Positions 1-52,548 of a DNA stretch of 52,548 nt are shown here, in pieces. The translations under genes were made by a program, and so were the position numbers. The stretch covers positions 1 through 52,548 of the IMG/VR virus record IMGVR_UViG_3300025000_000022; one strand, given 5' to 3'. This DNA comes from a virus. Within the stretch, counting starts at the first letter, position 1. The number at the start of each line of letters is the position of its first letter. Under the pieces are notes generated by a model. That model saw only the letters and a list, made by a program, of their open reading frames with translations. It was not told the DNA's origin and did not search any database.

Positions 1-61
1 CTAAAGGATAGTCGTTGAACCTTTCTCTAATATATTAGAGACTTGGCTGCGGATTACTCAA
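1..61. repeat. 61-bp direct repeat with the other window end
   Basis: Bases 1-61 are identical to 52488-52548. Both copies lie in the P6-P7 region of family-1 group I introns, one in beta-prime and one in beta. The identity is explained by intron copies, and a length equal to an assembly k-mer would be the expected break. It is not evidence for a circular molecule; see the finding on frames. Confidence 0.9.
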
Positions 62-149
62 TCTTTTAATATATTAAAAGCTCTAAGAGCTTCCCCGACA
101 ATTAAAGAAGATTCATATATATGTCACCACATATATGGGCATTTAGTTT
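1..149 (-). ncRNA. Group I intron B in beta-prime gene (5' part, runs off the window)
   Basis: Minus-strand sequence starting right after GGT of the micro-exon at 150-158. It holds the group I core elements of the other family-1 introns here: AATTGTCGGGGAAGC, then AATCCGCAGCCAAG, a small hairpin, and GTTCAACGACTATCC (the R/P7 element), where the window ends. Its first ~110 nt are almost identical to intron D at 51306-52079. The 3' half is outside the window. It must rejoin a beta-prime exon starting with Asp to complete the catalytic DxDGD motif. Confidence 0.85.
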
Positions 150-158
150 ACCATCATA
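150..158 (-). CDS. RNA polymerase beta-prime, micro-exon encoding Tyr-Asp-Gly
   Basis: Nine bases, TATGATGGT on the minus strand, lie between intron A (159-533) and intron B (1-149). The previous exon ends in Gly-Gly-Asp in phase 0, and the beta-prime family has the magnesium-binding motif NADFDGD here (GGDYDGD-like in jumbo phages as I recall). Splicing GGGGAT to TATGATGGT restores D-Y-D-G, leaving the last Asp to the next exon outside the window. Support for the joint: intron A start can pair GGGGAU with GUCCCC (P1, U.G at the splice) and the six bases just upstream of GUCCCC (AUCAUG) with the exon start UAUGAU (P10). Odd point: intron A would end in A, not the usual G. Confidence 0.75.
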
Positions 159-533
159 TATTTTACCTATATTTTCATATAGAATGGACTATCTTATCAC
201 CATACAGATAATAGAAAGTATTATCTGATTAGGGTCCTGTGCTTCCCAACCAGCCCGCAAACTGGTTAGTACCTCTAATCACTTATATTATATAAGTTTT
301 CAATTAGTCTCTATATTCCTATGAATTAAGATTAATTCATAAAAACACGGTATTACCAAGCTAACCATATTTCAGGTCCTTAGGGTCTCTTACGAAGCAT
401 ATTCGTCGGCTGTCAAATACCGCTTATTTCCGCTTCTACCGTTAGCAAGAGTTAAACTCTCACACCGCTTGTTAGGCGTTCACAGGATTTTTTACTATGC
501 CGTTTCCAACATAGGGGGACCATGATTGATCAA
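159..533 (-). ncRNA. Group I intron A in beta-prime gene (second, unrelated family)
   Basis: 375 nt on the minus strand between GAT of exon 2 and the micro-exon. Its core differs from the other introns of the window, so it is a separate lineage. The P7 partners are visible as GAGACTA (around 305-311) and GATAGTC (around 187-193). The start holds a P1/P10 guide: GUCCCC pairs with exon GGGGAU, and the six bases just before it pair with UAUGAU of the next exon. It has no ORF. The reading frame through it meets a stop after 12 codons. Subgroup not assigned. Confidence 0.8.
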
Positions 534-1218
534 ATCCCCACCGAGACCTGTTAAATACAGGTTTGACATTGTTACTGTATCAGCAAAGGCAACAGAAACT
601 TTATCTTTAGGCATTTTAATATATATTTTAGGGTAGTGCTCATATACCCTAGAACCAACAAACATAGGTATAGTTTCATGTGTTGATAAAACATGTATTT
701 TATTAGGAAAGGTACCGAAGTAATCTAAAACAGGGTATCTTGTTATATATACATGTTTATCAGAAGTAATTTCAACTGCTGCTTGATATAAAATATCACA
801 CCACGTAGCAGGTCTTTGAACTAAAGGTGATTCTGTTTCAGGAACACCTTTAATAAATTCTCTACCAATAAAGCTTAAATAAATATTTTTATCATATTTA
901 GGATCATCTACCGGTAATTTAATTTTTTCAAATCTATCACCATAACTAGATATAAATCTATTAATTTGTTTCTCAATATATTCATCATTAAAATATAATT
1001 CAGGAGATTTTAATTTAACATAAATAATTTCTTCTGTCTTTAATCTAACGGGATATTTCATATAAAGTCGTTCTAATTCTCTTTGAAAAAATCTTTTTAC
1101 CCATGAAATCATATATGGTGTACATAATGAACAGCATTGTGATAAGGGAATACCACAATTATAAAAATCAACTTTCATTTCTTCTGATTTATTTGCTTTG
1201 AATATTGGTGCTGAAATT
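534..1218 (-). CDS. RNA polymerase beta-prime subunit N-terminal half, exon 2
   Basis: 228 codons plus one base completing a Val codon with exon 1. The spliced protein runs RSV-ISAP-IFKANKSEE-MKVDFYNCGIPLSQ, parallel to the beta-prime segment after [14 protein letters not shown] (E. coli GRSVITVGPYLRLHQCGLP). The exon ends with DTVTMSNLYLTGLGGD, directly before the catalytic DxDGD loop. Phase and length fit only if the intron borders are at 1219 and 533, which supports them. An ATG at 1178 opens the unspliced frame but has no ribosome site, so it is not a gene start. It acts in phage transcription as part of a multisubunit polymerase whose beta-prime and beta are each expected to be split in two in this phage group. 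Confidence 0.88.
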
Positions 1219-1596
1219 CGTTGTATTCACATAGATCGTTAATCTATGCAGTTCTCTTATGAACTTCCCTAGTTTTCACTAGGATACTAGACTATATCTT
1301 CATCATTTGATGGTTCCCTGTTTCGATTTAAGGGATTCTCACCCACTCACTTAAGCCCTACTCTACTCACTTTATTTACCAATATTTATTTTAATGGTAA
1401 ACAAGTTTTTGATAGTCGTTGAACTTTATTCCTCAATAATATTATAGGAATCTTAGCTGCGGATAACCCAATCTATTACCTTGTTACCATATCTAAGGCA
1501 TTACCCTTCGCCACTAATATATTACTATATTAGTTTGGTAGTAAGAGATTTAAAAGGCTTCCCCGACAATTAAAGAATCACGTGCATTGTAATTTT
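1219..1596 (-). ncRNA. Group I intron C in beta-prime gene
   Basis: 378 nt on the minus strand, family 1. Elements in order: AATTGTCGGGGAAGC, TTGGGTTATCCGCAGC, GTTCAACGACTATC, and GAAGATATAGTC (plus positions 1290-1301), then a terminal hairpin and a 3' end in G. The 5' exon ends AGTGT, and GUGU can pair with GCAC in the intron (P1, with U.G at the splice). Removing it joins GT|A ATT and continues the beta-prime alignment in frame. No ORF inside. Confidence 0.88.
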
Positions 1597-2315
1597 ACAC
1601 TCCTAACACCAAAATCTATTGATTTACCTAATAATGATTTACGAATCAATCCTTGTTTCTTTTCTATCTTACCTTTAAGTAAATCATAAATTTCAACAAG
1701 AGTTTCTTGAATTTTAGATTTAGTTGTATTTAAAACAAAATCAAAACTATTGCTGTTATTTAACATGGAAGCAAATCTAATTAATTTAGCATATTTATCA
1801 TTAATTTCATGATGAGATACTCTTCCTTCAGATGCAAATTGTAAATTCACATCTCTAAAAAAAGCAGGCATAACAACCCAATATTTAGTAAATAAAACAT
1901 CTTTTCCATATGAATCTAAAACAGAAATTCTTTCATTTCTCATCATACTATTATTTCTTTTAAAATTAAATTTATCCCAATTTTTATATAAGAATTCTAT
2001 TCCACTTTCACCATTTTCATCTTCAATTAATTCTCCATCTTTGATTATAAAATTTACATTACCATAAACAGCAGATTCAAATTTCCTATTCATTCTTTTT
2101 AATGTCTTAAATATAAAAGGATGTAAAAAATGTCCATGTAAATCTATATAAGCATATGTTTCTTTTCTATCTCTAGCAGAAACTCCAAATATATCTGTTG
2201 ACAATAATCCATCAACAGTTGGAATATTCCCTTTTTCAAATAGAATTAAATTAGTTACTTCTCTTAGATTATTCACTTCAATAAATTTTTTAGTATCATA
2301 TAATTCTATTTGCAT
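1597..2315 (-). CDS. RNA polymerase beta-prime subunit N-terminal half, exon 1 (gene start)
   Basis: 239 codons plus two bases. Recognised by the late part: VVMPAFFRDVNLQFASEGRV resembles the beta-prime segment around PVLPPDLRPL, and KKQGLIRKSLLGKSIDFGVRSV matches the family signature [22 protein letters not shown] (lid/rudder region). The ATG at 2315 follows GAGAGGAG and overlaps the end of the upstream 126-codon gene by 10 bases, so translation is probably coupled. Without splicing the frame ends after six intron codons. Product: N-terminal half of beta-prime, probably joined with separately encoded beta-prime C, beta N and beta C chains. Whether it is the virion or non-virion enzyme cannot be decided here. 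Confidence 0.9.
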
Positions 2316-2686
2316 CCATATAACAACTCCTCTCTTAATATATTATTATTTTCTATTGTTATATTGATATTTTTAATACCTTTTATAACATTGAAAATAA
2401 AATAATCTTTGTATTTAAAACTAGATTTACTATTAACTTCATTATTGAATGTATTAAAAAATTTATCTCTTTCTTTTTTTGTTTTAAATGAAATATATAT
2501 ATATAATTTTGTTGACTCTTCTTGACATTTAATATCTAGTATATTCTTTAAGCTAATATTGTCTATAATATAATAAAAATATTTGAATTTCTCATAATGT
2601 CTATTAATAATATTTTCAAATAATGAACAATCAGCCAACTCATTACGAGTAAGCTGATTGAATACATAGATAATGTCATTTAACAT
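2306..2686 (-). CDS. Hypothetical protein, 126 aa, coupled to beta-prime
   Basis: ATG at 2686. The 3' end overlaps the beta-prime start by 10 bases. The sequence is mixed alpha/beta (YIYISFKTKKERDKFF, then INITIENNN) with no motif I recognise and no signal or membrane segment. It lies between the baseplate genes and beta-prime on one minus-strand transcript that probably starts before 4903. Confidence 0.7.
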   Translation of the reverse strand: MLNDIIYVFNQLTRNELADCSLFENIINRHYEKFKYFYYIIDNISLKNILDIKCQEESTKLYIYISFKTKKERDKFFNTFNNEVNSKSSFKYKDYFIFNVIKGIKNINITIENNNILREELLYGCK

Positions 2687-2732
2687 AATACCAATAAACC
2701 CCTTTCAAAAGGTTTATATCAACAGGATGGGG

Positions 2733-2942
2733 TTATTTTCTTAAGAGCATTTGTCGAGCTTGTTCTTGTTTCATTTTAGCAGCTTCGACTTCTCTTTCTT
2801 TTTCAATTTCTTCTTTTTCTTTTTTTAACCTTTTAACTCTAGTGTCTCTTAATAAAAGGGCTTCTTTATATGACATACCATATTTAATATAATCAGTATC
2901 AAGTTGCCCTTTAAATAATTCTAACATCTCATCAAGAAACAC
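2733..2942 (-). CDS. Small charged helical protein, 69 aa
   Basis: GTG start at 2942, 11 bases after the stop of the Zn-ribbon gene; no clear ribosome site, so coupling is likely. The second half is one long charged helix (RVKRLKKEKEEIEKEREVEAAKMK), probably a coiled coil. Position directly after a putative baseplate-assembly gene suggests a small tail-assembly partner; this is inference from context only. Confidence 0.65.
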   Translation of the reverse strand: MFLDEMLELFKGQLDTDYIKYGMSYKEALLLRDTRVKRLKKEKEEIEKEREVEAAKMKQEQARQMLLRK

Positions 2943-2953
2943 ATAGAATTGTT

Positions 2954-4465
2954 CTATTCTATTTTGGTAGTCATCGCCTGTTGATATTTGAGAAAAAGTA
3001 TTTCTTCTAATTCCATATTAACTGTATTGTTATGGTGTTTACAATTAGGACATGTTATATCCATTAAACCAAATTCAAACCCATCCATAAATGAATCAGC
3101 TTGTTTGCTTAATATTAAAATATCCGTATTCCCTAAAGAAAATATAATTTTAGTTATATCTGTAACTGAATCAAATTCAAAGTATTCATCTAATGTACTA
3201 TCATCAGGAATAAAAATCTTATTAACAACTGATGATAAAACAGATGCTTGATTATATTTACTATCTTTATTATCAGATAATTCTTTAATAGATTTATTAA
3301 TATAATCATATACTGATTGAATATACATTTGGGCAATAAATTTACTTTCAGGTAATCTAATAGATTTAATTTGAGAAAAAGCACTATTTTTATGTTTATT
3401 TTTAGCTGTTTCTAAACTAAGGGAAGAATCAACAATAGAAGCCACCTCTAATTTGAGTTTTTCACTCATTTTTTCAGCTCTAATTAAAGATTTAATAGAA
3501 TATCTATGCTCAAAATCTTTATCACATTTTTCACATTTTAGTGGAATAATATCATCATTTGGATATGTTGCACATAAAATACCATAAATAAACATATTAT
3601 AATCTAATGCAGCAGTTTTTATTAGAAAATCCTCATAAGATAATTTACCAATACTTGTTGACTCAACTTTACTATGAATCAATGACCATTTTGTTTGAGC
3701 ATCAACAAGAGCATTTTTAGTATCAGCCATTAAAGACATTAATTCATATGCTGAACAACCCTTCATCATAGCGGTATAACCAGAATTTACTGCTACAATT
3801 GGTGTTGTATGGATATTGACAAATTTCTTAAGTATTGTATCAATTTTACCTTTTTTCTTTTTAGTTTTAAGAATTTGTAAGTCAATAGTTTCAATTTCTT
3901 CGAGTTTAATTTTCTTTACTTTTTCTAATTTTTCTCTTTCTTCCTCAGTAAAGTTAATAATACTACCCATACCTGTTTTATCAATAATGACAACAGCTTC
4001 AGAATAAATTCTATTAAATTCATCTTCCGTCATCCCATCAGATTTTTCTTCTTCATTCTCATCATCAACTGACTCTTGTTTATTTTTAATTTCTTCTTTA
4101 ACTTCATTAATAGTTTCATCATATTCTTTCATATATTCATCTAGATTGTTTAGGGTATCAGGTAATAATCCTGGACTTATTGGTTTATTGGGAACTTCTT
4201 CTCTAATATCACCTTTATCAATTAATAATCCAGGACCAATATATTCATTATTTTCTACTTGAATATTGTTTGATAGATTTATAGAATCAGTTGGTAAAAT
4301 AGGTTCACTATTTTTTTCAGATTCATTAGTTCCTATATTTTTCATCCAATCATTTCCAACAACTTTAGTTAATTCATCTGTAGAGTCTTCTTGTTTTAAA
4401 TTATTTTGATTCTCTTTAACAATTGACTTTAAATCAATACCATCATCAAATTTAATTTCATCCAT
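2954..4465 (-). CDS. Zn-ribbon protein, putative baseplate hub assembly factor
   Basis: 503 aa, ATG at 4465 after AAGGAGGAAGG. The first ~150 residues are acidic and low complexity (NEVKEEIKNKQESVDDENEEEK), likely disordered. The C-terminal half carries two CxxC pairs: CEKC near residue 310 and CPNC near 475, giving one possible four-Cys zinc site. Large myophages have T4 gp26/gp51-like hub assembly proteins with such CxxC pairs next to gp25, and the gp25-like gene is immediately upstream here. The role is inferred from this pattern and context; sequence identity to gp26 is not visible. Confidence 0.7.
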   Translation of the reverse strand: MDEIKFDDGIDLKSIVKENQNNLKQEDSTDELTKVVGNDWMKNIGTNESEKNSEPILPTDSINLSNNIQVENNEYIGPGLLIDKGDIREEVPNKPISPGLLPDTLNNLDEYMKEYDETINEVKEEIKNKQESVDDENEEEKSDGMTEDEFNRIYSEAVVIIDKTGMGSIINFTEEEREKLEKVKKIKLEEIETIDLQILKTKKKKGKIDTILKKFVNIHTTPIVAVNSGYTAMMKGCSAYELMSLMADTKNALVDAQTKWSLIHSKVESTSIGKLSYEDFLIKTAALDYNMFIYGILCATYPNDDIIPLKCEKCDKDFEHRYSIKSLIRAEKMSEKLKLEVASIVDSSLSLETAKNKHKNSAFSQIKSIRLPESKFIAQMYIQSVYDYINKSIKELSDNKDSKYNQASVLSSVVNKIFIPDDSTLDEYFEFDSVTDITKIIFSLGNTDILILSKQADSFMDGFEFGLMDITCPNCKHHNNTVNMELEEILFLKYQQAMTTKIE

Positions 4466-4483
4466 TTTATTACCTTCCTCCTT

Positions 4484-4903
4484 TTATATATTATTAATAC
4501 CTTCTTCAATATTATAATTAAAGAGTATATCACCAGAGTTATTTTTAGTAAAACCGAGAAGTAATGTAGTATTATCTGTTAATATTGGGATAGAAACCAT
4601 TAAAATACCTTGGCCTTTATAATCAGCAACAAATACTTTTACTTCACCCATATTTAAATAAGGTATTAAAGCTGGACATTGTTTATATATATTTTCTTTA
4701 AGACCATCAACATCAATACCATCTTCAAGATTATATAGATACTGTTTTATATTTATACCTATATGTGGTAAACTTGGTATATTACCAGGTCTCATAAAAA
4801 ATAAATTAATTATAATTTGAGCAATTGATTGATTAATACTAAGAACTCTTTGTCTTTGAAAATTATCTAATCCGAAATCAACTTCCTTTTTAAAATTAGC
4901 CAT
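4484..4903 (-). CDS. gp25-like baseplate wedge protein
   Basis: 139 aa, close to T4 gp25 length (132). ATG at 4903 after AAGGTGGTGG. The signature is QSIAQIIINLFFMRPGNIPSLPHIGINIKQYL, the family pattern of a helix, then a turn with PGE/PGN and a Pro- and Gly-rich strand. gp25 is a core wedge protein at the sheath-baseplate junction of contractile tails, so this marks the phage as a myovirus. First gene of the leftward block ending in beta-prime. A one-mismatch AACA-N6-TA box lies at 4944-4955. Confidence 0.75.
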   Translation of the reverse strand: MANFKKEVDFGLDNFQRQRVLSINQSIAQIIINLFFMRPGNIPSLPHIGINIKQYLYNLEDGIDVDGLKENIYKQCPALIPYLNMGEVKVFVADYKGQGILMVSIPILTDNTTLLLGFTKNNSGDILFNYNIEEGINNI

Positions 4904-4943
4904 AATATATAAAAACCACCACCTTAAAATAATAAATGAATAT

Positions 4944-4955
4944 TAATGAAATGTA
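4944..4955 (-). promoter_or_regulatory. Putative late-type promoter box, one mismatch (TACA-N6-TA)
   Basis: Minus strand TACATTTCATTA, 41 bp before the gp25-like start codon. Weak member of the AACA-N6-TA set. Confidence 0.35.
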
Positions 4956-4982
4956 TTATAAGTAAATTAATAATATCTATAA

Positions 4983-4994
4983 AACAATAATTTA
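4983..4994 (+). promoter_or_regulatory. Putative late-type promoter box AACA-N6-TA
   Basis: AACAATAATTTA, 25 bp before the ATG at 5019. Same box as before most virion genes in this window. Confidence 0.55.
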
Positions 4995-5018
4995 AAAAAA
5001 TATAAAGGAGTGACTAAA

Positions 5019-5411
5019 ATGAATCAATTAGTAGAAATTTTATCTATATTGTCAGTGTTATCAGTTTTAATATTAGCTATAGTTCTTTTTCATCCAAATA
5101 ATAAAAAACAAAATATTATCAATAATATTCAAGATTTAGATATTTTAATGAATATTATTGATAATACTATAAAAAGAATATTTTTAGAAAAATATAAATT
5201 AGAATATGAATTAAAAGATATGAGGATGATTTATGATTTTAAAAAAGATTTAAATGAATTAGTATATAAAGTTGTAATGTCATTCAATAAACCTTTTATG
5301 AAAAGTCTTCAATATTATTATACTGAAACTTATATAATAAGTTATATAACTAAAACTATTGAAATGATGTTAATGGACTTTATAAAAGAAAAAAAATTAA
5401 AATTCAAGTAG
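5019..5411 (+). CDS. Small membrane-anchored protein
   Basis: 130 aa from the ATG at 5019, chosen over a GTG at 5010 because AAAGGAG at 5004-5010 then has a normal spacing of 8. Residues 5-25 (LVEILSILSVLSVLILAIVLFH) form one membrane helix at the N terminus. The rest is helical and charged, probably cytoplasmic. Followed by a strong terminator, so it is a single-gene unit. No family recognised. Confidence 0.75.
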   Translation: MNQLVEILSILSVLSVLILAIVLFHPNNKKQNIINNIQDLDILMNIIDNTIKRIFLEKYKLEYELKDMRMIYDFKKDLNELVYKVVMSFNKPFMKSLQYYYTETYIISYITKTIEMMLMDFIKEKKLKFK

Positions 5412-5438
5412 ATATAATAATCTACTTGAATTTTTTTT
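5401..5438 (+). terminator. Rho-independent terminator
   Basis: Perfect 12-bp stem (5401-5412 with 5421-5432), 8-base loop, then a T run. It ends the membrane-protein gene; the stem starts inside its last codons. Confidence 0.9.
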
Positions 5439-5465
5439 ATTTATTTATATTTTGTATATATAAGT

Positions 5466-5477
5466 AACAATTAATTA
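5466..5477 (+). promoter_or_regulatory. Putative late-type promoter box AACA-N6-TA
   Basis: AACAATTAATTA, 29 bp before the chosen start of the multi-enzyme gene. Confidence 0.55.
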
Positions 5478-5506
5478 ATAGAGTAATAGAAAGGTTGTGT
5501 TTAAAA

Positions 5507-8500
5507 TTGATTAAGTGTATTATATGTAATGACAAATTTAATCATATTGAAGACTTGTATGAACATTTTGAAGATGAACATAATGAAAGTATACCTAAAA
5601 ATTTCACTCCAGCTCAATATATATATTTTTTAAAAACAGGTAAAGATAAAGGTAAATGTATTGTATGTAAAAGACCAACTAAATGGAATGAAGTTACTAA
5701 TAAATATTTAAGATTTTGCCCATTAATGCAATGCAAAGATAAGTATAGAGAATTATTTAAAGAAAGAATGATTGGTAAGTATGGTAAAATACATTTATTA
5801 AATAGTCCTGAACAACAAAAAAAGATGTTAGCTAATAGAAAGATATCAGGTGAATATATTTGGTCTGATGGAACTAAAAAAACATATACTGGTTCATATG
5901 AATTAGATCTATTAAAATTTTTAGATATATTTTTAAGATTTAGTTCAGAAGATGTAATGACACCATCACCTCATGTATATTATTATGAATATGAAGGTGA
6001 AGAAAAATTTTATATACCCGATGCGTTTATACCATCTTTGAATTTAGAAATAGAGGTAAAAACTGGCAAAGATAATGAAAATAATCATCCTAAGATCCAA
6101 GCTGTAGATAAAGTTAAAGAAAGATTAAAAGATAAAGTGTTAATGAGTCAATCAACCTTTAATTATATAAAGCTTACTAATAAGAATTATGACGCTTTAT
6201 TTGAATTTTTGAAACAAGCTAAAGAAAGATTTATTGAATCAAATGGTGAAGATAATAAACCTATATTTGTTTTAATGGAGTCTTATGAAAATATTATTGA
6301 TGTTGATATCATAATGGAGGTTGAATATCACCGTGCATTAAGAATATTAGGTGATACAAAAGATAAAGAAAAATTAGGACCAAGAGAATTTTATAATAAA
6401 GTAGCTTTTAGATATATTTATAAAGTTGGTAATAAAAATGCTGGATTCATTGAAGTAAAAGTTAAAAAAGGTTACGCTTTCTTTAATATATTCATTAAAG
6501 AAGAATTTCGTGGTAAAGGTATATCACACGCTTTAATGAATGAGGGTCTTGAATTTTGTCATCGTTCTAAAAGAGATATAAATACAATGGTTTTAAATAT
6601 AAAAAAAACTAATAATATTTCTATTAAATTGGCTAAAAAATATGGATTTAAAGAACAAAAAAGTGATAAAGTTAATAAAACTCATATTAGGTTTATTAAA
6701 CTTGTTGGAGAATTTGTTAAAGAATCATTTATAAAAGAAAATAAAGATGAAAAAGCTATTGATCTCAGCTATGATATAAGACCAGATTCTGATTATAATT
6801 CTGAACAATTAAAGATTGGTATAGAAATTGAACAGGAACACACTAAAAATTTAGATAAAGCTAGAATGATTGCTAAAGATCATTTAGATGAAATTCCTGA
6901 TTATTATAGCAGATTAGTTAAAATGGAAAAAGAAGCTGAGGGAGAGAAAGATATTATTAGTAAAGAATCATTTTTTAATGCAGATGAATTAAAAAATATT
7001 AAGATTAAAGTACCTATTATAACTTTCCCAAAAAAAGAATGGAGTAGTATAAAGAAAAGACTTAATTCTGGTAAAGTTGTTTATACTATTCGTGTATATG
7101 TTGAAAGACATAAATATGTAGAAAACAATGTTTATCAAACTGAGTGGGGAACCGCTGTACAAGTTATTAGTGTTAATGAAATAAAAAGTATAAATGAATA
7201 TGAATTTAAAGAATATTTAGATGATGAGATGAAAAAGGATATTGGTGGTGCTAGAAAATTAGAAGTTATAGCTTTAAAGAAAATAAATGATTCATACATC
7301 TCTGAAACATATTATAAAGTTAAAGATTCAAAAATATCTGGTAAAGGTATATTTGCAAATAAAAATGTTGATGTTAATACCAAATTATTAGCTATAAAAA
7401 AAGTTGATAATACTGGTAATCCAGATAAAGATTATGAACGAACTAAAGCCGGTCAATTCGTTAATCATTCAAATAATCCTAATTTAGTATTAGTTCAAGC
7501 TATTAGAAATGGGAAGAAAGTTTATTTCTATAAATCTAAAGATAAAATTAAAAAAGGTGAAGAATTAACTATAGATTATAGACAATTTGATTTTGAGGGT
7601 AAAAGAGATTTTGTAAAAGAATCTTCTTTTATTAAAAATATACCCGATGCTATAAATAAGGAAACAAAAATATATTTTGCAATAACTAAAGATGAGATAA
7701 AATTGGATAAATTAGTTTATACTAGTGATAATAAAAATAAAGTCATTAATATGTCTATAAATAATATGATTAAATCTATTATAGAACAAAAACTAGAAAA
7801 TTTATTAACTCATTATGTTGAAATCCCCGTTTCATCAACTTCAGAAATTAAAATAAATACTAATATAATTTCTGATGATAAATTTGATTTTACATCAATA
7901 GATACTCCTTTTACTATAGATCTAAAAAAATATCCTATACGTGAAATTATTTATGATAACTTAACTGAATCATATAATAATAATTTATATCCTGTATTTA
8001 TACTATTAACTTTTACTAATACTAATATGGCTAAAGCTATTAAGTTTGTTACTGGTGAACCGTATAGTCATGTAAGTATTTCTTTTGATAGTAGTATGAA
8101 TGATATGTATAGCTTTGGTAGAAAATTTAAAGATTCTAATATGACTTTTATTAATGAAGATATAAAAGATGGATTATTTAAAGATGTTATTAAAGATACA
8201 ATTTATTCATTATATGTAATATTTGTTACTAAAGAACAAAAAGAATTAATGATAAATAAATTAGAAGAGTTTAAAAAGAAAAAAGACAAATTAAAATTTA
8301 ATTTTATTGGATTATTTAATATATCTATCGGTAAAGAAACTGACAGACAAAATGAATATTTTTGTAGTCAATTTGTAGCTGAGATATTAAAAGCTTCTAA
8401 TAATGGTATGATTGATAAACATCCTAGTTTATATAAACCATATGATTTTGCTAAACATAAAGAAACTCATTTTGTAACTAAGGGTAAATTAGAAAATTAC

Positions 8501-9916
8501 GATAAGGATATAGTAGATCAAAATGTATTAAAAATAACAAATAAATATGAAATTGTAAAAGAAAGTATTGGTAAAGATGAAAAAATAGATTTTATATTAC
8601 CAATTAAAAATCTAAAAGAAGGTGAATTATTAGTTATAAATACCCATATTACCAATATTACTTTTATTGAATCTTTAACTAATATTTTTGAATTATTAAT
8701 GTCAGCAATTCAAAAAAGCTCACCAGCACTAGCAGTTCCACTTTTTTCAATAAGAAATTTATTGACTCAAATGTTTGCTTTAGACTTTATGGGTTTTAAT
8801 ATAAAAACTAAAATGAATTATAAATCTGATAAAAATAATAATGATGATTTTTATATATTTAATGCTGAATTAGTTGCTGTTTCTGATGGAGAAATAATTG
8901 ATTGTTCCGATAAAATGGAAGATAAATTTAGTATAAAAAGATCCGCTGGTAACTATATTATCATTAAACATAATATTTTGTGTTATTCATTGTATGGTCA
9001 TATTAAAAAAGGATCAATTAAAGTTAAAAAAGGTGATAAAGTTAAACAAGGTCAAGTTATTGCTAATGTTGGAAATTCTGGTGCTGGAAGTGAACCACAT
9101 CTACATTATCAACTATGTTATTTAGATCCTAAAGTTATTGATTTGAAACTGTTTTCAATAATGCCAACTCTTAGCAGTAAACCATTAGAAAACTTTAAAA
9201 ATTTTTTACAATACCCTATTAATAAATCGCTTCTTTCAACATCAATGAATAATTTAGTATCCTTATATCAATATACTGCTAATGAATTAAATAAAATTGA
9301 TAAAATTAAATATGAATTAAATAGAGATGGGGAAATACCTCCATTTGGTTTTGTGAGAAATAAGACAATAAATGAAAATACTATTATAAAAGAAGAAAAT
9401 AATGATTATATTATTACCGAATTATATTTAACTGATTTACCTAATTTTAATAATGATGAAGATGTTTATAATTTTATGAGAAATAATATTAAGAATTCTG
9501 ATTTCAATATATTAAAAAATGATGATGAACTTATTGAATCTCAAAATGGTTCATCTCATGAACAAGCAATATTTATTCGTAATTTATTTAATAACAATAA
9601 ATTATATAAAGCTAGTTGTTTATTCTTTATTGAATATAATGAAAAAGAAAACACAGGAGGATTTAATCATACTTTATGTTATTATGTTAAAGATGAAAAG
9701 ATTTATTGGATTGAAACTTCTTGGGGTGAACAACTAGGAATTCATGGCCCTTTTAATTCTTTAATACATCTAAAACAATATATTGAGGATATTCATATTA
9801 AAATGGAATCAAATAATAAATATCCTGTATTAATATGGAATACTTTACCTAATAAAATTGAATATGGTTTAGATTTAAATTCTTATGTGTTGTTTTGTTT
9901 AAATATTAAAAAATAA
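5507..9916 (+). CDS. Giant multi-enzyme protein, putative proteolytically processed virion polyprotein
   Basis: About 1,469 aa. TTG at 5507 is preferred because the AAAGG site touches an in-frame TTG at 5495; residue numbers below count from 5495. Order: two zinc-finger-like Cys/His sites (C8, C11, H24, H29; C55, C58, C75, C80); PD-(D/E)XK nuclease (E136, D176, E187-V-K189); GNAT acetyltransferase (FRGKGIS, 338-344); DUF5661-like block (GIEIEQEHT...DHLDEIPDYY, 442-471); ASCH-like beta domain (~500-565); SET methyltransferase (GKGIF, NHSNNPN 657-663, GEELTIDY 688-695); YiiX/NlpC-P60-like hydrolase (H859, C957); M23-like peptidase (YGH 1167-1169, HLH 1202-1204); transglutaminase-like end (~1280-1440). 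The motif x-K-E-S occurs at 408-411, 489-492, 707-710 and 1021-1024, each between domain blocks, like maturation protease sites. M23 lacks an evident first His/Asp motif and the transglutaminase-like Cys appears to be Ser. A virion location is inferred from the late-type promoter box and cell-wall hydrolases. Confidence 0.85.
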   Translation: MIKCIICNDKFNHIEDLYEHFEDEHNESIPKNFTPAQYIYFLKTGKDKGKCIVCKRPTKWNEVTNKYLRFCPLMQCKDKYRELFKERMIGKYGKIHLLNSPEQQKKMLANRKISGEYIWSDGTKKTYTGSYELDLLKFLDIFLRFSSEDVMTPSPHVYYYEYEGEEKFYIPDAFIPSLNLEIEVKTGKDNENNHPKIQAVDKVKERLKDKVLMSQSTFNYIKLTNKNYDALFEFLKQAKERFIESNGEDNKPIFVLMESYENIIDVDIIMEVEYHRALRILGDTKDKEKLGPREFYNKVAFRYIYKVGNKNAGFIEVKVKKGYAFFNIFIKEEFRGKGISHALMNEGLEFCHRSKRDINTMVLNIKKTNNISIKLAKKYGFKEQKSDKVNKTHIRFIKLVGEFVKESFIKENKDEKAIDLSYDIRPDSDYNSEQLKIGIEIEQEHTKNLDKARMIAKDHLDEIPDYYSRLVKMEKEAEGEKDIISKESFFNADELKNIKIKVPIITFPKKEWSSIKKRLNSGKVVYTIRVYVERHKYVENNVYQTEWGTAVQVISVNEIKSINEYEFKEYLDDEMKKDIGGARKLEVIALKKINDSYISETYYKVKDSKISGKGIFANKNVDVNTKLLAIKKVDNTGNPDKDYERTKAGQFVNHSNNPNLVLVQAIRNGKKVYFYKSKDKIKKGEELTIDYRQFDFEGKRDFVKESSFIKNIPDAINKETKIYFAITKDEIKLDKLVYTSDNKNKVINMSINNMIKSIIEQKLENLLTHYVEIPVSSTSEIKINTNIISDDKFDFTSIDTPFTIDLKKYPIREIIYDNLTESYNNNLYPVFILLTFTNTNMAKAIKFVTGEPYSHVSISFDSSMNDMYSFGRKFKDSNMTFINEDIKDGLFKDVIKDTIYSLYVIFVTKEQKELMINKLEEFKKKKDKLKFNFIGLFNISIGKETDRQNEYFCSQFVAEILKASNNGMIDKHPSLYKPYDFAKHKETHFVTKGKLENYDKDIVDQNVLKITNKYEIVKESIGKDEKIDFILPIKNLKEGELLVINTHITNITFIESLTNIFELLMSAIQKSSPALAVPLFSIRNLLTQMFALDFMGFNIKTKMNYKSDKNNNDDFYIFNAELVAVSDGEIIDCSDKMEDKFSIKRSAGNYIIIKHNILCYSLYGHIKKGSIKVKKGDKVKQGQVIANVGNSGAGSEPHLHYQLCYLDPKVIDLKLFSIMPTLSSKPLENFKNFLQYPINKSLLSTSMNNLVSLYQYTANELNKIDKIKYELNRDGEIPPFGFVRNKTINENTIIKEENNDYIITELYLTDLPNFNNDEDVYNFMRNNIKNSDFNILKNDDELIESQNGSSHEQAIFIRNLFNNNKLYKASCLFFIEYNEKENTGGFNHTLCYYVKDEKIYWIETSWGEQLGIHGPFNSLIHLKQYIEDIHIKMESNNKYPVLIWNTLPNKIEYGLDLNSYVLFCLNIKK

Positions 9917-9924
9917 ATATAAAT

Positions 9925-9955
9925 AAAGAATGGATATAATTTATATCCATTCTTT
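9925..9955 (+). terminator. Hairpin after the multi-enzyme gene
   Basis: 14-bp stem (9925-9938 with 9942-9955), 3-base loop, weak T tail. Confidence 0.75.
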
Positions 9956-9969
9956 AATATTATTATAAA

Positions 9970-9981
9970 TATATATTATTA
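9970..9981 (+). promoter_or_regulatory. Putative early-type promoter TATATATTATTA
   Basis: Full match to the repeated box, 55 bp before the gene at 10036. Resembles the phiKZ-type early promoter core TATATTA. Confidence 0.65.
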
Positions 9982-10035
9982 ACAAATAAATATAAAAATA
10001 GTGTTTTATTATTATTATTAATAGGAGATGTTTTT

Positions 10036-10254
10036 ATGAAATTATTTAAAGCTGAGGTAATGAGTCTTGGTGATTCTTATTTTTATTTAATAGTATCTGA
10101 AAATAAGGAAAATGCTGGAATGAAAGCATTAAATGACCGCCTTATTTACACATCATGTTCAGATATACATTCTAACGAAGAAGTTAATGAGATTGATGGA
10201 TATGCTGTTATAATTGAAAATAAAAAAATAATTTTAAAAGAAAAGGATAGGTGA
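10036..10254 (+). CDS. Small hypothetical protein, 72 aa
   Basis: ATG at 10036 after ATAGGAGATG. Probably a small beta-rich domain (KAEVMSLGDSYFYLIVSENKEN, then GYAVIIENKKIILKEK). First gene of an early-promoter operon running to about 11884. No family recognised. Confidence 0.75.
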   Translation: MKLFKAEVMSLGDSYFYLIVSENKENAGMKALNDRLIYTSCSDIHSNEEVNEIDGYAVIIENKKIILKEKDR

Positions 10255-10259
10255 TAGAT

Positions 10260-10736
10260 ATGAGTAAAAGATTTGGTAAGTTATTAGATTTAAATGATAA
10301 GTTAAGAAATAAAGAATTAGAAGCTAAGGGTGAAAAAGTAGCAGAATTTTTTACTAATAATGAATTTCTTTTAACAGGGTTTAATATGGTTAATGATATA
10401 AGAGATTTTTCTTTTTATGGATTTCTTCCTGATATTATAGACGAGTGTGAAAAATTTTCAGATAAAGAAAATAAATCTTTATTAGCAGACTCTTTTATTT
10501 ATGCATTAATATATAGGAATCTACTAAGCTCTTTAAAGGTTTTTATTGATATTAATGTTGAGGCTGTTTTAAGAAACTGTGATTTAAATAAAGATAGTAT
10601 AGATGAGTATATAAAAATATTGGAAAGAAATATTAATAAGGAAAAAATTGAAGAAAATAAAATTTTATTAGAACAAGTAAGAAACTTAAAGAATGTTATG
10701 AATATTTATGATACTATGTTAAATAGTATTAGTTAA
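10260..10736 (+). CDS. Hypothetical helical protein, 158 aa (paralog of the gene at 11111)
   Basis: ATG at 10260 chosen: AAGGATAGG spaces it well, and an in-frame GTG at 10251 overlaps the upstream stop. All-helical. Shares with the 11111 product the order N-terminal basic helix, DIRDFSFYGFLPDIIDECEKF, then ADSFIYALIYRNLLSSLKVFIDIN. The matching lines of the other copy are DNIFFSMFHSIIDEVENF and DEFAYSLIYHNLLTALDLFITVN. Function unknown; tandem duplication in an early operon suggests host take-over or regulation. Confidence 0.78.
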   Translation: MSKRFGKLLDLNDKLRNKELEAKGEKVAEFFTNNEFLLTGFNMVNDIRDFSFYGFLPDIIDECEKFSDKENKSLLADSFIYALIYRNLLSSLKVFIDINVEAVLRNCDLNKDSIDEYIKILERNINKEKIEENKILLEQVRNLKNVMNIYDTMLNSIS

Positions 10737-10749
10737 GGAGGTTGAATAA

Positions 10750-10983
10750 ATGTTCGTTGAAACAATATATGCAACAATAAGAAATATAACAAAAAGTATA
10801 AATCCAGGAGAGGGTTATGCTATTGATTTAAACAATGCCCAGGGTGCTTCTTTTGTTGCTTATATTTCAAAAAAAGAAAGATGTAAATATAGTATTGGAG
10901 ATATAGTTGAACTTCATATTCATGAAGAATTGATTGAAGATGATGCCATGTTTTATGAAAAAATAGGTAAAAAGGTTGGATAA
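10750..10983 (+). CDS. Small hypothetical protein, 77 aa
   Basis: ATG at 10750 with a perfect site TAAGGAGGTTG. Likely a small beta barrel: GYAIDLNNAQGASFVAYISKK then YSIGDIVELHIHEEL, reminiscent of OB/S1-type folds, but this is only pattern likeness. Third gene of the operon. Confidence 0.75.
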   Translation: MFVETIYATIRNITKSINPGEGYAIDLNNAQGASFVAYISKKERCKYSIGDIVELHIHEELIEDDAMFYEKIGKKVG

Positions 10984-11007
10984 ATATTTTACGAAAGGTG
11001 AAAAAAA

Positions 11008-11070
11008 ATGTTAGATACTTCGTTATGGATTTTCTTAATAATTATAATACTTAGTTTATCTATTAACTAA
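11008..11070 (+). CDS. Membrane micropeptide, 20 aa
   Basis: ATG at 11008 after GAAAGGTG. MLDTSLWIFLIIIILSLSIN is one membrane helix with a three-residue acidic start. It sits between two real genes of the early operon with its own ribosome site. Confidence 0.5.
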   Translation: MLDTSLWIFLIIIILSLSIN

Positions 11071-11080
11071 ATTTATAAAA

Positions 11081-11092
11081 AACATATTTTTA
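11081..11092 (+). promoter_or_regulatory. Putative late-type promoter box AACA-N6-TA
   Basis: AACATATTTTTA, 18 bp before the ATG at 11111. The short leader and position in an early operon make it less sure. Confidence 0.35.
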
Positions 11093-11110
11093 GAAAGAAG
11101 GTTAATTATT

Positions 11111-11551
11111 ATGAACATTATTGATTTGAATAAGAAACTAAAAGAAAGAAGACTAAAAAGTGAATTTAATAAAGTAAAAACATTTAGTGAGAAACATGGT
11201 GAATTATGTGAAGTTTATACTGATTTTGCAGGTGCAAGAGATAATATATTTTTCTCAATGTTTCATAGTATTATTGATGAGGTTGAAAATTTTAATGAAA
11301 AGGATGAAGAAATTAAAGATGAATTTGCATATAGTTTAATTTATCACAACTTATTAACCGCATTAGATTTATTTATTACAGTTAATACAAACAACTTATT
11401 TTTATTAGAGAATGATTTAAAAATAACTAAAGAAAATATAGACGAATTTATTGATAAGTTCGATAAAGAAAATGTTGGTGAGTTTGTTAATAAGCAACTT
11501 ATGTTATTAAAAGTTGCTTATAACTTATTTGATAAAATGAAACCAGAATAA
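11111..11551 (+). CDS. Hypothetical helical protein, 146 aa (paralog of the gene at 10260)
   Basis: ATG at 11111 after GAAAGAAGG. All-helical. Same layout as the 10260 product, with the best-kept stretch DEFAYSLIYHNLLTALDLFITVNTN. No catalytic motif or membrane helix. The two copies flank the 77-aa gene and the micropeptide. Confidence 0.78.
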   Translation: MNIIDLNKKLKERRLKSEFNKVKTFSEKHGELCEVYTDFAGARDNIFFSMFHSIIDEVENFNEKDEEIKDEFAYSLIYHNLLTALDLFITVNTNNLFLLENDLKITKENIDEFIDKFDKENVGEFVNKQLMLLKVAYNLFDKMKPE

Positions 11552-11566
11552 AGGATGATAAAATAA

Positions 11567-11746
11567 ATGAGTATTATAACTAAAGTAACTGTTCTTCTTG
11601 GATTTTTATTACAATTATTTATTTTTATGGGTTTTATAATATATAGTGTTCAAAAAAAAATTAAGAAAGTAAATTTATTAGCTTTGCTTACAATTAGTTT
11701 ATTTATATTATCAGTATATACATTTATTGTATATTTATTTTTATAA
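11567..11746 (+). CDS. Small membrane protein with two helices, 59 aa
   Basis: ATG at 11567 after AAAGGATG. Two hydrophobic helices (VTVLLGFLLQLFIFMGFIIY and LLALLTISLFILSVYTFIVY) joined by a basic loop QKKIKKVN, so both ends are probably outside and the loop inside. This is holin-like in shape, but so are many small early phage membrane proteins. Confidence 0.65.
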   Translation: MSIITKVTVLLGFLLQLFIFMGFIIYSVQKKIKKVNLLALLTISLFILSVYTFIVYLFL

Positions 11747-11764
11747 TTAAAAGGTGGTGAGAAA

Positions 11765-11884
11765 ATGGAAAATAACATATTTTTATTCATAGGGTCATCA
11801 TTAATAATTAGTTTTATTACTTTTTGTATTGGTTATAAATTAGGTATAGATGATAAAAATCGTGCTTGTAAAGAAATAAGATAG
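11765..11884 (+). CDS. Small membrane protein, 39 aa
   Basis: ATG at 11765 after AAAAGGTGGTG. One helix (IFLFIGSSLIISFITFCIGY) then a charged tail GIDDKNRACKEIR. Last of the cluster of small membrane genes before the next early promoter. Confidence 0.6.
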   Translation: MENNIFLFIGSSLIISFITFCIGYKLGIDDKNRACKEIR

Positions 11885-11927
11885 TATTTTATTATAGATT
11901 AAACATTTCTTTGAAATACATTTTAAG

Positions 11928-11939
11928 TATATATTATTT
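11928..11939 (+). promoter_or_regulatory. Putative early-type promoter TATATATTATTT
   Basis: 11 of 12 match to the box, 70 bp before the gene at 12009. The intervening leader shows no clear structure. Confidence 0.6.
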
Positions 11940-12008
11940 AAGTGTATTAAAAATTAATACAGAGAACTAATTAAGTAAATAAAAACTATTAACTGGAGGT
12001 ATAATTAA

Positions 12009-12557
12009 ATGGGAAAACCAACTAAAAGTTTTACAGAGGTATTTGATGAAATTAAAAATGCAAATAAGGTATCTAAAAAAGGAAAACCCATTGTTTCATT
12101 CAGTCGTGGTGACTTTGATAGGCTAACCAAAGCTTTTTTGAATGAAATCAACTATAAAGTGGAAAGTGTTTCAATTAAAGCAAATGAACCTGTAACCAAA
12201 GAGGTATTTCCGGTTCAATTGTTCCGTAATATGATTAAAACAGTTCTGATTGATTTTGGTGTTGATAAACAGGAAGCTCAGCGAGTTGTTGAGTCTTATG
12301 AGTTTAGAAACACTGAAGGTGTGTATGAAGTGTGTTCCGAACTCATCTATAAATACGTTGATGCCGGTAGGAAATTTGATTTTATCCCCAAAGAAGATTT
12401 CAACGGTTCAATTATTTTGAAAGATGTTGCAGAATTTGTTGGTGAATATACCAATATTCAAGATGGTAAAAAAATAAGTATTCGAAAAGAAGCTCATAAG
12501 CTTCTAAAGACAAAAAGTAGATGCCCAAAAGGAAAAAAACATAAAGTTGATGAATAA
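12009..12557 (+). CDS. Hypothetical protein, 182 aa, probably highly expressed
   Basis: ATG at 12009 after AACTGGAGG. Helical with a basic C terminus (RKEAHKLLKTKSRCPKGKKHKVDE) that could bind nucleic acid. Codons are visibly richer in G and C than neighbours (gttccg, cagcga, gccggt), which in an AT-rich phage often marks high expression. Single-gene unit with its own promoter and a long palindromic terminator. No family recognised. Confidence 0.78.
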   Translation: MGKPTKSFTEVFDEIKNANKVSKKGKPIVSFSRGDFDRLTKAFLNEINYKVESVSIKANEPVTKEVFPVQLFRNMIKTVLIDFGVDKQEAQRVVESYEFRNTEGVYEVCSELIYKYVDAGRKFDFIPKEDFNGSIILKDVAEFVGEYTNIQDGKKISIRKEAHKLLKTKSRCPKGKKHKVDE

Positions 12558-12566
12558 AACATGTAA

Positions 12567-12608
12567 ATATAATATAATGATATTAAATATCATTATATTA
12601 TATTTTTT
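12567..12608 (+). terminator. Long AT palindrome terminator
   Basis: 18-bp arms (12567-12584 with 12586-12603) around one base, then six T. All-AT except one G-C pair. Confidence 0.8.
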
Positions 12609-12618
12609 ATATTAATAT

Positions 12619-12647
12619 AAAAAAATAGAAATGGGGGTTAACCCCAT
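12619..12647 (-). terminator. Terminator of the leftward gene at 12664-13008
   Basis: ATGGGG/CCCCAT stem (12631-12636, 12642-12647), followed on the minus strand by a T run at 12619-12625. Confidence 0.8.
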
Positions 12648-12663
12648 CCCTACTTTTTATAAG

Positions 12664-13008
12664 TCAATTTATTTTTTTTATTCTTACAAATGAAACCACT
12701 TGAGGTTTCATTAAAGTCTTTAAGAATGTTATGAAAAACAGACCTAGAAAGCCTCCTTTCTTTTTATTGAGACTTTTTTCAATAGCTGGTTCGAGTAACT
12801 GGTTCAAAAAATGTTCACCGCCCTGTTGAATTTGATATGGTCGAAACCGACTTATTAAGAAAGTCAATTCGCTATGACCAATAATAAATATATAGTTGGT
12901 AACGGTTTCTACAATCAAGGGTCGGTATCCTATTCGGTATCTACATCCCAAAGTCCCATCATAACAATTCTCTTTAACTAATTCTGTAAATCCTCGCTGT
13001 GGTTTCAT
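12664..13008 (-). CDS. Hypothetical protein, 114 aa
   Basis: ATG at 13008 after ATAAGGAGGTGG. Contains RYRIGYRPLIVETVTNYIFIIGHSEL and a weakly hydrophobic GGFLGLFFITFLKTLM stretch near residues 85-100 that could contact a membrane. Codon usage is richer in G and C than average. Unique minus-strand unit with its own early-type promoter at 13099-13110. No family recognised. Confidence 0.7.
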   Translation of the reverse strand: MKPQRGFTELVKENCYDGTLGCRYRIGYRPLIVETVTNYIFIIGHSELTFLISRFRPYQIQQGGEHFLNQLLEPAIEKSLNKKKGGFLGLFFITFLKTLMKPQVVSFVRIKKIN

Positions 13009-13045
13009 TATTTACCACCTCCTTATATACATAATTTTATATGTA

Positions 13046-13071
13046 TCCCGATTATATTATAACCCTGAATC
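13046..13071 (-). other. Leader hairpin before the 114-aa gene
   Basis: CCGATT and AATCGG can pair around a 14-base loop, between promoter and ribosome site of the 12664-13008 gene. Could affect leader stability; nothing like a known riboswitch. Confidence 0.35.
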
Positions 13072-13098
13072 GGTGGGTGTAATTGTTAGATATCTAGA

Positions 13099-13110
13099 TT
13101 ATAATATATA
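13099..13110 (-). promoter_or_regulatory. Putative early-type promoter TATATATTATAA
   Basis: Minus strand, 91 bp before the ATG at 13008; 11 of 12 match. Confidence 0.55.
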
Positions 13111-13150
13111 CTTAGTAATATTGAATATACTAAAAAAATAAAAGGAACAT

Positions 13151-13189
13151 AAAAAAATAATGAGTTGACAATATTTCACCAACTCATTA
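13151..13189 (-). terminator. Terminator of the leftward gene at 13199
   Basis: 10-bp stem TAATGAGTTG/CAACTCATTA (13158-13167, 13180-13189) with a minus-strand T run at 13151-13157. Confidence 0.85.
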
Positions 13190-13198
13190 ATTATTCAT

Positions 13199-13474
13199 CT
13201 ATATATCAAAACATGCTATAATATTACAAGGATTTTTATCAGCAACTTCTGATATATGTACAGTTTTATTTCTACGAAAAAGTTTATTAAAAGAAACAAC
13301 ACCATTATTAAACATAGGATACATATTCCCATTGGAACATAGGATTATAGCAATTATCTTCTTAATACAGGATGCAGAGGAATGATCTAAAACATAGCCA
13401 GCATCCCCTTTAACAGTGTCAGTATATCTTTTAACCTTAGTTGACAACACATTGCTAATTTTAGCATTTTTCAT
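13199..13474 (-). CDS. Hypothetical protein, 91 aa
   Basis: The ATG at 13474 (MKNAKISNVLSTKVKRY) is chosen over one at 13516: the early-type promoter box ends 3 bp before 13516, leaving no leader, while 13474 is 44 bp downstream and follows GGGGGTAA. Small alpha/beta protein with IIAIILCSNGNMYPMF and three Cys. Transcribed alone leftwards. No family recognised. Confidence 0.68.
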   Translation of the reverse strand: MKNAKISNVLSTKVKRYTDTVKGDAGYVLDHSSASCIKKIIAIILCSNGNMYPMFNNGVVSFNKLFRRNKTVHISEVADKNPCNIIACFDI

Positions 13475-13518
13475 TTTTAAATTACCCCCATTTATTTTAT
13501 TAATATTTATTTTCACTC

Positions 13519-13530
13519 TAATAATATATA
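13519..13530 (-). promoter_or_regulatory. Putative early-type promoter TATATATTATTA
   Basis: Full match on the minus strand; decides the start of the 91-aa gene. Confidence 0.65.
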
Positions 13531-13552
13531 TTTGAAATTTTAATTAAATAAA

Positions 13553-13564
13553 AACAATTACTTA
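13553..13564 (+). promoter_or_regulatory. Putative late-type promoter box AACA-N6-TA
   Basis: AACAATTACTTA, 29 bp before the ATG at 13594. Confidence 0.55.
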
Positions 13565-13593
13565 AAGTAACAAATATAAAGGAGTGAAATATA

Positions 13594-15525
13594 ATGGATT
13601 TTAATATATTGTTAGAAACTAAATTAAAAGCTAAGGACCGGAAAAACCTAGATTCGGAAGATTTTGGAATACCTGAAGACAGAAAATTTCCATTAATTGA
13701 TGAGGAACATACACTTCAAGCTATTAGATTTTTTAGATATTGCCCCGCATCTAAAAAATTAATATTAGCTAAAAATATAAATAAGAAAGCTAAAGAATAT
13801 GGTTTAAGAATAAATATTAGTGAGAAAAACCCTTTTTATAAATTAGCCGATAGAAGTATAATAAAAGAATGTGTTAACTGTTCGGTAGATGAATATCAAA
13901 TATATGATATGGATTTATCCAAAGAATTTTTAGATTTTATACCTAAAAATGATTATTTAAAACAAATAATCAAAGAGTTAAATACATTTATACCATCATC
14001 ATTAAGGGATGTTTTCGATTTTGAAAAAAAACTGTATGAAAATTTTTATATCTTATTTATAAATGACATTATAATTAATTCAATAAATAATAATAGATTA
14101 ATTATTATACCAATAGCAGTAATACAAACTTTAAATTCATATATTGAAAAGGTACTATATGAAAGAGGTTTTGAATATATATTATTTATACAGGGAAATG
14201 GTTATAGTCATATTGAATCAATTAAATTACAAAAAAATATGATTGATGACTTTTGTTATATGATTGATGGGGAAAATAGTATTGATGAAAATAAAAAATA
14301 TCTATCATCTTTAAAAGATATGATGAAACAAAATCCAAATAATTTCTTTTTAATCGTAAGACGTATTTATTTTTCATATATTCAAGGATTAAAAATAATA
14401 TGTGAGAGTGATATATATAATGTAAAAAATTCGAATAATAAAATTGAAATTTTAAATACTTTATTTAAGGAGTTTCTTGAAGATAAGGGAATAAAATATT
14501 TATATAGTCCTTTAGTTCATGGTTCTAATAGAGACCAAGAAGATTATGAATATTTTTTAAATTTAAATATGAAAAATACTGAGGAATTTCTAAGAAAAAA
14601 ATCTGTTGAATTAAAAGATTCAATTCGTTATATTACAACTAAATTTAATCTTTCATTAGGAATTAACTTTTTTAGTAATATGAATGAATTTTTTATGCAA
14701 GATATACCGAGAAATGATATTGAAATTCTATCCATAATAGAATTTTTAAAAGGTTCTTTAAATCCAAAATTTATTGAATATTACAATAAAAATTATACAT
14801 TAAAATTAGATAATAAAGATTTATTATTTTTCAATGAGTTAAAAAGTATTTTCTCAGGGGTTTACAATTCAACTGATAGAAACTGTGAATTAATATATTA
14901 TGGTGTAGGAGAAAGACGTTTATATTTATTAGCTAAACATAAGATTGATAGTAATGAACTTATTTTAATAAAACTATATGATGATTCATTAGAAACGAAT
15001 TTAATTCCATTAATATCTGATGATAGTAAAGATTTAGAAACTTTAGATATGAAGATTATTTATCTGAATAAAAAAGGGGGTGAAGAAACATACAATAGTA
15101 AAGTATTAACAGAAGGTATTTCAGTAGATGAAGATGGTATTAAATTCTATTTTAAACCTAGAAAATCGTATATGGATGATTATTCAGAAAATCACAAATT
15201 ATTAGTTGAAAATTTTAAATCTAAAAATTATGAAGCAATGAAACATAATTTAGCTTATTTATTTGCTTTAATAAATTCCATAGAACGGGATGTGATATAT
15301 AAGAAAAAAAATATTGATACTGATAAGTTAAAAGATGCTCAAAAAGCTAGAGCATTTGCAATTAATGATTTTAAGACTTATTTAAAAGAAGTGCAAAAGA
15401 ATGAAAAAGATTTTGATTTTACTAAATATTTTGAAAATGGTGGATATGATACATTTGTATATAATATAGATACAAAGTCTATATTAGGTGTAAAGAAATT
15501 ATTTAAAATAATTATGCTTGGATAG
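13594..15525 (+). CDS. DUF6582-like N terminus, large putative virion protein
   Basis: 643 aa, ATG at 13594 after AAAGGAGTG. Residues 15-85 (DRKNLDSEDFGIPEDRKFPLIDEEHTLQAI) fit the phage motif written as DUF6582: a FaIPEDRkyPi.DeeHar.AL block found in capsid-associated and other phage proteins. The remaining ~550 residues are helical and unrecognised. Begins MDFNILLETKLK, where I-L-L-E resembles the hydrophobic-x-Glu motif seen in other proteins here. Late-type promoter box and terminator make it a single-gene unit. A virion role is inferred. Confidence 0.75.
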   Translation: MDFNILLETKLKAKDRKNLDSEDFGIPEDRKFPLIDEEHTLQAIRFFRYCPASKKLILAKNINKKAKEYGLRINISEKNPFYKLADRSIIKECVNCSVDEYQIYDMDLSKEFLDFIPKNDYLKQIIKELNTFIPSSLRDVFDFEKKLYENFYILFINDIIINSINNNRLIIIPIAVIQTLNSYIEKVLYERGFEYILFIQGNGYSHIESIKLQKNMIDDFCYMIDGENSIDENKKYLSSLKDMMKQNPNNFFLIVRRIYFSYIQGLKIICESDIYNVKNSNNKIEILNTLFKEFLEDKGIKYLYSPLVHGSNRDQEDYEYFLNLNMKNTEEFLRKKSVELKDSIRYITTKFNLSLGINFFSNMNEFFMQDIPRNDIEILSIIEFLKGSLNPKFIEYYNKNYTLKLDNKDLLFFNELKSIFSGVYNSTDRNCELIYYGVGERRLYLLAKHKIDSNELILIKLYDDSLETNLIPLISDDSKDLETLDMKIIYLNKKGGEETYNSKVLTEGISVDEDGIKFYFKPRKSYMDDYSENHKLLVENFKSKNYEAMKHNLAYLFALINSIERDVIYKKKNIDTDKLKDAQKARAFAINDFKTYLKEVQKNEKDFDFTKYFENGGYDTFVYNIDTKSILGVKKLFKIIMLG

Positions 15526-15533
15526 TAAAATAT

Positions 15534-15577
15534 GAGATAACCTTTTAATAAGGTTATCTCAATCTTAATACTTTTTT
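15534..15577 (+). terminator. Hairpin after the DUF6582-like gene
   Basis: 11-bp stem (15534-15544 with 15550-15560), 5-base loop, with T6 only at 15572-15577, so termination strength is uncertain. Confidence 0.7.
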
Positions 15578-15588
15578 ACCATTCATAA

Positions 15589-15600
15589 AACATTATTATA
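15589..15600 (+). promoter_or_regulatory. Putative late-type promoter box AACA-N6-TA
   Basis: AACATTATTATA, 27 bp before the ATG at 15628. Confidence 0.55.
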
Positions 15601-15627
15601 ATCAAATCAAAAGGGAGGTTTATCTAT

Positions 15628-16482
15628 ATGAAATTTTTATTAAAAAATAAAGTATATCTATTAATATTCATTATTTCATTACTAACTTTTTCATTTATCT
15701 TTAATCAACTTATGAATCAAACAATAAAAGAAGTAGATGAAAAAAATAAAAAATTAAATATTAAGGAAATAAAAGAATCTAATAATGTTATTAACGAAAT
15801 CAAGAAACCTATTCAAACAGAATCTAACTATTATATTATTACAAGTAATACATTAAATATAAGGAAATTAAATAATATTAATTCGGAATGTATTGGCTTA
15901 TTATATAAAGATGATATTATTGAAGTAGTTGATAAAAATAATGAATGGTATAAAATTAAAGACAAAGGATTTGTTAATAAGAATTTTATTCGTGTTATTG
16001 ACATAGAAACTGTCAAAAGACAAAAAAATAGTTCTCGTAGTTTATTTATAAGAAGACCTATTAATATAGTTAATTCTGTATCTAATTTACATATAGATGA
16101 TTTAAAAAATCTCTTATCTGAAACAAAATTAGAAGGAATAGAAGATGCTATTATACAAGTTGAAAAACAATATGGAATAAATGCTTTCTTTGTTTTAGCT
16201 GTGGCCAGATTGGAAAGTGGAAATGGTACATCAAAAATTGCAATAAATAAAAATAATTTATTTGGTTTAAATGCTATAGATAGAGATCCCTATAATAAAG
16301 CATTTACTTTTAAAAATAAGTCTGAAAGTGTATATTGTTTTGCTAATACAATTAAACACTACTATATAGATAAAGGTTTAAAAGATATTACTCAAATTAA
16401 TAAAAAATATTCATCTAGTAATAACTGGTCTGTTAATGTAAATAGAATTATGTTACATGATTATCAAAAGATAATAAATTAA
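15628..16482 (+). CDS. Membrane-anchored SH3b + glucosaminidase cell-wall hydrolase
   Basis: 284 aa, ATG at 15628 after AAGGGAGG. Residues 1-30 are a signal anchor (KVYLLIFIISLLTFSFIF). Residues ~68-125 are a bacterial SH3 domain (NTLNIRKLNN..CIGLLYKDDIIEVVDKNNEWYKI). Residues ~165-284 are a GH73/LytG-like N-acetylglucosaminidase: VLAVARLESGNGTSKIAINKNNLFGLNAID has the catalytic Glu in RLESG and the NNLFGL signature. The family cuts glycan strands in peptidoglycan. The N-terminal anchor and late-type promoter box fit a lysis or exit role rather than a tail-tip enzyme. Confidence 0.88.
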   Translation: MKFLLKNKVYLLIFIISLLTFSFIFNQLMNQTIKEVDEKNKKLNIKEIKESNNVINEIKKPIQTESNYYIITSNTLNIRKLNNINSECIGLLYKDDIIEVVDKNNEWYKIKDKGFVNKNFIRVIDIETVKRQKNSSRSLFIRRPINIVNSVSNLHIDDLKNLLSETKLEGIEDAIIQVEKQYGINAFFVLAVARLESGNGTSKIAINKNNLFGLNAIDRDPYNKAFTFKNKSESVYCFANTIKHYYIDKGLKDITQINKKYSSSNNWSVNVNRIMLHDYQKIIN

Positions 16483-16496
16483 GTTAATATTTTAAT

Positions 16497-16508
16497 TATA
16501 TATTATTA
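16497..16508 (+). promoter_or_regulatory. Putative early-type promoter TATATATTATTA
   Basis: Full match, 69 bp before the ATG at 16577. Confidence 0.65.
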
Positions 16509-16576
16509 AAGTATCTAAATAGATTTTTATATCTAATTAAACAAAAAAATAAATAAATTTAGGAGGTAGAGATTAC

Positions 16577-17158
16577 ATGAGTAATGAAAATCAAAAAAGG
16601 TTTGGATTGTTGGATAGGTCAGTAGAAGTTGAGCCAATTGGAGTAATTTATAATGTCATGTCAGAGGATATTGAAACATTTTTATTTAACTATTTTAAGG
16701 ATGTAAGAAAAATTGATGGTGTTGCAGCAATAAGAATTTCTGTAGTTCGTGATGGTACATCTAGACCTGAGGTAAAGGTTTATGCTATGTTCCATATGAA
16801 TTCAGTTGATGTTGTGTCTAATTTACAAAATGTACCTGAACCTTTAAGAAGAAAAATGGATTCAGGTAATTATCGGGTAAGTGATAAATTAAAAAATGCC
16901 TTGTATGCTGTTGCTAAAGAGTTTAAAATTGGTACACATACAGGAGAAAGAATTGTTTATTCTGAATGTAATATTTTCAAAATATTAGGTTTAATGTTTG
17001 CAGTAGATAATAGAGCACATTCAATTAGTATTCCTGAAGTGGTAAAATTAAAGAAAAATAAATCCATCCTTACCGTTATTAAAACCAATAAGTTTTTCAG
17101 TAAGGATGACGATGGTACTGACAAATATTCCAGTATCGTTAATAACCTTGACAATTAA
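16577..17158 (+). CDS. Hypothetical early protein, 193 aa
   Basis: ATG at 16577 after TTTAGGAGGTAGAG, a very strong site. Alpha/beta: ETFLFNYFKDVRKIDGVAAIRISVVRDGTSRPEVKVYAMFHMNS reads as helix then two strands; acidic, flexible end. G/C at third positions is higher than average, suggesting high expression. Own promoter and terminator. No family recognised. Confidence 0.78.
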   Translation: MSNENQKRFGLLDRSVEVEPIGVIYNVMSEDIETFLFNYFKDVRKIDGVAAIRISVVRDGTSRPEVKVYAMFHMNSVDVVSNLQNVPEPLRRKMDSGNYRVSDKLKNALYAVAKEFKIGTHTGERIVYSECNIFKILGLMFAVDNRAHSISIPEVVKLKKNKSILTVIKTNKFFSKDDDGTDKYSSIVNNLDN

Positions 17159-17160
17159 TC

Positions 17161-17206
17161 ATATTGGAATACACTTTTAGGTGTATTCCAATATTTTATT
17201 TTTTTA
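17161..17206 (+). terminator. Strong terminator
   Basis: Perfect 14-bp stem (17161-17174 with 17181-17194), 6-base loop, T-rich tail. Confidence 0.9.
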
Positions 17207-17234
17207 TAAATAATAAAAAGGTGGTATAAATAAA

Positions 17235-17594
17235 ATGGCTAAAGGTAAGAAAGAAAAAAAATCAAATGAGGATTTTACATTTAAAATAGAAGAAGTTTTA
17301 GGTGTTATTAAAGAAAGTAGTAAACATGATTGGTGTAAAGCTATTGCTAAAATATCATGGGGTGACAATCCCACAACATTAGATATTCGTAGTATTAATA
17401 TGGGGAATAATAGTATTGGTAAAGGTATAAGTTTATCAGATGATGAAGCAAATAATTTAATTGATATTTTATTAAACTGTGATTATGGTTCAATTGAAAC
17501 TTTAGAAAAAGTTATTAATAAAAAAAGAAAAAGATTTACTGTATCAGATAATTTGAAATTTAAAGGTGGTTTAACAATTAATATAAAGGTGTGA
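17235..17594 (+). CDS. PC4/YdbC-like single-stranded DNA-binding protein
   Basis: 119 aa, ATG at 17235 after AAAAGGTGG. Residues ~33-85 (WCKAIAKISWGDNPTTLDIRSINMGNNSIGKGISLSDDEANNLIDIL) follow the PC4/p15 layout of bacterial YdbC: strand with W, a K.xLDIR strand, then GKGIsLs.eE and a helix. Known members bind ssDNA as dimers and act in transcription or repair. Basic N terminus MAKGKKEKK. Eight bases before the next gene, so co-transcribed; with the neighbouring PIN/FEN-like gene it suggests a DNA or transcription module. Confidence 0.72.
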   Translation: MAKGKKEKKSNEDFTFKIEEVLGVIKESSKHDWCKAIAKISWGDNPTTLDIRSINMGNNSIGKGISLSDDEANNLIDILLNCDYGSIETLEKVINKKRKRFTVSDNLKFKGGLTINIKV

Positions 17595-17601
17595 ATTAAT
17601 T

Positions 17602-18678
17602 ATGGAAATAATATTTAATTTATTCAAAATTAGGTTTAAGTTACTAGATGAATTACTTACTAAACATTGTAAAGAGATAACACCAGATTCTACAATAAAT
17701 TTATTTATAAATTTTGAACCAGTATTAAAAAAATTAGTAACCGCTAATATTGAGGATTATTTAAAAGTTAAAAAAGATGAACGTTCAATTGAATTAATGA
17801 GTAATATTTTAAATTTAGCATCACATTATAGGTCATTCTTTTCAAAGAATAAATTATATTCTAAAATATATATTTATTTGTCATATCCAATAGTAAAAAA
17901 TATATATAAAAATAGAATGATGAATGAAAATTATAGAAAGTGTTATGAAGATAAGTATGGTAATAATCCTAAAACTTTTACCTTATTTCAAACTTTATCT
18001 ACAATAATTCCTTTATTATCAGTAATAACTGAGTATATAGAAGGAGTTTATTTTATTAAAAGTAATAGTATTGAAAATTCATTAATACCTTATATAATAG
18101 CAGAAAAATATAAAGATAACTCAGTGAACTTAATTCTATCTAATGACAAATATGATTATCAATATGCTAGTAATAGTTTTTATATAATGAATCCAAAAAA
18201 ACAAGATAGTTATATTATAGGTAAAGACAATCTTATTGAAACAATAAAATATGAAGATAAAATAGTAAATAATATAAATATAGATCCAAATTTATATTCA
18301 TTTATTAAATCTATATTAGGTGATAAATATCGTAACATAGAAAAAATTAAAAACTTAGGATTATCTACCATTATAAAAACTTTAGATAAAGCTATTAAAC
18401 AAAAAATTATTAATAATAACACTGTTAGTATTAATATTCTTTCCAATATCATTAAAGAAGAATTTAGAAACCATTTATTAAATAATTATTATACAACTAA
18501 TTTAGATATACAGTTTAAATCTTTAACAATAAAAGATATGTATAGTATAACTGAACAAATTATTGATAAGTTTGATAATTTATCTTTAAAAAATTTAAAT
18601 GATAAATATTTTACTCAGTATCCAATTCAACTCTTAGAATTAACAAGTGGTATTAATTTATCTAAATTAAAAAGATAA
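17602..18678 (+). CDS. Putative PIN/FEN-like nuclease-fold protein
   Basis: 358 aa, ATG at 17602. Segments read like a 5'-nuclease/PIN fold: a first strand INLFINFEPVLKKLV, a helix NILNLASHYRSFFSKN, the strand IYIYLSYP, and NLILSNDKYDYQYAS, which resembles the FEN-type loop with spaced Asp residues before Gln. The C-terminal third is helical. Similar proteins occur in other large Firmicute phages as I recall. The classical first-strand Asp is replaced (NFE), so activity is unsure. Coupled to the PC4-like gene. Confidence 0.55.
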   Translation: MEIIFNLFKIRFKLLDELLTKHCKEITPDSTINLFINFEPVLKKLVTANIEDYLKVKKDERSIELMSNILNLASHYRSFFSKNKLYSKIYIYLSYPIVKNIYKNRMMNENYRKCYEDKYGNNPKTFTLFQTLSTIIPLLSVITEYIEGVYFIKSNSIENSLIPYIIAEKYKDNSVNLILSNDKYDYQYASNSFYIMNPKKQDSYIIGKDNLIETIKYEDKIVNNINIDPNLYSFIKSILGDKYRNIEKIKNLGLSTIIKTLDKAIKQKIINNNTVSINILSNIIKEEFRNHLLNNYYTTNLDIQFKSLTIKDMYSITEQIIDKFDNLSLKNLNDKYFTQYPIQLLELTSGINLSKLKR

Positions 18679-18684
18679 TTTATT

Positions 18685-18696
18685 TATATATTATTA
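18685..18696 (+). promoter_or_regulatory. Putative early-type promoter TATATATTATTA
   Basis: Full match, 50 bp before the GTG at 18746. Confidence 0.65.
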
Positions 18697-18745
18697 AAGT
18701 AGAAAAGATTATATTAAATTTATAATAAGAAGGGGTTGGAAAAGA

Positions 18746-19549
18746 GTGGGGGTTAATAAACTAGAGATAATTAGAATTTATAAAGAAGTTCTAGTAGGTA
18801 AAAAAAGAAAACAATTTCCAAAAAATTTTTGGCAAAATGATTTTGAAGAAAATAGAATTATTGGTGATATATTATTAAAGTTTCTATTTGAAGAAATTCT
18901 GGGTTGGTCTAAAGATGATATATGTGAAAAATTAAATAAAAATATATTTTTTGAATATAAACTTAATCAAGTTTATAAAATTATACATGAGAAATCAGTA
19001 TTTAATACAATTAATTCTGTTTATCCTGATAAATTCAAACCTTGGGATATATCTTGTGTTAAATCAGTGCCAATGAATTATTGGGGTAATGAAGAGAATG
19101 TAATTAACGCTATTAAGTGGTTGATTGAAAATAAATTAAAATGGACTGATGATGAAGTCATCAAGAATTTATCTTCGTCTGTATTTGACGATAATAAATT
19201 GTCAGGACTTTTGGATTTATTTAATGGTTCACCTTTTAAAGCTATAGATAAAGCTTATCCTAATAAATTTAAAATGTGGCAATTAAAATCAATTTGTAGA
19301 AATTATTGGGATGACGATAATAATATAAAGGATGCTATTTTATGGTTAATTGATAAGAAACTTGGAAGAAGTAATTCTAAACTAATTTTTATTTCAATGA
19401 ATGATTTTGTTAATAATGATTTATCATCTTTATTTAGATATAAGTTTAGATGTAGTAGTAAACTTTTATTAGAAAAACTTAAAGTATTAATCCCTGAAAA
19501 AACATTTATGTTTAAAAGGAATTTTAAATCTAGATATAATGTATCTTAA
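18746..19549 (+). CDS. DUF4046-like repeat protein
   Basis: 267 aa, GTG at 18746 after AAGGGGTTGG. Three related ~75-residue units: FPKNFWQNDFEENRIIGDILLKFLFEE.LGWSKDDI; VPMNYWGNEENVINAIKWLIENKLKWTDDEV; ICRNYWDDDNNIKDAILWLIDKKLGRSNSKL. Each ends with a Pro-x-Lys-Phe-x-x-Trp line (YPDKFKPW, YPNKFKMW). This matches what I recall as DUF4046 of Bacillus relatives: helical repeats of unknown function, possibly DNA-binding. Early-type promoter. Confidence 0.7.
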   Translation: MGVNKLEIIRIYKEVLVGKKRKQFPKNFWQNDFEENRIIGDILLKFLFEEILGWSKDDICEKLNKNIFFEYKLNQVYKIIHEKSVFNTINSVYPDKFKPWDISCVKSVPMNYWGNEENVINAIKWLIENKLKWTDDEVIKNLSSSVFDDNKLSGLLDLFNGSPFKAIDKAYPNKFKMWQLKSICRNYWDDDNNIKDAILWLIDKKLGRSNSKLIFISMNDFVNNDLSSLFRYKFRCSSKLLLEKLKVLIPEKTFMFKRNFKSRYNVS

Positions 19550-19585
19550 TTTTTAATAATAAATAAATTAGGGGGATGCTAAACT

Positions 19586-19903
19586 ATGAAACAGTTAAGG
19601 GTCATTTCAGTTACTAATGTAACAGGTAAGTGTCCATCATCTGATAATCATAGTGATGTTGATTATGAAATTGAGTTTGTTGATTTACATGGAGAACACG
19701 TTACTATTTTATTACCAAAAAGATATTTTGAACCTCTTATGATTGATGGTATTATCATTGTAAAGGGTGATATGATGTATGAAAATGAATTGTATAGTTG
19801 TGAATTTGATGGTGTGATGGGTAGTGCATTCTGTTATTCCTTACAATGTGGTGAAAAGAATTTTAATTTATATTATAGTGAGAAGTTTGAAGAACTACAT
19901 TAA
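19586..19903 (+). CDS. Hypothetical protein, 105 aa
   Basis: ATG at 19586 after TTAGGGGGATG. Beta-rich: LRVISVTNVTG, DVDYEIEFVDLHGEHVTILLP, GIIIVKGDMMYENELYSCEF, which looks like a small barrel. Three Cys in the second half. Second gene of the 18746 unit and followed by a strong terminator. No family recognised. Confidence 0.72.
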   Translation: MKQLRVISVTNVTGKCPSSDNHSDVDYEIEFVDLHGEHVTILLPKRYFEPLMIDGIIIVKGDMMYENELYSCEFDGVMGSAFCYSLQCGEKNFNLYYSEKFEELH

Positions 19904-19912
19904 GAATATAGT

Positions 19913-19948
19913 AAATCAGAGATAACATTATCTCTGATTTATTTTTTA
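19913..19948 (+). terminator. Strong terminator
   Basis: 13-bp stem (19913-19925 with 19928-19940), two-base loop, T run. Confidence 0.88.
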
Positions 19949-19958
19949 TTTTCTTTTA

Positions 19959-19970
19959 AACTTTATTATA
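19959..19970 (+). promoter_or_regulatory. Putative late-type box, one mismatch (AACT-N6-TA)
   Basis: AACTTTATTATA, 22 bp before the GTG at 19992. Confidence 0.35.
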
Positions 19971-19991
19971 ATAAATAAAAAGAGGTGATAA

Positions 19992-20519
19992 GTGATTATA
20001 GAATTTTTTAATTTTGATGTTAAACATGTTGACTTAGATTATATTATTGAAACGATTAATAATATAAATTCCGATTTAGTATTTGGTAAAGAAATAGATG
20101 CTCGTATTTGTTTAATAAATATAAAACACAAAAAAGTGTTTCATAATCATTTATGTTATGGTGAAACAAATTATACTCTTGTGGATCATGTTAATGGTTT
20201 TTGTACACCAAAACATGAGGAAATAATATTATTTATAAATGAAAATTTTGATACAAAAATTATTTTATGGGCATTATTTCATGAGTTGTCCCATCTTGCT
20301 ATTGATAATAGTAAAATACTTCATATGTATTTTTATTTTCTTCAAAATAAATTTATTAAAGAAAAATATAATATGACTTTCACGGAATATTATAACCATG
20401 TAGAATTTCATACAACTAAATATATACATGAAGAAAATCCTGAAGAAATATTTGCTAATAATGTTGCAGATATGATAATGGAAGAATATCTTGACTATAA
20501 AATGGATTGGGTGAAATAA
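19992..20519 (+). CDS. HExxH metalloprotease-like protein, copy 1
   Basis: 175 aa, GTG at 19992 after AAAAGAGGTG. Zinc motif FHELSHLAID (~residue 96) and a downstream HEENPEEIFANNVAD (~145-160) whose Glu is placed like the third ligand of gluzincin-type enzymes (HExxH...E..A). Length and layout fit minimal phage metallopeptidases related to ImmA/IrrE or SprT-like families, but no substrate can be named. Followed 5 bp later by a paralog. All three ligand positions look intact. Confidence 0.75.
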   Translation: MIIEFFNFDVKHVDLDYIIETINNINSDLVFGKEIDARICLINIKHKKVFHNHLCYGETNYTLVDHVNGFCTPKHEEIILFINENFDTKIILWALFHELSHLAIDNSKILHMYFYFLQNKFIKEKYNMTFTEYYNHVEFHTTKYIHEENPEEIFANNVADMIMEEYLDYKMDWVK

Positions 20520-20523
20520 TAGT

Positions 20524-21084
20524 ATGATAAATTTTATGGATTTTAATGTTAAAGGTATTGATTTAAACCATATTAAAGAAGAGTTTAATAGGATTAATTC
20601 AGCTGAATTTTGGGGTATTGAGATAAATGTTAGTATTTATATCATTAATTCAAAGTATAAAAGATTTATTTATGAACGAGATATATTTTATAAAAATACT
20701 GAATATCCTGGTGATAATTCGTTTAGAGCTTTTTATCAACCAGTTACTAATGAAATATTTATATTTGTTGATAAATATGAAAATACCACTAGTTTAATAT
20801 GGTTAATAATACATGAATTAACACATCATGCCATTATAAATAATAAAATACTTTATCAATTTGCTATTTTTAAACTAGAGGAATGTCTTAAAGAAAAGTT
20901 TAATTTAACTCTTGAAGAATATTATAACAATAGTAAATTAAACACTCTTGATGATGTTCATGAAGAAAACCCTGAAAAAAAAATATGCAATGATGTGGCA
21001 AATACGTTGATGAAAGAATGTTATGATCTTAAATGGTGGAGACATCGTATTGAAAATAATAAAACTAGACATACTTTCTCATAA
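20524..21084 (+). CDS. HExxH metalloprotease-like protein, copy 2
   Basis: 186 aa, ATG at 20524 immediately after copy 1. Same plan: start FMDFNVKGIDLNHIKEEFNRINS, zinc motif IHELTHHAII, then HEENPEKKICNDVAN. The second-ligand region differs by a two-residue change (EE to KK), while HExxH and the HEENPE Glu remain. The C terminus is extended by a basic tail (WWRHRIENNKTRHTFS). A diverged tandem duplicate, so the two may cut different targets. Confidence 0.74.
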   Translation: MINFMDFNVKGIDLNHIKEEFNRINSAEFWGIEINVSIYIINSKYKRFIYERDIFYKNTEYPGDNSFRAFYQPVTNEIFIFVDKYENTTSLIWLIIHELTHHAIINNKILYQFAIFKLEECLKEKFNLTLEEYYNNSKLNTLDDVHEENPEKKICNDVANTLMKECYDLKWWRHRIENNKTRHTFS

Positions 21085-21130
21085 TAAACTAAGAGAGAAA
21101 TTAATTTCTCTCTTAGTTTATTTTTTCTTT
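21085..21130 (+). terminator. Strong terminator
   Basis: Perfect 18-bp inverted repeat (21085-21102 with 21103-21120) and T6. Confidence 0.9.
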
Positions 21131-21134
21131 TTAA

Positions 21135-21146
21135 TACAAATTAATA
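21135..21146 (+). promoter_or_regulatory. Putative late-type box, one mismatch (TACA-N6-TA)
   Basis: TACAAATTAATA, 28 bp before the TTG at 21175. Confidence 0.35.
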
Positions 21147-21174
21147 AAGAAATTTTTTATAAGGAGGTTTTTTT

Positions 21175-22422
21175 TTGGCTATTAATATTCCTAATAATAT
21201 GAGAACATACAAATATACAGTTGATTCAATGGATATTTTATTTCCAGAGGAAGCTGAACCAACCAAAATAAGTCCTAATTTTATTACAGGTATTTTTTTA
21301 GAACATGATTTTGATAATGATTATTTTCCAGTATTTAAATTATCAGTTGCTATAGAACCAAAAATATATTTTAAAATTTTATCTAATAAATTAAAAATAA
21401 GATTTAGACTTAGAATGCAAAAATTTGCTTATGATGGAAATAAAGAATTTCAATTTAAAAAAGATATGGTTAATACAATTTTTTGTGTATATATAGATGA
21501 AAATACACCTTATTTTGATGAAAAAACTTATATTGAAAGTAAGAAGGTTGAAAGAACTGGACTAACTCCTAGAGATTTATCAAATGTTTATTCATTTTAT
21601 TTATTTAAAGAAAGTGATTTAGATAATTCTAAAAAAATAATAAATAATGTTATAACCAATAGTAATTTAACTGATACTATAACATATTTATTATCAACAT
21701 GTGGAATGAAAAATGTGTTAATGACACCATTGGATAATAAAAATGTTTATAAAGAAATATTGTTACCACCTTTAACCTTATTAAATAATTTACTTTATTT
21801 AAATGAGCAATATGGATTTTATAACAAAGGTGCTTTAATATTTTTTGATTTATTAATGATGTATATTATAGATTGTAATTCAAAATGTACTGCATTTGTA
21901 AAAGAAGAATATGTGCGAACCATATTTAATATTAAAGAATCAAATGACCCTAATAGTTTTACAACTGGTAGTTTTGTAATGGAAAAAGAGAAAGAAAATC
22001 ATGTAAATGTATTGTCTAATAATGTGAATATATATAGTGGTTCTGTTGTGGCAGATCAATTAATGGGTAATAATTTTATTATAATAGATCCGAAACAAGG
22101 TTCTGTTCAAAATATTAAACCAGAAACTGTTCAAAGAGGAGTCGGAACATACCAAGTATTAGTTAACAATTATGCAAATGAATATAGTAATAATGATGCA
22201 AAAACTAGAAAAATTGAAAACAATACAATTATAAATTTAAGTATATCAGATTTTAATATAGATGCAATAACACCAAATAAAGAATTTGTTTTTATATTTG
22301 ATAATACTAAAATTAACTCTTCATATAGTGGGTCATATAGATTAACTAAACGTATATTACAATTTAAATCAGAGGGTTCTGAATTTATTATGAGTGGTTT
22401 ATGTGAGTTTAAAAAGATATAA
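21175..22422 (+). CDS. Putative baseplate/tail structural protein
   Basis: 415 aa with a TTG start supported by TAAGGAGG. Residues ~1-120 are beta-rich (FKLSVAIEPKIYFKILSNKLKIRFRLRMQKF), as in hub-type tail proteins. The stretch LLPPLTLLNNLLYLNEQYGFYNKGALIFFDL (~200-230) is one I associate with virion proteins of large Firmicute myophages. A Ser/Asn-rich linker leads to a C-terminal beta domain. The exact baseplate position is not determined. Confidence 0.65.
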   Translation: MAINIPNNMRTYKYTVDSMDILFPEEAEPTKISPNFITGIFLEHDFDNDYFPVFKLSVAIEPKIYFKILSNKLKIRFRLRMQKFAYDGNKEFQFKKDMVNTIFCVYIDENTPYFDEKTYIESKKVERTGLTPRDLSNVYSFYLFKESDLDNSKKIINNVITNSNLTDTITYLLSTCGMKNVLMTPLDNKNVYKEILLPPLTLLNNLLYLNEQYGFYNKGALIFFDLLMMYIIDCNSKCTAFVKEEYVRTIFNIKESNDPNSFTTGSFVMEKEKENHVNVLSNNVNIYSGSVVADQLMGNNFIIIDPKQGSVQNIKPETVQRGVGTYQVLVNNYANEYSNNDAKTRKIENNTIINLSISDFNIDAITPNKEFVFIFDNTKINSSYSGSYRLTKRILQFKSEGSEFIMSGLCEFKKI

Positions 22423-22460
22423 AGGTAGAGTTATTTCTCTACCTTTATATCTTATTTTTT
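22416..22460. terminator. Bidirectional terminator between convergent genes
   Basis: 15-bp stem (22416-22430 with 22437-22451), T run on the plus side, A-rich start on the other. Lies between stops at 22422 (+) and 22452 (-) and overlaps the first. Confidence 0.85.
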
Positions 22461-23543
22461 TTCATCAGGATTATTATTAGTATCTTTTCCACCTTCAGCA
22501 ACAATACTTTTTAAAGCATTCAAATAAGCTCTGAACCTTTCTTCTAAAACTGTCATTGCAGAAGTTATAGACAGTTGAATAATTTGAACTATATTTTTAT
22601 ACATATTAAGTTGTGTGCTATTTAAATTAGAATATTTTTTATTTTCTTCTTGTGCATTAACATCTTCTTTATTATCTTTATTGACAACTGAAACTTCTGT
22701 TGGTTTAGTTGAAGCATCTCCAGGTTTTTTTTCATCTTTCTTTTTATTATCGTTCTGACTATCATCTGCTTCAAATACAACTTCAAAATTACTACAATGA
22801 ACTAAATCTGTATTACAGTATAATGTATTTTCAATTAAACAAAAGTCGGCAGACTCTTTTAACACCTTTTCAACTCGATTTAAAGATTGTTCTGCTTTAC
22901 TAATCCAAGCTTGCACTACAGGTAATATATCTTTACCATAGTTATAACAATAGTTTTTAAACTCTACAGCTTTAGATTTTAATTCAGCCCCTTCTAGTTC
23001 TTCTACTTTAATGGGACCTTTAGGATTATTGACTCTGAATTTATTTTTAAAACCTAAGGTTAAATCATTATCTTCATTTAAGTAATTTCTAAATAAATTA
23101 CTTTTCATATCTTCTATATCTTTAAATTTTTCTAAGTTTTTAGGATTATTTAATTCATTATTAGCTATTTCCTGAATTCTATTAACTACATTTTTAATTC
23201 TGTCAACACTCATTAACCAAAATGGCAACATACTTATTTTTAACTTATCATAATTAATTTTATCTAATTTATTAAAATTATCATCCATCCATTTTTTATT
23301 TGAATCAAAAAGTGTTTTAGTTTTTTCTGAAAACATTCCAAAGATACGTTTAAAGAAAGCCTTAATACTTTCCCATATCCCTTGATTTTTATTTGTGTTA
23401 TCATCAGCCTCTAATAGAATAAAATTATTATTTATAGAGTCATTAATAAACTTAGACTCTTCTTCCATTCGTTCCAATATTGTAGAAAAGAATTCTTTAT
23501 TAATTTCTAAATGAAAAATACTTGTCTCTAAACAATAATCCAT
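22452..23543 (-). CDS. Putative internal virion protein, paralog 4 of 4
   Basis: 363 aa, ATG at 23543 after GGGGGTG. The N-terminal ~50 residues end in FILLEADDN, followed by the helix WESIKAFFKRIFGMFSEKTKTLF and a weaker version of the GYKxxxFxYT block (DKLKISMLPFW). The C-terminal third is acidic/low complexity (DDSQNDNKKKDEKKPGDASTKPTEV) before a last helix. Last and most diverged of four tandem relatives. The plan (short leader, hydrophobic-x-Glu, long helical body) is like T4 internal proteins or phiKZ inner-body proteins that lose a propeptide in the capsid. This role is inferred. Confidence 0.68.
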   Translation of the reverse strand: MDYCLETSIFHLEINKEFFSTILERMEEESKFINDSINNNFILLEADDNTNKNQGIWESIKAFFKRIFGMFSEKTKTLFDSNKKWMDDNFNKLDKINYDKLKISMLPFWLMSVDRIKNVVNRIQEIANNELNNPKNLEKFKDIEDMKSNLFRNYLNEDNDLTLGFKNKFRVNNPKGPIKVEELEGAELKSKAVEFKNYCYNYGKDILPVVQAWISKAEQSLNRVEKVLKESADFCLIENTLYCNTDLVHCSNFEVVFEADDSQNDNKKKDEKKPGDASTKPTEVSVVNKDNKEDVNAQEENKKYSNLNSTQLNMYKNIVQIIQLSITSAMTVLEERFRAYLNALKSIVAEGGKDTNNNPDEKK

Positions 23544-23566
23544 AATTGTTCACCCCCATAATAGTT

Positions 23567-24646
23567 TTAGTCATTATTAGTTGATTTATTAGAACCTTTA
23601 AAAGCACATTTTTTAATAATATCTCTGTAAAAAGATAGACACTCTTTTAATGCATTAACTTTTTCTATAGAAGCCATTGTACACATACTACCAACTTCTT
23701 TAGATTGAATAAATTTAAAACTAAAAAATGTGTTAAATAAATTTATTTTGCTTTCACTATAACTTTTTTCAACATTATCACCAACTTGAGCTTTATTACC
23801 ATTTCTATTTAATAATTTTGCACCAATAGTTTTATCTTTACCTTTATAATAAATTGAAGCACTTTTTTCAAAGAAAGATTTAATTTTTTCAATAACTGTA
23901 ATTATATTATCTCTTTCTTTAATAGAATCACTATATTGTTTTTTTAAAAATGGATAATCGGCTATAACTGTTGTTAAAAAAGATTTATTTACATCAATAT
24001 CAATTTTTTCATCATTATTATCTCTAAATATTTTTTTAACATCTTTAAGATATTCATCCGAATCAACTTCACCGGATATACCAATAATATTAGCTCTAAT
24101 TTTATTTAAATTAGAAGTAGCCATAAATTTTTCTCTTTCTTCTATAATTTTATCTTTTGTCATATTATCAATATCATTGAGTTCACTGTTATATGAGTTA
24201 ATAATGTTATCAATAATATCTAAATTAGGTATATTTGATTTAAAGGTATATTTAAAGCCCTTAATAGTAAATTTAGGATCTAATCCTCTTAAATGTTCTT
24301 TATACTTATCTAAAAATTTTTCAAAATCACCAAGATAGGCATAAATAATCATAAAGATTCTTTTCATAAATTCTTTAAATTTATCTAAAAGATTTTTAAA
24401 GAATGAAATAACTGAATGAATAAAATCACTAAAACTTTCTTGTAATATTTCCATATTATTATCCTTAATAGCAATATGGGTTGATTGTAAATGCTCTTTA
24501 TTAATATTAAAACTACTTTCTTCTAATGATAAAAAATATTCTAAGCAGTATAGACTTGTATCGAAATCTATGTTATCAGTTGTTAACAAATTTGTTGATG
24601 AAATATTAATTGAATTATTTTTATTAAAAATATTTTTTAAATTCAT
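23567..24646 (-). CDS. Putative internal virion protein, paralog 3 of 4
   Basis: 359 aa, ATG at 24646 after AAAAGGAGATG. Leader to MEILQESFSDF, then helices ISFFKNLLDKFKEFMKRIFM and FLDKYKEHLRGLDPKFTIKGFKYTF, the block kept in the paralogs. No membrane segment or catalytic motif. Late-type box AACAAATAAATA at 24677-24688. Confidence 0.7.
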   Translation of the reverse strand: MNLKNIFNKNNSINISSTNLLTTDNIDFDTSLYCLEYFLSLEESSFNINKEHLQSTHIAIKDNNMEILQESFSDFIHSVISFFKNLLDKFKEFMKRIFMIIYAYLGDFEKFLDKYKEHLRGLDPKFTIKGFKYTFKSNIPNLDIIDNIINSYNSELNDIDNMTKDKIIEEREKFMATSNLNKIRANIIGISGEVDSDEYLKDVKKIFRDNNDEKIDIDVNKSFLTTVIADYPFLKKQYSDSIKERDNIITVIEKIKSFFEKSASIYYKGKDKTIGAKLLNRNGNKAQVGDNVEKSYSESKINLFNTFFSFKFIQSKEVGSMCTMASIEKVNALKECLSFYRDIIKKCAFKGSNKSTNND

Positions 24647-24676
24647 AGGTAAATTTCATCTCCTTTTTATTTTTCT

Positions 24677-24688
24677 TATTTATTTGTT
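24677..24688 (-). promoter_or_regulatory. Putative late-type promoter box AACA-N6-TA
   Basis: Minus strand AACAAATAAATA, 31 bp before the ATG at 24646 and just downstream of the terminator at 24705-24736. Confidence 0.55.
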
Positions 24689-24704
24689 TTTAAAGAAAAT
24701 ATAA

Positions 24705-24736
24705 AATACATTAGATGGATATCCATCTAATGTATT
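24705..24736. terminator. 32-bp perfect palindrome, terminator
   Basis: AATACATTAGATGGAT followed directly by its reverse complement. Lies between paralogs 2 and 3, with a modest minus-strand T-rich stretch after it. Confidence 0.8.
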
Positions 24737-24745
24737 TATAATAAA

Positions 24746-25828
24746 TTAAACTAAACGCATAGCCGCTTCAAAGATATTTGTAGTTTCATCATCTTCATTG
24801 GTATTGTATTCAAGGTTTTCCTTAACTGGTTTAAATCTCAGGAAACCTTTTAAAGTAGATTCAAAATCACTGGCGGCTTCTTTTAAATATTCAACATGCA
24901 TTTTAATCAATGCTGAGCGAATAGATAAACAGAATCTTAACATCTCAACACTGTGAGAAATATATGGTGATACTTTGGAAAATTCTTCATCTTTATATTT
25001 ATTACCAGCTGCCTCAATAGCTTTAATAACCTTACTAAATTTTGAATCAACTTCTTTTTGTTCTCTTTCCATACCAGTTAGACTTTTTTCACTTTCTTTA
25101 ATGAATTTAATCATATCTTCTTTACTGTTATTATTGAAGTCCTCAAATTCATCTCTTTCTTTTGAACCATCTCTGTATTGCTCATATAGTTCTTCTTGTA
25201 ATTCAGAGATAGAATCAACATTCAAATTTTTAAATACAGCTTCTTTATCTTCATTTGTATCATATTCTTCTTTCATACTATCTTTTTTAGAATCCATTGC
25301 ATCTTTATGCTTAGAAGAAGTTTTTAGATCAGCAGATGTTAGTCCATTTTCATATTCATTTTCAACTCTACTAATTTCTGTTATTACCTTAGTACCAAAA
25401 GCGGCACCTTTACTTGCAGTATATTTAAAAGATTTGTACTTATACCCTTTAGCATTTTTTTTACGTAAATCACTCTCAAACTTGGTAATAAAAGTTTTTC
25501 CGGAAGAAAAAAACATAACTAAATGTTTTTTCATTTTTTCAAACCAGGCTTTAATTCCTTCCCACATTCTTACAAACATATCTTTTATTCTGGTAAAGAA
25601 TCCTTTACCAAATGCTTCAAGAAGAACGACCGGATCAGCTGATTCGAATAATACAGCTTGTTCCATCATTACATCAGAAATATACATGCTGGCACGAATT
25701 TTGTAAGAATCTTTAGCAGATTCAGTTACAATTTGTTCAAGTGCCTCTGTAGTCGGTTGAATGTGGTCATATTTTGAAATGTCAAAATCGTTATCTACAG
25801 AACTTCTCTTTTTTCCAAAAATAGACAT
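24746..25828 (-). CDS. Putative internal virion protein, paralog 2 of 4
   Basis: 360 aa, ATG at 25828 after AAAGGGGGAT. Leader with LEQIVTESAKD and DPVVLLEAFGKGFF, then RIKDMFVRMWEGIKAWFEKMKKHL and FITKFESDLRKKNAKGYKYKSFKYTAS, lining up with paralog 1 FATKYEKELRRLNLSGYKHKMFTYTE. The rest is charged and helical with many E/K and DNA-mimic-like acidic runs (EEYDTNEDKEAVF). Codons are richer in G and C than most neighbours, as expected for an abundant protein. Confidence 0.72.
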   Translation of the reverse strand: MSIFGKKRSSVDNDFDISKYDHIQPTTEALEQIVTESAKDSYKIRASMYISDVMMEQAVLFESADPVVLLEAFGKGFFTRIKDMFVRMWEGIKAWFEKMKKHLVMFFSSGKTFITKFESDLRKKNAKGYKYKSFKYTASKGAAFGTKVITEISRVENEYENGLTSADLKTSSKHKDAMDSKKDSMKEEYDTNEDKEAVFKNLNVDSISELQEELYEQYRDGSKERDEFEDFNNNSKEDMIKFIKESEKSLTGMEREQKEVDSKFSKVIKAIEAAGNKYKDEEFSKVSPYISHSVEMLRFCLSIRSALIKMHVEYLKEAASDFESTLKGFLRFKPVKENLEYNTNEDDETTNIFEAAMRLV

Positions 25829-25887
25829 TTTATTATATCCCCCTTTGAATTTTTTAATCCAAATATATTTTAATTATTCATTAAATT

Positions 25888-26949
25888 TTATTTCGTTTCT
25901 TCTTTATATCTAAATGCACTTACACAAACTTGCTTATAAACAGATTCCCGTTCTGTTATAGCCTGTTTCCATGCACTGAAGTATTCAAGAGCAATGGTTT
26001 TAGCTTCACTGAACAAAGATGAATATTTTTGCATAATAGATATTTGTATGGAAGCAAGTTTCCTTTTATCTTCCGAAGAGTTTTTATCATCAACTGATTT
26101 ACCAAATTCTTTTTCATAGCCGGTGACTTCTTTTAAAACAGCCGTAAATGATTTTTCAGCAGATTTTTCAGAATCAGTCGCCATTTTAGAATATTTGTCA
26201 CTTTTTAAAGAAGTAATGATGTCGCCGATATTAACGGATTTTTCATCAATATCATCACTGTCTTTAGCACCACTTCTGAAATGTGAAAATAAATCTTTTT
26301 TAAAGTCATCACTATCCTTAGAACCACCACCAACAAAAGTCCCACGAACTTTATTGATAATTTCTTCTTTATTTTCTTCCATGTCATCAAGACATTTTTT
26401 AGCATCAGTTTCAGAAGAAAAATTCTTCAAGGCTCCGGTTTGGTCAACAATGTCCATTGCTACTTCGATACCGTTGGATACATGATTGTTACTATCCAGT
26501 TCGGTATAAGTGAACATTTTATGTTTATAGCCGGATAAATTAAGCCTTCTGAGTTCTTTTTCATATTTGGTTGCAAAGTCTTTACCGCTTTTGAACATTC
26601 CGTCAAAGAAACGAATAACAGAAGCAAAAAATTGTTTTAGTTTACCCCACATTTTACTGAAGAAAGCCTTAATTCTTTCCCAAACATTACTCATGGCACC
26701 TTCAGTTACAGTTTGAAAATCTTTCATGCGTGCCTCAATTTTAAAATCATCCGCACCGGATTCACGTAAAGATTTAACATCACTTTCCATATTGAGTTCT
26801 TCAATATCCATCGTATGAATAGACTCAATAATAGCCAGTTGATCTTCATAACCTTCTTGAATTGCGGTTAAATCACCATTAACCAAACAATTGTATCCAT
26901 TATATGAAGGTACAGCGGTTCCTTTTCCGGTTCTATTAAAAATAGCCAT
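25888..26949 (-). CDS. Putative internal virion protein, paralog 1 of 4
   Basis: 353 aa, ATG at 26949 after GAAAGGTGG. Leader of ~80 residues ending FQTVTEGAMSNV, then WERIKAFFSKMWGKLKQFFASVIRFF and the conserved KYEKELRRLNLSGYKHKMFTYTE. C-terminal helices end in YKQVCVSAFRYKEETK. First gene of the paralog array, with a full late-type box at 26986-26997. Among the highest G/C usage in the window. Family role inferred as for the other copies. Confidence 0.72.
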   Translation of the reverse strand: MAIFNRTGKGTAVPSYNGYNCLVNGDLTAIQEGYEDQLAIIESIHTMDIEELNMESDVKSLRESGADDFKIEARMKDFQTVTEGAMSNVWERIKAFFSKMWGKLKQFFASVIRFFDGMFKSGKDFATKYEKELRRLNLSGYKHKMFTYTELDSNNHVSNGIEVAMDIVDQTGALKNFSSETDAKKCLDDMEENKEEIINKVRGTFVGGGSKDSDDFKKDLFSHFRSGAKDSDDIDEKSVNIGDIITSLKSDKYSKMATDSEKSAEKSFTAVLKEVTGYEKEFGKSVDDKNSSEDKRKLASIQISIMQKYSSLFSEAKTIALEYFSAWKQAITERESVYKQVCVSAFRYKEETK

Positions 26950-26985
26950 AATCTTATTTTACCACCTTTCAGTATTAGGATTTTT

Positions 26986-26997
26986 TATAAATATGTT
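26986..26997 (-). promoter_or_regulatory. Putative late-type promoter box AACA-N6-TA
   Basis: Minus strand AACATATTTATA, 37 bp before the ATG at 26949. Confidence 0.55.
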
Positions 26998-27026
26998 TAT
27001 ATTGTCAATTTAATAATGTTATTTTT

Positions 27027-28019
27027 TTATAGTAACTTAAACCCATTTCCATCTATAGATGCAGATTGAGTTTTAACATTACCAAGAGTCCATTCTTTAT
27101 TTTCAATATTCATATCTTTATAACTATGATTTGATGTTGTCGTATCATTAACACGAATTTTATCAGATAATGATTGTAAATTTCTAATAATGATTTGCTG
27201 TCTTTCTAGTATTTGTTTTTTATCTTTAGGTTGTAAAGAGGCATTCATACTAACATTATTTTTATTAATTTCTAAAAATAAAGCTTGAGTTTTTAAATAA
27301 TCTGAAATTTTTAATCTCGAATAATAAAAATAGAAAATCAATTCTCTCATCAAAGGAACTAAAATTAAAACTCCTCCGATAATTAAACTACCAATTAACA
27401 TAGTCTCAGTTCCAATGAATCCTTCTTTACCATTATCAATAACTGATTTCATAACTTTAATAAATTCACCACTTCGAACACATGAATTAAATTTTTCAAG
27501 ATTCTTAATACAAATCTGTCCAGATAATTGAGGAGATTTAATTAAAGTAAATTCAATTCTATCTGGTCTTTTTATAAAATCAACATAAGATGAAATTATT
27601 GCACTTAAACCCTCTATACATGCACAAACAAGAATATTATATTGTAGAATAATAAATTCTTTTTCTAATTTAAATCCTTTTTCAAAACCTTCTTTAAAAT
27701 TAATAATATTACTTATAGCTTTTTCTAAAATATCTAATTCTATAATCTTAGTATTAGTTTTATTACTCAGTTGATATAATAGATCTATAGAATCTAACAT
27801 TGATTTAATACCTGAAAATTTACTTAAATCTCCTTTACTATCAGGGATAGTGTCAAAATCAACATGACTTTTTTCTATAGCTGATTTGTATAAATTGGCA
27901 ATCATCGTATTATTAACAACACTTAAGTCTGATTCTTTAAGAGAATAAATCTCATTTTTTTGTTTAAAAGTATTTGCATTTTCAATTAGTATTTTTGAAA
28001 CTTCATTCATTCTAAACAT
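27027..28019 (-). CDS. Putative virion protein with membrane-like segment
   Basis: 330 aa, ATG at 28019 after AAAGGAGGTTG. Mainly helical; one hydrophobic stretch near residues 200-228 (TETMLIGSLIIGGVLILVPLMRELIFYF). N terminus MNEVSKILIENANTFK again has hydrophobic-x-Glu. Thirty bases after the 431-aa gene, so co-transcribed. No family recognised; the hydrophobic stretch could insert in a host membrane during DNA entry. Confidence 0.68.
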   Translation of the reverse strand: MFRMNEVSKILIENANTFKQKNEIYSLKESDLSVVNNTMIANLYKSAIEKSHVDFDTIPDSKGDLSKFSGIKSMLDSIDLLYQLSNKTNTKIIELDILEKAISNIINFKEGFEKGFKLEKEFIILQYNILVCACIEGLSAIISSYVDFIKRPDRIEFTLIKSPQLSGQICIKNLEKFNSCVRSGEFIKVMKSVIDNGKEGFIGTETMLIGSLIIGGVLILVPLMRELIFYFYYSRLKISDYLKTQALFLEINKNNVSMNASLQPKDKKQILERQQIIIRNLQSLSDKIRVNDTTTSNHSYKDMNIENKEWTLGNVKTQSASIDGNGFKLL

Positions 28020-28048
28020 AAATACAACCTCCTTTATACATAAAGAAT

Positions 28049-29344
28049 TTAGACTCTATTTATTAATTTAAGCATTTCTTTAAATTTCTTTTCATCTGAA
28101 CCACTTTCTCTTTCTAAACCAATAAAAGTAGTGGTTTGGTATGAATTTTGCCCATCAAATAAAAAATGAACTAATTGAGAAGAGGTGTCAACAACTACAA
28201 AACCTAATAAAAAATATGTTGACATTATTTTATCAACAAAATTTATATTCATTAAGTCATAACCATATGTTGCTTTAATTAGTTCAACTTCCTGCATGGA
28301 TAAAACTAGTGTTGTATTCGGTAATAATTGATTACCTAGTAACAAAGTATTTTTTACTTTAGATAAAGCTTTTCTTCTTTTTAAAGTAATCCACCATGAA
28401 GAAGAACCACTACCTCTATTTTTAACATCATCTTTAATTTCTTTAACATTTAATATGAAGTCTTTAATAAAATTAATTTCCCCAGAAGTCCACCTAATAA
28501 AATCAAAAAGACCATTATTGTTTCTACAAGCTCCAACAACATTATTGATCATCTCATCTGAACTTACTGGATGAATAACAGCTTTAATACCAATAAGATA
28601 ATCGTGTGTTCCATGATTATCTCCTTTTTTATCAATTAGCTTTAAACGAAGATGTAATATTGTTGGCACTAATTCGTTTGATTTCTTAACATCATTATCA
28701 GTTAATACCTTATTAGGTAAGTTAAAATTATCAGAATCATTTTTTCTTACTTCTAATAAAATATTTTTATTATGAAATGATGATAAATTTTTATTAGTAA
28801 ATTTATATATAGCTTGATTATTAGGAATAAATTTATTATTTAATAAATCCATCTTTAAACTCTCTACAATAACTTTAAGTTGTCCCTTATTAGCTTCAAC
28901 AATCTGTTTAGTTGAACATCCTTCAAAAATACCAGTTAAAACAGCCATAGTGCCATGTTCATCAGACAATACTAAGTAGTTTTCTTTTAGATTATCAATG
29001 TCTACAAAAAAATTAGTAGCATCATTTAAATCAGTTTTACTATCAGAATTTTGATGAAATTTTCTCAAATAGTTTGCTAAATTTTTCTCTGTCTCAATAT
29101 TAAGAACAGGGTTCATAGTCAAAACTATTTGAGTGAAAGAACTGTATTGACGTTCCAATGCTCTTGTAACAGTTTGAAGATTTTCTATATCAAGAGACTT
29201 GGAGACTATAACAGGAAATTGAAGTGTACCTTCTTGAGATTGTTTAGCTATAGATGAATATTTCTTTTTTTTAAGATAGTCATCAACACTACCATGAATA
29301 TCTATATCTCTAAAAGTATCTAATAAATCTTTTAAAACACCCAC
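28049..29344 (-). CDS. Putative virion structural protein
   Basis: 431 aa, GTG at 29344 after GAGGAAGTGG. The N-terminal third includes TLQFPVIVSKSLDIENLQTVTRALERQYSSFTQIVLTMNP, a line I associate with structural proteins of large myophages. The middle holds beta strands around VPTILHLRLKLIDKKGDNHGTHDYLIGIKAVIHPV. Late-type box at 29375-29386. The exact place in the particle is unknown. Confidence 0.68.
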   Translation of the reverse strand: MGVLKDLLDTFRDIDIHGSVDDYLKKKKYSSIAKQSQEGTLQFPVIVSKSLDIENLQTVTRALERQYSSFTQIVLTMNPVLNIETEKNLANYLRKFHQNSDSKTDLNDATNFFVDIDNLKENYLVLSDEHGTMAVLTGIFEGCSTKQIVEANKGQLKVIVESLKMDLLNNKFIPNNQAIYKFTNKNLSSFHNKNILLEVRKNDSDNFNLPNKVLTDNDVKKSNELVPTILHLRLKLIDKKGDNHGTHDYLIGIKAVIHPVSSDEMINNVVGACRNNNGLFDFIRWTSGEINFIKDFILNVKEIKDDVKNRGSGSSSWWITLKRRKALSKVKNTLLLGNQLLPNTTLVLSMQEVELIKATYGYDLMNINFVDKIMSTYFLLGFVVVDTSSQLVHFLFDGQNSYQTTTFIGLERESGSDEKKFKEMLKLINRV

Positions 29345-29374
29345 TGATTTCCACTTCCTCTCATACGTTTATTT

Positions 29375-29386
29375 TATTTATATGTT
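29375..29386 (-). promoter_or_regulatory. Putative late-type promoter box AACA-N6-TA
   Basis: Minus strand AACATATAAATA, 31 bp before the GTG at 29344. Confidence 0.55.
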
Positions 29387-29400
29387 TAATAAACAAAAAA

Positions 29401-29413
29401 AATAATCATCTGA
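29401..29413. repeat. 13-bp inverted repeat, left arm
   Basis: AATAATCATCTGA; its reverse complement is at 29709-29721. The pair brackets the 57-aa gene and its promoter. Function unknown. Confidence 0.4.
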
Positions 29414-29425
29414 CCAATTTATTTT

Positions 29426-29599
29426 TTATCTAGACATACCTAGATTAAATTTTCGCATAGTAACTTTGTGTTGTTCTTTTTCAGATAATTTATCATATTC
29501 TTTTTCACGTTCTTTTTTATTCTTTCGTATTTCTTCAATATTACTAATATTTTTAATAGCATTAACCCCAGAAACTATAGTAAATAATACCTGTAACAT
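29426..29599 (-). CDS. Small coiled-coil protein, 57 aa
   Basis: ATG at 29599 after AGGGAGAG. Short hydrophobic start (LQVLFTIVSGVNAI), then a charged helix NIEEIRKNKKEREKEYDKLSEKEQHK and a tail RKFNLGMSR. Own late-type box 37 bp upstream. Nothing more can be assigned. Confidence 0.6.
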   Translation of the reverse strand: MLQVLFTIVSGVNAIKNISNIEEIRKNKKEREKEYDKLSEKEQHKVTMRKFNLGMSR

Positions 29600-29636
29600 A
29601 AAAATAGCACTCTCCCTTAAATTTTTTAATAACTTA

Positions 29637-29648
29637 TATCTATATGTT
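29637..29648 (-). promoter_or_regulatory. Putative late-type promoter box AACA-N6-TA
   Basis: Minus strand AACATATAGATA upstream of the 57-aa gene. Confidence 0.5.
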
Positions 29649-29777
29649 TTATATAAGTAACATAATTTTGAGGGAGGATACTTTTATATTATCATTATTA
29701 TTATTTTATCAGATGATTATTTTCTATCTCTAAACAAATAATATATAAATAAAAAAACCATTATTTTTTCTATCTTG

Positions 29778-29789
29778 AACATTTATTTA
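29778..29789 (+). promoter_or_regulatory. Putative late-type promoter box AACA-N6-TA
   Basis: AACATTTATTTA, 33 bp before the ATG at 29823. The rest of 29600-29822 shows no gene on the plus strand. Confidence 0.55.
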
Positions 29790-29822
29790 ACAATAATTAA
29801 TAACAAAAGTTGGTGATAAAAA

Positions 29823-31229
29823 ATGAGACAGCAACTTAGAGTAGCTATTACAACCTTAAGTATAAGGTATGGTCCTGGTACATCAAATAGAATAGTTGGT
29901 TCATTAAATAAAAATGATATAGTAATAGTAAATGGTATTATGGATGTAGGTAATCAAACTTGGTATGATTTAGAAGATGGTAGAGGATGGATATGTGGAT
30001 ATAACCCTGGTGGTGGAGGTAATGGAGTATATCTTGAATTAGTTAGAGATTTTGAAGATTTAGGAACTACAGTAAGCCCCGTATCAAATACAACTGTTTC
30101 AATAACACCAAATTATACTACAGTTGGTACTACTTTAAATGAAGGAAATGATACTGATACTAGTACAACTACTTTACAATCACAACTAAATATTAATGGT
30201 ATTGGTACTACAGATGTCGATTTAATAAATAAAATTAATATAGATGAGAATGTTGAATCATATTCTTATTTAACAGATTATTCTTTTATAGATGATAATC
30301 TAAAAAAGATTAAAAATAATTTAAATCTTGTTGGATATAAGGGGAGTAAAGATTTAAATTATTCATTATTTCATAATTTTAATAGATTTAAAATTACTTT
30401 TCCAGATTACCATTTACCTAAAACCTTTGCACATGTATTTTTTACAAGACCAGATCTTAATATAATTGACTATAATGGTAATAAAAATTATTCTTTACAT
30501 TCGCAATTACAAAATGAGGCTGTGTTTTATTATTTATTTAAAAATAACCCAGATTTATTAATATCATTAACATCAAGTTTCTCATCAGAACATGCTTTTC
30601 ATCCTTTTTTATCAAACACAGCACAATCTTTTGAATTATCTGATGAATATATTAGAACTATGGAGCATGGGGAAACTTTTACTGGATATAAAGTTCAATA
30701 CGGTAGAAGTAATATAGAATCAAAAACCGCCGGAACATTATCAATATCATTTACAGACGATATTAACTTGTCTATATATAAAAGTATTAAGGCATGGGTT
30801 GATTATATTTCAAAAGTATATAGAGGTGAATTAGTAACAAAAGATGAATATATTTATAAAAAAATATTAGATTATGCTAGTAGTATTTATTATTTTTTGT
30901 GTGGTCCTGATGGTGAAACACTTTTATTCTGGTCTAAATATTTTGGTATATTTCCAACTAATATACCTGCAAGCACATTGAGTTGGTCTAAAAATAATTT
31001 AGTTAAAATACCTGAATATTCTATTACTTTTGCGTATGCATTTAAAGAAGATTTTAGTCCTTTGTCACTAGCTGAATTTAATATGAACAACAGTGGGGGA
31101 TTTGTTTATAAAAAAACTTATGAACCTGGTTTATTATCTACAGGAAAAACATTTGCTGGTTCTCCTTTTATAGAAACGAATATTAATCAAAATGGGGATT
31201 ATGTATTTAAACTAAGATTTAGGGAGTGA
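29823..31229 (+). CDS. SH3b-domain tail/baseplate structural protein
   Basis: 468 aa, ATG at 29823. Residues ~5-75 are an SH3b domain (LSIRYGPGTSNRIVGSLNKNDIVIV, then GWICGYNPGGGGNG), likely a cell-wall or protein contact module. A Thr/Ser-rich linker (~80-125) leads to a ~330-residue domain with FPDYHLPKTFAHVFFTRPDLN and TGYKVQYGRSNIESKTAGTLSISF, which I take as a virion structural domain. 126 bp of its SH3b code is identical to that of the 583-aa protein at 36263-38014 on the other strand. First gene of a three-gene structural block. Confidence 0.72.
   Translation: MRQQLRVAITTLSIRYGPGTSNRIVGSLNKNDIVIVNGIMDVGNQTWYDLEDGRGWICGYNPGGGGNGVYLELVRDFEDLGTTVSPVSNTTVSITPNYTTVGTTLNEGNDTDTSTTTLQSQLNINGIGTTDVDLINKINIDENVESYSYLTDYSFIDDNLKKIKNNLNLVGYKGSKDLNYSLFHNFNRFKITFPDYHLPKTFAHVFFTRPDLNIIDYNGNKNYSLHSQLQNEAVFYYLFKNNPDLLISLTSSFSSEHAFHPFLSNTAQSFELSDEYIRTMEHGETFTGYKVQYGRSNIESKTAGTLSISFTDDINLSIYKSIKAWVDYISKVYRGELVTKDEYIYKKILDYASSIYYFLCGPDGETLLFWSKYFGIFPTNIPASTLSWSKNNLVKIPEYSITFAYAFKEDFSPLSLAEFNMNNSGGFVYKKTYEPGLLSTGKTFAGSPFIETNINQNGDYVFKLRFRE
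29927..30052 (+). repeat. 126-bp exact inverted repeat (SH3b), copy 1
   Basis: Identical to the reverse complement of 37782-37907. Flanking SH3b code is clearly less conserved, so the block is a recent copy or conversion. Confidence 0.95.
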
Positions 31230-31236
31230 TACTCAT

Positions 31237-33870
31237 ATGATTCAAAATGTTAGAGATTATAGTAGTAGTTATTCAATGAAACAATTTTATCTTGAATTAA
31301 TTAAAAAGTACCTTAATGTTGATGATGTCAATCAACTTAATATAGGATTACTTGGATATAATACTGAAATGATAACTGGAATTGGTGAAGATACCTTCAA
31401 TACTATAACAACTCTTATACCTGAAATATTTCCAAATAAAGCAGTTTTACCTGAATCAATCTATAATTATGCATCTTTATTTCAAATAGATAATATATTT
31501 GCAACACCATCAGAAATGGGTTTAATTTTATTTGTAAATGAAGATGATATTATTAAATTTGGAACGAGAAAAGATACATTTATTGAATTTGTATTAGATT
31601 CAAATATGATTATAGATGTTGAAGGAACTCAATTTATGTTAGATTATGATATTAAAATTAATGTAACTAAACGACTTGGTGAATATATATATATGGCATC
31701 ATATGATCTAAATTTTAACAATACAATTAGTAATGTAGTTAATCCATATATTAAAATAAAAAGAATTAATTATAATGGTATTAAATATTTAGGATTATTA
31801 GTTAAGGTTAGACAAGTAAACAAATTCATTAAAAATGAGCATATAATAACTAATGATAAAATAAATTATCCAATGATTCCAATAGAGTTTAGTGATTATT
31901 TAGCAAACTTTGAAGTATTTTATAAACCCCCTGATTCTAGTGTATATACCCAGTTACAAAAAAAAATAATTAATAGCCCACCTTTAAAAGAACCTTTTTG
32001 TTATTATTCATTTAAATATGAGGGGCAAATTAATATATCATTTACACCATTAGATTATTATTTTCAACCAAAATTTAATTCAGAAATACTGATTTATATT
32101 TATAATACTATTGGAAGTAAAGGTAACTTTCCCTTATATATTGGTAATAATATATTAATAACACCTAAATCTGAAATATATGATTATAATAACAACATAG
32201 TGTTATTTGCTATTGCACAAACTGAAAGTAAATTAGGTGCTGATATACTTCCATTAGATGAATTACAAAAACTTACTGTGGAAAAATTTTCCACTGTAGA
32301 ATCATATACTAATGAAAATGATTTACAAATGTACTTTGATAAATTTAAATATGTTTATGGAGCAGATGTTTTATTTACTAAAAGAAGAAATGACCCATTA
32401 GAAAGATTATTTGGTTCATTTATAATGTGTAAAGAAGAGGGTGGTAATATATATAGTACAAACACTATACATTTAAAATTAAATACAACTGACTTTGATT
32501 TAGAGTATGAACAAAGTGGAAGACTTATATTAAAACCAGGTCATTTATTTAAATACGTTGATGGTAGTATTGATACAGGCGAAATAATTCCAGCATTAAC
32601 AATAAATGATGATTTAACTTCTTTAGAAGAAAGATTTTTATATACTAATCCTTTTTTAATAACATTAACTCGAAGTCCTGCTATAATAGGATTTTTTTTA
32701 AATTCTTTATTAAAAACAATACAATTAGAATATAGTTATGTTAATAGCGACTCTATAGTTCAATTTATATGTAATAATTTAAATATTAGTAGAAATTCTC
32801 TAATAGGAGAAGATAATTATAAATTAACTATTAACATGATTCCAACATTTAACTTAAATTTAAATAATGATGAAAATATAGATATCAATACTTTAATAAC
32901 AAATACTATTAAAGCAATAGGTGTTTTTTTAGATGGTAATGAAACATGTTATATTGATTTTAATTTAACTAATTATGATGAAGAACTAAATTTATTTACA
33001 TTTGAAGCTATATTAACAACAGATGATTATGTAACTTTGGAGGAAAAATTTAGTGTAATTGGTGTAAAAGATATAATAACAAGTGAAGTTGTAACAAAAT
33101 TAATTCCAATGAATAATTCAGATATGAATATTTATGTATTTTATAAATATGATAATGACAATATGGCACATAAATTTGATTATATTACAGATTTACAAGA
33201 ATTTACATTAACTAATATATATTCTACAGGTGATGAAAAAATTGATTTTATAAAACCATTAAGTTTAGTTACAAGTAGAATGAAATATATACAAGTTGAT
33301 GAAAATAATTATTATATGATTTTAAATTTTATTCCATTTATAAAAGCTGAAACTGTTAAAGACAATAATAAATTTATTGATTTTATAAATAAATTATTTT
33401 TACAATATAAAAATATGGAAGAGACTGTTAACTTAATTACTAATAATTATTCGATTGATGTTAAATTTTATAACACATATGGACATTCTAAAAATTTTGT
33501 AGTCGGAGAAGAACAAGAATTATTAGATAGAGTTAATTGTAGTATTTGGTTTAAAGTAAAACCAATAATTGATAATGATGAAGAATCATTAATATTGAAA
33601 TTAAAATTATACATTAAAGATTATATTGAAAGTATAAATATTAGAGGGAATAATTCGTTTTATGTATCTAATTTAATTACAGCAATTAAAAATGATATAA
33701 AGGAAATTAATTATCTCAAATTTGTTAATATTAATAATTATGATTCTTCAGTACAGGTTATAGAAAATAAAGCTGTTGATATAACAACTTTATCTAAAGA
33801 TGAACAAATGAACTTTATTCCGGAATATTTAACTATAAATATTGATGATATCATTATAGAAATAATATAG
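31237..33870 (+). CDS. Large putative baseplate structural protein
   Basis: 877 aa, ATG at 31237, seven bases after the previous stop, with site AGGGAGTG. N terminus SYSMKQFYLELIKKYLNVDDVNQLNIGLLGYNTEMITG is a line I associate with large baseplate proteins of jumbo phages. A TATPSEMGLILFV-type strand region follows near residues 85-100, then long beta-rich repeats. No enzyme motif. Possibly a wedge protein of the gp6/gpJ kind, but that equivalence is inferred from size and context. Confidence 0.65.
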   Translation: MIQNVRDYSSSYSMKQFYLELIKKYLNVDDVNQLNIGLLGYNTEMITGIGEDTFNTITTLIPEIFPNKAVLPESIYNYASLFQIDNIFATPSEMGLILFVNEDDIIKFGTRKDTFIEFVLDSNMIIDVEGTQFMLDYDIKINVTKRLGEYIYMASYDLNFNNTISNVVNPYIKIKRINYNGIKYLGLLVKVRQVNKFIKNEHIITNDKINYPMIPIEFSDYLANFEVFYKPPDSSVYTQLQKKIINSPPLKEPFCYYSFKYEGQINISFTPLDYYFQPKFNSEILIYIYNTIGSKGNFPLYIGNNILITPKSEIYDYNNNIVLFAIAQTESKLGADILPLDELQKLTVEKFSTVESYTNENDLQMYFDKFKYVYGADVLFTKRRNDPLERLFGSFIMCKEEGGNIYSTNTIHLKLNTTDFDLEYEQSGRLILKPGHLFKYVDGSIDTGEIIPALTINDDLTSLEERFLYTNPFLITLTRSPAIIGFFLNSLLKTIQLEYSYVNSDSIVQFICNNLNISRNSLIGEDNYKLTINMIPTFNLNLNNDENIDINTLITNTIKAIGVFLDGNETCYIDFNLTNYDEELNLFTFEAILTTDDYVTLEEKFSVIGVKDIITSEVVTKLIPMNNSDMNIYVFYKYDNDNMAHKFDYITDLQEFTLTNIYSTGDEKIDFIKPLSLVTSRMKYIQVDENNYYMILNFIPFIKAETVKDNNKFIDFINKLFLQYKNMEETVNLITNNYSIDVKFYNTYGHSKNFVVGEEQELLDRVNCSIWFKVKPIIDNDEESLILKLKLYIKDYIESINIRGNNSFYVSNLITAIKNDIKEINYLKFVNINNYDSSVQVIENKAVDITTLSKDEQMNFIPEYLTINIDDIIIEII

Positions 33871-33878
33871 GGACTAAA

Positions 33879-33890
33879 AACAATATAATA
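33879..33890 (+). promoter_or_regulatory. Putative late-type promoter box AACA-N6-TA
   Basis: AACAATATAATA, 34 bp before the ATG at 33924. Confidence 0.5.
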
Positions 33891-33923
33891 AAATCTTAAC
33901 GTATAATTGAGAGGGGATATATT

Positions 33924-35138
33924 ATGAGTATTTTTAATAAAGCTATAAGAGAAATAGAACCTTTTTCTAATGGTATTAAAGAAATATCAGAAATATCTAA
34001 AAATGCTAGTTGTATAAGTGGTTTTAGTTTTTTGGAAGACCGAATTATTAAAGAGCATTGTGATATTATTGATGAGAGTGTTAGAAGGACTGAGAAAGAA
34101 TATGATAACAGAAAATTATACGAACCTATTATTAAAAAACAGCTTCTTGAATCACAGATTTTAAATAAATTAAATTCACTTAATTGTAGTGGTAGAGATA
34201 TACTTTTTAAAGAAATTCTATTTGAAATATTTGAAAAATCGCTTCATTTAGATGAAGATTTTATTTCTGAAAATTATGAAAATCTTAAATTTGTAACTAA
34301 TAAATATATTGATGATAATGGTGGGTATAAATTACTTGAAAATGCAATTAATAAAACTGGTTCTCCTATATTAAAATCAATTTATTCTTTATGTGAAGCT
34401 ACAGCTAAAAGAACATGTAAAAGAAAGATTAAAGAATGTAATAGTGATGTTGATAGAGAAAATAGTTTAAATATTTTAAACTTTGATTTAGATGATGAGG
34501 AAAAAGAAGATTTTGATCTAGATAAAACTAAATTAGGTATAGATGAATTATCTGATTTGGTTAAATCGAAAGTATTAACAGTTGTACAAGATGAAAAACA
34601 AAGGCAAGAAAAAGAAGAAAGTTTAATTAAAGATATAGAGGATGATATTAGTAATAAAATTAGTAATGATGACAATCAAACTGAAGAAAATGTTAAGGAA
34701 GCTTTAAATAAACTCTTAATTAATAAAAAACCTATTGAAGAAACAACTTTGTTTAATGCGTTATTAAGACATTCTTATAAAGAACTTTTAGAATCAATTG
34801 CTAGTTTAACTCCTGGATTTAATGATAATATTGAGAAAGATAAACAGAGAGTTGATGATTTTAAATTTAAAACTACTAACAGTGATGTTTCTAGTAATGA
34901 TAAAATATATTATTCTACTAATGATGTGTCTAAAGGAGAATACAATCTTAATAAAGAGGTTGAACAAACTGGACCAGATGAAGGTTTTGTAAAAGATGAA
35001 GAATATAGTATTAATATGGATTTAGTTTTAGCTGAAGCTATTACTAAATATACTTTAATGGAATTACTATATACTATTCAACTTGAACAATATTCTCATG
35101 ATACAATTCGTAAAATTTCAGAAAAATTAATTCACTAG
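33924..35138 (+). CDS. Putative virion-associated helical protein
   Basis: 404 aa, ATG at 33924 after GAGAGGGG. Helical and charged, with an acidic middle (DLDDEEKEDFDLDKTK, ~180-200) and repeated hydrophobic-x-Glu-Ser/Ala lines (KKQLLESQIL, IYSLCEATAK). Ends the rightward structural block at a bidirectional terminator. No family recognised. Confidence 0.65.
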   Translation: MSIFNKAIREIEPFSNGIKEISEISKNASCISGFSFLEDRIIKEHCDIIDESVRRTEKEYDNRKLYEPIIKKQLLESQILNKLNSLNCSGRDILFKEILFEIFEKSLHLDEDFISENYENLKFVTNKYIDDNGGYKLLENAINKTGSPILKSIYSLCEATAKRTCKRKIKECNSDVDRENSLNILNFDLDDEEKEDFDLDKTKLGIDELSDLVKSKVLTVVQDEKQRQEKEESLIKDIEDDISNKISNDDNQTEENVKEALNKLLINKKPIEETTLFNALLRHSYKELLESIASLTPGFNDNIEKDKQRVDDFKFKTTNSDVSSNDKIYYSTNDVSKGEYNLNKEVEQTGPDEGFVKDEEYSINMDLVLAEAITKYTLMELLYTIQLEQYSHDTIRKISEKLIH

Positions 35139-35144
35139 ATAAAA

Positions 35145-35185
35145 AAATGTGTAATAGATAGTATTTAACTATCTATTACACATTT
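35145..35185. terminator. Bidirectional terminator between convergent genes
   Basis: Perfect 18-bp stem (35145-35162 with 35168-35185), 5-base loop. The right arm lies in the end of the leftward gene. Confidence 0.88.
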
Positions 35186-35511
35186 CGTTTTATTTTAACT
35201 CTAATATTTTTATTTTCAATTAAAAAATTAAATAAGAGATCAATATTTATATCTATATTTATAAAAGACTTAATAGTATTTCTTATTTCTTGAATAATAT
35301 CATTCGATTTCATATTATTATTCAGTTTTATTACGACACCATATTCAGTTCTTTGAATGTTATTCTGATAATTCTCAGTTAATTTACTAGTTAAATTATT
35401 TAAAATATCATTTGTATTAATATATTTTTTATTCTTTTTTATTTTTTTTAACTCTGTTCTAATGTGTCCCGTTACATTAGAATCATCGACAAATGCCAAT
35501 GAAATATTCAT
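35176..35511 (-). CDS. Hypothetical protein, 111 aa
   Basis: ATG at 35511 after GAAAGGATG. Alpha/beta: NISLAFVDDSNVTGHIRTELKKI then YGVVIKLNNNMKSNDIIQEIRNTI. Leads its own unit with a late-type box at 35542-35553. No family recognised. Confidence 0.68.
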   Translation of the reverse strand: MNISLAFVDDSNVTGHIRTELKKIKKNKKYINTNDILNNLTSKLTENYQNNIQRTEYGVVIKLNNNMKSNDIIQEIRNTIKSFINIDINIDLLFNFLIENKNIRVKIKRNV

Positions 35512-35541
35512 TTATTTCATCCTTTCTTTTAAATTCATTTC

Positions 35542-35553
35542 TAATTGGTTGTT
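35542..35553 (-). promoter_or_regulatory. Putative late-type promoter box AACA-N6-TA
   Basis: Minus strand AACAACCAATTA, 31 bp before the ATG at 35511. Confidence 0.5.
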
Positions 35554-35583
35554 TATGATTTAATTACTTTTTATTTAAATTTA

Positions 35584-36240
35584 TTAAATATTATCTTTTT
35601 TTGTTATTTTATTTTCATTATCTGTATATACTTTCCATTTCTCTATTCTCTTCTTATTAAACATACAGTCATATTCATTCATAAATTCTATTCTTATTTC
35701 TATTCTTGGTTTAATTGAATAAAATTTTCTAACCCTCCCATCTATTATAAGACAATCTTCTATTAATAAATGTGTTTGTACCATATCAGAATATGTTTTA
35801 CCAATATTATCCCAATCAGGTTTAGATATAGCATATAATAATTTTAACTCACATAAAATTTTTTCTATCTTTGTCATTTGAGAGGGTGTTGGTAAAAAAA
35901 TATCACAATAAAATCTACAGGGAGTAGTTATTAAATCTTTTAGATCTTCTGATTGATTAATAAAATCTTTAAATAAATTATTATAATTAAAGGCATTTTT
36001 AACATAAAATGCCTTAGTAAAATTTGAGTATCTAGGTCTAGGTGTTGCCTGTGGAATAAAATAGAATACTAAATCTATTTTATTCCATTTAGCATTAATA
36101 ATATTTAATATTTTTTTATTTATATTTTCAATATCACTTATAGTTATTTTTAATTCTTTAATAAGATATGTGAATCTTTCATTAAAATCTTTTGATATTA
36201 AACCATATTTATTAATATATTCTCTTAGTTTTTTTTTCAT
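35584..36240 (-). CDS. RusA-like Holliday junction resolvase
   Basis: 218 aa, ATG at 36240. Residues ~55-185 match the RusA fold: strand NKIDLVFYFIPQATPRPRYS with the substrate-binding PRPR, then KPDWDNIGKTYSDMV with the two metal-binding Asp, and a third acidic site at LIEDCLIIDG (usual DD is ED here). RusA enzymes are dimeric nucleases that cut four-way junctions, in phages to clear branches before packaging. The ~50-residue N-terminal helix is an addition to the ~120-aa E. coli enzyme. It sits in a tail block, unusual for a recombination gene. Confidence 0.82.
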   Translation of the reverse strand: MKKKLREYINKYGLISKDFNERFTYLIKELKITISDIENINKKILNIINAKWNKIDLVFYFIPQATPRPRYSNFTKAFYVKNAFNYNNLFKDFINQSEDLKDLITTPCRFYCDIFLPTPSQMTKIEKILCELKLLYAISKPDWDNIGKTYSDMVQTHLLIEDCLIIDGRVRKFYSIKPRIEIRIEFMNEYDCMFNKKRIEKWKVYTDNENKITKKDNI

Positions 36241-36262
36241 TGCAAACTCCTATTTTAAAAAG

Positions 36263-38014
36263 TTACATACGAATTAAGGGTTGGACTTTCTGTCTAAGGT
36301 TTTGAATAATATCAGCATAAGCTTCTTTTGGTAAGTTAATAACTTTACCAAAAAATACTGAAAACATAGATTCTAATTTAATTAAAAAGTTTGGTTTAGT
36401 TAAATCTATTCCACACATTACTGCTAAAAAATCAATCATTCCTTGATTTTCAAAAAATAGAGTTGGTTTAGTTGTAGGTGTTATCATTAAATTTGAATAT
36501 AAATCTTTTATACCAATAGTAACTTTCATTTCAGATGGTAATCCGTCAACAGTCCAGGCATCACCACTACCACCTTTATCTATTTGAATAGAATCAATAA
36601 TACCCATTTCACAAGAAAACCACCCCTTAGAAAATGCTTTAACTAAAAAGGGGTGAGCAAAACTATTTGCTGATGATTGACGAGGTAATCCTAAAGATAA
36701 TATATGCATTAGAGGTACTAAAATATTTAAATACAAACTTTCTTTATCACCATAAGGTGATACTAAATTAACTGTTACATTATATGATTTATTATAATTG
36801 GAATCTTGCCAAATTTCTGGAAATAAAACATTAGAACCTTTTAAAACTGCTGATGACATTCCTAATAATCTGGTAAAAAAACCTTCACCATTATTAGACA
36901 TTCTTTTTGATATTTCTTCCATACTAGCACCAAAAGACTTAGTTGCTTCATCAACATTTCTTAATGCCGCAGTATTAGTCAAGAAAGACAATTCTTTCAT
37001 TAAACCTTCCCCAGTTTCAAACATTGATTGTAATTTTGAACTCGTTGTACTAGCACCCATGGATTCGCTAAATGAAGTGCTGGGTTCAACATAAAACTGA
37101 ATATAGTTAAAATTACCAAACATTAATTCATATGCATCATCAGATACACTATCTAAGCTAAATACAGATTTAGTGGAACCATCAGTATTTTTAGATATAT
37201 AACCATTTTTATATTTATAATCAGTCCAATCAAAATATTTATATGTAGTATTTGTACCAAAAGCTTTTTTATTTTCAATACCTAAATATATAGCACACAT
37301 TCTACATAATAAATTAACATATCTCATATATTCAGCAAAATCATTAATAAAATCAAAATAACGAATATCATCACTTCCAGTTATATCATTTAATATATTT
37401 CTAGAAGTAGAATCATTTGTTTGCATACTAGTAAAAAAATTATTTAGTGCATCTTTTTGTTCTGTTGAAACATTAGGTAGATAGTTTGGTTTTCCAGGAG
37501 TAAAAAAAACGATTGGTGATTCTGCAACAATATTTTCTAAATACTTTCTACCTAAATCTAAATCATTAATTCTAAAATCAGTTTGTTTAGTAAATTGAAA
37601 TGGGCAACCAAATAATCTAGTTGAAGCTGATATTTTTTTAGAAATAGAGCTTTGTTGATTATATAACATTGATATTATTGTTTGGTCTAAACCCAAACTA
37701 GTTCCAGTTGTATTATTATCAGTTGTTCCAGTTGTTGTTTCAGATGGGGATGGGGAAGGTTGTGTTACAGGTAAATTTTCTAAATCTCTAACTAATTCAA
37801 GATATACTCCATTACCTCCACCACCAGGGTTATATCCACATATCCATCCTCTACCATCTTCTAAATCATACCAAGTTTGATTACCTACATCCATAATACC
37901 ATTTACTGAAACTATTGAACCTGGAGTTAATGAACCGACTATTTTATTTGATGTACCAGGACCATATCGTATATTTAAATTATTCTTAGTAACAACTTTA
38001 ACTTCTTGATGCAT
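36263..38014 (-). CDS. SH3b-domain tail structural protein
   Basis: 583 aa, ATG at 38014 with a run of G as ribosome site. Residues ~8-80 are SH3b (LNIRYGPGTSNKIVGSLTPGSIVSV...GWICGYNPGGGGNG), then a Pro/Thr linker TQPSPSPSETTTGTTDNN. The main domain includes VSPYGDKESLYLNILVPLMHILSLGLPRQ (~410-440) and FSKGWFSCEMGIIDSIQIDKGG..WTVDGLPSEM (~470-505), lines I associate with tail or baseplate proteins of large Firmicute phages. Shares an exact 126-bp DNA block with the gene at 29823. Lies between the resolvase and the tape measure. Confidence 0.72.
   Translation of the reverse strand: MHQEVKVVTKNNLNIRYGPGTSNKIVGSLTPGSIVSVNGIMDVGNQTWYDLEDGRGWICGYNPGGGGNGVYLELVRDLENLPVTQPSPSPSETTTGTTDNNTTGTSLGLDQTIISMLYNQQSSISKKISASTRLFGCPFQFTKQTDFRINDLDLGRKYLENIVAESPIVFFTPGKPNYLPNVSTEQKDALNNFFTSMQTNDSTSRNILNDITGSDDIRYFDFINDFAEYMRYVNLLCRMCAIYLGIENKKAFGTNTTYKYFDWTDYKYKNGYISKNTDGSTKSVFSLDSVSDDAYELMFGNFNYIQFYVEPSTSFSESMGASTTSSKLQSMFETGEGLMKELSFLTNTAALRNVDEATKSFGASMEEISKRMSNNGEGFFTRLLGMSSAVLKGSNVLFPEIWQDSNYNKSYNVTVNLVSPYGDKESLYLNILVPLMHILSLGLPRQSSANSFAHPFLVKAFSKGWFSCEMGIIDSIQIDKGGSGDAWTVDGLPSEMKVTIGIKDLYSNLMITPTTKPTLFFENQGMIDFLAVMCGIDLTKPNFLIKLESMFSVFFGKVINLPKEAYADIIQNLRQKVQPLIRM
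37782..37907 (-). repeat. 126-bp exact inverted repeat (SH3b), copy 2
   Basis: Minus-strand copy identical to 29927-30052. Confidence 0.95.
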
Positions 38015-38044
38015 TATTGCACCCCCCCCTTATAAAATAAAAAA

Positions 38045-38072
38045 TAATGTAAGATATATTATCTTAACATTA
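38045..38072 (-). terminator. Terminator after the tape measure gene
   Basis: Minus strand AATGTTAAGATA...TATCTTACATT stem with one bulge, then a T-rich run at 38034-38044. It overlaps the next promoter box. Confidence 0.6.
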
Positions 38073-38076
38073 TGTT
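38065..38076 (-). promoter_or_regulatory. Putative late-type promoter box AACA-N6-TA
   Basis: Minus strand AACATAATGTTA, 51 bp before the ATG at 38014; it shares bases with the upstream terminator stem. Confidence 0.5.
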
Positions 38077-38091
38077 TTTTTGGTTTTATTT

Positions 38092-41000
38092 TTAAAGAGT
38101 TCTACCACCAGCTATCTTTTTAGCTATTTCATACTCTCGTTGTTCTTTACTATTACCATTATTATTACTTTTCTCATTCATAGACTGAAAAAATGGTGTA
38201 ACAAATGTATTTTTAGGTTGCTGAGAATTAACATTGATATTGTTAACTTGATTATTACCTTTTTCTTCATTGTTATTATTATTACTTATATTAACTATTA
38301 AATCTTTGTTAGCTATTTCAGCAATACCTTTTGATGTTGTATTAGTATTTATTGCAATTTCTTTTAATACGGTAATTAATTCATTAAGTGATATATTTGA
38401 ATTCTGTGAATTACTGTTATTAATGTATTCGCCCATTCTATTATTTAAACTTTCAAATATATTACGATTATATCTAATTTTAGTACTCTTATATTTATTT
38501 AAAACAGATGATGTTAAATCTCCTAAACCACCAGAGAATTTATTTGAATTAGATGAGTTATTATTAAATATAATATTACTATCTTCACCAAAACCACCAG
38601 ATGTTTTATTAAAATTAGATTGAATACTGAAATTACCATTACCTCCAACTTCTGGAGTCCAACCAGATAATTTAGAATAAGTATTTTTTATCCTACTAGA
38701 ATATATTCCTTTATTACCCCAATAACTTTTATTTTTAAATTCATCCATAAAATGTTCGAATTCAGATTTCCCACCATTATCTGGATTATATTTCGCTAAA
38801 AAGGTTTTAACTAAATTTGGACCCGTATTAGCAAAATCAGCAAGAAATGCTATTGATCTTGGATCTTTTATTTTATTAGTATCAACCCCATATTTATATA
38901 CTGGGGCTAAATTAGTATCTCTAATATATGATAAAGCCATATCATTTTGAACTTTTTGACTTACACTAATATTATCTCTAAGGAATTTTTTCAATCTTGC
39001 TCTTTGTGATTCACTCCAAGGACTTTGATTACCCCAATTTACTTGATTAGCAAAATAATTAGCTTCACTATTACCAGGTAATTGTTCATACATTCTTTGC
39101 ATTAATGATTTGGCATTGTTACCTCTCCATTGTAATATACCTATAGATGGAGAAATTGTTGCTCCAGTTGACGCATTTCTATCATTATTAGAACTAGTAT
39201 AATCACCTGATGATTCAGAACCAACAGATAATTCTAATGTTTTCTTTAAAATAGATTCTTGTAATGTTTTAGGTATAAAATTAGTTAAACTATTATTAGA
39301 ATCATTAGTTATTGAAACATTAAAATCATTACTTTTACCTTCTTCATCCCATGACACTAACTTATTCGTCCCATTCATTAAATTCTCATTATATAATGTA
39401 AATGCTTCGGTCATTTTTGCAAATAAGTCTAGTGTTGTTAATTTTTTGTTTGTTCCACTATTCAGTTCATTATTGTTATCTGACGAAACTATATTTGGAG
39501 GTAAGGTTCCACCATTATAACTAAAAGCCCAACCTTGTCTAGCTTCTTTAGTTACTTTATCAAAATTGTATAGTTTAGAAAATTTGGGTCCTCTAGGATC
39601 ATTTATTAAAACATTTCCATTTGCATCTCTTCCAACAGCAACAACATAATGTCCACCTGGCGTAAAAGGAGATTCAGTTAATGGGTATTTATCTCTTTTT
39701 CCAGATAAAATTACAGGCATACCATTATTAAGATAATTCATTGTATTAGAAGGATTAATTGTTGAAGTATCTAAACTAAAATCCTTAGCAACTTTATTAA
39801 AGTAACCCCATGTTGTTCCATCATTTGTACTATAACCACCATCTTGTGCTATTTTAGCTAATTGAGGTGGTTCATATCTTTTACCTGTTAATTGACTAAC
39901 AACCATTGCCATAGAAGTTGGTCCACAACCTCTAGCAGACAAAGTTGGATGAATTGAGTGTCCTGAACTTAAATCATATTTTGATTTTCCCCATCTATCA
40001 TCATATTGAGAATAATATGCGAAATTATTAAGTTGATTTGGTTCTTCACCAAACCCACCTTTACTCTCACTACCATTTCCACCTAATAATAAATTTATTT
40101 TATTTGTTGAATATCCCTGTTTAACTAATTGATTTGTTATATATTCATTACTTTTACCTTGTTTGCGTGCTTCTTTAATCTGATTTATAGTGCTACTTTC
40201 AGTCACTTTATTTATTAAAATTTCTACTTTGTTACTAGCAAAATCTGTTACAGATATAGCATTTCCTTTATTATCTTTAAATCCTAATAAACTACCTAGC
40301 CATTTATCAAAATTCTCAAAGGCTTTTGGTAATTTTTCAGTTAATTTTTTCCATTTTTCTGCAACAAAATCCTTTGTACTATTCCAGTATGTTCTAGCAC
40401 CTTCACTAATATCATTCCAACTATCTCTCACACCTTTTAGAATTTCATCATATTTTTTATTAAATTGAGTTGTGAAACTAACATCATCACCATTATCATC
40501 TTTAAAGCCGAATAGTTTTCCTAATGTAGTATTAGTATCTTTCATCCAATTTGATATATCATTTTTAGTTTCACTCCATGATTTTTTTACACCAGTAACA
40601 GCATTATTCCAACCATCTTTAATCGAATCAGTAAATTTAGTAACACCGTCTACAATGTTAACTCTACCAGTTTCTAAAATTCTACCAACTTTTTCTGATT
40701 TTATATAACCAAGTGTTGAACTTTCAACAAATCCACTAATACCAGATAATACTCTTTGTGTGGATGATACTTTACTATCATCAAATAAACCTAAATTAGA
40801 TCTAGTTTTATCAATACTAAAATTATTAGTGAAATCACCAAATGACGATTTATTATATAGTGTCGAAAAATCATTCTTAACTTTTGAAAGTGGATTACTA
40901 ATAAATTTTTGGAAAAAAGTTTTATTTTGTTTATCATTAAATGCATTTAAAGATAAATTGGTATTATTTTCTTTATTGTATTTATCTTTATCCTCTTCAA

Positions 41001-44000
41001 AAACTTTTTCATTCATTTCTAATTTTTTAAGTTCTTCTGAACTTGCTAGTATTGAATAAATTGTTGTAGCTACATATTGTTTTAAACTTGTTCCAGTTTG
41101 CTCATTAAATATTTCTGATAAAATATCAATTACAGGAAAGAACCCAACTAATGATTTGGTTATAGATGATGCTATTCTCATTTTTGTATCTATTGACTCT
41201 TCCCTAACTTTAAATATTCTCGATGCTTCATATGCACCTGTAGCTAAATCCCATGAGATTATCACTGGTGCTGCAAATATTTTTGCTCCAGTTTTTAAAA
41301 AAGCCATTGACAGTTTACCCATATATTTAAACATGGATTTATAATTTAATACTTTTGTGACAGTGTTTATTATTGTACTAGATATTTTTGCTGCTGCTGG
41401 ACCTAATTTATTTTTAACAAATGAATTATTAAAGAATCTCTCAAAAGTATTTTTAATAGCTTGAATAATTTTATTAGAGTCGTTTACTGTAACTTCTTTA
41501 ACTATTTTACCAGTTTCATCTGTTACCTTAAAAGATACATCTATAGCCCCATTTCTAACAACATTAGGTGTAGAAAAAGCATTTTTTAAATTAGATCCAT
41601 ATTTAACAATATTCTTTGTAAAATTAGAATTTTTTATTTTATCTGTAACTCCAGCTAAAGAATTCACTATTTTAGAACCATGTCTTCTAGCGGTAATTAA
41701 ACCACCTTTAACTAAACTTTCTCTATATTGTCCATTTATTATTTTTTTATTAGTTACTCCATTTTCATCAACATCTTGACGACTTTCATCATTTTTTTCA
41801 CCTAAATTTATTATTCCATTACCAATTTCAGGAATAGAAGGAAATTTACCTTTAATCCATTGTATAATATCTTTTAAATAAGGAATTAATAATAATAAAC
41901 CGGCTGTAAGCAATCCTTTTGAACCAAATATTGATAACCAGCTATCATGTTGACTTTTTGTAGTATCAGCAATACGTTGTAATAGTGATGTTTGTTTCAC
42001 TTCATTATTTCTGGTAAAATCTTTTTCATTTCTTAAATTATTTTGAGCTATTAAAAATCCTGCTGTTTTTCTAGAAACATCCTTTTGGTCTTGTTGTAAT
42101 TCAGATTCTTTATTTCTTTCTTTCTGTCTGTTCTCTTCTTCAATATCATTTTGATTATCAAATAAATTAAGAGCACCTAATAAGGAACTACTTATATCAC
42201 TACCCATATTTTTTAAACCTGGTGGTAAACCAGGAACATTAAATGACGAATTCCTTTGCTGTGATTGATTTATATTAAAATAAACTGGTATTGGTCTATC
42301 TGAACCAACTATTTTAACGGGAGTAATAATATTATTAGAAATAGAAGTTCCTTTTATATTATTAGTAAGATTTGATTTATTATCACCTATTTGTCTAACT
42401 ACATCAATTATACCACCTGTTATATACATTTCTGAACGATTTATACCCATTGATCTACCAATTAAATCGGCTGCAAATCTTAATGGTGAAGTAGCTATTT
42501 TAAATAATGATTTAGTAGCAGATGTTAATAATCCCCCAACACTTTTCATTACACCAAAACCAAAGTCCATAATCATTTTAGTTGATGTTAATAGAAAGTC
42601 ACCTACAACTGGAACAATACTCATGAGTCCCTTAGTAAAAGTTGAAATTGTTGAACCAATAGCTTCACCAATCCCATAAGCAACTTGACCTATACCTTTA
42701 CCAATACCTATCATTGATTCAGCAATCATTCCCATTGTACCTGAAAATAATTTAGCAACACCTTTAAGAGTTTCACCAATAGCAGGTGCTATCATTTTTA
42801 CTGATTCAGCAAATATTTTTGTAGTCTGAGCAAATAAATTTAATAATTGACCAGGTAATTTAACTATAGTTAAAAATGTCTCTTTACCTATTGATAATAT
42901 TTCAGAACCTATATTATACATAGTTGAAAATATTTGTTTAGGTACAGTAACTAATATTGTCTTACTAAAATCAAATATTTTTTTACCAACAGAAGTAATT
43001 TTATCAGTTACAAATTGAATAGAGCCCATAACTTTCTCTTTAATAGTGTCTATAGGTTTATATAACATTTTTCTAACTTTACCTAATAATCCAACTCTGT
43101 CTCTATTTGAACTACCACTTAAATCTTCATCTGATATACCTTGTTGTGATTGAATCAACTTTCTTATTTTATACACATTACCACCAACACCATCAAGCTG
43201 ACCATTAACTTCTTTAGCAATGGTTCTAACATCTCCTGCTATTTGAATTATTAATTCATCTTTTGATTTAATTCTACCAATAGATGTTTTTTTAGTTGGT
43301 TGTGTAATTTGACTAATAGTTGGCTGAGATATAGATGAATCTTCTGTTTGTTGTTGATTTATATTTGGTTGATTTGTAGGTGAAGTTGTTGATTTTTTAC
43401 CTCTTCTTCTACTCCCACCTGTTCTTTTGTTTATAACGTCTGTAACATCATCTACAATTGAAGATGTGTCACCTTGTTGAATTGAGCCTGGTAATATAAT
43501 TACACTTTGATCATTTACAGGTTTAGGATTAGGTCTACCTCTTCTTCGACCACCAGTTCTATTATTTATATTATTCGTAGTATCATTAATTGGATTTGAT
43601 GACATTTGTTCATTTCTTCGTTCTTCAGGACTTGAATATTGACCTCTAACAACTTTACCATCAGGGCTAAAATTGTCATAATTATTATTAATACCAGCTC
43701 TTTTTCTATCTCTCCATGCACTCCACATTTTTCTTATTTCTTCTCTTTTAGATCCAAATTCAGCATTAGCGTCATCTTCTCTTTTTTGTCTATCAATTTC
43801 TAACTGTTTAGCATATGGTGCACCCTGACTACTATTTCTAGCATCAGCTCTAGCTTGTCTATTGAAATAAATATCTTTAAATTTCTTTAAACCACCAAAG
43901 AAACCCATTCTTTCTTTACGTTCCCGTCTACCTTTAAAATCTAATAAGTCATTCCAACCTTCTTCTACATAAGCATCTAAACCAGCCTGCATATGTTTTT

Positions 44001-47000
44001 TAGTTAAACCTTTTGATAGACCTTCCATTCCTTTAAATGGTGCAGAAACTATACTACCAACTATTCTGCCAATTCCACCTAATATTTTTGACATAAAACC
44101 TCTTAATGGTTTCATAACTCTATCTTCCATAAATTTACCAAAAGGCACACCTACATGTTTTTCAAATACATCTCCGATAAAAGTTTTAAAACTGGTCCAA
44201 CCTTCTACAAAATTATCTTTTAAACTTCTTATCATTAATTTTATTTCATGTTTAATTGGATCAATTGCATTAAGAAATGGGTTAGCAATACTTCTTGTAA
44301 ACCATTCTTTAACATTTAAATTTATTTCTTGTAATTTAATCTTAAAGGGTTGAAGAACTTCTAAATTAGTCCAATTAATAACTTTACCTAATATACCACC
44401 TTTTCTTAATTGAGTTTCTTCATCAAATTCTCCAAATAATGCTTTTTTCCATTTTTCAGATGATAAAGCTATACCAGCAGCGGCTCCTAATAAAGCTCCA
44501 CCTAAAGGTCCACCAGGTAATAAAGCGGCACCTAATAAACCGAATTTACTTGTAATTAATCCTATACCCGCACCACCTAATATACCTGCACTAACATTAC
44601 CAAACATTTTTTTAGCCTTAGCTTTATCAACTTTACCAAATACTTTTTCAGCTATTCCACCAAGTCTAGTTCCATCTGCTTTTAAATCACCAAACATAAA
44701 TTTCTTAAACTTTTCTGAACTAGCTAACATTGATACTCCAACACCAAATAAAGCACCGCCAATAGGACCACCAGGTAAAAAGAATGAAGGTAAAAAACCA
44801 AAACCTAATATAGATTTAAGAGCTCCTAAAGTAGCACCACCAACAATACCAACTTTGTTCTTCTTAAAGAACTCTTGAGTTTTCTTAGTAACATATCCAC
44901 CAATTCTGGTTCCATTAATATCTTTAGGACCAAATAACCAATCTTTAAATTTATCTGATTGTGATAAGAAACCAACTGTGGTACCTACAATAGCTCCACC
45001 TAATGGACCACCAGGTAAAAATAATGAACCTAATAAACCTAATTTACCACCCATTAATAAACCACTACCAGCTCCAACAATACCAAATGATAATGCTTTG
45101 GGTAATCTTTCTTTAAATTTTTTAAATAAATCCCCAACTATTACATAGTTTTTATTATCTTTACCACCAATTTTACGTGGACCAAAAATAGCATCTGAAA
45201 AGTTTTGAAAACCATCTTTTATACTATTAACAGCAGTTGAAAGTACACCTTTTTCTTGTATATTACCATCTTGATTTCTTCTACCAAATAAATATGATGT
45301 TATAGTATTTTTAAAACCTGAGAACATTGATTTTAATTCACCAAATACACTCTTATTATTACTAGGAAAAGAAACTCCTGATCTATTTATATAAGCTTTA
45401 CCAGTAAAATAATATTTAGCATTATCAAATATATCTAAAAGATGATTAGATGTATCTGAAAACATTCCACCTTTTCTTTTACCAGTAGAATCTTTTAAAC
45501 CAAATAAAAAATCTGTTAATTTACTAAAATTAGATTTAACTCCTTTAAAAAATTCAGAATCTTTTAATTTAGTTATAAAACCATTAGGACCAAATAAAGA
45601 TTCTCTAATTGGAGTAAATATTTTATCTTTAAACCATTCTGTCATTGTTTGAAATTTACTTTGCATTAAAGCCCAGCTTCTATTAAGAAAAGATGAATTA
45701 CCACTTTCATCATCACCAAAAATTATCTTAAACATACTATTATCTATTTTTTTAAATACAGTATTAAGTAATTTTGCAGGAGTGTTAAAAATATCTCTTA
45801 CTTTTTCTCTTAATAAATTATATTTAGTTTGCATATCACCCGATATAAAACTTCCCAACCATCCACTCTGTTGTCTTCTATCTCTTTCAGAATCACTTCT
45901 TCTTTGTTCATCAAATATTCTAATTTGGTCTCTCATTTCTTCAGCAGTTATATCGGAATTTGATAACCTATTTACTATTTTTTTACCTTGTTGTCTATTA
46001 ATTCTTTCTAGCTCGGGTGTAATCTCAATGTCTTGTTGTGGTTTTACTTTGAATTTTCTATCTCTTTCTCTTTCTTGAGTTCTCATTCTTCTTAATTGTC
46101 TATCATGATATTCAAAACTTGGTTGAGAAACTGAACCATCCGGATTAATTAATTGAGTTACAGGAAATACTTTAATACCCCTTAATAAAATCTCTTTAAT
46201 ATCACGAAAATAATCTAAATCAGATTTACCAAATTGATCAGTTCTAGATAAAACACCAAAACCTTTTTTTACTTCAAATTGATTTCTATTATTTTTATTT
46301 CTTTTAATATGGTCATCAAAAGATAATTGATTATTAAGAATAGCCGCATTATATCTTAATGGGTCATTTTCCATATCAGTAAATATTTTTTCTTTATTCT
46401 TTCTAGCATTTAATACATCTGCACCAAACATTTTTTGTATATCACCTTTATTAAGTGATAATACTATTTGTCTAAAAAAATTATTCATTTCTTCACTACC
46501 AAAATCATGAACATTTTTCAATTCATTTATATTAGCTCCACTTTTATCTTTAGTTCTTACAGGATTTACTAATTTATTTAAAGTAGGTAGTTTTAAGAAA
46601 AAACTTTCTAAATCTTTATTAAATTTTTTTCTTTCTTCATCATTTTGAATATTAAAAGCATTAGCTTTATCTTTTATTTCACTCATAACATCTGAAAAAC
46701 TATTTAACACAGTTCTATTAACAGTACTTTGGAAATCTTTTTTCATAGAATCCATAGAATTGAATATACCTTTGTCATAATCAAATCCGACTTCTTCTTT
46801 ACCATTTAATGCAGCTAAAATCTTTCTTAAATATCCTGGTATAACTTCAGTTATAGATTTTCTTGTTTGACCATCAAAAGGAACTGCACCTTTATCATAT
46901 TGAGATAAATCGACAGATGATTTTTGTTTTACGTTTATACCAAAAACTTGACCTAAAAAATTTAATATAGGATTATCAGAACCAACCATTCTATTAGCTT

Positions 47001-48057
47001 TCATCAATAAAGCTGGAAAGAAATTTTCAAAACTTTTATTCATACTAGTTAAAGTTTGTTTTAACATTGATGGAATAAATGCAGATACTATTTTGGTAGA
47101 TAAAAAACTTATAGGTGATGCGGCTAAAAATTTTAATTGATCTTTATCTGATAACATATATTTTAACTGAGATAAAATCATATCTTGATCTACAGCTGCA
47201 CCAAATTGTTTTTTAACTAAATTAGCATAACCGGATAAATTTAATCCACCTTTAGATAAAAAAACTGATTCCATTGGATCAACTTTTTCTTTAACAACTT
47301 TCTCTTCAGATGAACCTTTTTTCATTTGATTATGAATATTATTAAATGCATTTAAACTTTCTTCATAATATTTAAAAGTTGTACTTATATATCTGGTCAT
47401 TGATTCACTTTGAAAATTAACAAGTAGGCTTAAATTATCATTTATTGCACTTAATCCTCTATTTAAATCTTCACCAAGTTTTCTATTTATCATCATATGA
47501 TTAGTAGCTAAAGATATAGATATTTTATCACTAGCTTGAGTTGTATTATATATAGCTTCAGTTTGTCTTTCTACAGCTTTGACCATAGGATTATTTCTAT
47601 TAATATTAGAAGAAACAATTACTCTATTAATAGTAGGTGAACCACTTTCAGATGTTGTTTCAGAAGATACTTTATAATCATCATTTTCAAAATTTAATTC
47701 ATCACCAAATTCAAAATCTATATCATCTTTAAATATTTCATTCTGTCTATCTTTATTATATATTTTACCTGACTTAATATCTTTTAAAGCATTTTTTATT
47801 GCCGTTTGACCTATATTAATATATTCATTCTTAACCATTTGATCTGATAATTTTTTACTTAAAGATTTACTTTGTCTTAAATCATTATAGAAATTTTTAA
47901 ATGTTTCGGTATTACTTTTAATAAAATCTATTGGTGCTGGAATCATTTCTTCAATTAATTCAGTTGTAGTATATCCTAAGGATTTACCAACATTTTTAAA
48001 CCAATTTAAAGCTGTAGGTGATTTAGATTTAATTTTAGTTCTATTTTTTATCTCCAA
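38092..48057 (-). CDS. Tape measure protein with C39 peptidase and lysozyme domains
   Basis: 3,321 aa, ATG at 48057 after AAAGGAG. Sets tail length and passes into the cell with the DNA. Mostly helical. Residues ~900-1220 carry repeats of LFG...DG.R.GG, the last three with a glycine-zipper (FLPGGPLGGAIVG, FLPGGPIGGALFG, LLPGGPLGGALLG), plausibly membrane-interacting. Basic disordered segments (RTGGRRRGRPNPKP, RTGGSRRRGKK) near 1500-1550; hydrophobic helices ~1640-1830. Residues ~2680-2850 are a C39-type peptidase: YYSQYDDRWG, catalytic Cys in ARGCGPTSMAM, His in GGHYVVAVG, Asp in LINDPRG. Residues ~2940-3130 are a lysozyme-like domain with SESSGDY, SIGILQWRGN. Together they would cut peptide and glycan at the infection site. 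At 0.3 nm per residue the helical part would predict a tail of several hundred nm. Confidence 0.93.
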   Translation of the reverse strand: MEIKNRTKIKSKSPTALNWFKNVGKSLGYTTTELIEEMIPAPIDFIKSNTETFKNFYNDLRQSKSLSKKLSDQMVKNEYINIGQTAIKNALKDIKSGKIYNKDRQNEIFKDDIDFEFGDELNFENDDYKVSSETTSESGSPTINRVIVSSNINRNNPMVKAVERQTEAIYNTTQASDKISISLATNHMMINRKLGEDLNRGLSAINDNLSLLVNFQSESMTRYISTTFKYYEESLNAFNNIHNQMKKGSSEEKVVKEKVDPMESVFLSKGGLNLSGYANLVKKQFGAAVDQDMILSQLKYMLSDKDQLKFLAASPISFLSTKIVSAFIPSMLKQTLTSMNKSFENFFPALLMKANRMVGSDNPILNFLGQVFGINVKQKSSVDLSQYDKGAVPFDGQTRKSITEVIPGYLRKILAALNGKEEVGFDYDKGIFNSMDSMKKDFQSTVNRTVLNSFSDVMSEIKDKANAFNIQNDEERKKFNKDLESFFLKLPTLNKLVNPVRTKDKSGANINELKNVHDFGSEEMNNFFRQIVLSLNKGDIQKMFGADVLNARKNKEKIFTDMENDPLRYNAAILNNQLSFDDHIKRNKNNRNQFEVKKGFGVLSRTDQFGKSDLDYFRDIKEILLRGIKVFPVTQLINPDGSVSQPSFEYHDRQLRRMRTQERERDRKFKVKPQQDIEITPELERINRQQGKKIVNRLSNSDITAEEMRDQIRIFDEQRRSDSERDRRQQSGWLGSFISGDMQTKYNLLREKVRDIFNTPAKLLNTVFKKIDNSMFKIIFGDDESGNSSFLNRSWALMQSKFQTMTEWFKDKIFTPIRESLFGPNGFITKLKDSEFFKGVKSNFSKLTDFLFGLKDSTGKRKGGMFSDTSNHLLDIFDNAKYYFTGKAYINRSGVSFPSNNKSVFGELKSMFSGFKNTITSYLFGRRNQDGNIQEKGVLSTAVNSIKDGFQNFSDAIFGPRKIGGKDNKNYVIVGDLFKKFKERLPKALSFGIVGAGSGLLMGGKLGLLGSLFLPGGPLGGAIVGTTVGFLSQSDKFKDWLFGPKDINGTRIGGYVTKKTQEFFKKNKVGIVGGATLGALKSILGFGFLPSFFLPGGPIGGALFGVGVSMLASSEKFKKFMFGDLKADGTRLGGIAEKVFGKVDKAKAKKMFGNVSAGILGGAGIGLITSKFGLLGAALLPGGPLGGALLGAAAGIALSSEKWKKALFGEFDEETQLRKGGILGKVINWTNLEVLQPFKIKLQEINLNVKEWFTRSIANPFLNAIDPIKHEIKLMIRSLKDNFVEGWTSFKTFIGDVFEKHVGVPFGKFMEDRVMKPLRGFMSKILGGIGRIVGSIVSAPFKGMEGLSKGLTKKHMQAGLDAYVEEGWNDLLDFKGRRERKERMGFFGGLKKFKDIYFNRQARADARNSSQGAPYAKQLEIDRQKREDDANAEFGSKREEIRKMWSAWRDRKRAGINNNYDNFSPDGKVVRGQYSSPEERRNEQMSSNPINDTTNNINNRTGGRRRGRPNPKPVNDQSVIILPGSIQQGDTSSIVDDVTDVINKRTGGSRRRGKKSTTSPTNQPNINQQQTEDSSISQPTISQITQPTKKTSIGRIKSKDELIIQIAGDVRTIAKEVNGQLDGVGGNVYKIRKLIQSQQGISDEDLSGSSNRDRVGLLGKVRKMLYKPIDTIKEKVMGSIQFVTDKITSVGKKIFDFSKTILVTVPKQIFSTMYNIGSEILSIGKETFLTIVKLPGQLLNLFAQTTKIFAESVKMIAPAIGETLKGVAKLFSGTMGMIAESMIGIGKGIGQVAYGIGEAIGSTISTFTKGLMSIVPVVGDFLLTSTKMIMDFGFGVMKSVGGLLTSATKSLFKIATSPLRFAADLIGRSMGINRSEMYITGGIIDVVRQIGDNKSNLTNNIKGTSISNNIITPVKIVGSDRPIPVYFNINQSQQRNSSFNVPGLPPGLKNMGSDISSSLLGALNLFDNQNDIEEENRQKERNKESELQQDQKDVSRKTAGFLIAQNNLRNEKDFTRNNEVKQTSLLQRIADTTKSQHDSWLSIFGSKGLLTAGLLLLIPYLKDIIQWIKGKFPSIPEIGNGIINLGEKNDESRQDVDENGVTNKKIINGQYRESLVKGGLITARRHGSKIVNSLAGVTDKIKNSNFTKNIVKYGSNLKNAFSTPNVVRNGAIDVSFKVTDETGKIVKEVTVNDSNKIIQAIKNTFERFFNNSFVKNKLGPAAAKISSTIINTVTKVLNYKSMFKYMGKLSMAFLKTGAKIFAAPVIISWDLATGAYEASRIFKVREESIDTKMRIASSITKSLVGFFPVIDILSEIFNEQTGTSLKQYVATTIYSILASSEELKKLEMNEKVFEEDKDKYNKENNTNLSLNAFNDKQNKTFFQKFISNPLSKVKNDFSTLYNKSSFGDFTNNFSIDKTRSNLGLFDDSKVSSTQRVLSGISGFVESSTLGYIKSEKVGRILETGRVNIVDGVTKFTDSIKDGWNNAVTGVKKSWSETKNDISNWMKDTNTTLGKLFGFKDDNGDDVSFTTQFNKKYDEILKGVRDSWNDISEGARTYWNSTKDFVAEKWKKLTEKLPKAFENFDKWLGSLLGFKDNKGNAISVTDFASNKVEILINKVTESSTINQIKEARKQGKSNEYITNQLVKQGYSTNKINLLLGGNGSESKGGFGEEPNQLNNFAYYSQYDDRWGKSKYDLSSGHSIHPTLSARGCGPTSMAMVVSQLTGKRYEPPQLAKIAQDGGYSTNDGTTWGYFNKVAKDFSLDTSTINPSNTMNYLNNGMPVILSGKRDKYPLTESPFTPGGHYVVAVGRDANGNVLINDPRGPKFSKLYNFDKVTKEARQGWAFSYNGGTLPPNIVSSDNNNELNSGTNKKLTTLDLFAKMTEAFTLYNENLMNGTNKLVSWDEEGKSNDFNVSITNDSNNSLTNFIPKTLQESILKKTLELSVGSESSGDYTSSNNDRNASTGATISPSIGILQWRGNNAKSLMQRMYEQLPGNSEANYFANQVNWGNQSPWSESQRARLKKFLRDNISVSQKVQNDMALSYIRDTNLAPVYKYGVDTNKIKDPRSIAFLADFANTGPNLVKTFLAKYNPDNGGKSEFEHFMDEFKNKSYWGNKGIYSSRIKNTYSKLSGWTPEVGGNGNFSIQSNFNKTSGGFGEDSNIIFNNNSSNSNKFSGGLGDLTSSVLNKYKSTKIRYNRNIFESLNNRMGEYINNSNSQNSNISLNELITVLKEIAINTNTTSKGIAEIANKDLIVNISNNNNNEEKGNNQVNNINVNSQQPKNTFVTPFFQSMNEKSNNNGNSKEQREYEIAKKIAGGRTL

Positions 48058-48093
48058 TTTAGTTTACAACTCCTTTCGTTAAAATTAATTGTT

Positions 48094-48105
48094 TAAATTA
48101 ATGTT
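48094..48105 (-). promoter_or_regulatory. Putative late-type promoter box AACA-N6-TA
   Basis: Minus strand AACATTAATTTA, 37 bp before the tape measure ATG. Confidence 0.55.
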
Positions 48106-48146
48106 TTTTCATTAAACAAAGACCATAATATAAAAAATATTATATT

Positions 48147-48158
48147 TATATATTATTA
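48147..48158 (+). promoter_or_regulatory. Putative early-type promoter TATATATTATTA
   Basis: Full match, 45 bp before the start at 48203; divergent to the late-type box at 48094-48105. Confidence 0.65.
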
Positions 48159-48202
48159 TTTTAATAATCACTGAAATATTAAATGTTGGATAAGGAGAAT
48201 AA

Positions 48203-48634
48203 TTGTTACATATGAAAAATAATAAAAAAATTTTTTGTATAGAAAAAGACAAAAATGTTAATATTAATGAACTTATTAATAAAACTTTACTTCAAATTAT
48301 TTTCACTAATAACCAAAGAAAAATAGTTTTTTATTGTTCCGATGGAACAATATATAGTATGTATCATGAACGTGATTGTTGTGAAATTGTTTATATAGAA
48401 GATATAATCGGTGACACTAAAAATTTAATTAATTCACCAATTTTAATGGCAGAAAAAATAACTAATTCAGGTTATAAAAATAAAAAAGAAACACGTTATA
48501 CATGGACATTTTATAAATTTGCAACTATAAAAGATTATGTAACTATCAGATGGTATGGTTACTCTAACGGTTATTATTCTGAAGAAGTTAGTTTTAAACA
48601 AATAACCAAATTAATTTTAAGGAGTTGTTTTTAA
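48203..48634 (+). CDS. DUF7448-like phage protein
   Basis: 143 aa, TTG at 48203 because AAGGAG at 48192-48197 is 5 bases away; an ATG at 48212 would be 14 away. Core lines: YCSDGTIYSMYHERDCCEIVYIEDIIGD, SPILMAEK, then YTWTFYKFATIKDYVTIRWYGYSNGYYSEEVSF. This is a common phage/bacterial protein of unknown function that I recall as DUF7448. The conserved MYHexDCCE and RWYG.SNGYYS suggest a binding or catalytic site. Early-type promoter. It overlaps the next start by one base (TAATG). Confidence 0.75.
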   Translation: MLHMKNNKKIFCIEKDKNVNINELINKTLLQIIFTNNQRKIVFYCSDGTIYSMYHERDCCEIVYIEDIIGDTKNLINSPILMAEKITNSGYKNKKETRYTWTFYKFATIKDYVTIRWYGYSNGYYSEEVSFKQITKLILRSCF

Positions 48635-48978
48635 TGAATCAAGATTGTTCTGTAAAAATTAAATTATTAGAATGTGAATTTAATGAAATACAAAATATTT
48701 TATTAAAATTAGATATAAATTTAAAAAATTTAGTTAATACTTCCATAAGAGCAGCCCTTTATGATATAAATAACAAAGGTTATTATATGAGAACTGATAA
48801 ATTTTCAATTGATAAAAGAACTAAACTATACAGTTTAAAGATTAAATTAAATTTATATAAACAATTACAAGAAATTAGTAATAATATTGATTTAAACATT
48901 AGAAGTTTAATTAGAGATATATTGTTAATATATCCTAAGTTAATTTATGAATATAAACAATTTATATTAATAAAATAA
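48634..48978 (+). CDS. Hypothetical helical protein, 114 aa
   Basis: ATG at 48634 chosen over an in-frame TTG at 48625 because AAGGAG then has a spacing of 10, and the stop of the previous gene overlaps it. Helical and basic (KLYSLKIKLNLYKQLQEISNNIDLNIRSLIRDIL). Coupled to the DUF7448-like gene. No family recognised. Confidence 0.68.
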   Translation: MNQDCSVKIKLLECEFNEIQNILLKLDINLKNLVNTSIRAALYDINNKGYYMRTDKFSIDKRTKLYSLKIKLNLYKQLQEISNNIDLNIRSLIRDILLIYPKLIYEYKQFILIK

Positions 48979-49021
48979 ATATTATTAGTTTGTCTGTTCA
49001 AATAGATAAAGAAAATATACT

Positions 49022-49029
49022 TATATTAT
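49022..49029 (+). promoter_or_regulatory. Putative early-type promoter core TATATTAT
   Basis: Core of the box only, 34 bp before the ATG at 49064. Confidence 0.4.
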
Positions 49030-49063
49030 AATCGAAATACATTAAATAAAAGGAGGAATAAAA

Positions 49064-49504
49064 ATGAATAATGTTCTTATTGAAAAAGACTGTAAAATTG
49101 TTGATGTAGTTAAAGATAAAGAAAATGAAGTGGATTGGGAAGATATAAGTATTATGCAAACTTTGTCTGAAGAGTTTATTAAAAAATTTAAAAATAGAGT
49201 AAATTGGAGTAGTATAAGTTATAATCAAACTTTATCTGAAGACTTTATTAGAGAGTTTGAAGATAGAATTAATTGGGGATTTATAAGTTGTAAACAAACT
49301 TTATCTGAAGACTTTATTAGAGAGTTTGAAGATAGATTATGTTGGGAGGATATAAGTTTTTATCAAACTTTGTCTGAAGAGTTCATTAGAGAATTTCAGG
49401 ATAAAGTTGATTGGGATATTATAATTCGTAAACAAATTTTATCTGGAGACTTTATTAGAGAGTTTATAAATTTAAATAGAATAAAGTTAGCTAGGAGATT
49501 ATAA
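49064..49504 (+). CDS. 23-residue-repeat protein, short (probably truncated) copy
   Basis: 146 aa, ATG at 49064 after AAAAGGAGG. Header EKDCKIVDVVKDKENEVDW, then five units of W..IS..QTLSEDFIREFEDR.. (period 23). The protein ends in INLNRIKLARRL, off the repeat register, and a further unit SFYQTLSEEF follows right after the stop at 49505-49555. This is a frame-shifted end. Likely a helical solenoid binding another protein. Similar repeats occur in other large viruses as I recall. Confidence 0.75.
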   Translation: MNNVLIEKDCKIVDVVKDKENEVDWEDISIMQTLSEEFIKKFKNRVNWSSISYNQTLSEDFIREFEDRINWGFISCKQTLSEDFIREFEDRLCWEDISFYQTLSEEFIREFQDKVDWDIIIRKQILSGDFIREFINLNRIKLARRL

Positions 49505-49557
49505 AGTTTTTATCAAACTTTGTCTGAAGAATTCAAAAGACAAAATTATTTATAAAT
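49505..49557 (+). pseudogene. Leftover repeat unit after the short repeat gene
   Basis: Directly after the TAA, AGTTTTTATCAAACTTTGTC plus GAAGAATTC repeats the DNA at 49356-49384. The code is SFYQTLSEEFKRQNYL then stop. It shows that the upstream gene once had at least one more repeat. Confidence 0.7.
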
Positions 49558-49568
49558 ATATATTATAA
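49557..49568 (+). promoter_or_regulatory. Putative early-type promoter TATATATTATAA
   Basis: 11 of 12 match, 39 bp before the ATG at 49607. Confidence 0.6.
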
Positions 49569-49606
49569 TTAAGATAATTAATAAAAAATTAAAGGGATGA
49601 ATTAAA

Positions 49607-50299
49607 ATGAGTATTTTTATTGAGAAAAACGGTAAAATTGTTGATGTAATTGAAGGAAAAGAAAATGAAGTTAGTTGGAAAGATATATCTATTGTCCCAT
49701 ACTTATCTGAAGATTTCATTAGAAAATTTCAAGATTTGGTGGATTGGGAAGGGGTAAGTGTTTTTCAATCTTTATCTAAAGATTTTATTAGAGAATTTCA
49801 AGATAAAGTGGATTGGAAAAGGATAGTTCGGATCTTATCTAAAGATTTCATTAGAGAATTTCAAGATAAAGTGGATTGGAGAGAGATATATATTAGTCAA
49901 ATCCTATCCGAAGATTTTATTAGAGAGTTTCAAGATAAAGTGGATTGGTTATGGATAATTAAAGGTCAAAAATTATCTGAAGACTTTATTAAGGAATTTA
50001 AAGATAAGGTTGATTGGAAATTAATAAGTTTTTATCAAAACTTATCCGAAGATTTTATTAGAGAGTTTCAAGATAAAGTAGATTGGAGAATTGTATCTCG
50101 TACACAGACTTTATCTGAAGATTTCATCAGAGAGTTTCAAGATAAGGTTGATTGGAAATTAATAAGTTTTAATCAAATCCTATCCGAAGATTTCATCATA
50201 GAATTTAAAGATAAAGTGGATTGGATAATTATATCTTATAGACAGACTTTATCTGAAGATTTCATTAAGAAATTTAAAGACAAATTAAATATTAAATAA
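49607..50299 (+). CDS. 23-residue-repeat protein, long copy
   Basis: 230 aa, ATG at 49607. Header IEKNGKIVDVIEGKENEVSW as in the short copy, then nine units W..IS..Q.LSEDFIREFQDKVD. The third unit is 2 residues short (WKRIVRILSKDF). Units are nearly identical in DNA as well (TTTCAAGATAAAGTGGATTG repeated), which points to expansion by slippage or unequal crossing. The conserved part is the helix LSEDFIREFQDKVDW; variable positions after W would face the ligand. Early-type promoter; target unknown. Confidence 0.78.
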   Translation: MSIFIEKNGKIVDVIEGKENEVSWKDISIVPYLSEDFIRKFQDLVDWEGVSVFQSLSKDFIREFQDKVDWKRIVRILSKDFIREFQDKVDWREIYISQILSEDFIREFQDKVDWLWIIKGQKLSEDFIKEFKDKVDWKLISFYQNLSEDFIREFQDKVDWRIVSRTQTLSEDFIREFQDKVDWKLISFNQILSEDFIIEFKDKVDWIIISYRQTLSEDFIKKFKDKLNIK

Positions 50300-50314
50300 A
50301 TTTATAAAAATATA

Positions 50315-50359
50315 TATACATGTTGGTACAGAAAAATGTACCAACATGTATATTTTTTT
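50315..50359. terminator. Bidirectional terminator
   Basis: Perfect 16-bp stem (50315-50330 with 50337-50352), 6-base loop, T7. Lies between the repeat gene and the end of the beta gene. Confidence 0.9.
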
Positions 50360-51305
50360 ATTTCTCATCATAAATATTTTTTAACTTTCTTTTTAATTCT
50401 ATTAATACTTTATTACCAAACATTGATAAAATAACAGATGGGGTCATTCTATTCATTACTGCTCCTGGAGCAACTACTGAAGATATTTCTTCATCTGGTC
50501 TAAATAATGAGTATGGTTCATAACCTTCAGGAATAACTTCACCAACAATAGATTTTAATGCAGTAAAGAAACATATTTTATCGCCAACACCAACTGTATC
50601 TTTATATTTAATATAAAATATTATTAAAACTCCTGAATTAACTGTATGACCTTTAACTTTACCATCTTTAGTTTCAATCTTACCAACTGGCTCATTTAAC
50701 ATTATACCGCATTTATAAACAGAGTCAGATTTATCATATTTATTAATAATTTTCTTTTTCTTATTAATTCTGTCATAATAATTAGTAACAATCTTTTTCA
50801 ATGTTGGAGATAGTTCTTCAACATCTACAGTTGAATATACTTTGATATCTTCAATTACACCAGAATATTTAGTTTTAATGGGTGTTTTACCCATTGCTTT
50901 AATTTCTTCTTTTAATTCATTACCAACATTTGAAAGAAATTTATTTAATGAATCATCTTTAAAAGAAACTTCAAATCTAATTAATTCATCACCAACACTA
51001 ACATTTTGACCTATTTCAACTATATAATCAACATTAGCATTTTTACCTAAGACAACAGGTTTTTCCATAACAATTTCTGTTGCCATATCTTCACTTAATT
51101 TCTTACTAACAAATGTAGAATCTTCATATGTTGAATAAGAGGACATACAAGCAATTTTCTGTAATGAACCAATATTGAATCTGTTACCATATAATTTACT
51201 ATTACTAAAAAAATTACTATCATAAGCCAATATATCTTTTTTCTTTATTTTTTGCCCAACTTTTAAATCACATGATAATTTATTTGATAAAAAAAAACCT
51301 CCAGC
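50358..51305 (-). CDS. RNA polymerase beta subunit C-terminal half, last exon
   Basis: 316 codons to the stop at 50358. After splicing it reads AGGFFLSNKLSCDLKVGQKIKKKDILAYDSNFF...YEDSTFVSKKLSEDM, parallel to the beta segment [20 protein letters not shown]. Later KYKDTVGVGDKICFFTALKSIVGEVIP corresponds to VGDKLAGRHGNKG.IS, and PDEEISSVVAPGAVMNRMTPSVILSMFGNK to the segment ending in the NPLGVPSRMNIGQ region. The unspliced frame opens with TTG at 51230, which has no ribosome site and would skip the first 25 codons. The chain lacks the C-terminal clamp part of bacterial beta, as usual for split jumbo-phage subunits. Confidence 0.9.
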   Translation of the reverse strand, partial: AGGFFLSNKLSCDLKVGQKIKKKDILAYDSNFFSNSKLYGNRFNIGSLQKIACMSSYSTYEDSTFVSKKLSEDMATEIVMEKPVVLGKNANVDYIVEIGQNVSVGDELIRFEVSFKDDSLNKFLSNVGNELKEEIKAMGKTPIKTKYSGVIEDIKVYSTVDVEELSPTLKKIVTNYYDRINKKKKIINKYDKSDSVYKCGIMLNEPVGKIETKDGKVKGHTVNSGVLIIFYIKYKDTVGVGDKICFFTALKSIVGEVIPEGYEPYSLFRPDEEISSVVAPGAVMNRMTPSVILSMFGNKVLIELKRKLKNIYDEK

Positions 51306-51521
51306 CGTTTAAATTCATATTGTTCGTTAAACAATACAGTTCTCTTATGAACTTCCCTAACTTTCATTAGGATACTAGACTATATCTTCATCTCATAGAG
51401 ATGCTTCCTATTTCGATTTAAGGGATTCTCACCCACTCACTTGAGCCCTACTCCTATTGCTTATTTCAAAGCTAAAGGATAGTCGTTGAACCTTTCTCAT
51501 AGTATTTTATTATTTTTCATT

Positions 51522-51533
51522 TATATATTATTT
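51522..51533 (+). promoter_or_regulatory. Putative early-type promoter TATATATTATTT inside intron D
   Basis: 11 of 12 match, antisense to the intron, 34 bp before the ATG at 51567. Confidence 0.62.
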
Positions 51534-51566
51534 ATGTAATATAAAAAAGAAAGGAATGATATATTT

Positions 51567-51911
51567 ATGCCTATCACTTACAAAGATATTTTAATGAATG
51601 GTATTAAAGAATTAGATACAGAATATAGTTCTAAAGAATCCATAGATATAACTAAAAAGTTCTTTGAACAAAGATTTCATAATGAGTTAAAACAATACAA
51701 CGGGGATACCGAAAAAGCTACAGACGAATTTATCACCCGTAGAAATTTAGAACTTTTTAGATACTATATCGAAGAAACTTTCTTATTATATGATGAATTA
51801 TATAATAAGAAAAATCCTGAAGAAATGAATAAACTATATTCTATTAGAGCTTCTCTTCGTGACATTCATAATTGTCTTTGTCATGTAATGAAAGGTAAAG
51901 AATATTGTTAA
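51567..51911 (+). CDS. Intron-resident antisense protein, 114 aa
   Basis: ATG at 51567 after GAAAGGA. All-helical and acidic (ESIDITKKFFEQRFHNELKQ, NLELFRYYIEETFLLYDELY, RASLRDIHNCLCHVMKGKEYC). No LAGLIDADG, GIY-YIG, HNH or PD-(D/E)XK pattern, so it does not look like a homing endonuclease. It has its own promoter and terminator within the intron loop and opposes the beta transcript. Function unknown. Confidence 0.75.
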   Translation: MPITYKDILMNGIKELDTEYSSKESIDITKKFFEQRFHNELKQYNGDTEKATDEFITRRNLELFRYYIEETFLLYDELYNKKNPEEMNKLYSIRASLRDIHNCLCHVMKGKEYC

Positions 51912-51919
51912 AATTAGTT

Positions 51920-51958
51920 TAAAAGAGTTGTAATTTTTATAGCTCTTTTATTTTTTTT
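51920..51958 (+). terminator. Terminator of the intron-resident gene
   Basis: 8-bp stem (51920-51927 with 51943-51950) and eight T. Confidence 0.7.
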
Positions 51959-52079
51959 ACTATGAGACTTAGCTGCGGATTACTCAATCTTTTTATTATA
52001 TAATAAAAAGCTCTAAGAGCCTCCCCGACAATTAAAGAAGATTCATATATATGTCACCACATATATGGGCATTTAGTTT

Positions 52080-52311
52080 ACCATTTTTTACTACTTTAGG
52101 ACTAGTATCAATTGCTTTAGTTTCTCCATTTTTATATTTAATAATAACTAAACCAGTTTCATTATTAATCTCAACAACTTCACCATCATCTTTAGCAACA
52201 ACAGAAAAATCATCAGATAAATGATATTGAATAACTTGTTCAACCCCATTAGATAGTAAAACAGGAGATTGTTTTACTACAGGCACGATATGTTTTGATT
52301 GCTTTACACTC
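52080..52311 (-). CDS. RNA polymerase beta subunit, internal exon
   Basis: 77 codons plus a first base completing a codon from an exon outside the window. Reads SVKQSKHIVPVVKQSPVLLSNGVEQ and DDFSVVAKDDGEVVEINNETGLVIIKY, closely parallel to E. coli beta [20 protein letters not shown]...[25 protein letters not shown]. If the outside exon ends in AT, the split codon is Met, as in the family line NMQRQAVP. Ends KVVKNG before intron D. The in-frame GTG at 52286 is not a real start. Confidence 0.88.
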
Positions 52312-52548
52312 CATTTATTTCACATAGGTCGTTAATCTATGCAGTTCTCTTATGAACTTCCCTAACTTTCATTAGGATATAAGACTATATCTTCATCCTT
52401 ATTATTAAATAATAAGGAGTCTCCTATTTCGATTTAAGGGATTTTCACCCACTCACTTGAGCCCTACTCCTGTTGCTTATTTCAAAGCTAAAGGATAGTC
52501 GTTGAACCTTTCTCTAATATATTAGAGACTTGGCTGCGGATTACTCAA
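52312..52548 (-). ncRNA. Group I intron E in beta gene (3' part)
   Basis: Minus strand, family 1, entering from outside the window: AATCCGCAGCCAAG, GTTCAACGACTATCC, GAAGATATAGTC (52383-52394), then the closing hairpin as in intron C (GAACTGCATAGATTAACGA) and a 3' end in G at 52312. The 5' part is missing. Confidence 0.85.
52488..52548. repeat. 61-bp direct repeat with the window start
   Basis: Identical to 1-61; intron core of intron E. Confidence 0.9.

Follow-up and report, generated by a model that had tools for sequence, protein, structure and literature searches.

We analysed a stretch of 52,548 nt (the window) from an AR9/PBS1/phiR1-37-type jumbo phage, in which positions 5495–9916 of the plus strand form a single, stop-free and real open reading frame of 1473 aa. 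The first TTG codon, at 5495, directly touches an AGAAAGG box with zero spacing. The TTG at 5507 lies 12 nt from this box. It is conserved without exception among the relatives compared and agrees with the start used in AR9; we therefore consider it the more likely start, which would yield a protein of 1469 aa and 171.8 kDa. Residue numbers of joints and modules are given with TTG 5495 as aa 1. The neighbouring gene on the minus strand (4484–4903), assigned by position and by eye, encodes a gp25-like baseplate wedge protein, and a gene of this type also adjoins the nuclease gene in AR9, DC4 and phiR1-37. A PADLOC search gave no match.

A first-pass annotation of the DNA had described about nine domains in this one frame, and profile matches to the modules bear this out. 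The chain consists of nine modules, all on the plus strand: a Zn-finger nuclease, GNAT, DUF5661, an ASCH-like module, SET, a module of unknown type, and C92-like, M23-like and transglutaminase-like modules. Module 1 (5507–6280; aa 5–262, 30.7 kDa) combines a C2H2-type Zn finger with an endonuclease and ends at LME262/S, where the slash marks the predicted cut. Its family, phrog_15137, matches over the whole domain (aa 4–243, 5.3e-66), and identity to AR9 g233 is 47%. Read by eye, it contains a PD...ExK-like putative catalytic motif, YIPDAFIPSLNLEIEVK, and P175, D176, I186 and K189 are invariant in alignment A2. Module 2 (6281–6724; aa 263–410) is a GNAT acetyltransferase (PF13673, 1.2e-9; domain 303–403) ending at VKE410/S, and is followed by DUF5661 as module 3 (6725–6967; aa 411–491; PF18905, 3.5e-14; domain 437–480), which ends at SKE491/S; elsewhere, DUF5661 is located in head-gene regions. 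A scan of genome contigs with the GNAT–DUF5661 part returned short partial matches only.

Module 4 (6968–7306; aa 492–604, ending ISE604/T) is only weakly ASCH-like, since its match to PF04266 (0.012; 16.7 bits) lies below the curated cut-off of 21.2. Module 5 (7307–7621; aa 605–709, ending VKE709/S) is a SET-domain methyltransferase (PF00856, 2.7e-10; domain 593–695) with the GxG (SGKGIFA), NHSxxPN (NHSNNPN) and GEELTIDY motifs, and it aligns with phage SETs. Module 6 (7622–7969; aa 710–825, ending LTE825/S) is of unknown type: a scan of viral contigs found it in the same phage only, and its AlphaFold model (pLDDT 43) was uninformative and left out of fold searches. Module 7 (7970–8563; aa 826–1023, ending VKE1023/S) resembles C92-type permuted papain amidases/peptidases and carries YSH and FCSQF motifs. 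Peptidase_C92 (PF05708, 0.0019; phrog_1128, 4.6e-12) fits it better than the NlpC/P60-like name proposed at first, at 18.7 bits against a curated cut-off of 27. The His of YSH and the Cys of CSQF are kept in a Fusobacterium phage counterpart; a tblastn search of the named phages with this module gave no match.

Module 8 (8564–9421; aa 1024–1309, ending ITE1309/L) matches M23 (PF01551, 1.1e-17; domain 1124–1208) from profile position 14 onwards and contains HLH; an HxGxD zinc pair was not recognisable in it by sequence inspection. Module 9 (9422–9913; aa 1310–1473) aligns, as first proposed for the C-terminus, with the Cys-bearing transglutaminase-like modules of relatives (BLASTP against the module of relative L006: 24%, E 2e-5), and its putative label denotes this homology only. 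His1392 and Glu1407 are kept, and the Cys position is Ser, as in three relatives. Its AlphaFold model (pLDDT 46) was likewise left out of fold searches. Because module 8 is without the HxGxD pair and module 9 has Ser for Cys, the proposed reading of these modules as wall enzymes is weak, and not every module need be active. NCBIfam returned for the polyprotein only matches far under the cut-offs, for M23, GNAT and PdeM types.

The four motifs from which cleavage after Glu had been proposed are present (VKES411, SKES492, VKES710 and VKES1024), and the idea of Glu-type protease joints between modules is supported by relatives that swap whole modules there. These four joints and the resulting five products are, however, not the full set, as LME262/S, ISE604/T, LTE825/S and ITE1309/L had been missed. 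With about eight joints and nine modules, the pairs nuclease/GNAT, ASCH/SET and M23/transglutaminase, first taken as joined, are therefore each predicted to separate. Three of the eight joints are non-canonical (SKE/S, ISE/T and ITE/L), one further site, LIE1348/S, lies off-joint within module 9, and relative L004 carries CNE/G at one joint.

The signal lies in the placement of the motif sites and not in their raw number. The polyprotein contains six [ILVM]xES sites per 1473 aa, which is mildly high compared with the other ORFs of the same phage (Poisson p 0.027), and we rejected number alone as significant; relative L006 has eight (p 0.001). We called domain-swap breakpoints blind to the motifs and found four of the six sites within 3 aa of a breakpoint (uniform p 1.5e-4; rotation p 0.0007, the minimum that this test can give). 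In L006, five of eight sites lie no more than 8 aa from a breakpoint (uniform p 2e-4). When 400 patterns of the form hydrophobic-x-a-b were compared, ES came out top at the breakpoints. Across the wider family, [ILVMA]xE[STANG] occurs near 23 of the 49 alignment ends, where 9.3 would be expected (p 0.0005), and three control patterns gave null results. When proteins of this phage are ranked by motif density, the protease and virion-type proteins come out on top; one virion-type paralogue (24746–25828, minus strand) has N-terminal VTE/S and LFE/S sites.

Close relatives have gained, lost or swapped whole domains at the joints. L006 carries an extra HExxH module between LMES and ISES, a Cys-bearing transglutaminase-like module in place of the ASCH-like module 4 (alignment A1) and a second SET between VKES and IKES in place of module 6. 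The M23-like module is absent from both L006 and L004, and L004 is also without module 6; in L036, a weak module 6 homologue follows the C92 module in swapped order. In L060, the linker E/[ST]VEDNLFDELITE/N is repeated on both flanks of a kinase module that L061 does not have. The polyprotein of L078 contains PATE/N twice and VAKE/G, and its major capsid protein (MCP) site is ARE/A; Ala at P3 of its joints thus coincides with Ala in its MCP site, the one Ala case found.

The nuclease also occurs alone. Clade-wide, solo nucleases stop 1–3 residues short of the joint (KPIFMI-stop, RPIVMI-stop), and most fused nucleases run on through xxE/S (KPIFMTE/S, RPIVMCE/S, RPIFVLME/S) into very different cargo. 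Some modules, C92 among them, are encoded on their own in L155, L044 and the Fusobacterium phage JD-Fnp1, where they begin with N-terminal LLLE/S, DILSE/S or YSE/A sites; in JD-Fnp1, a C92 gene follows the nuclease gene. In L154 and L155 modules are found among multi-site head-type proteins.

The proposed analogy to T4-type head proteases is upheld by the phage's own proteins, in which [IVLM]-x-E/S stands at the expected maturation places. The MCP of the window's phage reads LELIKE/SSDIGQ at its putative site, and the prohead protease (contig G003, 41052–41879) has LIRE/S and VVSE/S. These sites (IKE/S, IRE/S and VSE/S) match the joints VKE/S, LME/S and LTE/S, with three of the eight joints deviating, and the other family MCPs examined have the same site type at the maturation place. 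Physical linkage of MCP and prohead protease to the polyprotein rests on contig G003, because contig G001 is probably chimeric and was rejected as one genome. The PBS1 MCP is shortened from 58.9 to about 50 kDa (PMC5646251); in AR9, a cut at LQE84/S would remove a computed 9.5 kDa from the MCP.

Domains, joints, exchange of modules at the joints, a joint motif equal to the putative capsid-protein site and separate-gene versions with N-terminal sites of their own are all legible in the sequences. We infer cleavage, head location, injection and host functions of the modules, and consider it likely that the frame encodes a cargo polyprotein processed by the head protease and probably injected. 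The precursor chain would yield about nine small proteins, among them a nuclease, an acetyltransferase, a methyltransferase and a cysteine-amidase-like protein; the masses calculated for modules 1 to 9 are 30.7, 17.4, 9.5, 13.3, 12.2, 13.5, 23.3, 32.5 and 19.5 kDa. At each joint, the T4/phiKZ-type prohead protease that the phage itself encodes would recognise an [I/V/L/M]-x-Glu/Ser-like cleavage site. Once inside the prohead, the chain would be cleaved when the MCP is cleaved; maturation in the tail, also considered at first, finds no support. The separated modules would remain in the head and enter the host alongside the DNA, to serve in early takeover or protection. As standard connectors for exchange between phages, the joints would allow modules to be gained, lost or swapped without breaking their neighbours. 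Points that count against this reading are the three non-canonical joints, the CNE/G of L004, the off-joint LIE1348/S, the only mildly raised motif number and two virion lists that do not name the solo nuclease.

The protein unites several effector-type domains that are unrelated to one another, which is the makeup of a polyvalent protein (Iyer et al. 2017). It might be packaged and injected in one piece, or be trimmed by peptidase modules within it (C92, transglutaminase-like or HExxH), with the E-S joints as flexible linkers. There are known conflict proteins that combine GNAT, ART and peptidase domains, N4 vRNAP and TraC1 transfer uncut, and the chain does contain peptidase-like modules. 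We nevertheless regard this as unlikely: the joints equal the putative sites of the phage's MCP and protease, ES beats all other residue pairs at breakpoints with null control patterns, P3 changes to Ala in L078 jointly with its MCP, and joints persist while peptidase modules vary or vanish between relatives.

A late multi-enzyme fusion acting in the cytoplasm of the infected cell, outside the virion and with a motif likeness due to shared composition, appears less probable still. The mildly raised motif count would suit it, as would the virion lists: the solo nuclease is not named in the BpSp list (23 proteins from gel bands, which likewise missed protease and portal) or among the 15 virion proteins in the part of the DC4 source consulted. 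Against it stand the annotation of the phiR1-37 nuclease, g237, as 'phage structural protein', the adjoining baseplate gene and the L154/L155 modules amid head-type proteins. That the motif marks recombination instead of proteolysis, short conserved linkers holding exchange in frame, fits the repeated linker of L060/L061 and the location of exchange at joints, but does not account for this motif where MCP and protease are matured, nor at the N-termini of unfused modules, and we give it very little credence. Recombination at joints and proteolysis are compatible, and both can occur.

If the processed-cargo reading is true, a capsid protease known mainly for removal of propeptides and scaffold also processes a true polyprotein. 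The rule [IVLM]-x-E/S between modules, calibrated on a phage's own capsid protein, would make probable injected proteins readable from metagenomes, and the modules found in the family (SET, GNAT, DUF5661, ART-like, HAD, NUDIX, calcineurin-like and P-loop) would join the probable head cargo of jumbo phages. For AR9-type jumbo phages in general, it seems somewhat probable that hypervariable enzyme strings with prohead-protease joints are divided in the capsid into exchangeable proteins for injection and evolve by plug-in of whole modules, a functional analogue of RNA-virus polyproteins.

In phage T4, Alt and the internal proteins carry an N-terminal capsid targeting peptide that is cut in the prohead by the E-type head protease gp21, and the enzyme is injected. 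There, each gene holds a single enzyme and a single targeting peptide, whereas here cuts are predicted between successive enzymes. The head and inner-body proteins of phiKZ and SPN3US, which are cut by gp175/gp245, share the jumbo-phage setting, several cuts per protein, ejection and a protease specific for E that prefers Ser at P1', with A-x-E as the SPN3US motif in place of [IVLM]-x-E. Known cuts in these giant phages take off propeptides and do not free a series of different enzymes, which argues against our reading. The parts of the phage P1 literature consulted describe DarA and DdrB as head-packaged, proteolytically processed defence proteins of few domains, and do not report repeated joints or cassette exchange. 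Polyvalent proteins (PMC5512222; jumbo-phage survey PMC7824862) likewise contain 2–15 diverse enzyme domains per chain (GNAT, ART, peptidases), shuffle rapidly and are predicted to be injected, and the comparison with RNA-virus polyproteins is made there. Our searches of the text found no SET domain, M23 or inter-module prohead-protease joints; release there is by embedded peptidase domains, whereas the joints here fit the prohead protease and the peptidase-like modules are variable. The system described here is a variant on known head-packaged processed proteins and on polyvalent proteins.

The window is a fragment of a jumbo phage of the AR9/PBS1/phiR1-37 type, as judged by the presence of split genes for RNA polymerase beta and of PHROGs for virion proteins. 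ORF 5495–9916 is unbroken (1473 aa, numbered from 5495), and translation probably starts at TTG 5507, because an upstream AGAAAGG box directly abuts the codon at 5495 and TTG 5507 is invariant among compared relatives and agrees with the AR9 protein start. Sequence comparison resolves the product into modules that are divided by predicted prohead-protease sites (joints), are exchanged between relatives and are linked by the same motif that marks the putative capsid site. Pfam and PHROGs assign a Zn-finger endonuclease (phrog_15137), GNAT, DUF5661, SET and M23, and a module-wise search adds weak assignments to ASCH, C92-like and transglutaminase-like modules. SET, GNAT and nuclease motifs appear intact. 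The wall-enzyme role proposed in the first-pass annotation is doubtful, since M23 keeps HLH without HxGxD, and three relatives have Ser at the Cys position of the C-terminal transglutaminase-like module. The C92-like modules of the window (7970–8563) and of phage locus L044 match phrog_1128, whose label 'enoyl-CoA hydratase/carnithine racemase-like' is probably wrong. In a Vibrio phage DUF5661 forms part of a head-maturation-type (DUF2213) protein, and in cyanophages it adjoins terminase genes (comparison loci L176 1838–3106, L178 2117–3247 and L024 2854–4683), so this small domain may be a general head-associated module.

The four motifs previously placed at block borders (VKES, SKES, VKES and VKES at Ser411, Ser492, Ser710 and Ser1024) are all found in the ORF, and comparison with two IMG/VR relatives, L004 and L006, revealed joints beyond these four. 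L006 carries an additional HExxH module inserted between LME/S and ISE/S (slash, presumed cut after Glu), a Cys-bearing transglutaminase-like module after VLKE/S in place of ASCH, and a second SET domain flanked by VKE/S and IKE/S. L004 passes from VKE/S at once into the C92 module, without module 6 (aa 710–825, no assigned domain), and also lacks M23. When the alignment was divided by a Viterbi segmentation that made no use of the motifs, breakpoints fell at aa 264/270, 481, 602, 711, 825/828, 1015/1020 and 1302/1306. The [ILVM]xES sites at 262, 709, 825 and 1023 each lie ≤3 aa from a breakpoint; site 410 marks the GNAT/DUF5661 border, constant among the window, L004 and L006, and site 1348 lies within a domain. 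This coincidence yields p = 0.0007 by rotation (the smallest possible value) and p = 1.5e-4 under a uniform model, and ES ranks first at breakpoints among all 400 hydrophobic-x-a-b patterns. As the raw motif count is only mildly over-represented (p = 0.027), the argument rests on motif position, not count.

A scan with the endonuclease as query recovered 80 loci. Endonucleases encoded alone terminate in KPIFMI, KIVML or RPIVMI, 1–3 residues short of the joint; fused ones read on through KPIFMTE/S, RPIVMCE/S or GTILTE/S into widely differing cargo (calcineurin-like, NUDIX, HAD, P-loop kinases, GNAT, C92, transglutaminase-like and, judged by eye, ART-like). Some fused forms miss the canonical motif after the endonuclease (ILAE/N in L037, none clear in L036 and L090). 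The linker E/[ST]VEDNLFDELITE/N flanks a kinase module on both sides in L060 and occurs once, without this module, in L061. Module order also varies, given that a weak homologue of module 6 follows the C92 module in L036. The distinct fused proteins yielded 49 local-alignment ends, of which 23 are ≤10 aa from [ILVMA]xE[STANG] versus 9.3 expected (p = 0.0005), and three control patterns gave no signal. In other phages some of the modules are unfused: L155 encodes nuclease, head-type protein and C92 ('MTGLLLE/S') as consecutive separate genes, the separate genes of L044 have N-terminal sites DILSE/S and DILTE/S, and in Fusobacterium phage JD-Fnp1 a nuclease gene precedes a C92 gene with 'LYSE/A'. 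Since such separate genes carry their own N-terminal site, the fused form would appear to be a series of head-targeted genes that came to share a single reading frame and kept their former N-terminal peptides as joints. In JD-Fnp1 the product labelled 'DNA gyrase subunit A' (L026 2965–4137) is homologous to the AR9-type endonuclease, and that label is probably wrong.

Prohead protease and major capsid protein (MCP) were located using Staphylococcus phage DC4 proteins. Both lie on contig G003, which also encodes the window polyprotein without a single difference across the 1385 aa that it covers, and we therefore assign them to the window phage. The putative MCP site is LELIKE/SSDIGQLSP (EEILME/SSMGPIQP in DC4), with sites of the same type at the same place in the other family MCPs examined (AILQE/S in AR9, VMLQE/S in phiR1-37, DFVKE/S in contig G019, QIARE/A in the phage of locus L078, and others). 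The protease has candidate sites LIRE/S close to its N-terminus and VVSE/S close to its C-terminus, a location at which SPN3US gp245 is known to cleave itself; gp245 cuts after A-x-E with a P1' preference for Ser (PMC10052503). The only physical check that was found comes from PBS1, whose capsid protein is encoded as 58.9 kDa and runs at about 50 kDa in SDS-PAGE of virions (PMC5646251); the AR9 propeptide up to LQE84 has a calculated mass of 9.5 kDa. In L078, Ala occupies P3 in both capsid site and polyprotein joints (PATE/N twice, VAKE/G), a single case that is only suggestive. IMG/VR record G001 (249,853 bp; loci L006 and L007–L020) probably combines two strains in a chimera: on the left it is 99.7–100% identical to G003, and on the right it contains an 81–87% diverged copy of the same regions.

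Four tandem genes at window 22452–26949 (353–363 aa, apparently virion-type proteins) all have [ILVM]xES sites within roughly their first 85 residues, which fits expectation for head proteins with propeptides. The 643-aa protein at 13594–15525 resembles at its C-terminus, by eye, the last module of the L070 polyprotein; the segment of 'DFGLPxxRKYPL' type at its N-terminus recurs in L037 as a small gene of its own and in L078, where it is DUF6582, as an end module of the polyprotein.

By analogy with T4 Alt and internal proteins and with phiKZ/SPN3US inner proteins (PMC5694885, PMC10052503), the chain would enter the prohead and be cut there together with the capsid protein, and the released modules would remain inside the head and then be ejected. 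Virion evidence for the nuclease is mixed: the solo nuclease g237 of phiR1-37 is annotated as structural, and the solo nuclease is neither among the named virion proteins of BpSp nor named in the DC4 text covered, both shallow proteomes. A literature text search, largely of papers outside subscription, returned no report of enzymes linked by head-protease sites, which is weak evidence of novelty. The nearest concept is that of polyvalent proteins, mentioned briefly in a jumbo-phage survey (PMC7824862), for which the polyprotein analogy has already been made, with release by embedded peptidases (PMC5512222).
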